From the NCBI GenBank assembly GCA_030737835.1, contig CM060854.1, positions 12,286,311 to 12,350,310 of the forward strand: a stretch of 64,000 nucleotides of DNA, read 5' to 3'. The position numbers were made by a program, and so were the translations under genes. The stretch's first letter is position 1; every line of letters begins with the position of its first letter. Below, one piece after another: positions 1 to 64,000 of this stretch. This stretch comes from Acorus gramineus. Taxonomy: Eukaryota > Streptophyta > Magnoliopsida > Acorales > Acoraceae. The notes beneath the pieces were generated by a model. The model was not told the DNA's origin. It did not search any database and saw only the letters and a list, made by a program, of their open reading frames with translations.

Positions 1-770
1 ACCTCCACTACACACTCATTTATTACATTCCTATTTAATTGGTTGTTATTGCTCCAATGGACTAACTAAATAAAAACTAACCAAACCAATAGTGGGCCCC
101 ACCTCTCCACCCACTCAACCTCTCAAATGTATTTTTTATTAACTTTTTAAGGAAAACTATCACGTGGGGTCCACATTTGACTAACTAAAACACTAGCTAC
201 AGTTAACATGAAAGATAACATCTGACACGTGAGGCCCACATTTAGCTCCCTCTTAACATTTTTATTGGAGCAACATTTTTTCATGTTATATAAAATATGA
301 CACTAACATGTTAGTTAACATATCCATTGGAGATGCTCTAACATCTCCATTGGAGCAATATTTTTACATGTTATGTAAAATATGACACTAACATGTTAGT
401 TAACATAGCCAAATGTAGGCTCTAAATAGGGATGTAGTAAATGAGTGTATAGTTGAGGTATAAAGTGCTGACATGGCATTTTAACATCTTGTTTAGCTAA
501 CATTTATATTGGAGATGCTCTAACTATGTCTAGTGCTTTAGCCAGCCAAATGTAGGCCCCACTATTCAAAAGATTAAAAAAAATATTATTTTGAGTGAGT
601 AGAGAGGTGGGCCCACTATTATTTTGGCTAGTTATTTAACTAATCTATTGGAGCAACATCGACCAACTAAATCAGAATGTAGTAAATAAGGGTCTAGTTG
701 AGGAATAAAATGATGACATGACACTTTAACATCTTAGTTAGTTAACATATCAATTGGAGATGCTCTAAGA
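1..770. repeat. Cluster of MITE-like inverted repeats
   Basis: Three or so adjacent copies of a short non-autonomous element. Each copy is bounded by the motif AACATCTCCATTGGAGCAA and its inverse TTGGAGATGCTCTAA (clear ends near 338-360, 508-525 and 752-767). The internal part ACATGTTATGTAAAATATGA is repeated near 283 and 367. The terminal motif GAGCATCTCCAAT is common in plant Tourist/Harbinger-type MITEs; that superfamily assignment is from family knowledge, not from a transposase. No gene is seen. Confidence 0.6.
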
Positions 771-780
771 TAACAAAGTC

Positions 781-3465
781 CAGTATTTTATTTTGAGATT
801 CAGAAAGCGCTGTCGCTGATTGAACAGTTATGGCATAGGCACCATAATGAAGGAATATAAATTGTTTTTCTCAATATTTCAGTGTTTGGTGTGTTGCAAT
901 TGATGTATTTCACTTAATATAATGTTTAAGTATTTCACTTAACATAATGTAGATCCTCACATATTTAATTATTTAAGAATTATTTTTTTAATTTAATTAA
1001 ATAATAATAATTTAAAATTAATTCTAAAATAAGTTAATATTAGTCTCATTTTGAAGGTTTGGATAAAAACTTTTCAACGATACTATTTTTGTTGAAAACA
1101 AACTAGCGATCTAAATATGCATAACGTTGAAATAATTAGTGTATAAAATAAAAAAAAGATATAAAATGAATTTCAAATGTGTTTGGAGGAGATTTTAGAT
1201 ATTTTAAAAGTGAAATAGTGCCGTGAAATGTTGGATTCTCTGCTTGCTTTTTTATGTTTGTATTTTGCTTGACTTTTATGGTGGGGTTACTATATCATCA
1301 TAATTAAAATAAAATAGCTGTAAATATATCAAATCATGATTCGATCCATATGTGATGAACGAACCTATTTTATTCAATGAATTTAAAACTGTCTAATTGA
1401 TCTAAGAACAAAATAAGTATGAAAAAACAAAGGATCCATTGGTGGCCTTCAAATGCATTTTCAAACATTTGAAATGTAGAGGGCCAATTCCAAATCTCGA
1501 TAAATGGAGGTTTCATTAGAGTGCTGTTGGAACAAGTTGCTCTCCAAATTTGAAGATTTAGAGCTCCTACCTACCGGCTACCACATTCATTTCTACCATT
1601 CTCTCTTCTTCTCTCTCTCTCACTTTTCATCCCTAGCAATTTGCATCCCACGACTTCACATGACCAGTTAATTTGTGCTGCAATGGATGGTTCATCAGTT
1701 GGACAGACACAGATTAGATATGTTAATATCTAATAAATATGATAAAGTTAATTCATGCATCAATGACCCGTTCAAGTTACATATCTGACCAATAAAATCG
1801 GTATTCTTTTGTGTGGAGGGAGATCCATCGATCATGACAACACTCTATTTAAAGATGCTGAGAAATATTAGGTGGAGAGACATTAAATAGAGTGAATGTT
1901 TGATGGGAGAAAAAAAATCAATAAATGATATTGGTGGCATGAATGGTTGGTTTGATTTTAAGAAGCCCCGCATGGAAAGGGAGAAGACACCCTGTTATAA
2001 ATGTTGTTGGGTAATCAATGTCTGACTCACAGTCAAACACTGAAATTGAGAAAACCCATGTGTTTGGTGGGTGATAGTCTAAAAATGTTTTATTTCAGAC
2101 CGAAAAAAAATCAGCCTCAAACCACTGCGCTAGCTAGTGGTGGTGCCTTAGTGAATTTCTTTTGCTTTATGTAGATTATACCCTTCATCAATAACATGAT
2201 TTCAAATAATTTTAACTCATTCTCTTCATTAAACAAAATAATTCATTTTCCTTATTTTTTATATTATCAACTTTGATATATGTAACTTATTTATATTTTT
2301 TTATATAAATAACTTATTTATAGTTATTAAACAAAATAACTCGTTCTCTTCCTTATTTTTTATATTTCATATAATATGTAATATGCAACTTATTTATGGA
2401 TATTACTCTTATTATTTGTTTAGTTGTTTATGCTTTTATTTTATTTACTTTTATTTATTTTATCATTAAAACTTTTATTGGTTACTATTTTTTTATGATT
2501 GTGATATATATAAATAGATGTGTTTAAAATATATATAAAAGATATCTAGTAAGGGTATACTGGGTAATTTCATCATCATTTTTCACGGAGGAACTAAAAA
2601 TTATTTAAAAAAAAATCTGGGTAAACATTCATTGGCCAATCAAGTAATTTGGATTTCCGGTAAAATGGTATATGTTAGAAAGAATTCATGCAAAATAATG
2701 ACTTGTACCATACAGGACCTAAGCATAACTTTTAATATAATCTCACCATACATCACATTTTCAAACTTTCTATTTAAATGCATTTTTTTTTTTGTTATGA
2801 TTAAAAAAAATAGAAAATTTTCAACAAATATCACCATGAGAATACAGTGCCAAATGTGGAATAAATATTGTTTACAGTACAGTAGCATGTTCCATGGTCT
2901 ACAACATGATATTCTTCGAGAAGGGGGGACTCAAAGTCAAGCTTTTGTTCATGTTTAATTAATCTGTAAATGCGTGAAATGTTTTGATTTTCAATGTTGT
3001 TTCATACAATATCAATATAATATATAAAATAAAATAACAGCAAGGTTGGATGTTTGTTGGCAACCCAATGTTCATGGCCGTCACTTTATAGCACCTGCTT
3101 TTTTTATTCGGTTTGGAAAGCCATTTTTGTTCCCACATTTCAAAGTTTGAATGACCACTACATAAACACCCCCCCCCCCCCCACTTTTCTTTTCGAATTA
3201 TATTTTCTTGAAAGATTCTCCCTCCAAATTTCTCTTCCTAAATTTATTTATTTATTTGTATTGTTCAGAAGGATCTTCCATTGGATCTCGCTTGAAATTT
3301 TGAATGCACATTTGAAAATTAAATATTCTTAAACATCCTATTTTCCAACTCAACCTTTGGATTACCTTAAAATTATATTTTTGGTTATAAAATATACAAT
3401 TTCATTAATCAGGGTTACAAGTAATATCATTATAAAAATCATGTTCTATAGAGTAGAATCTTGCT
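781..3465. other. AT-rich intergenic DNA, no gene seen
   Basis: No conserved coding segment on either strand. It contains a MITE remnant at about 950-1560 (ending with a CTCCAAATTTGAAG-type border), a poly-C run at 3171-3182 and many A/T runs. The short ORFs at 2632-2958 and 3054-3332 have low-complexity composition typical of chance frames. Confidence 0.5.
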
Positions 3466-3685
3466 TAGACCTGTCAATAGGTTAGGTCCATGCTAGATCG
3501 GGGTGGATCCAAACCCAATTCATTTTTTATTGTCAGGTTCTTCGGGTCAAGTACTTTATGTCTTTTATCTAGTCCGGGTCGGCTCATTGATGGGCGTAGG
3601 TCAGATCAAGAAGGGCCAAACTTAAAAAGGTCCAGGGATGTAAATTGATATAAAATGTATATGCCTAAATCCATTGACAGGCCTA
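3466..3685. repeat. Degenerate GGGTC-rich hAT-like element fragment
   Basis: It begins TAGACCTGTCAATAGGTTAG and ends in the inverse, CCATTGACAGGCCTA. This is the same terminal repeat as the better preserved copies at 23210 and 42650. No matching 8-bp flanking duplication is visible, so it is probably an old or truncated copy. A related GGTCGAGT-type border lies near 4505-4600. Confidence 0.45.
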
Positions 3686-3699
3686 GGTCGGATCATTTA

Positions 3700-4275
3700 G
3701 AGTATCTCTAATCCAAGACTCCAAATATAGAAAGTTGACCTTTCATATTTAGAGGAGATTCCTTTTTAGAAATGGATGCACTCTAACCATCCCCCCTCTA
3801 TTTTTTCTTATCATTTTTAATGTTATATGAAAACTCATTAATAAATATTATTAATATTAAAAAAATATATCATTGAAAAGTTCTCATTAAGACCTTTAAA
3901 ATGAGTATAATATTAAATGATTTTTAGAGTTATTTTTAAATTAGTAAATTTTTAATTGAATAAAATAGCATAATTCTTAAATAATCAAACGTATTAAGAT
4001 TTACTTAAAATTAATTCTAAAATAATTTAATATTAGTCTCATTTTAAAGGTTTCGATGAGACTTTTTTAATGATAGTATTTTTATTAAAAATGGATGAAC
4101 GGAATTAAATATACATTAAGTCAAAATAATTAGTGTACAAGTAAAAAGTGAAAAATGTGATTTGAAGGTGGCCTCCAAATTTGGATTCCCTTCAAATTTG
4201 GATGTGGATTTGGAGGGTGGTCGAAGCACACTACTCTTCAAATATGGAGATATGAAGTGTGGTTAAAGTTGCTCT
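3700..4275. repeat. MITE (Harbinger-like termini)
   Basis: Left border GAGTATCTCTAATCCAAGACT and right border GTGGTTAAAGTTGCTCTTA are inverse-related and match the border style of the copy at 6412-6931. Both copies share an internal stretch, GTCTCATTTTAAAGGTTT and neighbours. It is non-coding. Confidence 0.45.
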
Positions 4276-4667
4276 TAAAATAAATTAACACAAATACATA
4301 AAAACTAGATCTACTTTTTAAAGTCTTACAAGTTAATGCCCAAATTAAATAATAGAACAAACCAATCAAATTATACAAATTCAAAAGTTAATTATTCAAA
4401 ATACTTAAATAAATTTATCAAAGTTACACAAGCATATTACATTACTAAATTTATATCATATTAAACAATTAAGTTCTTATAAGTATAGGTTTATATATAA
4501 AACAGTCGAGTCTCGACCCAATTTTATGTTTAGGTCCATCAGGTCAAGTAAATTACATTTGAACCCATTCTGACAGGGTTAAATCCTGTTCTACCAAGTT
4601 TTTATGTTTATTCATATTGTACTCTTCTCCGGGGATGTGTTTGGTTCACCCTCCTCTTTCTTGTATT

Positions 4668-5399
4668 ATGGCCGGCCCTGACTATAGGCCCAGTAGGCGA
4701 CCGCCTAGGGCCCCTTATTCAAAGAGGGCCCCAAATTCAAGATTTTTTTTTATATTAAACTTTTGAAATTAAACTTAATAATAATTTTACATCCAATCCA
4801 TTTTGTAACCCTAAATTCAATTTAAAAGTGTTTTGAATTTTTTTAAAATAGTATACATCATCTAATAAAGTACATATTTTTACAATAAGTGAAGCATATA
4901 CCTCTAATAAATAGCATATATGCATTGCTAAAGTTAGTATACGCTTTGATAATTTTCCATCGACGCATATGAGATTGGAATTGAGGCTGGAATAAAAACT
5001 ATGTGTAACAACACTCTAAAATTAAATTTTTTTAAAAAAATAACTTGAATATGTCTTCCTATTTATTTTAAATTTAAATTTATAAGTTTTATTTGAAAAT
5101 GTAATCTTTTTTTTGTGATTTTTAAAAAATTTCATCTGTATCTTTATATATTGAATATATTTTTAGTATACTCTATTTTATAGGGATTTATTTATTTTCT
5201 ATAAAAGAAATGATCTTATTTTTGTGATTTTTTTTCTTTTTAAAGAAGAACTCGATGAATTTTTTGCTTAGTCTTGATTTTTTTATTACTAACATGATTA
5301 AAACATTAACTCAAAAATTTTAATATACATGTATAGGGCCCCATTTTATGAGTTGGCCTAAGGTCCCACCTAGATAATCTTATCTCAGAGCCGACCCTG
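4668..5399. mobile_element. Non-autonomous hAT element (GGCCGGCCC type)
   Basis: Termini are GGCCGGCCCTGACTATAGG on the left and the inverse CTCAGAGCCGACCCTG on the right, each followed inward by a GGGCCCC block. The element is flanked on both sides by the same 8 bases, CTTGTATT (4660-4667 and 5400-5407), which is the target duplication size of hAT transposons. The interior is AT-rich with no ORF. The interior motif GTATACATCATCTAATAAAG and the stretch to about 4990 recur in another repeat near 19780-20000. Confidence 0.75.
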
Positions 5400-5407
5400 C
5401 TTGTATT

Positions 5408-6411
5408 CTCTTTAATATTTTACATTTTTCTCATTCAAATTTAGATATTGTTTATTTGTTTATTGCTTATGAAACATATTTGTCCAAGTGTCCTCAAAAA
5501 TGAAAAAAATGACATTATAAAAAATAAAATAAAAATATTTTATATTTTTTTCAACCTAGATTCTTGATCACATGTGTTATGATTTTTTTAAATGTAAAAT
5601 ATCTTATATAATAAGATATATATTTTTTTATATGAAAAATAAAATACATATTTAAATAAATTAAATGTATTTATTTATTAAAACATATAAAAAAATTAAT
5701 GAAATAATATCTCGAATGCAAACCTATAATAAAAACAAGTTTTATAGGACTGAAATAAGAGAAAAAAGGATTACCTGAGAGTGCTCGTAATAATAATAAT
5801 AAAACCATAAACGAGGGTAATTTTCAAGGAGGGCAATTTGGTAATTCCAGAGAAACCAACGGCTATATATATATATACAGTTCATGAGAAAGATTTCGGT
5901 CTAGTGAGTGTGGGCCCCTCTTGTCCTTTTAATTGTCCCCCTCACACATTTTCAACAATTATTTTATGACAGTTTCTGTATATTCAGAAGATATAGATCG
6001 ATTTAGGCCCGTTTTGGATTCCATTTTCAAAAATAATTTAAGAAAAATTAATACCAACCTGTTTTTTTTATAAAAATAAATTTGTGATAAATAAACTAAA
6101 AAATTAAATTAAAAAATAGTTTAGCGTGGAACTTGGATGGGTTGGGTTGAGTCTGGTTAAGACTTAACTTGAATATAAACTAAGGTCGGAGAAAGCCAAC
6201 TCAAACTCAATCCAATCCGAAACTCAACTCGAGTTTGGTTCAAGTTCGGTTTGATTATGGTTGGGTTCGGATTGAACTAATTTGACGCAGTTTTAAACGA
6301 TTAAAATTTTGTAAAAGTTAATGTTCCACATGAAAAAAATAAGAAAAATAAAATTAAGAAATATTTTTATTATAATAATTTATGGACCTCAACTTATGGG
6401 CTCCAACTTAG
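5408..6411. other. AT-rich intergenic DNA, no gene seen
   Basis: Non-coding on both strands. It contains an (AT)n tract near 5863-5878 and a degenerate GGTTCGG-rich stretch at 6120-6300 that resembles the hAT-like GGGTC family. Nothing else is supported. Confidence 0.45.
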
Positions 6412-6931
6412 AGCATCTCCAACCACAATCTATATCTCTAAATTTGGAGGGTGGTGTGCTCCACCCACATTCCATATCCACCTCCAAATCACTTCTTTCA
6501 CTTTTTACTTTATTCAATTCAATCTAATGTATATTTAGATCTAGTAATCCATTTTTAATAAAAGTGCTATAGTTGGACAGATCTCATTGAGACCTTCAAA
6601 ATGAGACTAATATTAAATTATTTTAGAATTGATTTTAAATAAATCCTCGTATGTTTGATTATTTAAAAATTATTTAATTAAAAAATAATTTAAAAATAAT
6701 TTAATATTAGACTGATTTTAAAGGTTTTAGTGAGATCTTTTCAATGCTATAATTTTTATATAAATAGATTAATAATAATAATATTTATTAATGAGTTTTC
6801 ATATAACATTATATGATTTTATAAATGATAAGAAAAAAAATAGAGGGTGATGGTTGGAGTGCAATGTCTTTCGAAAATGAATTTCCTTCAAATATGGAGA
6901 GGGTTAATAGGCTGATCGGAGATGATCTTAT
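6412..6931. repeat. MITE (Harbinger-like termini)
   Basis: Left border AGAGCATCTCCAACCACAAT; right border ends GATCGGAGATGATCTTA, its imperfect inverse. The interior matches the copy at 3700-4275. No coding content. Confidence 0.5.
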
Positions 6932-6937
6932 ATAGAT

Positions 6938-8250
6938 CGACCCCATTAAACCCCATGAGTTGGCACAATTATAATTCCTATTATACTTTTTTTTTTTTTT
7001 TTGATGGATTCTGGGCGGTAATCATCCTCCAAAACCATTTCGCGGGGCGGAAGGCAGTGATCATCCGGTCCTTCGATGAGCACCCGTGACAGGCTGTACG
7101 GCTATTGCCTCGTCGTCGGGATCTCCAGGTACCGGAAGAAGGTGGTCCGCAAGGACTTGATCGGCGAAGAATACGGTGAAGAAGACCCACGTAAAAGGCC
7201 TTCATCAAGCTCATCAACTACAACCACATCATGCCAACCAGGTACACCCTCGATCGACATTGGTCCGAAGGATGTGTTTCTTCACCAAGTTGAGATTCTG
7301 AGTCGATCAATATGATCTATCCGATCTGATCTATGCTGTCTTGGATCTTATTGTTTTGTTTCAGTGGATTTTTGTTTTTGTTGGAACCTCTATGGAGTTT
7401 TGTTTGATTTAATGGGGTGAATTTTAGTGTTCTGTTTTGTTTTGGAAGGGATTATTAGCTTGAGCTTGTGGGTTAATATTTAAAATGAGATATTTTATAT
7501 CTGAATTTGTATCAGTTTATCTAAAAATTTCAATACGTAGATTTTATATACTATAATAATATATCTGAATGTACAATAATGTATCTGAATTTTAGTACGT
7601 AGATTTTATAAAATGTAAAATGTATCTGAATATACAAGATTGTATCTGAATTTAGTTATGTAGATTTAATAGAATGTGATATATATGAATGTGTGACATT
7701 GTATTTGAATTTTATAAACTGTATAATGCATCTGAATGTTTAACAATGTAGTGGGGCTCACTTCTGAGAGGTAAAACAGTAATCTTATATTAAAATTCAA
7801 ATGTATCTTGATTTAATAAAAAATATATCTTGAATTTTAAAAAAATGCAATTGGATTACTAAGAAAAGACATAAAAAAATGAAAATAGGACCAACAACCA
7901 AATAAATGAAGCAGAAGACATAACTTAGAATTATATAACTAAAATAACAAAATAGTCATTCATTAAATAATATTACTAAAAATCACAAAAACATGTGCAA
8001 CTCATATAAATTAATGCAACTGTTTTTTGAGATACATTAGAAATATATCTGAATTTTATAAAAAAAAATGTGGAGGTGGAGGTCGGAGGATGTCTGGAAA
8101 GGTAGTTGACTAATCTCTCATATGATAGAGGACAATGAGAGGAATCCAATGGTAATTAAGCTGATCGTTGGAGATGAGAAGATCGATCAGAATGAATTGT
8201 TGAAGTGACGGATGACTTAAGAAGGGTAGTATTGTCTTTACCATTTTTAT
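6938..8250. mobile_element. DNA transposon copy carrying a ribosomal-protein fragment
   Basis: The left part (GACCCCATTAAACCCCATGA near 6940) and right part (AGAAGGGTAGTATTGTC near 8222) match the ends of a second copy at about 58268-61037, where the equivalents are ACCCCATGAGATGACA and AGAAGGGTAGTCATGTC. Both copies have interiors rich in the motif TATCTGAAT. A fragment of RPL27 sits next to the left end. Boundaries are approximate, and the superfamily (MULE-like by analogy with Pack-MULEs) is an inference. Confidence 0.45.
7014..7280 (+). pseudogene. Truncated, frameshifted RPL27 (eL27) fragment
   Basis: Translation in three linked frames gives recognisable cytosolic large-subunit ribosomal protein eL27: AVIILQNHFAGRKAVIIRSF, then TRDRLYGYCLVVGISRYRKK, then VKAFIKLINYNHIMPTRYTL. 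The first ten or so residues and the C-terminal third are missing. A 2-base loss near 7080 (DE..TRDR junction) and one extra G near 7196-7198 break the frame. The segment is clearly more GC-rich than its AT-rich surroundings, as expected for captured coding DNA. It lies inside a transposon copy, so it is best read as a captured gene fragment and not as a functional gene. Confidence 0.8.
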
Positions 8251-8523
8251 CTTTTTTTTTTAAATCAAATAAGGAATCTATTGAAAGTTTTACAATGAGG
8301 TTTAAACTTTATGAGTACATGAAGCAGGACTCTTTTATTAAACATATAAAAATAAAACTATAAAATGGATAGGTTACAAGTAAACATAGATTCAAACATT
8401 CAAATTTTATTTTTTAATAAATTAGAAAATTAAGAAATGATTTGAAATATTTAAATTTATACTCGATGATTTTATACTATTTGTTAAAAAATAAAAAAAC
8501 ATTTGAGAACTGTGTACATTTCT

Positions 8524-8534
8524 CATATATAAAA
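8524..8534 (+). promoter_or_regulatory. Possible TATA box of the ROP gene
   Basis: CATATATAAAA lies about 270 bp before the ROP start codon, followed by a purine-rich GAGAGAGGGGGAGAGAG tract and a pyrimidine-rich leader typical of plant 5' untranslated regions. Assigned by position and consensus only. Confidence 0.35.
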
Positions 8535-8799
8535 CTTAAACCAGGAGAGAGGGGGAGAGAGAAACCCATTGTTTTTTCTTGGAAAGACAACACACAGAGT
8601 CACCCCACATATTTAATATTTTCTGTCCTGAACAACCTGCATTTAGAGCTTCCTCTTCTACTTCTCTTTCTCTGCTTTCATTTGAAAAACTTCAATTTTT
8701 TAGCCGTTCCAACAACACAAAGACATAACCTCTCCTTCCTTCTTCCACTGTTTTTACTTAAAGACACTGTTTTTCAAAGCTTTTCCTTCACTATAGACA

Positions 8800-11700
8800 A
8801 TGAGCGCATCAAAGTTTATTAAATGTGTGACAGTTGGTGATGGGGCTGTTGGGAAGACTTGCATGCTCATCTGCTACACCAGCAACAAATTCCCAACTGT
8901 GAGAATGATAGACCCATTTCATCAAATCTTCCCTTTTTTGGAACTTTGTGTTAAGCTTTCCATTGATGGTTGCTTTTAAATTTTTTTTAATTTTTCATGT
9001 GTTTGTTAACTTATGTTGGAAATTGGAATTCCTATATAACGTTATTCTTTTTTAGTGTGCACATTTTGGACTAGTAATACATGCTCCATTATTATATATA
9101 TATATATATTTTGTAATGTTTCAATTCTTCCAACCCATTTCACCAAAATCTTTCCTTTTTGAAATTTTATGTTTGGTATTCTATTGATTGGTTGTTTTCA
9201 AATTTTATTTATTTATTTATTTTTTGGTTCTTCATGTTTTATTAGCTTCCGGTGGAAATCTCCACATATCTTTTTCTTTGTAGTCTGCATTTTTGGATTT
9301 GCTACATAGAAATTTTCAATTCTTTCAATCCATTTCACCAAATCATCCTCTCTTTTTTATAACTTTTGGTTACCGTTGAAGGGTTTTTTTTTCTTATTTT
9401 TATTATATTCTATTTTTATGGTTCTCTACTTGACATGGTTTTTGTTTCAACCATATTTTCTGTTTCATTTGGCTACTTATTCATCTTGATCTGATGATAT
9501 AAGGTCTCATGTGTTCTGAATTCTACTCACTCTCTTTCATGTTAATGGATTGAAGGATTACATTCCCACTGTGTTTGACAACTTCAGTGCTAATGTGTCT
9601 GTGGATGGAAGCATTGTGAATTTGGGACTTTGGGATACTGCAGGTAATCCTTATTTTTCTTGCCTGTGATGTTGATGTGTTCATTTGTTGTTTTTTATGG
9701 TTTTATGTTCAAACCTATAAAAACATTTCAGGCCAAGAGGATTATAGCAGACTAAGGCCATTGAGTTACAGGGGAGCAGATATATTTGTTTTGGCATTCT
9801 CTTTAATAAGCAGAGCAAGCTATGAGAATGTTATGAAAAAGGTGAGGTCTTTAATTCTTTAACCTTTTTTGTTTACTGAAGTCTTGTTTTTATTCCTGCT
9901 TTGGTTTGAACTTTTAACTCTTTATTAAAATTTAACAAATGGATCATCATTTATTTTAAAAAAAAGACTTGCTTTTGCTGGTCTCAAAATTGTTGACTAT
10001 TGTGCTTCTTTTCTTCTCTTTGTTTTCAAATTAAAGTTTCAAAGACTTTGCTTTTATGCTTTTCTTTTCTTTGCTTTTTTTATTTGCTTTTGAGGGTATG
10101 TTTGAATCACTTTGAACAATGGTTTGGTGTACATGTTGACTGAGATATAATAACAACATTATAAACTAATTTATAATTTTTATAACCAAATCTCAGGTAC
10201 CCACTGAGGGATCCTGGGCTTGAGTCTTACTACTATTGATAGGATAAGATTTAAGAGAAAAAACTAATAACACTTATTTACTAATGTACTGCATAATGTC
10301 TTTCATTGTTGATCAGTGGATGCCTGAACTTCGTCGATTTGCACCCAATGTACCGGTTGTCTTGGTCGGAACAAAATTAGGTGCATTCACAACTCAATAT
10401 ATGCAAACAAGTTAATTTTTTTGGCTGAATCTATGGCAATATAAGTCCAAAGTTGCTCTCTTAATTTCCAGATCTCCGTGAAGACAAAGGATATCTAGCC
10501 GATCACCCTGGCGCGACTGCAATAACATATGCTCAAGTAGTACTATTTATAAAAAAAATATTCTTAAAAAATATTTGAAAACACTGAACTTGCATGAGGC
10601 TTGATATTTGTTTGTTGATGTGTAGGGTGAGGAGCTTAGAAAACAAATTGGTGCAGCAGGGTATATTGAATGCAGCTCTAAAACTCAACAGGTGTGCTCC
10701 ATTGAAGACATTCACATAATCCAACATCACCGATCATTGGGATTTATGATAATAAATTTCTGTTTGTTGTTATTGTTGTTTGAAATAGAATGTCAAGGCT
10801 GTTTTCGACACCGCGATCAAGGTTGTCCTTCAACCTCCACGAAGGAAGGAGATAGCGAAACGAAAAACTCGTAGAAGTTCTGGTTGTCCAATTATGTAAG
10901 TACTAATATGTGATTCCTTGTATTTATTTCTATATATCAAGTTATGTCTCAATATCTCAATGTTATTAATCCTGTTATACTATGGATGGAAGAATTTCTA
11001 TTAATTGTTTATGATTGTTTCATCTACCTTCATGACAATATGTCTACCTTCATATGAATACGTCTTTAATACACTCAATGGTTATTTCTTTATTGGTTCC
11101 TTGTATTTATTTCTATTAATTGCTTATGATTGTTGCACTTCACTGAACATCTAGAGGGATTCTTTTATCAGTTTATGTTTTTCTTGATTCCTTGTATTTA
11201 TTTCTATGTATCAAGTTATATCTCAATATGTCTGAAGTTATTAATCCTGTTGGACTATGAATTGAAGAGCTTCTATTAATTGCTTATTGTCGTTTCATCC
11301 ACCTTTGTAAGAATATATCTACCTTCATATGATAGTTTCATATAAATATGTCTTTTAGTACACTCTATCTTGGCTCCTTGTATTTATTTCTATTAATTGC
11401 TTATGATAGTTCCATCTGAATATTATGTCTTTTAATACACTCAGTAGGTGTATCTCTCTTGGTTCCTTGTATTCATTTCAATTAGTTGCTGATGATAGTT
11501 TCATCTGAACATATCTTTTAATGCATTCAATAGTTATGTCTCTCTTGAATCCTTATATTTATTTCTGTGTATCAAGTTATATCTCAACATGTCTCAAGTT
11601 ATTATAATCCTGTCATACTATCAAAGTCTCTTTTGATCTAATAATGAATGACATGACATATATGACTGTTTGTCAGAAAAATAGGACCAATAATTAGTCA

Positions 11701-11873
11701 TCAAGAATATTGAATAAGTAGCAGAAAATGACACTATTCTAATTATTCTAACTTGAATAAGTTCATCCTTGTTTCCTATACCTGAAATTATATTTGTGAC
11801 TTGGTATCTTGTATTAATATCGTCTCTCTTTTTTTCCAGGAGTTTTGTGTGTGGAAGCACATGTGTTGCTTAG
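8800..11873 (+). CDS. Type II ROP/RAC Rho-of-plants GTPase
   Basis: Small GTPase switch that acts at the plasma membrane in plant polarity, ABA and defence signalling. Exons: 8800-8898, 9556-9643, 9732-9841, 10317-10380, 10472-10536, 10626-10691, 10789-10895, 11840-11873, giving 210 aa. Visible motifs: P-loop GDGAVGKT (residues 13-20), switch [10 protein letters not shown] (35-43), DTAGQ (60-64), TKLD (118-121), ECSSKT (157-162), polybasic tail, then GCPIMSFVCG, the GC-CG box of type II ROPs that are S-acylated instead of prenylated. The eighth exon is the extra exon typical of type II members (ROP9/10/11 group in Arabidopsis). All junctions are GT-AG and the frame is open throughout. The last intron (10896-11839) starts GTAAGT. 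If it is retained, the protein stops after Cys-Pro-Ile-Met. The next gene downstream is convergent, about 1 kb away. Confidence 0.95.
10910..11640. repeat. Degenerate tandem repeat inside the last ROP intron
   Basis: The block TCCTTGTATTTATTTCTAT, followed by TATCAAGTTAT..CTCAA and TTATTAATCCTGTT, recurs near 10916, 11192 and 11549. Shorter partial copies (CCTTGTATTTATTTC) lie near 11099 and 11376. The unit is roughly 280-360 bp and imperfect. It lengthens the intron that splits the C-terminal lipidation region. Confidence 0.6.
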
Positions 11874-12916
11874 CACAAACAGGGCCCGTCCATGTTTCTC
11901 AAAATCTATATATTATACATGTGTGTGTGATAACAGTTATCTATGCGGGTTATTTGTGAAAATCCTCTCTTAAGTTTGAAGAGCAACATTTTGTTATCAA
12001 GGGAACTTTTGGTTCTCTCATGTGATCATGATGATGTATTTGTTTTTGCTAGTTCTTGATGAAGCTAAACATCTTATTTTCAAAGTATGTTCTACCAATT
12101 CTCTCTCTCTCTCTCTCTCTCTCGCTCAGCTTGTTTTTTATTTGCTCCATGTTGATGGTAGAAATTAGTGTGCACGGATTGAACCCAATTCATCCTGACG
12201 TTTAAGCGGGTAGGATTGGAGGTTTTAGCCGTTAGATTCAATTTGAACATGATCAAATCTGAACACAATTTAGATTGGATTTGGGTTAAAGGTTCACGTC
12301 TAACCTGATGGATTAAAAGAGAAATTTAATATTTATGCTTGACTTGAGCCATTTAATATGAGAATTTTAAATTGTCCATTTTGTTTTTATCCTAAAAAAC
12401 TGTTCTATCATCAAACCCCCATTTGAGCTCAATTCTCTTTTTACCAAGGCACTAATAATTTTACGAAATACAAAGTATAGGAGACCTCCATATGCGGCTA
12501 TTATGAAATTTAATTTTTTTTAAATTACCTCTTCAAAAGAGAAATCTAGACCTAATAATCTAGAGACCCAATCTGACTCAACTCGAACTTGTACTTGATC
12601 TTCTCAATTTTGATGGTTTGAATTTAGATTATGTTCCAACAAATTGAACTCACTTGAGTTGTGATCCTATCAATGCACACATATATATCTTCTTCAAATG
12701 TAAATCATCAAATACAATGTATAGGAAAAATGGAAAAACAAGAAATTGATATTAAAAAAAGCAGTTTTTTTGGTTGCATAGGTAAAACAAAATGGAATCA
12801 CCTCAACACACTGGTAAACACTATTTTCAAAGGGGTTGTTAATATCAACTTTAAGAAACAAATACAAAAAAAAAAAAAAAAAAAAAACAAAAAAAAAAAC
12901 AAACAAAACTTGATTT
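11874..12916. other. Intergenic region between convergent ROP and PLAC8 genes
   Basis: Holds both 3' ends. It contains a (CT)n run at 12104-12123, a degenerate GGGTC-type repeat at about 12168-12680 with short inverted ends (GTGTGCA ... TGCACAC), and a long A-run at 12868-12898. No gene is seen. Confidence 0.45.
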
Positions 12917-15310
12917 TTAAGACGTCATCGACTGAGTGTTGGGTGAAATTGTAGCTCCCTGCTGCTGCTGCTGGTGCTGCTGGAGGACTTGAGCAAGGTT
13001 ACCATTCCACCCTACAATACAAACATTCAATACACAAATCAACATGTCAGGCTCACAATCACTCATTTGGATACAAACAAGCAGAGCTATTCAACCCTGA
13101 TAGCCATACTAAGATCTATATCAGCATACACGACAATCCATGTTGAGTAAATGATTCTTTCTTTCTTTTGTCAATTTTGTTTCACATTGAAAAAATATAA
13201 AACTAATCTTTTTATTTTTGTGTCCAAAGCAAGAGATGGATGATGATTTATAATTTTTTAAAATAGAAGTTCCACCCTTTTATTAATTGCCTGTATCTTT
13301 GAATGTGCGTTCGCGTTGCATAATATATATGTGACATGCTATGATGCGTGTCAAAACATTACGTGAAAGAATTTTTTTTTGAAACAATAAATGAATACAA
13401 GCTGAAATATTATAAAGAATTTTTTTTGAAACAATAAATGAATACAAGCTGAAATATTATAAGAGCTTATACTTATTTATTCAAACATACCTACCAAGTT
13501 TTATTATAACTATTAGTAGTGTTTATTATTTTATTTTTGACAAAACAAAATATAAAAGTCTATCTTTTTATTGTTTGGAGATAAAATGTGAATAATGATC
13601 TATTATTTTTTAAATGACAATTCGACCCTCTACTAATTATTTAAATATGAGGATGTGTGCGAGAGATGCATATGACAGATGTGGAATGCTATGATGCATG
13701 TGTGAATCTGTTGGGATAATTTATTTTAAAAATATAACATAGACAAACTATTCTAGTCTCCTTTTCCTTGAAACTACAATCAGAGCTTACACTGGTTTAT
13801 TCAGATGTTCCAATCTGGTTTCATTATGATAAAACAAATTAGTTTTGTATTTTTTAACATCCAGGGAGACATGGAACAACACAAATGGGGGCCAAAACAA
13901 TAAATCCCTTACACGGGCCTTTATAAAAAGAAAAGAAAAGAAAAGATGTAATGTTGATATGTTTAAAAGGTGTTCATTTGTTTACCAAGAGAAGGGTCAA
14001 TCCCTCTGTTCTTGAGCTCTCTAAACTCCTGACAAAGGGCACAACAGGGGCAGAAGGCATGGGCAATCCAGTCCTCAGTTGGTGCCTCCACCAGGTTGTA
14101 TCTCTGCCTTAGCCTTCCCCTATATATTGATCCTAATATCCAACATGAACACACTGCTGGTGCCATCATCATATACATCAAACTCCCCAATGAACATCCT
14201 GTATCAATCATCACACAGAGCATTGCCACACACACACTTTTACATTCATTCATGTAGATGTCATGTCACCTGACGTGGTATATGAAATTATACAATGTAG
14301 TATATACTCTATTATTAAAAATGTGTGTATCTGATTGTGTGTAAGAAATTATCTAACGAAATATATACTCTACAATGTCAACATATGTGAACCAATAAAG
14401 TGCTTACTTGTCTGGCCTCTTTCTAAAATCTCTGCTATCTGCCCAAACGTGACACAAGGGAAGAATGCAGTCAACACAGCTGCATCCAAGCAAAGCAAAA
14501 CAAAAATTTAGTGAATCATGAAATTCAAATAAATTTGATATACGAACTTGTTGATCTTACAAAGCCAAAAAAGAAATGTTGATCTTCACACAGAGATTAT
14601 ATAGAAAGGAAAGAAATTTGTGAACCATGGCTTGCCATATCCATTTGATGAGTCCTTTTATTCATCACAAAATCAAAAAAAAAACATCAAATTTTGTGAT
14701 TATATAGAACTAGTTTTCCATGATAGCTGTACGATTGAGGCCCCATTTGGAATGGTTAAGCTGATTCTATTTTTGTTTATGTAAAATCAATTCTAAATGG
14801 ATATTTTTAAATTCAACTTTTAATTTTTACGTGTTAAGAGTCAGTAAAACAACTTTTTATGAAAAAGTTAGATTGATTCGTTTGAATATGCAGGTTAAGC
14901 AAAATATTTCTAAAAAAACTATTTGGTTCCAAACAGGGTCGAGTATCAAAAAAATTGTTACAGGCACCTAGAAAGGATTCTGTACCGTTGGACTCATGTT
15001 CGTGGCAATCAAATAGACCGGTGGTCCATGGCAGTCCGATCACCACAGGTGGTGGTTGAACCGGTGGTACATGTGATTGAACCGGTAGTACATGTTGCAC
15101 CTCTGGTTGTGGGGTAAACTGCACCGAAACCTCATCTTCTGGTGCAGCCCAATTCATCTGCTCCTGCTGCAACATTGGAGGGAACTGCACCGGATGTGAC
15201 GCCTCATGTGAATCATCCGATCCACTTGAGCCTTCACCTTCATGGCTTGCGCTAGGCGGGGGGATGGCCTCTGTGTCTCCTCCAGTCTCATCATACGTCG
15301 GCTTGCCCAT
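12917..15310 (-). CDS. PLAC8-family membrane protein (PCR/cell number regulator-like)
   Basis: Exons (minus strand): 14986-15310, 14408-14479, 13986-14198, 12917-13011, giving 234 aa with GT-AG introns. Residues 1-90 are an acidic, Pro/Gln/Ser-rich low-complexity tail. The PLAC8 domain runs from PWTTGLFDC (94-102) through AFFPCVTFGQIAEIL (113-127), a hydrophobic Met-rich segment (136-157), and the cysteine-rich FCPCCALCQEFREL (181-194), to DPSLGWNGN (200-208). A polyglutamine stretch then precedes the stop. Members include plant cadmium resistance and cell number regulator proteins, which are plasma-membrane proteins linked to metal efflux or organ size. The conserved Cys-rich segments identify the family, but substrate and role cannot be read from sequence. 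The 90-residue N-terminal tail is longer than in typical PCR proteins. Exon joins were made by hand; the start is the first in-frame ATG. Confidence 0.9.
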
Positions 15311-15833
15311 TGTTTCTGTGATCTAAAGCATGCACGATCAGCTTTGTAATCTTAATATAAACTGTTATTTGTCTGAATGTGCAAAGCATTCTCTGTTTTG
15401 TCTTTATGGGCAGCATGTCGGGATGTGGGATGACCTTTTATGATCCCTTGTAAACATGCAGTCATTTATGCTGTGATTTTGCATTGGAAAAGCTGGATTT
15501 ATTTCTTTTAATATGTCAAGCTGGCTAGGGAGATGAGTTCAAAGAAACCAAGTCAGAGATGAATGCCTATCAAGTCTCATTATTATATGTTTTTTGGAAA
15601 GCAATATGTGCATCTGTAATAATGTAGTTACATATCACCAGACTGTAATGGACCGAGAGGCGGTTCCAAGAATCCCAAATTCTGTCCAACAACACAGCCA
15701 GAGAGGACTGGATAAGCTGGATAAATAGTATAAAATGTCTGACTGAACTGTATACATTACTGAATGCATTCAAACAGAGAAGGCAATACAAAACAAATCT
15801 ATGCTTGATGAAACATGAAATCTGTCATCAACT
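15311..15833. other. Spacer between PLAC8 and CcmH genes
   Basis: About 520 bp containing the CcmH 3' region and the PLAC8 promoter/5' region on the minus strand. No coding signal is seen. Confidence 0.5.
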
Positions 15834-17275
15834 CTACCACCACCACCACTTCTTCCGCGGAGGAGGAGGCGGCGTTAGAAGATCAACCATCGTCTTCTTC
15901 TCCATTGGAGTCAAGGGGATGTCTCTCACGAGGTTTAGGACCATGAGATGCACGTTCGACTTCTGCCGGTGCCGTTGGTATGCCCCTACACCTGCTGCAG
16001 CCCCCATCACAGCAAACTGCCCACATATTCCACAAATGGTTTGCATTAATTATCCGATGAAGAAGACATGAAAAAATTGATATGTTTGTAAGAGGCATAG
16101 TAGAAAGCATAAGATGCAAATCTGTCTTCAACAAGCTCGTAAGGACGTGAACTATGGTTACTACACAAGAAAATAATACAAGCACAATGAGTTGGTTATA
16201 CTTGAATAACGTATTTATGGTCGTATTCAAGCAAAATTTATAATCAAGGATCTCAATGGATCAATCTTGGGTGAATGTCATACACAGCTTTGATTAATCT
16301 TAAATAAAATAAGTGGAAGACAATAAGAATGTTCATGTATGATTAATGGAACAACTTCTTACTGGGTGAACTATTTGACTCTATGAAATTTGATAAAAGA
16401 CTAATTGAAGAGGCTTATTGTGACAGATTCTGAAAGTTTAAAATTTTTCAATTGTAAACTATCAAACCATATGCATAAAATTAACAGAATATCTTTCAAC
16501 TAGGCAATTTTTCAAGATTTGTGTGGGATGAGTGAGATGATACAAAGAAAAGGTTCACAGGTGATGGATTACATAGAATCAAAATAAGATGGATATCAAT
16601 GGTCAAGCATTACCGGTGCGAGCCAAAGGCCTGCAGTCTGCCAATCGAAACGGGGGGCATACAGTACAGTCTCTCCATAATCTTCCTCAAGTTTCTTATA
16701 TATGTCCTTGTCGCTTTTCCCAGCTCGGATTTCATCACGGATCAACTGCAATAAATCCAAATTAAAAACCAATACCTACATTGGCAAAGTAGAACACTAT
16801 ATCGATGACAGCTATATTGGGGAAAACAATCTTATTTTGTTCAATGCTACATGATGATATTGATATAATGCCTGAATAAATCTACTCATCAATTTAAATT
16901 GGTATATCACAAGCCAGACATTAATGTCATATGACCAAGAAAGTTTGATTCCAAAGGTACTTAGACGCGGTCTTTATGCAAAAATATATCACTTCTGCGG
17001 CTTTACAGGGCTCTGGCATCGATTTTGCTAAATTCACCCATACTTATTATCCATCTAGCAGACTAACATTACAAAACAGGGATTGCATTAGAGAAGGGCT
17101 ATAATTAGTTTTTGTCTCAAAGGGAACTATATACCTTCCTAAGAAGAATGGCGATATCAGCTTGCGAGTCTTCAATGGACTGGCTTCCGCACTCAGTGCA
17201 ACGAACATTATGGCTAATGCTCTTTGCCCTAGCTTCCACTGTCTGCGCCTTCTTCAACTCCTCATCGCTCACCAT
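15834..17275 (-). CDS. CCMH: Mitochondrial cytochrome c maturation protein CcmH
   Basis: Subunit of the mitochondrial system I cytochrome c maturation machinery. It handles the reduced haem-binding cysteines of apocytochrome c on the intermembrane-space side of the inner membrane. Exons (minus strand): 17135-17275, 16614-16745, 15834-16016; all introns are GT-AG in phase 0, giving 151 aa. The family's redox motif RCTEC (residues 25-29) lies in the conserved block NVRCTECGSQSIEDSQADIA. It is followed by KSDKDIYKKLEEDYGETVLY and WLAP, a membrane segment (FAVMGAAAGVGAY, from residue 92) and the LNLVRDIPLTPMEKK block. Length fits plant CcmH (about 160 aa). The C-terminus is odd: five prolines, then RKK and four tryptophans before the stop, encoded by a CCA-type microsatellite, where other plants have a basic tail. 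Confidence 0.95.
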
Positions 17276-20200
17276 TGCAAAATGAAACACGAAGCCTAAA
17301 ATTCACTGAATTCCACAACAAACGAACCTATTTTAAAAAAAAAAAAAAAAAGGCATTAAAGCATGTATTAGGTACTACACCAAAGATGTGGTATACTCTC
17401 ATTTACATGGAATCTCATATACAATTGAGGTACACTTTTCAGACATTTTGACAAACAAATCATGTGCAACATCATGAAACCCAAACAAGACAAATTGTCA
17501 CCCTTAGAAGAACAAGTTAAGAATCTTTGGATTCGGAAATATTGTTTGGATAATTGACATGTATAAACATGCACATTAATTTGCTTGACATGTAATATAT
17601 GAGAGAGATACGAGAATTAAAATTGAGATTTGAGGGCTTACTCTCTCTTCTAGAAATCATACATAAAAAAATACAATAATTATAAACATGTATGATTGTG
17701 ATTAATCATGACATATATAATTTTATAATATATGTCAGATTTAAATATTTTTGAGATCCCGCACTTTTGCAAATTCAAACATTAGATATTTTATTTATTT
17801 ATTTTTTAGATATGAATTCGAAGAGGATACGGATGTTTTTCAAATAATTGAGAGGCTTCAAACAAGACCCACATCAGCAATTCAGTAAATCATTCAATAG
17901 GAGCAAAGAAAGGACTGAAATAAAGTATAAAAATAATTAAAAAATAAAATAAAATAGATGAACCTTTGACGGGTGTGTGGTGAGTTGGGTTGAAGGTCTG
18001 TCCAGGTCTTTCCAAACCTATGCCGCGATGCAAAGAACCCAACGGAACCCCAGCCCGACGTCAACCCGAAAGGTGCAACTCGAACCCGATCTCAACCCGC
18101 GGCTTCGGGGTAAGCCCGGCTTCGGAATGAGCTCGGATTCAAACTTAAAAAAAAAATAAAACAAAACATGTTAAAATAAACATTAACCTTCAGTATTCAA
18201 ACCATTTTTTTTTTTTTTTATAAAACTCAATCAAATAACAAATACCCAATAACAATCAAATAGATGAACCTCTCTTTCTGCGATGGACGGTCGGCGGCGA
18301 GGGTCGGTGATGGTCGGCGACGAGTGGTAGTGGACGGAGAGGATCGGTGATGGTCAGCAGCGAGGGTCAGTGGGATTGTGAGAGATTTGTGTTGCGAAAT
18401 GTGAGAGGCTGACGGCAGTGAAGAGTGAAATCCATATTATTTGGTTGTATTGAATGGTTGTGATGTATTTTGATCAATGGAAGGTTCATGTTTGTTTTGG
18501 GAAAAATCCATACAGCCCCTTAAATCTAATTGAAATTCATAAAACCCATGTTTTTACTTTGAGTGCTATTACACTCAGTTTTTTTCTTTGTTTAAAACAC
18601 AGTCCTATATACCATATTAGAAATCCAGTGAAGCATATACCTCATTAGATGTTGTATATACCACATTAAATATTTTCTTACACTTACTAAAAATGAGTTC
18701 ATTCAACTCGAAATGAAGCAATATACACTTTTTATCAAAACATATGCCTCATTAAATAATGTTTACTATTTTAAAAAAAATGAAAATGTGTGAGGTCTGA
18801 GTTTTGGTTAGTGAGTGTGACTAAGTCTAACATTTTCCTTTTACTTCGGGTTCCGATCGATCCACCCAACTTGAATTATGTTCGGGTTAGTTCGGGTTTG
18901 GTTCAGATCAGGTTGAACTCGATTAGGAAAAAACCTCAACCCGAACCCACGAGTCGGGTGGGTTAGTTTCAACCCACCCAAGTTACAGCTCTATGTGTTG
19001 ACTTTTACGTGAATGTCTCCGCTGGTTTTACGGACATAGCATTTTGTTTTCAGTTATTCTTATTGAGAAACATAATAATAAACTATTTTTATTTGGTTGA
19101 ATTTTGATAAGTTGTTGGATCGGATGTGGAATGAAGTATATATATGTATTTCTAAATTTTGATGAGATTGTGGGTCCTACTTACGCAACTATATAGAATA
19201 AGTTAATTCTATGGAAAAAGGAGGAATTCTAAAACTGGTTTATACTAGTTTTATGGTGGGTTTCTTAACCCTGTTTATTCACTCAAGCCAAACAATCAAA
19301 TAAGCCCTATTCCAACTTATCCAGGTTTATTCCACAACTTATTTTGTATCCAAGCAGTGGCTTAGCTCCTGGTTGGAATGAAGAATAGGAGAGGAATATA
19401 AGAGAACAAGATTTAAAAACTGTTTGTTTGTAAGAAATAAAGAGGTACAGCTATGCTAGAATATGTGAGAATAATATAATATTGATATTCCATTCCAAGT
19501 CACCCTATACAATCTATTCCACTAATATAAAATGGGTTCACATATCAAATTATCTGTCATCACTTCTATTAAATTAGGAGATCCACATGTCAAATTATTT
19601 TTCACCTTTTATAAATCTTTATTCATATCTTATTCACAACTTATTCATTATTAATCAAACAAAAAAACTTTATTATTATATTTTTTAACGAGAATAATTA
19701 AAAACACAACTAAATAAAAATGATAATGTTACGTATAGTCAATTTTTAAGCTTCAGTTCCAGTTTACTCGTGTTTTGAATTTTTTAAAAATAGTATACCT
19801 CATTTAATGAGTTACATGCTTTTATAAAAAAATGAAACATATGCTCTAATGAATTGCATTAATACATTTATAGAAAATGTGATACATTTATATTGATGTA
19901 TACACCTTGTTAATGTAAGTATATGCTTCGATGATTTTCTATCAACGCTTATGAGATTAGAATTGGGACTGGAAAAAAAAATTGTGTAACAACACTCAAA
20001 TAAAAAATGCCTTATTCTTTATCTATACTCGAATAGTTAATTATCCTAGAATAGTTTATGTTACTATCCAATGGGGGTAATAGAGTTGTTTCTATTAGAA
20101 AAGAAAATGTTAGGCTCGATCCATTTTAAGGTTTAAAATTCACACCGCACGTGTTTTTTACTTTTTTAAATCTTTTGACTCATCGAATAAAAGTATGTAT

Positions 20201-20839
20201 GTATTTTTATAAAAAAGTAAAATATATATTATAATTAATTAAAGATATCTTACTTATAAAAAATCAATTTTTTTAATTAGATATATACATTGATATAGCA
20301 AATGAATGGGGCTAATGAGGTATATAGGATGATATTTAAGATCTTAAAAATGACTGAGTTAAAATTAAACTAAGAGGTAATACTAAAAATTCAAAAAAAA
20401 TATGCCTTGTTTGAATCAAGTTTAGACTGATTTTGTGTTTGAGAATAATAAAAAAAAAGTAAAATGTAGATCTAAACAAAATTTCCGTTTTTGCACTCTT
20501 CAATCTCACCAATGATTTTATTTGTGTTGGGGCCTACTCAACTACAAACCTAGCATGTTTGTGTGAATAGCGTTGACCTAGGATTCATGATTGAACGAGA
20601 TTCAGTCAGTACTGGATCATATCAATTTTTTTAATTCCTGCTTGGTCTAGAAGCTTGTCTTCTAAACCGATCTTATGAACAAGCTAGTTTATTATAAGAG
20701 TGCATACCCCAACATCCAAATTCCAATATCATCTATCCAAATCTGAAAATTTATAAAAAATATAAAATAATATGTAATTTTTTTTTCCAAATAATTGACA
20801 ACCTTAGAAGAACTAAAAAAAATGGTCAAGAACAAATTG
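17276..20839. other. Intergenic, repeat-rich, no gene seen
   Basis: Contains a degraded GGGTC-rich hAT-like element (about 17975-18993, resembling the copy at 47846), a GGTCGGCGA minisatellite-like stretch (18290-18375), and copies of the TATACxxCATTAAAT-type repeat (18600-18760, 19780-20000, 20180-20330). The 19780-20000 copy matches the interior of the hAT element at 4668. No coding exon is supported. Confidence 0.5.
17975..18993. repeat. Degenerate GGGTC-rich hAT-like element
   Basis: The left part (GTTGGGTTGAAGGTCTGTCC, then CCCGACGTCAACCCG) parallels the left subterminal region of the intact element at 47846. The right end, ACCCAAGTTACAGCTCTA, parallels that element's CCCAAGTTGCACCCCTA. 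The left terminal repeat is not recognisable and no target duplication is seen. Confidence 0.45.
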
Positions 20840-21720
20840 GACCAGAGTGCACTTTCAGAGGCCATCTGCCTCTCCTTTTCAAGTGTTCGACTGAGCTGTG
20901 TTTGTTCTGCTCGACGACAAGAAATCTGCAATGCTAATTAGCATTCAGTATTACAGTCTAGGCTTGTAGTGTTCTTGTAAGTCAAGAACTGTAATGCAGT
21001 AGTAGAAGACCTGAGTTTCCAGAACGGCCATTCAGGATACAGTAGTATGTGATAGACACTCATTCATTGATCGCTCTCTGTCTTCAGCAGCAGCAGCAGC
21101 CTTGGCTTCTGCATCCTGTTAATCATTGTAATAGCCGAAAAATATTAAGAAAAGAAAACCAAAGCAAAAAAGTTAATTTTTGAAGACAAGAGTTTAGAAC
21201 CCTCTCCATGCCAGCCTAGGCTTCTGCCCTTCAGGCGGTTGTCTCCTGCAGAAACAAAACGGGCACATGTTAATTATTTTGTTGTCATCTTCCATTCAGT
21301 AAGTAAAATAATATATTAATTAATATAATTGATGTAATGCCATCACTGGGTTGGAAGTTCAAGACATGTTGATCCGTACAATTTAAGAATTACATGTATG
21401 GACGTACAATTTTTTTTTTTTTTCCTGCAAAAAAAGCAACTTAGTTAGATAACCTGCATGGCTTCAATCTGCCTAAGTAGTGGCCTAGTTGATTCTGGAA
21501 CCTGTGTGATCAACTCCTCGTCCTCGCACCAAAGCTCACTTGCCTAGACCAATATTTCATAGACACCATCAGTTACAAGAATATATAACCAAATTCAACA
21601 AAAAAGATGGCTAAACTTGAAAGCAAAGACTAAAAAGGAGCTATATGAACAGTTGAATAAAGATAACACACTTGGTAACGCTTTTGAAGATCATCGATGT
21701 CTTGTTGAAGCATTTCATCT
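20840..21720 (-). pseudogene. Golgin (GC5/TMF-like) pseudogene fragment
   Basis: Five exon remnants in order on the minus strand retain splice sites: 21672-21720 (DEMLQQDIDDLQKRYQ), 21454-21543 (ELITQVPESTRPLLRQIEAM), 21201-21245 (ETTA*RAEA*AGMER), 21011-21115 (DAEAKAAAAAEDRERSMNE, then a stop and AVLETQ), and 20926 down to about 20840 (RRAEQTQLSRTLEKERQ). This matches part of the coiled-coil of plant golgin candidate 5, a TMF-like Golgi vesicle tether. Two in-frame stops in the third exon and one in the fourth replace residues expected to be Arg, Trp and Arg. Only a slice of the gene is present and the coding frame is broken. Because introns are kept, it arose from a DNA copy, not from a processed transcript. 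Confidence 0.85.
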
Positions 21721-23201
21721 CTGAAGAAAAAAAAAAATTCCACCTCAGACGATTTTCTCTGTATGACAAGTGTTATAATGTAACAAAATATGCATTTTTG
21801 TACCACATAGACATGAACATATGGCTACGAATTCAAGTTGGCCCACAATTAATCCTCATAACCTAAATCCTAAAGTTTACCACCTCAAAACTATTTTTCC
21901 CAGCTATAGCTAATTAAAAAGGTGGTATATAAATAAGAAGGCAAACGAGATGAAAATATTACAGAGATAATAACTGTCTTTAGTGGATCTGAGGATTATT
22001 TCAGTTGCTTAAATAACAGTCGGATTGCTATCAGTCAAGCAAGCTTTTATCTCACAGCTCACTCATTGACATAGCTGATTTCTGATGATATGCACAATTT
22101 AACGGTCCACCATACCATTGGCACATGACGTGATGATATTAACATTCTTGGTTTCTTGAGGCGTGCAACTGCAGAACATTACAGTTTATAACATGTCAAG
22201 CCAAGCTAAAAATGGCTTGGCTACTAAATATGTTCTATGATATACCTGCCACATGAATGCCTAAACCTTCAATGGAGTCTTGGCGCACCATATTTGTTTT
22301 CACTTTGTCCAGTTTGCTTCAATTGTCAGTTCCATGTTTCCATCACTTGTAACATGATTTTACTGAAAATATCCTACCCAGGTCACCACTCCATGCTACA
22401 TGGTCCATTCTCCTTGGCTGGATTTGTGTCTTCATCAAACATTCCATCAAGTACTAATCTTTTCGTAATGAAAGTGACTGGTGGCGTGTATCTACCATTT
22501 TTTTTAAAAGAAAATAATAGTCAGTGGACCGCATTGTCTTCTCCTCTATCAATCTTCTTTTTAGGGGCCGTTTGAGACCATTGTGGGACACCGCATTGGG
22601 AGAAGCCTCGTGGTGGAGTAGTAAAATTTTGAAGTGTTGAAAACTCTATAAAAAAATACCATTCAGCTGGAAACACAAACGTCACTTTTTCGTTTTGGAG
22701 TTCTTAGCCTAAGGTACGGGCCCTTAGGCTAATTTTCCACAAAGAGGCCTAAATAATTGATTGCATTCCCTGTTTTGTTGGTTGCAATGCTATAAATCTC
22801 CGGTTTGCATTCTCAAGGGAAGGTCCCCAATCCACAAGTCATGCAAAAAAAATAATCATTTCTCCTTCCCCAACTCCCATTTAAGAGCTTTCACCAATTC
22901 ATCGGCCGGTTCGAAGATTCCTTTACAAAGTCTTGTTGCTCGCCTCGAAGACGCTAGGAATCTCTGTCCAACCTCTTCTTCAATCTTCTTTTATTGGTAT
23001 AAAATGATTTAGCTATCTTTTTCTCATCTAATTATTAGTATTTAGTTATCGAATATTGTTCATTGACATATATTTACAACATCTATGTTCATCTTATGTC
23101 CCTCCCCCCCCCCCCCCCTAAAATTTTTTTTTTTAGGGGGTGGGGACCGTGGGGTTGCTTTAACCCTCCCCCAGTCTCGCAGTAAAGACACCCATCGACG
23201 A
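21721..23201. other. Intergenic, no gene seen
   Basis: No convincing exon. The ORFs at 22237-22575 and 22761-23012 show no domain or codon signature that I recognise. A poly-C run followed by a T-run lies at 23103-23135. Confidence 0.4.
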
Positions 23202-23209
23202 GGACTGAG

Positions 23210-23896
23210 TAGGTCTGTCAACGGGTCGGGTCCGGGTGGACCCGTACCCGACTCGTTGCAAGACCCGGCGGATTTAGGGAAATGTGGATCCGGACCCGGG
23301 TCCCGACTCGTTGCAAGACCCGGCGGATTTAGGGAAATGTGGATCCGGACCCGTCGGATCCGGGTCGGGTCAGGTCCTACTCGGATGGTTGGTTAAAAAA
23401 AAAGAAAAAAAAAAGAAAAGAAGCACTTATGTATTTGTTTGTCTTATCGTTCTATTTGAAATTTTTTGTAATAAAATATTATTATTAATGAGACTATGTT
23501 TGAATATAATTTTATACAATTCAAAAGAAGTAAATGAATTATTAAACAACATCTAAAGCAACATCTACACAATGAAAAAAATGTTATGATTATGATTATG
23601 AATTTATGACTTATGATTTATGGGCTTGTTATGATTATGATCTATAAACTTGTGGATACAAAAATAAGTTAAATAAGAAATAAAATCATGTATCAATTAA
23701 TACTAATGGTCTTATAATATATGAGCATATTTTAATAAAACAATTGGGTCTCGGGTCCAATGGGTCGGGGCGGGGTGGACCCGGACCTAATCCGTTTGTA
23801 TGTTCGAGTCCACCAGATCGGATCCAAATCGGATCAGATATATTACACGTGTAATCGAGTCCGGATGGAGTCCGGACCGACCCGTTGACAGGCCTA
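23210..23896. mobile_element. Non-autonomous hAT element, GGGTC-rich ends
   Basis: Terminal inverted repeats TAGGTCTGTCAACGGGTCGG on the left and the inverse, ending CGTTGACAGGCCTA, on the right. Flanked by 8-bp near-identical duplications GGACTGAG (23202-23209) and GGACCGAG (23897-23904), differing at one base, as expected for an older hAT insertion. The interior has GGACCCG/CGGGTCC-rich subterminal blocks and an AT-rich centre with no transposase. It ends about 207 bp before the PPR gene start codon, so it probably lies in or next to that gene's promoter. Confidence 0.8.
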
Positions 23897-24103
23897 GGAC
23901 CGAGTAGACCTCTATCGGTCCGGTTCATAAAGGGCCACGATCCGACCCGGCCCAATTCAAATCCCTGCTCGATCACTTCCTCTCTCCCCCCTTCCTTCTT
24001 CACCGCCGTCTCTTCCCCTTTTCAATGGCGTTTGTTCTCTGAATATAAAAACTCCTCACGTTTCCATGTTTTCATCGCAGATGAAGAACTAATTCAATCC
24101 TCC

Positions 24104-27100
24104 ATGAAGATGAGACCCATATTTCTGTTGAGGCAATCCCTCAAAACCCACATCAGAAACACCGCCAAAAACATCTCCACGTCCACCTCCAGACACCTCC
24201 CTCTCTTCAACACTTCCAGACCCCTCCAAACCCTAAAACCCACCACCACCACCACCTCTGCCGCCTCCGCCGCAGGCGGCCCCTTCTTTCACTCCCGAAG
24301 CCTCCATGAAGCCTCCGCCGACGAAGACCCTGCCTCCGAAGGAGAAGAAGACGGCCCCATGAACGAGTTCCTGTCGAGGTTCGTGTCGCTCATGCGGTCC
24401 AAGCTCGTCGAGGCCTACCCTGACTGCGACAAGCCGACGATCGATTCGATGCTCCTCGTCATCGCCCGGAAGGTCGTCTCCGAGATGGACGGGTCCGGGC
24501 TCGACCCAAAGCTCCGATCTTTGAGTGCCTCCGCCCTGTCGGCCGACCTCAGCGAGGACCTGTGGAGGACCGTTTGGGAGATCAGCAACTCGGTGTTCGA
24601 GGGCATGAAGAACGAGCGGCGGAGGAGGGAAATGAAGGGCTTCCTCCAGTGCGACGACGTGAAGGCGATGTGCCGATTCGCGTCCGATGTGGGCGTGCGC
24701 GGGGACTTGCTTCACGAGTTCCGGCTCAAGTGGGCGAGAGAGAAGCTCGAGGAGTCGGAGCGGTACCGCGAATTGATGCGGAACCCGCCGGGCGTGGCAC
24801 GGGAAGAGGCGGAGACGCCCGTCGAGGTTGTTGATCTACCGAAGAGGCAGGGGAAGATCAAGTACAAGATACATGGGTTGGATTTGTCGGGGTCCGAGTG
24901 GGCGGAGGTGGCGTTCAAGACGGAGGAGGGGGAGAAGCGGGTGTTCGCGGAGGTGGCGAAGCCTGTTATGGGGAAATGCAAGCTTGTCACAGAGAGGGTG
25001 CTTGCGATGGGCGAGGGGGATGACTTGTCTGGGGTGGTGGGAGAGTGGAAGGAGCTTCTCGAGCCGTCGAGGGTTGATTGGGTCGCGTTGATGGAGAGGG
25101 CGAAGGAGCGGAGTCAGGGTCTTCACTACAAGGTTGGTGTTGGCTAACCTTCCTCTTATGAAGTTTTTATTCTTACATGCCCGTGTTTTTTACATATCAT
25201 ATGAAGTTTGTTGCTCTAGATTGTTTGCATCACCATGGTATTAACGATAAAGAAGCTAATTCCTTCATTTCTCTCATTACATAGGAAGTTTATGATTTTT
25301 TGTTTTAGTATTTGTGAATGTCTGTATTTTGAGTTTTTATATTTTGTTTTTGTTTGAATGATGTATTTTTAGATAATGATCTTCACGTTATTGATCTTGG
25401 ATAAACATGTGTTTAAATTTGATATTTTAGAAGTCTGTAAAACAAGTCTCTAAAAGTTTGTTAGATGTCCATTAAAATCCATACGTAGAAGTCTATAAAA
25501 ATCTGTAGAAGTCTATAAAAATCTGTAAAAGTCTGCAACTGTTTTTTTAAAAATCCGTAAAGTCTACAAACGCCCATTACTTAAATAATGTCCACAAAAT
25601 CTATCAAAAGTCTCAATCGACTACCTCCCCCTAAAGTAGCGTTTGGAAACACGTTTGGATGATTATTTGGAACAACTTGAGAGGGTAGTTCGCCATACTT
25701 TCTATTTTCCGTTTCCAATAAATAGAGACTGTCCATAACAGTGTGGAATATAACCCCAGTTTACACGAACTTTTTAGAGCTCTCTTCCTATTACACATGG
25801 TTAGGCTGATATGCAGTTGATTAATCCATCAGCATATCAATTGCTAATTGCGAATTATATACCATTTGGTTCTTTCCCCCCTTTTCAACAATTCTGTTTA
25901 AGAGCATTTTTTTTTCCGAATTTTTGCTAGTCATGTTAGAATGTTCATTTATTCTTCCTTTTCATACTTATTTTCTGTTCACATTACTGCATGATCTTAC
26001 ATTAAGCAACTGCAAAAACAAATGACTTCATTTAATGCACACATGAACATATTATGTAATCAAGCCTGTTTTTATCACAGTTTTATTTTGTTTTCCTTCT
26101 GTAGCTTGCTGAACTACTCCTAGACGAGGAATCTTATCGACCAACTATCAGTGATTACTCAAAACTGATCGATAACTACACAAAGGAAGGCCGTGTAGAA
26201 GACGCGGAGAGAATCCTCAACAAAATGACAGACAAAGGCTTGAAACCTGATGCTGTAGTCCATACAATATTGGTTCATCTATACAGCAAGGCAGGAAATC
26301 TTGAACTTGCAGAGGCGGCCTTCAACAACCTGAGAAGCCAAGACTTCCGACCAAGCTTGAGACTCTACTCCTCGATGATAATGGCTTACGTGAAAGCCGG
26401 ATCTCCCAAGTCAGGCGAAGCTCTAATGAAAGAAATGGAGATGAGAGACATCAAACCCACAAATGAGATATACATGGGGTTGTTGAAAGCGTTTGCAGAA
26501 CGTGGCCACGTCGATGGGGCCCAAAGAATATTCACAACAATGCAAATCGCTGGTCTCCACCCGACTCTCGAATCATGTACACTACTCGTTGAGGCCTACG
26601 GACAAGCCGGGGATGTGGACCACGCGAGGAGCAACTTCAACTTCATGTTGAAAGCCGGTCACAAGCCAGACGACCGGTGTGTTGCCGCCATGATCACGGC
26701 CTATGAGAAGAAGAACATGCTCGACAAGGCGTTGAACTTGCTCTTGGAGCTTGAGAAGGATGGGTTTGAGCCTGGGACCGCGACTTACTCGGTTTTGGTG
26801 GATTGGCTTGGGAAGCTTCAGCTGGTCGACGAGGCTGAGCAAATGCTTATGAAAATCAACGAGAAGGGAGAGGAGGCTCCGTTTGAGATAAATGTGAGCA
26901 TTTGTGAGATGTATTCGAGGGCGGGTGTGAAGGAGAAAGCTTTTGAGGCGTTACAGAGGTTGGAAGCGGAGAAGGAGCGGTTGAGGGAAGACGAGTTCGA
27001 GAGGATCGTGGAAGGGCTTTTGGTGGGTGGGTTTTTGTCGGATGCGAAGAGGGTGCATGAGTTGATGCAGGAACGTGGGTTTGTTTTATCAGAGCGGCTT

Positions 27101-27166
27101 AGGGTGTCTCTCATGGCAGCTCAGGCAATCCCTCGCCAGAGACCGAGGCCGAGGCCGAGTAAGTAA
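24104..27166 (+). CDS. NFD5: Mitochondrial-type PPR protein, NFD5-like
   Basis: P-class pentatricopeptide repeat protein of 696 aa. Exons 24104-25132 and 26105-27166, separated by a phase-0 GT-AG intron. Residues 1-65 are rich in Arg, Ser and Thr and lack acidic residues, a typical mitochondrial presequence. Next come a conserved acidic-flanked block, EFLSRFVSLMRSKLVEAYPD (88-107), and LSEDLWRTVWEISNS, then a lineage-specific linker. The second exon holds about eight PPR helix pairs, beginning near TISDYSKLIDNYTKEGRVED, with no E or DYW tail. The architecture and these blocks recall Arabidopsis NFD5 (nuclear fusion defective 5), a mitochondrial PPR of about 725 aa; this is from memory. An upstream in-frame ATG at 23885 lies inside the hAT terminal repeat, so 24104 (next ATG at 24110) is preferred. 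Exon 1 is GC-rich relative to the region. Confidence 0.9.
25420..25600. repeat. Short tandem motif in the PPR gene intron
   Basis: The motif GTCTATAAAAATCTGTA, with variants, recurs about five to six times between 25430 and 25590. This resembles the subterminal repeat clusters of some plant DNA transposons. No ends or target duplication could be defined. Confidence 0.4.
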
Positions 27167-27988
27167 TCACTGCTTTCAGAATGATGACATCTCTGTTATG
27201 TGGCAGTCTTTCATGCAAACCTTTATTTTTATTTTGTTTTATAAAGCATGTTTTGTTGTTTAGTTGTCATCTGGAATTGGATCTGCATTGAGAAACACAA
27301 ATGCTTTTCTAATCCTCTGTGCCTTATTTGGGGAGTTCGAGAGTTGTATCAGGTGCTTCTTAGGCTTCTGGGTTCATGAAGTTATTCTTGGGGAAGTTTG
27401 TTGAGTTAAAAAAATTACTTTAGAAATATTTTCTTCTGCTATTGGTATTTCTGAATTTCTATAATCAGTTTCCCCCTGTTTGGTTTGTGAATGGCTTATC
27501 CAGATATCAAATAGTTATATGGGTAGAGATGCGAATCAGATTATTTGTTGTTAGGTTGATATTCCTTTCTCTGTTTTGATAAATTACTATCTTTTGTGTT
27601 TGTCTTATGAGTAGCTATAATTTTGGATGGATAAGCAGGAATAAACAATACTCTTCCATAATCCATACTCCCTAGGTATACTTATCTTGATTTATTCTAA
27701 CTTATCCAGACTTAGCTATTACAATTTTTACATTTGAAACAAACATGTTTTTTTTAGGATCAAGTCTATTCTCCCATTCACCTCTCACTTTTGTGAAAGA
27801 AGTCAATTGATCAGATCCTAGGAGCACCTTTTTTTTTTTTTAAAAAAATAAAAATTAAAATAAATCTATTCTCCCATTAATCCATACTCTTATTCACCAA
27901 ACAACTGGGGTTTGAGTATAGTAGGATAATCCTGAACTTCGTGAACTCGGTATAAACCAACAACAACAACCAACAATAGTATTATTAG
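27167..27988. other. 3' flank of the PPR gene, no further gene
   Basis: Non-coding, T-rich on the plus strand. It contains an inverted-repeat-like stretch around 27510-27950 (TATCCAGATATCAAATAG ... AACAACTGGGGTTTGAG) that could be a MITE remnant. Nothing else is supported. Confidence 0.4.
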
Positions 27989-29500
27989 TGTTAGGATTAG
28001 GAATTGAAGAGAATGAATCAATATCTCATTAGGGTTTACACCCAATATATATAGTACAAAAAGGGAACAAATAAAAAGACTAATCTACTCTTAATGACAA
28101 GAAATACTAAAATATCCCTAATACATATTAATATATTTAACACCCCCCTTACAAAAAAAGATGGATCATATTGAGAGTTTGCTCAAAAGAAAAGCATGGC
28201 GCTGAAGCATATGTGACTTCATGAAGAAGTCGGACAACTGAAGAGCAAAAGAAATATAGGGTAAGGACAATGTGCTGGCAAGAAAGTGGTGATGAACAAA
28301 GTGACAATCGATCTCGATGTGTTTTGTTTGCTCATAAAAAACTGGATTACTTGCAATCTCAATGATGCTCTTGTTGTTACAGTATAAGAGAGTAGGCACA
28401 AATATGATAACACCCATATCACTTAAAAGACGTCGAAGCCAAACAACCTCAGCAGTAGTGGAAGCCATGCCATGATATTCCGCCTCATCACTAGGGCGAG
28501 AAATAATATCATGTTTCTTGGTCTTTCAGGCAATAAGAGTCGCTAAGAAATACACAAAAACCAGTCGTGAAATGATGATTGGCAACATCACCAGCTTAAT
28601 CAGCATCAACATAAGCCCGTAGCTTAAGAGCTGAAGAAGACGGGAGAAACAAAACACGAGATATAGTGTCACGAAGATAACGAATGATCTGAAGAATCAC
28701 AAAGTAATATGTGGTGTGTGGCGCAACGACAAACTGGCAGACAACATGTACAACATAAGCAATATCAGGGCGAGTAATCGTGAAATACACAAGACTATCC
28801 ACAAGTTGTCTATAACGAGTGATATATGTAAAGAGGATCACCATCATCTGGCCGGAGTTGGGCATTAAGCTCAATGGGAATAGCAGAAGTGAGATCATCA
28901 ATTAGATAAGCGCGATTGATCAAGTCGAAGTGTACTTGTACTGAGAGAGAAGATAACAACGGGAAGTATAAGCGACCTCCAAACCTAGAAAATATCAAAG
29001 AACTCTGAGGTCCTTCATCTCAAACTAGCACTGAAGATGTTGCTTGGCTAACTGAATATGAGAAGAGTCGTCAACGGTGATAATCACGCCATCGACATAA
29101 AGCACCAGAATGGTACGGTGGCGACCAGAAGTATGAACAAATATAGCCGGATCTGAAGCACTCGGAACAAACCCAACATAGTGAATGGTCTAAGTAAATC
29201 AAGCAAACTAAGCGCGGGGAGCCTATTTGAGACCATAGAGAGCCTGTCGAAGATGACATATGTGACCAAATGGATGAGAAAGGCTTGGAGGGGGAGCCAT
29301 ATAAATCTCATATGATAAATCACCATGAAGATATGCATTCTTGACATCGAGCTGGTAAATAGGCCACTGACAGACAGAAGCAACAAAAATTAATGTGCAG
29401 GCACTAGTCATCTTGGCTACAGGAGCGAAAGTCTCATCATAATCAATTCCATGCTATTGATTAAAACTGTGAGTGACCAAAAGAGCTTTGTGACACTCAA
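27989..29500 (-). mobile_element. Truncated Copia retrotransposon (RT, RNase H, 3' LTR)
   Basis: Read on the minus strand, it runs from a Copia reverse transcriptase (GIDYDETFAPVAKMTSA near 29450, YQLDVKNAYLHGDL near 29345, LYVDG near 29095) through the connection domain (RQLVDSLVYFTITRPDIAYV near 28800) and RNase H (MASTTAEVVWLRRLL near 28460, KHIEIDCHFVHHH) to a purine-rich tract and a 154-bp LTR at 27989-28142. The LTR begins TGTTAAATATATT and ends CCTAACA. Several stops and frameshifts interrupt the coding part. Gag, protease, integrase and the 5' LTR are absent, so it cannot move by itself. It lies about 400 bp downstream of the AIM1-like gene's last exon. Confidence 0.85.
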
Positions 29501-29905
29501 TCAAAAAATAAAAAAGAAAGCAAACTGTGATTAAAGTAATTCAAAAAAAAAAAAAAACTTGCATGTCTCTAGTAACACAAAAGGAAAATTGATTAGATAG
29601 AATAGAAACAGTCATACATCTTTTTGTTGTCAAAAAAATATACATGATGGGAACTCCATCAAGAAAACTGCCCCTTTTTTCTGTCTACAACAATGAACTA
29701 AAATGTAAAATACAGCAAAGAATGATTTTACACTACATTGGACAGAGAGTCAAGCCTCTTGTGCTGCTAGTTTTTTGAAATCCTTCTTTGGCCAACACCA
29801 ACTCTATTTATTCTTTTCCAATCTGTAATCCCCAGTAGTTGAGGTAAGAATAATATTGATAGAGGGACCATATCCATGGCCAAAATTCTTAACCAATGTA
29901 AGAAA
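29501..29905. other. 3' flank of the AIM1-like gene
   Basis: No coding signal. It is presumably the transcript 3' untranslated region on the minus strand, bounded by the Copia remnant. Confidence 0.45.
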
Positions 29906-32900
29906 TTAGAAAGATGCGATTAACACATCTAAATCCAATGTTGATGGCGGAGCAGGTTGGGCCTGCAAGAGAATATATACATAAATATGTGTCATCAGTT
30001 AAACACTGCAATTCATGATGACATTATATACATATCTGGATCATACAATAGAATGCTCGAAGATCAAACTTATGTAGCAGATTATTTGTTTTCATTAAGA
30101 GAAATTGAGCTAGCAATATTGAACAGCCTCTTGGCATGTTGGGTAGAGATACCCTTTCCCAATGTGGGCTGTGGATAGGAGAAGGCAGGCGCGTTGTTTG
30201 AAAATGAATTTGAAAATAAGGCTTTTCTCTTAAAAGGTAGCTTTAAAATAGCTTTCCAGGAAGTACAATTTAGCTAAATTTCTAAAAGGCTAGGTGTTTG
30301 GAAACAAGTTTGGATTAAGTATGATTCTTGTAAAAGCAAAATCTTCAAAATCTATTTCCAAAAGCTGCCGTAACCATGAAAAATACTTAACTCAGAAAAT
30401 GAGCCAATAATAGTTTTACAAAAAGCTTTTAGTTCTTGTGATCAAAGAAATTGAATAATGCAAGGGGGTTCAGGGTTGGCAAAAAGGAATAAGGTGAAGG
30501 AAAAACACTGAATGTTTGTATCCACCACTATGAGTTTCACCAAATCTAATGAGGAATCAAAAGGAATAAAGTGAAGGGGAAAAAAGAAGAAATTATGACA
30601 CAATTTTTTTTTTTGTTCTTACCAATGAAATGTCTCTACTTGCTCTTTCCTCTAGATATTGTGAGGGTTTAAAGAAGCCACCATATTCTACTTCCCACTT
30701 CTTGAGGCTTTCATATATATAAAGAGGTCCAACAGAATCAGCCCAAAACACAATACCACCCCTGCAAAAAAAAAGAAAGAAAAAGACAAAAAATATAGCA
30801 CTCATGAGATGTGAAATTTAGCTAGCTGTTTTTGCATGTGTCACGTGAATTCTATGGAAAATTCAAGTAGAATACTCTTGATTCCTCCTTCCCACAGAAT
30901 CTATTGGAACTGGATTATTGAAGGAGGAATTCTCATTTTGAATCATAGTTATCAAACTTTGATAACTAGCATTGGATCATCCTAAATTCAAGGAGAATGA
31001 ACATAAGAAGAGTACATACCTGTAAGAAGGAAAGCTCATCCCAACAACAGTTGCAATATCAAGATCAGAAGCTCGGACAACAACGCCTTCATCCAAAACT
31101 CGGCACGCTTCATTCACAACAGGGAAGAGCACCATCTCCAAGATTTCTTGGTCACTCAAATTTACCTGCCAACGTAAACATTAACGACAATGTCAATAAT
31201 TCTCCCAATGAAACAATTGCAAAGCACATGTTCTTATGCAAAGCCATACCTTCCTACCATGCATGATATTAGTAAGTCTTATGCATTCTTGGATGATTGG
31301 CTGCACACTTGGATCAGGTTTTGGCTTGCTTCCCTTTTCATACATGTAGTAGCCCTTCCCATTGGCTTTCCCTGCAAACCAAATCTTAATATATATCAAA
31401 TCATGAACATCAGATGAGAAGAATGTGACATGGTGAGTTCAAAAAATGTGGATTTATAACTTGGCATTGTATACCTTTTCTTCCATCTGCAATCATCAGG
31501 TCAAGCAGTGGACTCTCAAAAGAACGGCCACTAAATGCAGAGGTAATCATTTTATTAATCGCCACGGCTACTCCATATCCAGTGACATCCTGCAATCTGA
31601 CAATTCCAGTATCAGAACTTTACTATATAACGTGTGAATAATTTCATATGAATGAGAAATGCGTTTGCAACCATTATACAAGCAACGTGATGATCCCAAG
31701 TCAATTCTCATTAATCTCCAATAAAAGACTGATATGTGTCACCTCACATGTTTAACATGAGAGTTTTGTGATAATTTTAGTAATGAGTCAGCTCCATATT
31801 AAGGATCGACAAGAACTCATGGGATCCTTGACTGAATTCCATCTCATAAGCAACATAAACAGGCTTAAACACTACAAGGTATCAAGAAGACTTACTGAAA
31901 AGGTCCCATTGGCATGCCGAATTCACTTAGCACTCGATCAATTCTATACAAATCCACACCTAGACTAACCAACAGCTGCGCTCCTTGGGTGTATGGGAAG
32001 AAGGTTCGGTTGACAGCAAATGCCGTGCAATTTCTAACCACAACTGGGATTTTGTTGATGGCTCTCCCCACAGTCATGAGATCAAGAATGACTTGGGCAG
32101 ATGTTTTTTCAGTCCGGACGATTTCCAGGAGGGGCATCAAATGAGCAGGACTGTACAGGAAAACGATAAATGAAAATTGAATCAGATTTCAATAAGCAAT
32201 GCAGTAAGCACACAATGCATGTATTGAAAATTTGGACAGGCTTTGTGCATATATTAAACAGACATGGTGATGTAGATCAAATCAAGGGTGGTCTTGAATT
32301 TTTATGGATAATTAGTTTAAATAACCAGATGGAGGTTTTTTTTTCTTTTCCTTTGTAACTATATATTTTATATGCGGATTAGATAGCATGTTAGAATTTC
32401 TTAGTGGTTAGGTTGCAAGGTTTATATTGATTTATTTGTTGTTAGGATATCTTGACTTTTCGAGAGTGGTTGAGGATTTAGATTAAATATAATCCATTCT
32501 CATCAAACTTTGAGACCTATAAATAGACCACTCTGTTGAGGGGAGAGGCATTAACCTATTATAATTTAGGTTGTTGAGAAGCTTGTAAACTCCAACTTAT
32601 GTTGAAGCAATGAAAGTCTTCTTGTCTCCTTTTATCTCCTCTTCTGTTCAAACTGAACAGATAAATATAAGACAGCTGCTTTACACCAATTTAATTAATA
32701 AAGAAAAACCAGAAGAGCAGTTACATTGAAAAGCCTTCAAGAAATGCTGATGTAATCCGAGTTTGATTAAAGAGATTATGTGGCATGCTCCTTAGTATTT
32801 CTATTGTGCAAGGTGTAACAAGCATGAGTAAACATGAAGCTAACCTGAAAAAATGTGCCCCCACAATGCGATCCTGAGAACTGGTCTTCTCCCCCACAAT

Positions 32901-35900
32901 ATTAAGATCGATCGTGGATGTGTTTGTCGCCAAAATGCAGTGAGGGGAACATACCTTTTCGATTTCACTAAATATCGATTGTTTCAGTTGAACATCTTCA
33001 ACAACAGCCTAATCAAATTAAATATTTGCATCAGAAAAACAGTTTAGCCATTCAAAAGAAAGTTTAATCACAAACAAATCCTACATATGTAAAAAAATAT
33101 GATATTTTAAATATCAGACTTTACAAGGTATCTCAAAACATTGATGATAACTAAACATTGGAATGAAGCATGAAACTAGATAATTCAGATGGTGTGTGAA
33201 ACTAGATTATCAAATGTACTATGCAAGTGTAAATTAAACAATAAGGTTGAACATTTAGCCATTAAATGTTAAATAAAATAATTATTCAATAAGGTGCCAA
33301 TATGTAAGTCCGAATCCACATTGGAGATGAAACTAACCTCTATGACCATATCAACATCTCCAAACTCTGAGTAGTCCAATACACCTTTTAGGAGAGACAA
33401 AGCTTTGTCCATTTTATCCTCTGTCAATGACCCTTTGTTAAATAAGCCTTGGAGGTTTTCTGGTACATAATGTGACATATCAAGTTTTAGAGGCTGCATT
33501 ACACTAATTTTTTTAAAAAAGAATCATTATCCATGGCCAGCTCGAGTGATTGAAGAAAGAACCTGCAATTGCTTTCATCCCCTTCTCTAGAAAATCTGAG
33601 CTAACTTCCTTGAGCATAACAGATATATCACTTTGGATAAGAGCAGTAGCTATGCCAGAACCCATCAAACCTCCACCAATAACAGCAGCTTTACGTATAG
33701 GCCTTGGTTTGAGTTTGATGTTGGTAACATTAGGTACCTGTTCATGAAGACCCACATAAAAATTTGGACAATGCAGTCATATGAGAATCCAACAAAGTAA
33801 GAATTATTTGACTTAGCAAACAGCACATATGGTTTGGATTTGGACCACAAAAAGTTTTTTGGGAAAATTAAATTCTAACTGAATTACAATGGATAATACC
33901 TTGGAAACTGCGCGTTCAGCAAAGAAGGTGTGAACTAGACCCTTACAGGTGCTTGTGTAAATTAAGTTGTGGATCAACCGTGATTCCTGCAGTCAAGGAT
34001 GTATTCACTTGTTATGCTAATAATGGGTGCAGATCAGGAGATACAGGCAAATCATCATTAAGATCATCGATGATGAAACTCTAACATTAGTTGGGAAAAT
34101 CACCCACAAACCCTGTGCATCATATAAACTTGGTGGGATCATAACTCGAAACATGTCCAGAGTTACTTTTTCAAGAATATTTGTTGTTGCTCCACTCATT
34201 AAATATCTGAAGAGGAGATGATTTATGCCATCCATACCTTCAAAATGCCGGCGTGTCCTCCAAAGACAATGCCTTCCTCCAGGGCATCAAGGCATGCCTC
34301 GTGGTGGGGAACGTTTGGAGCAATCACTTTCATCTTTTGCCGAACGGATTCTATGATTTTGCGTGCTTCAGGGACTGAGCAAAGCTTGTCAGTTCGACGA
34401 AGAGAAGTCATCCATGGTTTGCATCTGTCCGCAATGTCTAATGCCCAAAGCCTTGCTATTCTCAACAAGTTCTCAGATGAAACAACTGCATCAATAAGCC
34501 CAAGTTCTTTCCCTTCTTTAGCTGTGATTGGCTTCGAAAGCTGCATCGAATTATTCGTAATGATGTAAGCATTAACATAAGGAGGGAATAAATTTGGATG
34601 GAGATGGTATAACAAAATAAGTTGCTTATTTCTTGAGTGTATAAATCTCACAATAATATTAGGAAAAGACTAGAATTACCATCCTCTATTATCTATGTTT
34701 GTGGATTAAATGTTCTTTTTTTTACTTTTCTTTTTTACTATTATATTAACCTTCTAATGCAAACTTCTATATAACAAAAATATAATGCAAACTGAATTTG
34801 ACATATTTTAAAACCAAAACTTTGTAATGAAATCAATTTTAACTTATGTTCAAGATTAATAGCAACTTTTTTTTTTAAAACAAATAAGAGGAGTAATATC
34901 TGTTTAACCAAGAAGATTCAGATGGTAATTATTACCACCTATATGATGTATGATTTTGATAGAAAAAAAAAATTAAATACAGACAAATTGCATAAGGTTA
35001 GACTTATCGTTTAAAAAGTTATAAACATTTATTCACCTTTTATCTTCAATTTATCCAAGGCAAACTAAATAATTAAGAGTGTAATTTTTAAGTTAGCCAA
35101 TGAGAATAACAAAAAGAAAAATCAAATAGAAAACATTCGATCAAAAAGCATAAGAACTCCAAATTCAAAATCGGGAATGATAAGACTCACGAGCAACATT
35201 TCGATGGCCTTTGGCAGTCCTACCAGCCTTGGAAGTCGCTGGGTCCCTTTAAACAACCCAATACAAATAAACAGAGATTAGTCTGGATTAAGAAAGAAAA
35301 AAAAGAGCAAATGTTATGGCCAGAGATATTCACAGCATAATTCAAGAAGACAAGAAAGCACCATTACCTCCATATCCAGGAATGATTCCCACAGTCAGTT
35401 CAGGCAGGCAAAGTACTGCATCTGGAGTGGCAATCCGCGCATGGCATCCCTGATCATAATGAATCAAAACATGGTGATTCACAATTGATTCAGAGAAGGA
35501 AGACAATCTCAACCATCCTTATTTTTATTTTTTTTTATTGTTATTCCAATCTTTCAAGATATTTCAATGGCTCTTCAACAAAGCTCTTGTAGAGAACTAG
35601 ACTGTTCTTTTTAAATCTGTAAAACAAAGAAGATAACTGCTCTCTAAACTGGTGCACACTCAATACTGATGGTGTTAAACATGAAAGCAGATCAAGTTAT
35701 GGTGGACTAATTTGGCACAACAATGGTCAGATGATCCTTGCATTTTTAGTCCAATGCACTTCTATGACAATTCATACTTTGAAATCAATTGCCATACTTG
35801 GGGGGTTGCAACTAGTTCGATGTATCCAAATAGAATCAATCTGACTCCAGATTAGCAGCAAAATGTATTGCGGCAAGTGCAATACATCATGGGCCGTTAA

Positions 35901-38900
35901 ACCAAGGATAAATTCTCTGGTTAGAGACAACTCGACACTTAGTTCGAAGGGCATTGATACACTCGATCTATTCTGCAGCCTTGTTTGTGGTCGTCACATA
36001 ACTAACACAATATATGAAATCGCTTAATGTTGTACGTACTCCACTACATCAGTATATACTACATAATAAAAAATGATAAAAATATATGCATTCAATTCAT
36101 ATGAGTATGTCCTTTATTTTTATTTTTTTTATAAAAGAAATGTATTTCAGAAGCCAAGTATTTGCAAAGAAAAATATGAAAACATATGGGGGCTGAAAAT
36201 AGGGCTGAATGAAACATTTTCCTAGTTCAAAACATAACCAGCCCAGCTAACCTTTTCCTAGCGAGGCAATATACACCTCAATTGAAAATATCCATCCCAC
36301 CATGGCTGAGCTGGTGAAAAGAGATTTTTCTAACTTCTTAACACAATTTTTGACCTTATTTACCAAAAATAAGATAATCCCAATAATCATAAGTTAATTT
36401 CTGCAAAGACTTGATCTTCTGCTGACATCTCATACCACCAAAAACTATATCTCAAGAAGAAATATAAAACTATCATGACAAGCTTTACTTTGAATTAATG
36501 GGGGAAGCACATACCATTGAAATTTCTAAGCCACCACCAATAGCTTGCCCTGAAATTGCAACAACTGATGGCTTTTTGGCATCTGAAACCATCCATCATA
36601 TTCATGGATAACAAAAACATCCACATTGATTCAGTAAACTATGTAAGAATAAAAAAAAAAATCCCCCCCCCCCCCTCCAAAAAAAGAGCACTATAGCAAA
36701 TAAAAAAGAACTAGTAAACACCATTTGAGGAGGAGAGAAAAATAAAGACCTTCAATCGTGTTACACACAAGATCAACAGAAATTTCCGGTAGAAAACTCA
36801 TGTCGCCTGCATGGGCCAAAAGAAATTGTGAATTGGAAGAAAAAAAAAATGCAATTGGATTGTATAAAATAAGATATAGTAACAACATACCAGTTCTGTG
36901 GATCTCCTGGAAATTTCGAACATCAAAACCACCAGAAAATGCATTGCTCTGACCTTTAATGAAACAAACAAGTATAATGTGATCAGGGCCAATGGAAAAA
37001 ACGAGGCAAATCTACTTTCAAAAATAATGTGGGATAAGTGCCGCAAAAGTACTGAGATAATTAAATTATTTTTTAGATATATTTTGATGATTCCTATTAG
37101 AAAATCATGCAAAAATTTATGCAATGGGTGTGAAGACAACAAAGTAGTTAATACTAGTTATTTTTTAAATTACACAAAATGTAACAATTGATCCAAAGTA
37201 AATGAATACCCAGATCATGAAGACACTAAATGCGCAATTTGATTAGCAAAAAGTTTTGATGTATGACAAATTCGAAAAAAATTCATTGGATAATAATAAA
37301 TTCTAAATCACATTCCTCATTTATAATTTTATGAGATTTTATCATTTATTTTTTTTGACAAGTCTCCTTATTTAGTATCAAAATAATCACATTTTATTGG
37401 TGAAATCTGAACATAGGATTTTCATTATGCTTTTCATATATTTATTAATCTCAATAGTTTTCGTTATGAGTGTATTGTATTTAGTGGCATATAATATATT
37501 TAAATAATTATGTCATTAATAGAATGTCTGTATAGTATAGGAAAACAAATTTTGTATTTGTAACCAATAAAAAAAAAGTTTTGTATTTCTGATATATAAA
37601 AAAATGCCACCACCTTTTGTATGAAACAATTTTTGTGAGTCAATAAAATAATCTTTTATTTTATTATTCCCTCCTTGTAGATTAAAGTAATTCATTATAG
37701 ATTAAGGAGTTTATAAAATCTTAACATAGAAAAGATCCTTCTATCATTTCACACCACATTAGGTATCATTTTTATAAAGGAAAAATATCCAAAAAAAATT
37801 CTTCTAAAGATAAGAAATACCCAAAACGATTTCTTTTAAGAATTCTACCGAAAAAAATCACCTTTAATAAAATTATAATCTAAAATGATGCAAATGACCT
37901 CGTCTTTTATAATTTTAAAATCTCTCTCACCATATTTAAAACTTTTCACATCGTCTTCTAATTGAAAAATAATAATTGATTTTTAGTTGAGAGTGATTTT
38001 ATATTTTTAAAATTTTTTTAAGTATGCTATAAAAAATGTTAACATTGTCAAAATTTTCATTCTTAAATTTACAATATATTTTTTTTAGAATATTTTTGAA
38101 TTTTTTTTTGTTATTTATATCTTATAAATGTCTTGCATAAAATTGTTTTTTTGTGTAATATTATATTAAACATATTTAAGTGTCCCAAATTTTTTTATAA
38201 AGTTTAGAATTATGTCAAAAAATATTTTATAACAAAACAATTCATGTTTTTACAATTTAACTTTTAATGGTGTATTTCGATATCCAAAAAATAATAATAA
38301 ACTTTATGCACAAATAAAAAAAATATTTTATTATTTATTAATGATCTTTAATTGTGATATTAAACAATAAAATATGTATGATGATATTTGAATAGTACAT
38401 AACATAAGGGTAGTAAAGTCATTTTACTTTTTAAAATTATGAAAGAAGATTTTTTTAGGTAGCATTTTAAAAAATAACTAATTTGGGTATTTTCAATACT
38501 TAGATAAATTTTTTTTGGATATTTTTCTATTTCTAAAGGGAAAATGACCAAAAAAGCCTCTTAAACGTTAGAAATATCAAAATCAACCACTTTTTAAAAT
38601 TATACCTAAAAACGTCTCATTTCACAATTTTGGAAGCACAAAAGACTAATCTACCCTTATGCAATTAGATCATTAATACATTACATACCTTTTAACTTTC
38701 TTAAAGTATTGCACCCTCTATTTTGTTATCAACTTTTTTTTATTCTAAATTTTTTGTGATTAAGTGGATGTTGTGAAATATGTATCAATATAATTTGAGT
38801 TTTTTTATGATGAACTCCATTAAATGTTGATGCTTCTTTAAAAAAATAGATATGTACTAATGACATCATAAAATGTAAATAGCCAAAAAATAAAAAATGT

Positions 38901-40442
38901 GAATAAAGATTTAAAATATTAAAATATCATCTGCTGCATTGGGACACAAAACAGATTTAAATTACATATTATGATTATACACAATGAAAAATGATAAACA
39001 ACAACATGTAATATATATATATAAGAAATACACAATATGATATATAATAACAAAACCTCTAAATGGATTAATTTTCGTCATGTACAGAAATATTATTGTT
39101 TTATAGGAAAAATAGATTTTTGGTGTGGAATAATCAAACAGGGTTAGAGGGATGTTAATGATTTAATTACATAAGTGTAAGTTAGTCTTTTGTGTTTCAA
39201 AAATTGTGAAATGAGATTTTTTTTAGATATAATTTTAAAAAGTGATTGATTTGGGTATTTCTAACTTTTTAGTATATTTTTTTTTATCATTTTTCCATTT
39301 TTAAATACCCAGCAAAGCTGAGAGTAATATAAGTGCAAAACCTAGAGCAATTACAATCTCAAATTAGAAACAAGCACAAATTAACATAAGGAATTTCAAT
39401 TTTACGATTTAGTGATAAAATCCAGTTGTGGACGCGTTTTGCATTTGAGAAAAAAAAAATTCCAAAAAAGAGTTTGACCTTCGAATTTCCATTTTATGAT
39501 TTAGTGATAAAAATCCAAAAGAAACACTATTTTCACAAATGATTGACTTTTTATGTAGGTGGTTCACTTAAAAAAAAACCATGAATTGAAATTCACTTCA
39601 ACTAGCACAAAAAATCCAACTCATCTGGGAAATCTAACACCAACTTTCAAGCTATTACATCCAGTGAAACCACAATTTCAGATTCAAAACATTATGTACT
39701 AAAAAAAAAAAAAAAATCAGAGTCATGGGTCAGTCTAGAAAAATACAAAATTTCAAGAATCAGAAATTCAAGAAGACAAGAGTTACTTCAAATGGATACC
39801 GAAAAAAAAAACCACACGTTTGGGCATGTCAAACCAAAAAACACACGAAAGGAGACCCAAAACACCAAATCCAAAACAACTCAAAGAAACAACTCACCAG
39901 TCAAAACTATAGCTTTCACATCGTCTCTCCTCATTGCCTCCATATACTTCTCTTTAATCCCCACCAGAACTGCAACAGTAATTGAATCAAAAGTTCATTT
40001 TTTTCAAAAACCCAACTGGGATAGACCCCAAAAAACACAGTCTAGATCTAGTTAGGGCTGACTTCGATCAGTCCGATAAGTATCGAACTATGCAGCTTAT
40101 GAATAGAATTACATAGCCTATGAATTGAATTGCACAACCAATTTTGGGTACATATGTCACTCTCCTATTAGATACTAATGATACTGACCAAATCCAGACT
40201 TGACTTGATTCAATAGGAGAGTGACACATGCACCTCATAATTGACTGTGCAATTCGATACTGACCGGACTGACCGAAGCCAATCCTGATTGGATCCGGCC
40301 GGACTCAGAAAACCACCAAAAGAAGCTATTTTTTTTGCTTTGAAAGCTCACCAGACAGAGCCAATGCATTGACGGGGGGATTGAAGATCCGGATGACGCC
40401 GACCCCATCGTCCCCAACCTCCAAACTGACCCTGCTCGCCAT
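29906..40442 (-). CDS. AIM1-like fatty acid beta-oxidation multifunctional protein
   Basis: Enoyl-CoA hydratase plus 3-hydroxyacyl-CoA dehydrogenase of peroxisomal beta-oxidation. The 18 minus-strand exons are 40352-40442, 39898-39969, 36891-36953, 36750-36806, 36515-36582, 35368-35449, 35191-35246, 34238-34540, 33900-33986, 33563-33737, 33338-33459, 32845-33008, 31896-32150, 31475-31596, 31250-31371, 31020-31165, 30623-30761 and 29906-29962, giving 726 aa with all phases consistent. Hydratase: SGGFD (61-65), GGGLE (Glu114), LPEL (Glu134). Dehydrogenase: GGGLMGSG (314-321), AHFFSPAH (His444), LLEIV (Glu456). It aligns with Arabidopsis AIM1 (721 aa) better than MFP2. Oddities: Cys131 where Gly precedes LPEL; Arg486 and Ala490 in [13 protein letters not shown] where Gly is usual; and a C-terminus [10 protein letters not shown] with no PTS1 (S-K/R-L). 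Exon 18 has a good TTCTCTTGCAG acceptor, but its identity is the weakest join. Confidence 0.9.
37776..38538. mobile_element. Long-TIR DNA element A in AIM1-like intron 2
   Basis: About 120 bp at the left (AAAAATATCCAAAAAAAATT, GAAATACCCAAAACGATTTC, ACCGAAAAAAATCACC) is repeated inverted at the right (TTGGGTATTTTCAATACTT, TTTTTTTGGATATTTTTCTA). There is no ORF. It looks like a non-autonomous MULE- or foldback-type element. Boundaries are good to a few bases only and no clear target duplication was found. Confidence 0.6.
38536..39303. mobile_element. Long-TIR DNA element B, abutting element A
   Basis: About 145 bp at the left (GGGAAAATGACCAAAAAAGCC region, ACCACTTTTTAAAATTATAC, CTCATTTCACAATTTTGGAA) recurs inverted at the right (TTCAAAAATTGTGAAATGAG, ATAATTTTAAAAAGTGATTG). 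The interior is non-coding. The terminal sequences resemble those of element A, so both probably belong to one family. It lies inside the 2.9-kb second intron of the AIM1-like gene. Confidence 0.65.
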
Positions 40443-40523
40443 GAAAATCGAAACGAAGAAGAAGAGATTGAATCGTCGGAGGAGAAGTTTTTTTATTGTT
40501 TTTCTTTGGTGTTCTTTGGGTCG

Positions 40524-40533
40524 TTATTTATAG
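40524..40533 (-). promoter_or_regulatory. Probable TATA box of the AIM1-like gene
   Basis: Minus-strand CTATAAATAA, about 85 bp upstream of the start codon at 40442. The distance fits a short 5' untranslated leader. Confidence 0.5.
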
Positions 40534-41221
40534 TTGCAAGCGCGCAAGAAAACAAGAAATCGGTGTGTTTACTTACATACGAACCCACCAAAGAATGATT
40601 TTACATTTAAATCCCTGAAAAATTCATAATATTAAATTTTATTTATTAAATATGTAAAGTGATTAAATATTTTATAGGGGGTTAACGGACACAGTCCCCT
40701 TCGGTGGGGGGCGGGGGGTGTTCTTTTTATAAATAAAGTATGAAATTGTCGGTGTTATGTGAACATGTCATTTGACTTAGGGGATCCATTTGAAGGCCTG
40801 TCGAATTTTCGGATTCGTATTTATCGTGGGCCATGACAGTCAGAAAAGGAAAAAGATACATGCAGCCCATACTGGAATCCATCTTATTTTTTTAAATCAT
40901 TTCACTCACTCTTTGAAGTGTATATTATTATATAAAATGAAGTATATACTGAGATACATTAATGTATATTTTTTCATGTGAAAAAATGAAAAAAGATTTT
41001 GGATCATATATTATGATAGAACCCCATACATTATGATATTGTAGTATATACTACGTTATCATAGTGGGGCTGCAAAATGGACTGCGTGTATCAATGCTCA
41101 TCGGAAAATGATATACTCAACCCCAAATGCAGCTTGGCTCGCAATCTCCACCTCAACAATACGATGTGGCAGGGACGGACGAATTTTGAAATTCAAAACT
41201 CTCTGACATACCAATTAATGA

Positions 41222-41263
<42 letters not shown>

Positions 41264-42641
41264 GAACTCTCACGCCAAATCACTTCTTTCCTCTCTTTCT
41301 TCTTCTCTCAATGGATCTGCTTCTTCTAGTTCTCTCTTCCTCTCTCTTCTTTACATCGTCTAGTTCTCTCTTCCTCTCTCTTCTTTTCATCTTCTTGTTC
41401 TCTCTTTCTCTCCAACACACAGAGGGGGATGTATGTTGTTCTTTTTTGTATTTTTTTTGTATTACATGCAGTGTTTTTTGATATGAGAAGATGTCAGTTT
41501 CATTGATGATGCATGTTTGTGTTAGAAGAAGTGTGGTAAGTACGTGTGGTGCTTTGTGTTATGAATTTTTTTTTTGTGGGATACAATATATGCAGTATGT
41601 ATGTTCCTGTAAGAATAACTTTTTTCCCCTATTTGATGCGTTGTTTTATGGTTTTTTTTATGATTTTTTTGGGATTCAACCTATACAAATTTTTCCCTTT
41701 CTATTTGATTGTAGTATATTTTAGTGTTTTTTTTTTTTAGTTTGTCTTTCATTTTTTTGGTAGATTTACATTCAATGGATACACTATTTGAATATATATT
41801 AGTCATATACACTGTTTAAAAATATATAAGTATACACTTTAATAGCGTAGTGTATGCATTGCTATGATAATATATGTTTTATTTCATTTAGAAAATATAC
41901 TAGCATAGCATATGTTGTGCTAGTGTAGCGTATACATTATTATTATATAAATATGAAGGCTTCATCGATTGACTTGAATTCCATTCCAACCTTCAGTTCC
42001 ATGTCTCCTTTCCCTCATTTTCCACGATGACATATGCCTATGTTGTATGTATTTTGTTGCCCCCGTACAAACCCATGTATTGAAAAATACACAATCTATT
42101 TAGCATATACTCATTTAAAATAGTATATGCTTTGTTAAAATGGTATATACAACATTAACTTAGTATATGCCATATTAAATAGGTATACGCTATTTTACAT
42201 AAGTATACACTAAGATAACGTAATATATACAAATATATTTTAGTGGATGCTTTTCAATCAATTATTCTGCCACTCTTCCGTTTTATTCAACGTGCGTGTC
42301 ATGGTACACACTGAATAAATCTCATCCACGAATACCAATTTAAAAATAAAATAATTGCGTGAAATTTTTCTAGAACGAACCTTGTTGTACAAATAGCAAA
42401 AGTAAAAAATGACACACATTTATTCCTACAAAAGAAAATGTCAAGATTTGTAGATATTAAAAGCTATGCTCACTTGGATCATGTGAAAATCAAATATAAA
42501 CAAACAAATACTTACTTTCTATTTTGAATTTGATATTAATGTCAATGCTTCAAATATTGAGTAAAAATGCAACACAAACAACGAAAACTCACTTTTTATT
42601 AGATTTAGCACAAAAAAGGAGTGATGTCCCACTGAAGCAAA
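40534..42641. other. Intergenic, pyrimidine microsatellite, no gene seen
   Basis: Contains TATACTxxGxTA repeats (40920-41060 and 41780-42250), a (CT)n(CA)n tract at 41221-41265 and CT-rich DNA to 41420. The long frame at 41077-41481 is made of this simple sequence and is not supported as a gene. Confidence 0.5.
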
Positions 42642-42649
42642 GCCAAAAG

Positions 42650-43516
42650 TAGGCCTGTCAATGGGTCGGGTCCAGACCCGGACCTGACCCGACCCAGAGC
42701 TGATTACACATGTAATATACCCGACCTAATTTGGACCCGACCTGGTGGACCCGAACATACAAACGAGTCGGGTCCGGGTCGACCCTGACCCGACCCATTG
42801 GACCTGAGACCTGACTGTTTTATTATTATATGCTCATATATTACAAGACTATTAGTATTAATTGACCCATAATTTTGTTTCTTATTTATCAAGTTACAAG
42901 TATAAGTTTTAACTCATTTTTATATCCATAAGTCCATAACCAAGCCTGTAAATCATAACCCGTAACCAATCAAACCCACCAGTTGACAAACCTTATTAGT
43001 TTATTAGCTTTTGAATTTGTATAATTAATTGGTTTGTTGCATGATTTATGTTCATTGTTTAGGTTAATATGTTAGTGTTTATTGTTTTGAATGTTGTTTA
43101 GATTAATATGTAGTGTCTATTGTTTTGAACGTTTCCTTTGTGACACAAATAACCATTAGCTCTCCCTTTTAGTTCATTGTTATATTGTTTAGATTTTTGT
43201 TTACTTTGAATGTTATATGTTAGTGTTTATTTGTTTTGAACTGTAAAAAAATATGTAAAAAATAATGTGAGGACACCAGTTTAGAAAGCTCAAAACTAAT
43301 GCTTTATACAAAAATTTTCTAATAAAATGATAAGGCAAACAAATTCATTTGCTCTCCCTTTTTTTTATTAACTGTATTCGGGTCGGGTCGGACCTGGACC
43401 AGACCCGGGTCCAACGGGTCCGGATCCTTGGTTGGACCCGGACCCGCAGGGACTTGTCACGGGTCGGGTCCGGGTCCAACTTGACTCGGCCCGGACCCGA
43501 CCCGTTGACAGGCCTA
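42650..43516. mobile_element. Non-autonomous hAT element with perfect 8-bp duplication
   Basis: Terminal inverted repeats TAGGCCTGTCAATGGGTCGG on the left and its inverse, ending GTTGACAGGCCTA, on the right. Flanked exactly by GCCAAAAG on both sides (42642-42649 and 43517-43524). Subterminal blocks are dense in GGACCCG, GGGTCCG and their complements, while the 500-bp centre is AT-rich. No transposase ORF. It belongs to the same family as the element at 23210; the shorter, degraded copy at 3466 is related. Confidence 0.9.
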
Positions 43517-43524
43517 GCCAAAAG

Positions 43525-44040
43525 TGAAATAAATGAAAAATGAATTCTATTTTATTTCTTTTGTCCAAAAATGGTTTTGGACGGAAACGAAAATTTCATT
43601 TTTTTTGGGGGGGGGGGGGGGGGAAGAAAAAAGGGTGGCTGACGGGGCTGGCGCTGACATGGAGGAGAAATGATAGTTTTGTTTGCAATCTGACGTGGAG
43701 ACTGCTGTCCGGGTTGTAAAAGAAACTGTGTGTATCATTACTTCATAACAATAGGATTTCGCTATCTTCTTGTGTTGGGCCCACGAAGTAGGCAGATCCC
43801 ACTTGCTTTTTAAACATTTTGTTTTGTTTTGTTTATATAATATATATATCGGAGGGACCCCGTGGTTGATCTTATGGTCAAACTGGGTATGCTATCTCTT
43901 CCTGTTTATTCCAGTCCCACGGAAATTTTTTTCGAATAATCACCAACAAATAGGTGAGTAAGTCAACGTCAAGACTTTAACCCAAGATCTACCTTTAACA
44001 CTGGCGTAGACACAAAAGAAGAGTCAAAGTCAAACATGCT
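43525..44040. other. Intergenic, poly-G tract
   Basis: A run of about 18 G (43605-43622) follows a T-run. There is also a short AT tract near 43838-43848. No gene is seen. Confidence 0.45.
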
Positions 44041-44258
44041 GTTGAGCCAGAACGGCCTTGTGAGACGGAATGTCCCTACCAAGCCAAAACGGTCCTGTGA
44101 GCCAGAACGGCACTGCTGAACCAAAACGGCCCTACTGAGCCCATAATGGCCCTGTGAGTCATAATGGCCTTGCTGAGCCAGAATGGCCCTGTGAGTCAGA
44201 ACGGCCCTGTCAACTAGAACGGCCTTGCTGAGCCAGAATGGCCCTGTCAACCATGGCT
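44041..44258. repeat. 21-bp minisatellite (first block)
   Basis: About ten imperfect copies of TGAGCCAGAATGGCCCTG with small spacers. Further copies lie at 44685-44725 and 45985-46050, so the array has been split by inserted sequences. The repeated unit is non-coding, although it opens a frame on the minus strand (43969-44316). Confidence 0.8.
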
Positions 44259-44684
44259 GAAGCCAATACCAATGCCATGCTTGTAGCCGATGCACCTTTT
44301 GTTGATCCCACTTCACTTTAACGAGGAGGCTTGGAGAATTTCTTACAGGAGGTGCACGATGCAGTATCGGTCACCACTCTTGTCATGCATGTCTAAACTA
44401 GGCGAGCTAGAGCTACAACGACAACCCTCACTCTGGTTGTATTTTATTTGGACTAGACTTGGCTCTCACAGAACAACGATTCTGTATTCGGGTCTGTAAT
44501 AATATTTTGGTTTACATACTTATTGGTATTTTGTGCTTCCATTTTTCAGTTAGCTATCATTTATCTTTGCTTTGCCACCTCGTATGTTGTATGTTAGAGT
44601 TATTGTTGACCTCATGTATTGATAGCTGATATTATATATATTGCCACGTCTCGGGACGGCCACCCTGGGGTGTGACAAGAATGG
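44259..44684. repeat. Probable Gypsy-type LTR fragment inside the minisatellite
   Basis: The segment interrupts the minisatellite and ends GGGTGTGACA, the usual 3' end of a class of plant Gypsy LTRs. Before that it has a GCCACGTCTCGGGACGGCCA block. A start TGTCAACC near 44246 would complete it, but the flanking bases do not form a clean duplication. Confidence 0.35.
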
Positions 44685-44725
44685 CCCTACTGAGCCAGAA
44701 CGGCCCTGCTGAGCCAGAATGGCCC

Positions 44726-45984
44726 TGTAGATACCCCAATTTTGACCGTCCAAAAAGTCCAAAATACTTCAAGTAATATTTAGAAATGACCACATTTGGA
44801 AGATCATAGAGAAAACTTCCTTAAAAATAAAACTGGGAAACCCTAGTCTAAAAACCTTAGGAATTTCTAAAGCTGGACAGGGGCAGCTACTTGGGAGTAG
44901 CCGCCCCTCTAACTGACCCCAAACCGCTTCCCTTAGATGGGACATAAAGCAACATTTAATGCTGATGATTGCGGCGGTTTGTTCCATTTAGCTGCCCCAT
45001 CTTGGCCGGTTCAACCCTAGTAGCCGACCCAAGCCACCGCTTGTCAGAGATGGGACATTTGGCAGGTCATCATAGGGGCGGCAACATCAAAGTAACTGCC
45101 CCTCACTGGGCGGCTAGATTCAACTAGCCGCCCCCCTCCAAGACCTTATATGAAGAACAAAGATTTCATGGGGGTCAAATCAAACACCCTATTATCTATT
45201 TTGATCTATTGTCCATTAGACACACTCCTGCCTCTTTTTTTACTATAAATAGAGGGGGTCCAAGACATTTCTAAAACATCCCCAATTCAAATCAACACAT
45301 TCATTTCATTCCCCAGCCACACTCACAAGCCCACACCCCTTACCCCTACTTGAAACCGTAGAGAGAGAGAGAGAGAGAGGGTAATTTCTACCCAATTCTA
45401 CTCCAAATCCGCTCTCCCAAAACCTCTCCAAAACCCGGGTTAAACCTGGTTTAACTATAGCCAAACCCTAACCCATTTCCTACCCAGGCTCTACCCAAAT
45501 TGAGCCAGACACCAGGCAGCTAACCCTAACTAGCCGTCCCCCTTTAGGTGGCTAATTTGCACTAGCCGGCCCACACCCACTCACACCCTGCCTTTCAAAC
45601 TCCCTTTGTCAAGTCCTGGAAGCAGAAAATGATTCCCTGTTTTCACCTCTGTGTGCGGCAGGCCCGTATCTCAGAGCGGAGAATCCACAATCCCCCCACG
45701 AAGGCGATCAATTGCAACACCCAACTTTTCCTGCTTTTCGAGAAAGCAGGTGGCGATCACAACCACCCCTGAATCCTCCTGAGGAGCTGTCGGGCCCCTC
45801 AGCAAGGAACCACACCCTTTCCCCTTTTCGAGAGACGATCTGATCGAGCTCGCAAGGCGCATTTGGACTCGAATCCCTGAAAAACCCCCACACACGCCCA
45901 AAAGACCCCTATCTTTTTTGGAAGGCCCCCACCGAAAACCGGAGGAGCGGACACCTCCAACAACCGAAAAAAATGATGCCGACA
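44726..45984. mobile_element. Solo LTR of an LTR retrotransposon
   Basis: Starts TGTAGATACCCCAATTTTGA and ends GATGCCGACA, so it has the canonical TG...CA ends. It is flanked by the 5-bp duplication GGCCC (44721-44725 and 45985-45989). It carries a TATA-like ACTATAAATAGAGG near 45242, followed by a CT/AG-rich stretch, consistent with an LTR promoter. There is no internal region, so this is the product of recombination between two LTRs. It inserted into the 21-bp minisatellite, whose units resume on both sides. Confidence 0.75.
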
Positions 45985-46050
45985 GGCCCTGCGAGTCAGA
46001 GTGGCTTTGCTGAGCCATAACGGCTTGGCTTAACCAGAACGGCCATGTTA

Positions 46051-46886
46051 GGCTAAAATTAAATTAAATTAAATTATGATAAATTAAATCAAATCAAACT
46101 AAATCAATTTAAGTTAAACCAAAGATTAAGTCAAAAAAATCTTAGAGGAAAGGTTTATTCTTCAAAATGACCAACCACTCCTCTATAACTACCCACTCTC
46201 TCTCCTCTATGAATAGGAGGGAGGGAGAAAAAAAGAAGAAAGAGAATGGAAGGCAGAATCCATAACCACCCACTCTCTCTCATAACCACCCATCCCTCAT
46301 ATAACCTCCCACTCTCTCTTCTAATTACCCCTCCCTTCCTCTATAAATAGGAGGGAGGGGGAGAAGACAAAGGAGGAAGCAAAAAGAAGCCAAGGAAGCC
46401 AAGGAGGAGAGAGAATTTCACTCATCAAAAAAAGAAGAAGAGAAGTTCACTCACACAAAGAAAGGAGAATAAAAAAAGAAGAAAATTATAAGTGGAGAAA
46501 ATCCAAGTGAGAAAAATACAAACTCTCAAGGATTCCACCTTCTTTTTTAAGAACATCTTCATTCTGTTCACGAAGGAGAAAGTCCAGAGAAGGGAAGATT
46601 AAGAAAAATAACTTCAAATCAAATCCCAAGTCAAGAAGTTCAAAAAGGGTGAAAAGCAAGTCACCGCTAGTTCTCAACAACAAGGCCCAAAAAAAACCTG
46701 AAGATCATGCAACGCAAGCATCTTCTTCTTACTAAATTTTTACCGAACTTGTAAAATCCCTGAAGTTGTAATTCTCGAGAAACTCTTCAAAGAGATCGAG
46801 TTGTACCCATATTCTCTTATGTATTGATTGCTCTCCGAGCATATCATTTTAAAATTTATAAGGAACATTTTTGTTCGCTACAACAG
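46051..46886. repeat. Probable LTR R/U5 region
   Basis: A TATA-like CTATAAATAG at 46341-46350 is followed by a purine-rich leader. It then continues through GAGTTGTACCCATATTCTC and a TTTGTTCGCTACAACA end, typical of large plant Gypsy LTR 3' ends. No primer-binding site or internal coding region follows. It may be the right part of a larger LTR that includes the minisatellite. Confidence 0.4.
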
Positions 46887-47837
46887 GTAAGCCTGAACTT
46901 ACGCACAATTCTCTGTATTATATACACACATTAACAAGATATATATTTTATTAGACTTTTTTTATTTTGTATAAATGGAATCATGCGATTTCATTGAATA
47001 CATACTGCATTTTTTTAAAAAGTATATATCTCATTAAATGATACATACTATTTTTAGAAGATTCAAAACATGTGTAGATTGAATATGTAACATTTTTATT
47101 TGTTTTTTAAACTTTTATAAATTGACCTACATGTGGTTTTCTATTTTAAGGGTTCATTTGTGTTTGTGGTTGGGGCGTCCGCAGTGTCAAGACACGGGGA
47201 CTAGGGGGGGCTCACGTTGCTCGAATCATTGTTTTCACCAAGTCAGGAGAAAAACTGGCAAAAAATCATATATGACAAGGGATCTATGGGTTTTCGACGC
47301 AGATGTTTAAATCATGTTTGTGTGAGCAGTCGTGTCCACTGACTCCACCATAACAAAAATGCAATGTAATGTGCTCCCAAATGGAGACTAACCCCTATTT
47401 GGATATAAAATATGACTTATATTTTTGTATACAATTATTCTGGCATAAATGAGTATAAATAAGGATAAAATGATTTTATGTTTGGTTGTGTTTTGAATTA
47501 TTCTCATTGGGAAACGTAATAATAAAGTTTTTGTTGTTTGGATAAAATGTGAATAAAATGTGGATAAAGATTTATAGAAGGTCAAAAAATGATGATAGTT
47601 GATTTGACAGTAGGCCCACATATTCTTTGGGTGGAATACTTAGAATAACTTTAATTCCAAGGGTTGGCTGGAATCCATATACCACTTTATACTAGTTTAT
47701 CTAAACAACATTATCCTTGAGTATTCTAAGCATCCAAACACTTTATTTAACATATTCTAGCTTATTTTAGAATCTATCCGGGGTTATATTATACCGCATC
47801 CAAACGGGGGCTAAAAGTGTGAGGGGACGCTAGCTGA
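46887..47837. other. Intergenic, no gene seen
   Basis: AT-rich with a GC-richer island (47140-47330) that has short frames but no motif I recognise. The stretch 47400-47815 begins and ends with inverse sequences (CCCTATTTGGATATAAAATA and CGCATCCAAACGGGG) and may be a MITE. Confidence 0.4.
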
Positions 47838-47845
47838 GTCTTGAA

Positions 47846-48404
47846 TAGGGGTGCAACTCGGGCGGGTTGGATCTGGTTCGGGTCGGGTTCAGCTTTAACC
47901 CGCATTGCATAGAGCCCAACCCGAACTTGAACCCAAACCCGGCCTCAACTCGAAGCGTTCAACCCGACCCCGACCTCAACCCGCGGGTTCGGGTCGGGTT
48001 CGGGTTGAATTCGGGCTCGGGTTGGGCTCGGGTCGGGTTCGGGTTTAATACTTAAAAGATCATAAAAATTATTTAATAAACAACACAATAAACTCTAATA
48101 AATTAAATGTATATTCACAAAAAAAAAACGTACAAAATCCAAATAGTTTATAAATACATATTCTAAATTTTAATTAAGCTAAACATAACTTCATCGCTTT
48201 TCAACAAAAATATAAAAAAAACATTTACCAATTCGGGTTCGGATTGAGCCCGCATAACCCGACCCCCCAACCCAAACCCGACCCGAATTGGGTTCGGGTT
48301 AGTTCGGGTTCGGGTTAGGTTGAACCCAGTAGAGAAAAACCTCAACCCAAACCCGTCCATGAACCGGGTTGGGTCGGGTTCAACCAGCCCAAGTTGCACC
48401 CCTA
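47846..48404. mobile_element. Non-autonomous hAT element, TAGGGGTGCAACT ends
   Basis: Terminal inverted repeats TAGGGGTGCAACTCGGGCGG on the left and the inverse CCCAAGTTGCACCCCTA on the right. Flanked by a perfect 8-bp duplication GTCTTGAA (47838-47845 and 48405-48412). Subterminal regions are packed with GGTTCGGGT and ACCCGAACC. The centre is AT-rich and non-coding. The terminal repeat differs from that of the 42650 family, but the internal composition is alike. Confidence 0.9.
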
Positions 48405-48412
48405 GTCTTGAA

Positions 48413-48879
48413 TATGAAATCTCTTATAAAATATATATTCCGTTATTTCGTCAAATAATTATTGTCTTGATTTTAACCATAGTTTGCTAAAAATAACCCA
48501 ATAGAAGACATAGATTCGAGTTTCAGAATTTAACTATAAAAAAACATTCTGATAAAAAAAAATTTGAACATTTACAGGGGTTAATCGAAATTTCATAAAC
48601 TTTGATGGGATTTATATCAATTTTTATAATTTTAAAACTACAGATTTCGACTGTGACAAATAAAGATGTGATGCATGTGGAATACTTAATTAACTGTACA
48701 TAACAGACTATACGTGCACGTCGTTCACGAAGAATCCGAATTGTTAAATTTAAACAAATATTTTATTATTGTGTTTCTTAGTTTCCACCCCCTAAAATTA
48801 GTGAATTATTGAAAATCTCATGTACAAAATGAATTTATTATTAACTTCTTATAAAGTTATTGCATCTTATTAAAATAAA
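48413..48879. other. Intergenic, no gene seen
   Basis: AT-rich non-coding DNA between a hAT element and the MULE. No feature is supported. Confidence 0.5.
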
Positions 48880-48975
48880 GGGTAATTAGCACTTTTAACC
48901 CCCGAAAATTGAAAATTTATAAAAATAGCCCCTCCACCCGAATATTTGCAAAAACTAGCCCCGCAGGTATTTTAC

Positions 48976-49096
48976 ACTGGAGACGGATTATATAAATGGT
49001 ATGGATTTACACTGGAGACGGGTTATATATAACCCGTCTCCTGGAGACGGATTGTATATAACCCGTCTCCTGGAGACGGATTATATAATCCGTCTC
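48976..49096. repeat. Subterminal palindrome cluster of the MULE
   Basis: Just inside the left terminal repeat, the motif GGAGACGGxTTATATA and its inverse occur repeatedly. They form perfect palindromes at 49015-49040 (26 bp, core GGGTTATATATAACCC) and 49073-49096 (24 bp, core GGATTATATAATCC), plus an imperfect one at 49043-49070. This could be a transposase-binding array or a hairpin-forming terminator for the leftward PMD gene; that role is a guess. Confidence 0.7.
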
Positions 49097-49304
49097 AGTT
49101 GTATACAACTTTGGCTATCTCACCTGTATAAAAATTCCTGCTTGAACATGCATAAATATAATAAGAATGCATTGATATTTACATAAATCCATTGTAATCA
49201 CTTGACTCCTGTTTCTAAACACCAATGAAAATACACAAATACAATACACAGAAATGAAAATGCATGAATATAATAAAAGTGTTTTACATCCAACAGAAAT
49301 ACAA

Positions 49305-51530
49305 TCATCCAAATATTCTCAGAAGTCCTTTCTTTTTGGCTTTTCTCGGAGCAGGAGGTGCTGATGAAGAGGGTACGTCAGTTGCTGTGGATGGCGGCAC
49401 ACCTGATTGTGGTGGAGTGGTAAATTGTTCGCCCGATCCCCGACTGGCAGTAGTAGAAGTACACCAAACCCTGCGTGGTCCACGAGTATATGTCTGGAGT
49501 GTCATCTGTGGAGCTCGATCAGGAGCTGGGGCTGGTTGTTGTGGTTGCTCATCGATCTCTGCATCGAGTCGTACATCATTGAAGAACTCGTCAATGGTGA
49601 ATTCCGTGTGAGCGAAACTATCATCTACCACATCCTGAGAATCATCAGCATCTGTAGATGCACTGGGGGTACTCGAAGGTTGTCCCATGTCTCCCATCAT
49701 CGCATCTGCATAGTCCCGTGCCACAGCAACTATACGATCCCACTCACCGCAGTTGGGGTATAAGACCAACCCCCTTGCAAGCACCTCGGTAATGTTCTGT
49801 GTAACTCCCCCCTGTTAACAAAAGTTTCAATATGATAAGTATATAAAATCATTTATCACTATCTAAAAATGTAACACGCGTTTAAAATTCTTACCGAATT
49901 TGGTGCGACATAGCCTGGATGGTACTGTGGGGGTGGTGGAGGTGTGATATGTCTGACTGTTCTCTCCCAGTACCACTCCATATATCTCCTCGAACTCCGG
50001 GTATCAGGAAATTGGTGGATGTGATCCAATCGTTGGTCCCAACGCTCGATATAAGACTGGTGGAAAACTATCCAATTCACATCCTGTCTACCTCGTCGGT
50101 TTACCCGGTCGATGGCCTCTACATCAGATGGAATGTCCTGATGCCATCCAAATTGACGTGCGACTCGATCTGGCACGTGCATCTCCACAATATCAAAGCA
50201 AATGAGTGGGACCCTAGCCGTCCACAACTCCATATGATCCATACATGCAGGTGGTAGTGTCTCATATGTCCCAGGATAAGGCTGCCATATAACCTACCAA
50301 AAACCAAATATATAATTAGTATGACAATTAACATAGAATATATCATTTGTGAAATATATGGCTAATTGTATAGTCACCTGCGACTGAAGCTGATAGTCCA
50401 GTTGTGCTCTATAGTATATCAGAACACGCGAATTTTCATCAAACCTCTGAGTCACCTTCCACCTGAAATATCGAATTTAATGATATATGATCTTCTATGA
50501 ATTGACAAAAGAAGATGAAAATATTGACATTACCTTGCTCCCAAAGGTCGATCTCCAAGAATAAAATCCGGATCATGCAATGACGGTCGTCCCACATGTA
50601 ATCTCTCCCACGACCATAGCTGCATTGGAACAAAATCTTTAGTAACACAGAAAAAAAAAAACAAATTTAGTATGTATGGATGAAAATTGGGGTTTGCATA
50701 TTACCTGTAGCAAAGAATAAAAACCATGAGATCCTGCCGACATCCTCTCTCCAAGCACACTACCTCTGTACAATGCTCTATATAAGTGGGCCAACGCAGC
50801 TGCACCCCATGAATATCGACCAGCATCCTCAAAATCTCTGAATAAATGAAGGTAGCACGCATGTATCTTATTTCCTGTGCCATCGGCGAAGATTGTTGAT
50901 CCAAGCACAAATAAGATATATGCACGTGCATACTGCTGGAGGATATCGTCGTCCAATTCAACATCTGGTACGATGCTGAAGGTTTCTTTAAGCCAAGAAA
51001 AATTCTTCCACCCTTGATCTTATCTGCAGGGGGGCCAACACCTAACAGCTCCTCACAGACGCTGGCCCAATCATCGTGGTCTGTGATACCAGTCACGGGC
51101 TTGCCATCAATGGGTAGTCCAGTCAGAATAGCAACGTCCTGAAGTGTAATTGTCATCTCGCCCTGTCGCAGATGAAATGTGTTGGTCTCTGGTCTCCATC
51201 TCTCAGTCAGTGCTTGTAGAAGTCGATGATCTGATCTGGTATATCCCATCTCTGTCAAATAATACAACCCGATGCCCTCACGTATGGCTCGATGCGTGGA
51301 TCCATGACCCAGTGACGCAATGCCACCATGTGGATCGTAAACTTGGAGGAGTCGGTCTGTTTAAGGAAATTATATATTCAAGTAAGAAAAAAATCATATA
51401 TGAAGAATAACATTAGAGAAAAACACATCATTTGTCATACCTTGCCCTGGAATCCATGATGAGACCTATGAGATCCCTGAAAATACAGCAAATCATCCAC
51501 GACGGGTCCATGCCACTCACGGATGTCCAT
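49305..51530 (-). pseudogene. Plant mobile domain (PMD, MAIN-like) gene of the MULE, frameshifted
   Basis: Six minus-strand exons: 51441-51530, 50705-51356, 50534-50619, 50378-50462, 49895-50293, 49305-49811. Conserved PMD blocks are clear: DPRIEPYVRASG / LYYLTEMGY, LTERWRPETNTFHLRQGEMT, VAILTGLPIDGKPVTG, YARAYILFVLGSTIFADGTG, GRYSWGAAALAHLYRAL and LWSWERLHVGRPSLHDPDF. The tail is Pro/Ser/Asp-rich and ends KAKKKGLLRIFG. Two single-base deletions break exon 2, near 51268-51270 (RASG to LYYL) and in the A5 run at 50998-51002 (GGRI to SWLKETFS). Adding one base at each makes exon 2 a multiple of three and joins all exons in phase (606 aa), which supports the model. PMD proteins such as MAIN/MAIL1 act in silencing and genome stability, and many PMD genes ride on plant transposons. 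The start codon is tentative. Confidence 0.8.
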
Positions 51531-51607
51531 CACCTGTAATTTGAACACAAGTTAATATCTACTCAAACAATTGAACATTCATCATCATATCACAATCATA
51601 TTTAACA

Positions 51608-54214
51608 TCAATTACCAGCATTTGTATTTCTACGTGGACATTTATTTTTTCTATGGCCTTTCTCATGACATATTGAACATGTATATCTCAGACTTGGATC
51701 CCTGGAGTCCATATGCATACGTCGGCGAGTTGATACAGGGCGCCCCGCTTGTCTCCTAACATTTGGTGGGATGAAGATGGGATCGTTTTCCGTAGGAATC
51801 GGCCAACGACTTTTATCATCAACGGAGTGGAATCGGGGTTCATAAGTGTGTCTATATGACTCTGAGGAAAGCCAATGTGACACATATCTCCCAGGACTAA
51901 TACGAGCATACCCACAGGCCGCTATGACATGTGCACATGGATAGTGAAACAACTTCGGAACATGACATTGACATTCTGCATTGTCAGGATATAGGAAAAC
52001 AATGTACATAACCGCATTCTTGTCTTGGACATTGAATTCTGATCTATCAAGCCTTCTTACTAACATCGCCCTTGCATCATGTGCAGTTCTCTCCAAATGT
52101 TGCTGCATAGATGGCACATGTTCACCTGACATGCTCTCGGCCGATTCACGCCTTGTATAAAAATACTCTGACACTCGTATGAATGTCTGTTGTAATATGG
52201 CAGTGATTGGCAACCCTCTTACACCTTTCAAGACACTGTTCATGCTTTCAGCTCTATTGGTGGTCATCGTGCCATGACGACGGCCATCGTCATAACAAAG
52301 GGCCCATGTTTGTGGAGGGACTTGATCAAGCCATGTGCGAGCTTGTGAGGAGGCAGTAAGAATCTTTCGCATTTCATCAGCAAATTGATTTGGACATTTC
52401 AAGGTGGCAGCCCTCCACACCTGGTCACTCAACTCCTTTGATTTTACATGTTTTTTGAAGTTGTCTATCATGTGTCTCATACAGAAACGATGGTGCCATG
52501 TTACATTGCTTGATTCCTCAATATCCTTCATGCCTGCTATGATGCCCAAGTGCCGATCAGATATGACACACAAATTGTTTATACCACTAACAGAAAAGAA
52601 CAAGTTCCAAAGGAAGAAGGTCCAACTGCTTCTGTTCTCAGATTCAACTATAGCAAAGGCTATCGGAAGCAAACCATTTTCTGCATCGCAAGCAGTGGCT
52701 ATCAGGAGAGTTCCTTTATACTTTCCATACAGATGTGTTCCATCGATGCAAACCAATGGACGACAATGTTTGAAAGCCTCTAAGGCTGGACCGAATGCCC
52801 AAAAAACACGTTCAAACTGTCGGATCGGTCTGCCCATGTTATTCTCTTGTATGACAGGGCCTTCGAAGAACACAGTTGTTCCTGGATTAGACCTCCTCAA
52901 GGCATCAACATATAGAGGCAACTCAGCATATGATTCCTCCCAATTTCCAAATATCCTCTCCATAGCCTTCCATTTGGCACGGTTTGCCTTTGAATATGAA
53001 ATTGTGTAGTGATGATCAGCACGTATCCTGTCCATTATCTCAGTAGCACTGATTCTCAAATTATGACGAATCGTTGGCATAATCAGCTGTGAGATATAAT
53101 CAGAACTAAATTGTCTGTGATTTGAACTGAGAAGAGGATCAAGCATGTATGAGGAACTCTCAGAGTGGAAATCTTGAACATTTCTGAACCACCGACCCTC
53201 CTCGCATATAATCTCCAATTACATTCATCATTTATGCACTTAACGGCGTATTTTTCTGCATTTGATTTCACCACATGACATTGTGCGCATTTCTTTATGC
53301 TCCAGGTTCGGACAGCATTAATGAGTGACTTCTTATTCGCGAAAAGCTGACCAACCTCAAGTTCATTACACGAAGAAGATCCGATTTCATAAATGCATGG
53401 ATGGACATTTTCAGCCACCGCCTGCTCCATAAGCTCACGTGTAGGAAACATTTGAGGAACACCATATTCACTGATGGCAGTTCTCCTCACATCATGGTCC
53501 TCCTCACTATCAGGTTCCTCTGCTTCTTCTTCTTCTTCGGATCTTCTTCATAATCATCCTCTTCTTCTTCTTCCCCTTCTTGATCTTCTTCTTCTCCCCA
53601 ATCTTGATCTTCTTCTTCTCCCCCTTCTTGATCTTCTTCTCCTTCATTGTTCACTTCAATTCCTTCACGAATATCGTCCCAACCCATGTCATGAAATGGG
53701 GACCTATAAATGCAAACACAATATACTTACATATATGAATACACCCACCAAAAACATCCTATAAATTCACAATACTTACAAATGTGGTATATTCACACTC
53801 CCATAGGCATTGGTCGGTGTTGCATCAATCATATTCTCTTGGGTGCACGGAACAAACGACGACGATGAAGGTTGATATGGTTCACGAACAATGGAAGGAT
53901 ATGAATCTTCTGCATCATAATTCATCGCGCCACGGCCTCTTTGTATGATCTCTTCCTTCTCTAACCATATTTGAATGATATGCGCGTGCTTTGGGTACAT
54001 CATTATCATAACTTTCACCCCCATATCATCTTCGAGAGGGGCACCCAAACACTTTCCGTCGTGAGTTGGATGCACAGCAGTCATGGACAATTTGTAAAGA
54101 CTTGGATCGGTATCATTTGGAGTAAATCGACATAAGAGATCTTCTTATTTATGATGGTGGTTTTCATGGTACCACCTTCATAAAATGAACTATCTTCGCG
54201 TTAAAAGAGTACAT
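51608..54214 (-). pseudogene. MuDR-type MULE transposase, frameshifted
   Basis: Two minus-strand exons, 53780-54214 and 51608-53703 (GT-AG, phase 2). N-terminal part: NAKIVH.., TTIINKKIS, DPSLYKLSMTAVHPTH. Then an acidic Glu/Asp tract, the MuDR DNA-binding domain (ELEVGQLFANKKSLINAVRT ... VKSNAEKYAVKCINDECNWR), the transposase core (VCIDGTHLYGKYKGTLLIAT, CVISDRHLGII, FCMRHMIDNFKKH, NRAESMNSVLKGV), a SWIM zinc finger (CQCHVPKLFHYPCAH) and a C-terminal zinc knuckle (CSICHEKGHRKNKCP). Four single-base deletions break the frame: in an A4 run at 54182-54185, near 54116, near 53540 and near 53140. With two bases added per exon the lengths fit exactly (844 aa). The catalytic half (51608-53140) is open without a stop. 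It does the cutting and joining of the element's terminal repeats. Confidence 0.9.
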
Positions 54215-54869
54215 TAACGGGACATCGGATTTTTTTACCATCTAAACCATAAATTATTCAACTTAGTAAATATATTTCTAAATTCATAATAATAAAATCC
54301 ATCCAACACATACACATTAAACACAAAAAACATTCATGCAACACATACAAAGCATATTTCCTAAAAATAGCCTTTAATTTTTTTAAAATGTTTACTAAGA
54401 GGCCATTGAATTATTTCCTAAGGCCATACAATTTTTAAAAAAAATTTCAAATTTTTTTAAGATTTAAAAGTTTATTTTGACAAATAAGACATTTTAAAAT
54501 AATCAAAACCCTAAAAAAATTCGCATTTCACTTAACAAAACATCATACAATCAACATTCCAATAATAAATAAATTCAACATTCAACATTTAGGATTTTTT
54601 ATAAAAACCCTAATTTATTCAATAAAATCAAAACAATTGACAAATAAATAATAAAATTCAAGAACATTTAGGGTTTTGATGTTTACCTTCGGATTCAAAC
54701 TTGTTTTTGATGATTTTTCGGGGTTGGTAACGGGTGGGTGGGTGAAAGAGGGAGAAAAGAGGTTCTCCAGTGTAAAATGTTTTCGGGGCTAGTTTTTGCA
54801 AATATTCGGGTGGGGGGGCTATTTTTGTAAATATTGAATTTTCAGGGGCTAAAAGTGCTAAATAAACCC

Positions 54870-56205
54870 AGTGTTTACTTTCTACCCCTTCAAAATAAAT
54901 AAATTATTTAAAAACCTTCCAAATACACATTATTATCTTAGGACCCTTCAAATGCAGATTGTCTTCATAAAAATCACACATTTAATCTATTGCAAAAACT
55001 GTTTATATTAATTTCGTATCAATCACTTTTTAATGATTTCTATAAAAGAAAATATAACTTAACTTTTCGCAAAATAACTACAATTTGTAGGGATCTTAAA
55101 ATAATATTATTTTTTTTAGAGGGGTTTTTAATAAATTACTTATTTAGGAGAGACAGAAAATAAATAACCTGAAATGATCAGGTTTTTTAATAAGACGTAA
55201 TAAGTTTATAATGGATTAATAATCAACTTAATTTTCGAAGAGGGTTTTTTGATAATATATTTGTTTTTCGGGGATGAAACTAAATAACTGTTTTTTTTTT
55301 TTTTTTTTTTTGGATAATTAAGGTTGACTAGAATTTTTATTTTATTTTTTCTATATATAGTTGTGTGGTTCACACACTTGCACAGTTCAGACTTCAAGAC
55401 GGCCTGTCATGACTATGAACTCTTTAGGGTTCAAGACGGCCTGTCATTACATAGTTTAATCAAAATCATTTACTTTCAATTAATAATACTCAAAATCAAA
55501 ATCATAGTCAGAGACGTCAAGGCAGTCATGTCATTACATAGTTGTCTTTCTTATTTATACGAAATGATAGTCCATTTTATATCTAGAAAATTAGTTACAA
55601 CTTATCCGAAGCGGATAGGAGAGGAAGGGGAATACAAAACAGAGGGAGGAAAGAAGAACAAAACGACAAAAGGAAAAGCTTGTGTATGGATTTCCCGGTT
55701 TAATTTTTTTGGAGTACGGATTTCCCGGTATTGATGCAATATTGTATTAAGGGTTAAATAGAAAAATAAAAGAATACAAAATATCATATAAATTTATGTG
55801 GTTTGATAAAATTTGTTTATATTCACATAAAAAAGTAGAAAATGATATAATATAGTCAGATTAAAAAATCTCTCAATATCTTTCTTCTCAGCACTATCAC
55901 TTTTTCTCAAAGAGCCTCATACACTACTACAAAAAAATAAAATCAAATGAGAGAAAATTATGAAAATACTCTTACAAAAATTTAAGACAATCATATAACA
56001 CTTCCACAGAAAATGAGGAAAGATCACAAAAATATGACATGATCCTAGGCATTCACGAACATTCCCTTTATATATATTATAAAATGCAAGACATTTCACA
56101 ATAGATACAGTTGTTGATTTTCTTCTAGTTTTAAAAATTAGTTCATGCTTTAAACACTCTGATGTTCAATTCAACAGAGTGATCAATCTAAAGAAAACGA
56201 ATAGC

Positions 56206-56239
<34 letters not shown>

Positions 56240-56862
56240 TTCGTCATTCTTTCTTTGAATTGGAGGTGGGTTGATTATTATCACTGTTTGTAGCTCGGGC
56301 GAACTTGCGTTTCAATGGGGATGTCTCCTATACATTCATGAGAGGAGGACGCTCGGGAAGTGTATGAGACCGTAATTAGAATATGCCTTCGGTATTCATG
56401 CCGTGCCAAATCGAAATACTAAAATCCAAACAGATAAAAATCGAAACACGTGGCATGCATGTTTAAGTCATGTATAGTTAGGCCTGCCAAAAATTATTAG
56501 TATTATTCATGTAGCTATACACATTAGGGAATAATCACATGGTGACGTGAAGGAAAGAGAGACACAATCTTCATCATGTGTGTGTTTTCTATTCACATAT
56601 ACCTTACAATGTGAAGTATCTATGCAACTACCCACAAAAGGCTACAGCTAAGCTAATTCAAATTCACTCTTTCCAAACTCTTGATCATTAGTCAATGGGC
56701 TTCTAAAAAAAATCATACTCAAAACTTGAAAGTATGTTCCTCTATAAAAATGAAATGTGTGTCCTTAATAAGTCGACAATGTTTGCTGTCAACCCCTTCA
56801 AATCAGTATGTTAGAAAAATGCACCTTTATGTTACAAGATGTACACCTTTAAAAAAAAAAAT
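54870..56862. other. Intergenic, AT-rich, no gene seen
   Basis: Contains a T22-like run near 55290-55311, two copies of CAAGACGGCCTGTCATxAC (55397 and 55432), and an (AG)n run at 56218-56239. No exon is recognised; the frame at 55324-55734 has no motif. Confidence 0.45.
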
Positions 56863-57958
56863 GGAGGAATTGTTCAAATACCCCTAGATTTAGGGTCCAA
56901 TTTTTTTTTTACCCCTGAACTTTTTTTTATTTTTTATTTACCCCTGAAATCTGGTTTTTTTTTTTTTTTTGCCCCTAGACCTGTGCCACCTCATTTTTTA
57001 TACCTAAACCACCCTCATCTGTAAATTAATATTACATTTCTGTAATTGGTCGTTACATTTCTGTAATCAATTATTACATTTTTGTAATTTATATGTCCTT
57101 AGCTTAGTTCTATGTATGATATTACATATTTGTTGTGTAAATTACAGTTTTTGTAATTTCTGTTGTAATTGTTAAAAGAATAATAAAAGAAATTACATTT
57201 GTATTATGTAAATAGTAGATTATGTCATTGGGCATCACATTAATAGTTTTTGTTGTAGTTGTTATGTAAATGTTAATTTTAATAATTGTTAAGTACATGA
57301 ATCAAAAAGTAATTTTATTAAAATATTACTATTGTTCATAAATTTTCAGTTCAAATTGATGTTATTACTAATTTTGTTCATATTACTAAATAAAAATTTA
57401 TTTAAGTGTTTGATTGTTGTATTTTTTATATAGCTTAAAAAATCTCATTCTTCGTTATGAAGTACATTGAATGTTTAGTTCAATAATCTTGTTTCATTTT
57501 ACCCAAGAGGAAATGAAGAGGAATAAGGGAGAGATAACAATTAATCATTAAGATTTGAAGAAAACGTCGTAATTCAAACAATTGATATATCTATTTTAAT
57601 GAAACTTTGAGATTGTATCTATAACAATTTTGTGTACAATAAATGCATTTACATATGATAATGTAATGACATTGAGAATGTATATATAACCATTTTATGT
57701 ATAAACATCTTTGCGTACTTTAATATTTTTGTAGATAACTATTAAATATCTGTAACTATGTGTATAATTTCTGTATGTATCACATTATATTTTTGTATTT
57801 TTGTAACTCTTCTGAAAGGGATAGTTAAGGTATTATAAAAATTCAGAGGCAAAAAAAAAATAAGACCAGATTTCAGGAGTAAATAAAAAATACCAAAACA
57901 TCCAAAAATAAAAAAAAAATTTGACCTTTAGTCAAGGGATATTTGGATAATTCCCCCC
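56863..57958. mobile_element. Non-autonomous long-TIR DNA element
   Basis: About 110 bp at the left (GGAGGAATTGTTCAAATACC, TAGGGTCCAATTTTTTTTTT, TTTATTTACCCCTGAAATCT) recurs inverted at the right (AGATTTCAGGAGTAAATAAA, AAATTTGACCTTTAGTCAAG, ATTTGGATAATTCCCCCC). It is flanked on both sides by AAAAAAAT (56855-56862 and 57959-57966), a low-complexity but exact 8-bp match. The interior is TTACATTTxTGTAAT-rich with no ORF. It looks like a MULE-type non-autonomous element with TIRs like those at 48880. Confidence 0.65.
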
Positions 57959-58267
57959 AAAAAAATCTCATGCAACCGATTAGGAGGGAAGATTAGTTTG
58001 GTTTCAATTGCAAAACATTTTGAAAAAAATTAAATGTTAGAGACAATCTACAACAATCATTTTTACTCTGCCAACATGTTTTTTATTTTGCATCCGAAAG
58101 CCGAAAGATAAATTAATCACACACTCGAATTAATTGAGAGAATGCATAACTTTTTATATTTTTTTAATATATAATATAATCAATGAGAGAAAGTATATAT
58201 TTAGATTAGGACAAACTCCAATAATGACCGGGTATATCAACATCCATTTTGAAACTGTTTAGTGAAA

Positions 58268-61037
58268 CAATAATGATTTTTTGGCCCCAACTGATAAGCC
58301 CCATCTCAAACCCCATGAGATGACAAGATTGAATTATCTAAAATGCCCTTTTATATTATATTCGTCTTTTGAACTCATATATCGTAACCGATCCCCTATA
58401 TCGTAACCGTCCCCTTTATTATTGGAGGTAAAACCATAATTTCATTGTTCTTTCTTTTTGTGGAAACAATTAATTCAATCGGACGATTCAATTAGAAGAA
58501 ATTGTGTATACTGAATACATTAATCAATTTGAAAGATTAGAGGAACAGAAAAAAAAAAGTCAATTTCATTTTTTATTTAGATATGGTCCGTGTATGCGTG
58601 GTGAATTCTCAATTTTATTCTTCTGTGTGATCTGATTGTGGTGCAATCAGAATTTGATACATCCAGGTTAGGTTTTTCGGTTCCCAAAAATTACAAAATT
58701 TTGCGATATTTTAGTTTTCAAATTCAGATGGACCGGTGGATTTGAAAACAAATAGTGAATTTTATTTTTGTTTCAGTTTGATCGGTAGAGAAGAGAAGAA
58801 TTTTGATTCATTTAGTTTTATTTGTGACCAGTTTGTGGTGCAAACAATGGAGAACTAATCAGGCTAGTACTTTTTCGATCTGAATACATTATTTCATTTT
58901 TTTATTTTTCGTCATTACTTTGAATCATTATATACATTAATTAAATCTGAATTTTATTTTAAATTCAGATACATGGGCTGTATCTTGATTTTCATGCATT
59001 GTTGTGTACCAAGTATGATCTGTACAATCGTTTATGATCGTGTGTTTCTATATAATTATGCATAATGTGTCATTCATCATATTTTTTAGCTTTATATCAA
59101 TATTATTCGACTCATTCAGATTGAAGATTTTGAAATACACTGGACATTCACTTGTATGGAATATGTATTTGTTAATTCAAATTCTAGATACATCTGTATC
59201 TGAATTTCAATTCAGCCCATTTTTTTAAGGTTGCTATTTTTATGGATTTGATTAATATATAGCCGATTAATATATAATTGCTTATTGTTGGCATTTTGAA
59301 GACCTTTTATGAATTTTCTATGCAGTTCTGAGTAACATGTGGATTATATTTGTTCATTTGGATTTTCAGATACATGATTGTATCTTAATTGATAACATGT
59401 GGTTGATGTTCTTTTTTTTCACCAGGCAATGATGGTGATTTTGTGGACACATGTGAAGACTCAATTCATTTTGATGACATCAATGATCCATGTTCTGTGA
59501 AAACCAGTTTGTCGAAGGAATTGTTTGTTGTGGCTGATCAGCAAAATGTAGAAGAGATTGTCTGAATTCCTTTGACTCAACTCTATTGCTGTAAATGTTT
59601 CAAATATTCTGTGCATTGTAGATCTGTACTCGGGATAGTATGCCCAGTTTCTTCTTTGTTCAGCAACTCTGTCTTTTTTTGCTTTTGCATAATTTGTATA
59701 ACATCCAGATGCAGTTAAAATGCCTAATACAATATCATACACATGAAATTGTCTTTTCTATACGAACAGTGGATAAACACTGTCTTTTTGTGTATTGAGA
59801 TACATGTGTATCTTAAAAATGAAATCAAGAGTTTCTAAACAAATATCAGAGACATCAAAACTATATACACCATCTATATTTCAGATACTTATGAACAGCC
59901 AAATTGCACACAAATAACTGCTATCAAATATTTGTTTTTTCAGATACCGCCAAAGGATTTAGCCATGTTTTATATAACAATTTTAGATACAATTGATTCA
60001 GATACATACAATTTTTACAAGAGCATTAATCTATTTTCATCAAGGGATTTACAGAAACAGTTGAGTAATCCAAAATATAAGATTGAAGTTTTTAATACAC
60101 AATACATTTTGATTCGTGGCTACTTGTTAATAGCTTGTAATATGACTATTGGGTTCTCTGTTGCTACATAATTGCTTCAGATTCATATTTATTTGATAAC
60201 AGGTTTTCAGATACATGTATAGTTGATTAAGATACATGGATTGTTTACAAAAAAATAAGATATATTCATCAAACAATGCATGTTAATTATCAAAGATAAT
60301 ATAATAATTCATGATCTACATGCATATGATATTTCAAACATTTCATTTGGCTACTATTAATTGCTCAGTCAACCAGATTTTGTTTCACTGAATCATGAAA
60401 CAATTGCACAATCTTTTTTTATATTTCAGATGCACTTATCTGAAACACTGATTTTTCAAATGGATTTCAGATTCAATCAAATTAACAAGAGAGCAAAAAA
60501 CGGAAGGGAACCGTTTTATATTTAATTTTAAAAACCAGATATTTCATCCCCAAAAACAAAAACAAAACCATGACGGTGAAGTTTCGATTATAGCAAGAAA
60601 TCTAACATTTTTTTTTCGCCATTGTTGATGATCTGTTTGGGGAAGAGAATCAGATGATATGAATTCTTTATAGTCGATTTTTTTTTTGGTTCGTATGGCT
60701 TTACCTAATTTGGAAAACCTAAGTTTTAAATTTTTTTTAGAATATGTTCAATTAGGGGAGAGGATTCAATGATCTCCCCTTTTTTTTGGGATTATGTTAT
60801 ATGGATTAATGATGGGGAGATGATTTAATGATCCCCCTTTTTTTGAGATTCTATTACGAGCATTTATTGTGATATTAGTTAGTTAAAGCTAATTTTTAAA
60901 AATCTTAGAAGGGTAGTCATGTCATTGTCATTTTGATGGTTTGAAAAAGTCAAACAGAGAACCAATAGAGAGTGCCACCTATTGGAGCTCACCAATGGGG
61001 TCTAATTTCTGGGGCCCAGGTAGCAGCACTGTTATTG
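58268..61037. mobile_element. DNA transposon copy, same family as the 6938 element
   Basis: Inverse-related ends: left CAATAATGATTTTTTGGCCCC followed by AAACCCCATGAGATGACA; right, read inverted, CAATAACAGTGCTGC..GGGCCCC followed by ACCCCATTGGTGAGCTCC. The interior is rich in AGATACA and TGTATCTGAATT, as in the copy at 6938-8250, and shares the AGAAGGGTAGTxxTGTCxTT block near its right end (60908). No transposase is visible. Boundaries are approximate and no target duplication was confirmed. Confidence 0.5.
59426..59565 (+). pseudogene. Possible captured exon inside the transposon, unknown
   Basis: After a good acceptor (CTTTTTTTTCACCAG) an open frame reads NDGDFVDTCEDSIHFDDIND, then PCSVKTSLSKELFVVADQQN and VEEIV before a TGA at 59563-59565. 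Its composition is protein-like and acidic, unlike the surrounding AT-rich repeats. I do not recognise a family. It may be a captured gene end, or chance. Confidence 0.3.
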
Positions 61038-61635
61038 AAATACAAAGTGGAGGAGGGGGGTGTATATTTGCAAAATTTGCAAATTCAAAATTTTAAAATA
61101 AGGATTGATTTCATGTGTTTTAAAGGTGAATAATATGAGAAACAACAAAGTAGCTAGATACCCACATCAAATTAAAATCTAGGGGGTCAGTTGATGATAG
61201 GCCCACCATATTCTCACCATTAATTTTGTTCCCCCAGGCAAAATCTGAATGGCTGAATCAAACATTGTTGAATGGAAAAGGACATGTACATGGTCCTGGT
61301 ACTCAGTTTATAAAAGTTCATTTAATGGTGATATTGACTTGTGAAAATAAACATAAAATAATAATAATAATAAAAGCCATAAAACTCATGTGCAAAGTTA
61401 CGGAATAACACTGGTTTAAAATTAGGTCTATTTTGTAGTCTCATTTACATTCTTTACGTGACAAACGCAATATACAAAATTGCTTATCATATATACTTAC
61501 TTCACTATCTATATCCCAACATATATTTTATCACAGAAAATATAAAAAAAAATATGCATTCAATTCATATAAGTATGTATATATCATTTTTTATAAAAGA
61601 ATACACTTCATAGCAAAATATATATTACTACCAAG

Positions 61636-61675
<40 letters not shown>

Positions 61676-61800
61676 AAAAAAAAGCCAAACGGACATGGAC
61701 TGCAAATGGGGTTGCTAACGGAACTAAAGGTATCAAATTCAAACAAATTCATGCGATTTTATACTAAAAAGAAAATGGTTATTTTTTTATTTTTTTTAAA
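61038..61800. other. Intergenic with (AT)n microsatellite
   Basis: Contains an (AT)n run of about 16 units at 61641-61672 and TATACTxxC-type repeats shared with 36000-36120 and 40900-41060. No gene is seen. Confidence 0.5.
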
Positions 61801-62175
61801 AAATTGGTGGTTCATTTATAACTGTCAAAACTTGCAAATGAGCCGAAAGAGGGAAGAATAGACTAAAAACAATGGAAACAAAGCAAAAATAAAGAAAGCA
61901 TGGCTGGGGGACCAAAAAGAGGGGTGGATCGCCGAGCCTTTACACGAGGTGTGCAAAGCACTCACTGCACCCCGAGCCCCACCCCATTACGCATGGGTCC
62001 GTCCCCCCGAGATGCCTATCGACTTCGCACCTACCAAAAATCGTCCCCAGTTTTTCAATAAGAATATAGCATCCTCCCACACGTTTTCCATATAAAAGCG
62101 TTGGTTCTTGAAGATGAGCAAGTTGCGAGCCTGCCAAATGGCCAAGAAAATTGTTGTTTTGGTTCATCTTTAACC
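61800..62175 (-). mobile_element. LINE 3' fragment (reverse transcriptase C-terminal region)
   Basis: The minus strand reads IFLAIWQARNLLIFKNQRF, then MENVWEDAIFLLKNWGRFLV and GGRTHA-stop, then GSAIHPSFWSPSHAFF. This is the familiar end of plant LINE ORF2 (IW..RN..IF after the zinc-binding reverse transcriptase domain) followed by its 3' untranslated region. There is a stop after the terminal block. The rest of the element, including the RT and endonuclease domains, is absent: a typical 5'-truncated LINE insertion. Confidence 0.65.
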
Positions 62176-64000
62176 CATTTCAAAGTGGACATTCAACTCT
62201 ACTTTTGGCTCTGTTTTTTTAATCTTATATATACATATATATAAAATTGGTCATGATAATGCTCAATGATGCGAATTTTATAGCCAAAAAAGGCAATCTT
62301 GATGATGATTTTGTTTAAGCTTTGAAAGAACCCATGCGTTGACATAGTTATCTTATATGATCAGATGATTTTATTTGAATTTTATTAAATTAATGACAAG
62401 AGGTCTAAACATGCAGGAACACTAGGTTTAATTTAGACTGAATTCCTTATTAAAAAAAAAAAACACGCATAGTTATTTTTTTAAAGTATGGTCAACTCTA
62501 TATATGTGCAAACAAAAAATATATATATTGTTTAATAAATCCGATTCTTCATGCTCATGCATCGCGTGCACGTAAAAATTTTAAAGTGTTTGTTCATCTT
62601 AATAAACTTGACTGACAGCACATGATTATATATATCTACAGTAAATTAATGAAAGATATATTCCACATTGGTCCCCATATTTTATATATTTTATTATAAG
62701 ACATGCAAATGGATGTTCCGTATTGTATATTATAAGACATGCAAATGGGTTGTCTGTGTATTATTAACCCTATGATACATATCATGCAAGGTAATGACTC
62801 TTCACATGAAGCACAATCTGAAAACTTAATTTGTTCCATATAATCTTATGTTTTGGTAATGGTATTTGTCAATGGAAAAAATAATCAATTGTCCCAATTC
62901 ACACATGGATGCTTAATTAAAGGGTCCATATGATCGTGTCATATTTAATTAAGACAAGTATGTTAAGCATTAATTAGCATTATTTTTTCGGTGTTGGACT
63001 ACAACCATTTAAACATATTTTAGAAAATAAAAATAAAAAGATAAGATCAAATCTTTATAATCAATATTTTAAAACATTTTTTTTATATATAAAACCCAAT
63101 TATCAATCTGAACGTGGTTTTGCAAAATCAATTTTCAGATAACAATTATAAATAATTTTTTTTATTAAACATTAGCTTTTGTTTTAGAGTTTGACTTTTA
63201 AAAATCAATAAAATAATTTTTATGAAAAAACTAATCATTGAGTCACTTTATGGAAAAAGCTAAATGAGAACGTTTATTAAAAAGATTATATTAAAAATGA
63301 TTTTGATGAGGGTTTAATTAAGATAACGTTTGGAAAAATGTTTTGATGATTTTTTTTAATAAAAATCAAATTTAATTTAACTTTATTTTCAAACACCACA
63401 ATTGAAGAGAGGAATAAAAAACAACTTATAATCATAAATAGTGAGAAAAAAAATTTTCAACAATTTACCAAAAATGTACTTATTGGGAATCTAATTTCAA
63501 ACAAAATACCAAAAGATTTCTGAATGCTATCTAAGTCCTCAAAAAAAATTTATATAATGAACTATTTTATTTAGTTTTAAGATGGCCATCTCATTTTTAA
63601 AAGGGAATTTTGTAAGTACATCCTCAAATTAAAATAAATCATTCATCTTTAATAACATGCAATTATCTTTTTTGAATTACCATGTGCCCCACCCCCTCTC
63701 CTCCCCATTTATTTTTTTTAAGATAGAAATTGCTACTAAAAGATTGAGTTGTTACTATTCTGAATTGGTGATGAGGGGTAACAAAAGGAAATCAAAGGAT
63801 AAAATAAAGACCTCGGGCCAAGAAGGCCAAGACCTGACATGGGATGTCTACCAAAGCCCAATGGGTGGCTCTAATTGCACCCTTCAAATTGGGGTGCACA
63901 CCCCTCATAAACGGATGGTGTACAAATGATCTATTTATAATCGGATCATGTGCACACCCAATTATTTGATTTTTATGTCGACAATGTTTGTATCGTGGGG
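62176..64000. other. AT-rich intergenic DNA, no gene seen
   Basis: No coding exon on either strand. A short direct duplication of ATATTATAAGACATGCAAATG occurs near 62690 and 62728. The frame at 63657-63929 has no recognisable motif. Confidence 0.45.

Follow-up and report, generated by a model that had tools for sequence, protein, structure and literature searches.

The last intron of a ROP GTPase gene of Acorus gramineus begins inside what would, if left unspliced, read as a Cys-x-x-Met box closed by a stop codon. In the unspliced frame the protein is 200 aa long and ends in ...RRSSGCPIM, with the G of the final ATG codon and the whole of the TAA that follows being donor bases. From the comparison with other ROP genes of the same genome we infer, with somewhat more confidence than doubt, both a direction and a mechanism for this overlap: C-P-I-M-stop would be the fossil of a type I box whose stop codon turned into a splice donor. 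The gene lies in the window, the 64,000-nucleotide stretch that was analysed (C8:12286311-12350310), and the genome searched comprised 398.6 Mb.

The gene occupies positions 8800-11873 (+) and is built of eight exons, with GT..AG at 7/7 introns and a single open frame of 210 aa (Table 1), in which a Ras domain is recognised (Pfam Ras, 2.4e-50). Its closest solved relatives are ARAC7/ROP9 (2j0v, 2e-120) and rice Rac1 (4u5x). In a ten-row ROP tree the window ROP clusters with ARAC7 and OsRac1 (support 99/98), away from the type I genes, and both of these relatives are given as type II in PMC9787843. The spliced tail reads GC-PIMSFV-CG, with six residues between the cysteines, a polybasic stretch before the box and no C-terminal CaaL; type II ROPs are defined by the lack of CaaL and by a GC-CG box whose cysteines enclose 5 or 6 residues (as stated in PMC13132179 and PMC8133555). 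While box and stop sit within exon 7 in 4/4 type I paralogs, the window gene has an extra 3′ exon, a feature that PMC9787843 states for all type II genes. The likeness to Arabidopsis ROP9/ARAC7 (2j0v) covers membership of one clade and aligned tails (GCSIASIVCGGC versus GCPIMSFVCGST) with a polybasic stretch and a GC-CG box, although ARAC7 has Ala where the window ROP has Met at the split codon. The window gene is an ordinary ROP9-like type II ROP. The earlier note had described the spliced GTPase as a type II ROP with a GC-CG tail, and the tail, the tree and the extra 3′ exon all bear this out. The main product is expected to be the spliced GC-CG-box protein, for which S-acylation is predicted.

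Table 1. Exons of the ROP gene, its last intron, and the donor and read-through box that overlap at its start (positions in the window)
Feature	Positions	Strand	Basis
ROP exon 1 (ATG, P-loop region)	8800..8898	+	exon model
ROP exon 2; donor CAG|GTAATC	9556..9643	+	exon model
ROP exon 3	9732..9841	+	exon model
ROP exon 4	10317..10380	+	exon model
ROP exon 5	10472..10536	+	exon model
ROP exon 6	10626..10691	+	exon model
ROP exon 7: end of G domain, polybasic stretch, first Cys of GC-CG box, AT of split Met codon	10789..10895	+	exon model
Read-through box TGT CCA ATT ATG TAA = C-P-I-M-stop, overlapping the donor	10885..10899	+	compared with TGC TCC ATT TTG TAA (L010, L014)
5′ splice site GTAAGT; bases 2 to 4 = in-frame TAA	10896..10901	+	exon model, donor comparison
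Last intron, 944 nt, phase 2, 72% A+T	10896..11839	+	exon model
ROP exon 8, 34 nt: rest of Met codon, then second half of GC-CG box	11840..11873	+	exon model and alignment to ARAC7 2j0v

At the boundaries of the last intron, exon 7 ends in ...CCA ATT AT, the donor is GTAAGT and the acceptor is TTTTTTTCCAG|G. Rebuilding the exon model upheld the earlier reading that the unspliced frame gives C-P-I-M, followed by a TAA within the donor GTAAGT and preceded by a polybasic stretch. This donor is the only GTAAGT among the gene's seven and, with 7/9 U1 matches, is tied with that of intron 2 as the best; the acceptor is preceded by a long pyrimidine run. Between 10899 and 11624 the intron consists mostly of diverged tandem repeats, with spacings of 86 to 89 and ~275 nt around TTCCTTGTATTTATTTCT, and these repeats are also present in the partial copy of the gene described below. 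A separate 47-nt unit is found downstream in two tandem copies at 13366-13462 (98% matches, 2% indels).

A phase-2 intron with a donor of GTAA, GTGA or GTAG stops the unspliced frame at once. Read in phase 2, 18 of the 36 other ROP donors of the genome give an immediate stop, eight of them as TAA; the 36 come from six ROP genes (the window gene plus five paralogs), with the last intron excluded and both of the close paralogs L010 and L014 counted. Since half of the collected donors give a phase-2 stop, an in-frame stop at such a donor is a weak signal and on its own unremarkable. The first Cys of the GC-CG box stands at minus 4, at a distance set by the position of the intron. Chance accounts less well for the match in offset to the type I stop than for the stop itself, one exact position having a 1 in 27 chance under uniform placement (a rough, after-the-fact figure).

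The search of the genome for paralogs returned at least six ROP genes and a partial copy of the window gene. Four of the genes are type I (L010, L014, L011 and L015); they are divided into exons like the window gene as far as exon 7 and have the box at the same position, but carry their stop inside exon 7, have no eighth exon and end in CSIL, CSIL, CHIL and CILL, respectively. Both L010 (C10) and L014 (C4) end GCC TGC TCC ATT TTG TAA TC. Between the Cys codon and a point 12 nt beyond the stop, these two genes contain a single GT, which lies at offset 11 and spans TTG|TAA; the type II donor also lies at offset 11. The hexamer over their stop, GTAATC, is also found as the intron 2 donor of the window gene. 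L011 and L015, with ends CHIL-TAG and CILL-TGA, have no GT at offset 11. That an ancestral-looking box can be read at the donor, as had been proposed from the window alone, is backed by the 2/4 type I paralogs with a stop at equal offset. The proteins of L010 and L014 are 99% identical and their longest aligned DNA stretches 69 to 75% identical, which suggests that the pair is close to one witness, hardly two.

These observations are consistent with a model in which an ancestral type I CaaL box contributed, with its final codon and its stop, a GTAA that turned into a 5′ splice site. Once joined to an acceptor within what had been 3′UTR, this donor would have taken the stop out of the message and given the gene a further exon at its end, and the former 3′UTR would have become the last intron and exon 8; exon 8 is thus proposed to be former 3′UTR. 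The model predicts the donor position that is observed. Because GTAA is favoured at donors, splicing would tend to have preserved the old stop in readable form. If the intron were retained, the product would be the 200-aa protein ending in CPIM, which we take to be a by-product and not a used isoform.

In the literature, type II ROPs are derived from a 3′ intron, with the additional 3′ exon probably arising from intron insertion (PMC9787843), and their origin is also worded as a 3′-end intron insertion in PMC13132179. The earlier note had it that an intron disrupted the CaaX box. Its derivation of type II from a 3′ intron agrees with these papers, but insertion alone leaves the box intact; because an inserted intron is spliced out, CaaL and stop would stay unchanged, and "stop codon turned donor" is the better wording. 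Intronization next to a stop codon, reaching into the 3′UTR, is reported for rodent MsrB1: as proposed here, exonic 3′ sequence gave rise to an intron whose donor sits at the stop codon, and mouse has both forms (PMC2901347). In MsrB1 this donor comes after the stop and leaves the protein as it was, whereas the window ROP has its stop within the donor and receives a different C-terminus. For type II ROPs the stop-to-donor idea was not met in the literature searched; Winge 2000 and Christensen 2003 may already state it.

Adjoining the type II set in the ten-row tree (support 87/91) is the L012/L013 gene (G000:C4:5285913-5295698). It reads RRGFSIL and then TCA GTAAAT, so that the box can still be recognised by its S-I-L, but Phe stands where the first cysteine would be and no immediate stop follows. 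The earlier note had looked to relatives for C-x-x-M in the codons before the donor, and this gene, with FSIL and TCA, does not keep the feature. A search of ~30 kb downstream in three phases yielded only unconvincing candidates for its last exon, and the gene is possibly degenerating or equipped with an unusual tail.

An inverted partial copy of the window gene, L009 (G000:C8:10974500-10981500, minus strand), lies 1.3 Mb away and contains exons 2 to 8, which run from 10978154. It retains the donor, the box and the last-intron length, and differs from the window gene at 0/534 exon bases, 29/2223 intron bases (1.3%) and 8/330 bases of the 3′ flank. At the intron rate 7.0 exon differences would be expected (P(0) ~0.001, or ~0.03 if only one lineage was free to change). 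The copy is too recent to serve as an independent case. No exon 1 was found in it by tblastn in a locus reaching ~9 kb further upstream, and similarity breaks sharply at window position 9103, in intron 1. The copy is either a newly formed pseudogene or a gene that uses a different first exon.

More distant relatives came from the genome contig collection, in which four Rho/Rac-like loci (L016-L019), 52 to 58% identical to the plant ROP, fall in bacterial bins of Zetaproteobacteria (two), Maricaulis and Robiginitomaculum. Their matches end before the box (at query residue 194 at most), and they were set aside as box comparators; their place in bacterial bins reflects either contamination or transfer. 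In the viral contig collection, 2 pattern matches gave 0 relatives. Elsewhere in the window, an ORF for a PPR-repeat protein is found at 26225-27166 (+), and at 50701-53218 (-) lie ORFs in which MULE transposase and plant mobile domains are recognised and which probably belong to a Mutator-like element. A 420-aa ORF at 23885-25147 (+) had no Pfam match at E 0.001.

The overlap of box and donor could also be a coincidence, in which the phase-2 3′ intron arose otherwise, for example through a mobile element that brought splice sites and the last exon, and the TAA came with the donor consensus. We regard this as a possible but less than probable account. It agrees with the published wording of a 3′-end intron insertion (PMC13132179, PMC9787843), with the 18/36 donors that stop in phase 2 (8 TAA), with a last intron made mostly of tandem repeats and with an exon 8 that shows no convincing similarity to type I 3′UTRs, but it leaves as an accident that the donor falls exactly where two type I paralogs have their final CaaL codon and stop, on the sole GT there. 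When the intron, exon 8 and the 3′ flank were compared by blastn with up to 1.5 kb past the four type I stops, nothing convincing emerged as a 3′UTR remnant, the best match being 19 nt (E 0.001, with L011). This absence says little, because divergence is large. The conversion of a stop codon into a donor is supported by the offset-11 match, by GTAATC serving as the intron 2 donor and by S-I-L in the L013 gene; these comparisons cover one independent type II locus and one matching close pair of type I loci, among donors half of which stop anyway. Our confidence in this origin is reduced because L010 and L014 are not independent and because the regions compared gave no 3′UTR remnant. With these points taken into account, the fossil reading of the donor box still seems likelier to be right than wrong.

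In CDC42, with its prenyl and palm splice forms, the lipid tail is chosen by splicing, via alternative last exons. Splice variants that create CaaX tails are also described for plant calmodulins (PMC12609287), and a lipid switch in the window ROP would resemble both systems in having its tail chosen by splicing; the transcripts are known there, whereas a switch here would be a prediction from sequence. A working lipid switch at the last intron is no more than a possibility. It would be a living one if regulated retention of the last intron, or polyadenylation within it, led to a prenylated CPIM isoform, type I-like and potentially able to bind RhoGDI, and we consider this very unlikely. The read-through tail is a well-formed polybasic-CxxM, both ends can be read as lipid boxes (CPIM by published rules only), and with the last intron alone retained no known exon junction would lie past the stop. 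Against a switch stand the good splice sites (GTAAGT and the long pyrimidine run), the lack of the feature in the L013 gene and an RNA fold at the donor that is no more stable than expected by chance (z 0.51; 138/200 shuffles equally or more stable), and the 3′UTR of a read-through transcript would be very long. Very long 3′UTRs in plants often trigger decay. The last intron contains no AATAAA or ATTAAA, but this is a weak argument because the normal 3′ region (627 nt past the stop, with one ATTAAA) also has no AATAAA.

The prenylation rules used for CPIM come from yeast assays, not plant enzymes (PMC11304957, PMC10320760). Yeast GGTase-I is described as best on Cxa[L/F/I/M/V], which CPIM fits; when expressed in yeast, both the yeast and the human enzyme modify a part of CPIQ, with CPIM itself unmentioned (PMC11304957). 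With a Ras reporter, yeast FTase favours I at a2 and M at X, but P is absent at a1 in the Ydj1-based set (PMC10320760). The proline that made prenylation efficiency uncertain in the earlier note is less of an obstacle than supposed there, CPIQ being a partial GGTase-I substrate in yeast (PMC11304957). By analogy, CPIM is plausible as a GGTase-I substrate. Type II ROPs are reported as neither prenylated nor RhoGDI-bound (PMC13132179), so any CPIM form that does occur would be expected only rarely or under particular conditions; a review that lists ROP9 and ROP10 as shown to be geranylgeranylated (PMC12609287) conflicts with this report. The literature searched contained no paper that brought together type II ROPs, alternative splicing, an intron and the C-terminus, and PMC10779071, on AtRAC7/ROP9, makes no mention of intron, exon, splicing or isoform.

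In the papers cited, the split between type I (prenylated) and type II (S-acylated) ROPs is attributed to intron insertion, from which the stop-to-donor origin differs: a stop turned donor would account in one step for both the loss of the box and the source of the new tail. Should retention of the last intron be used, one gene could switch between lipid anchors. A wider proposal, likewise very unlikely, is that type II ROPs arose as a CaaL stop became a donor and that many, since donors favour sequence resembling G plus a stop, can still make the ancestral prenylated form by not splicing, giving one gene two anchors. If it were true, retention, for example under stress, would supply those cells with a ROP that behaves as type I and binds GDI.
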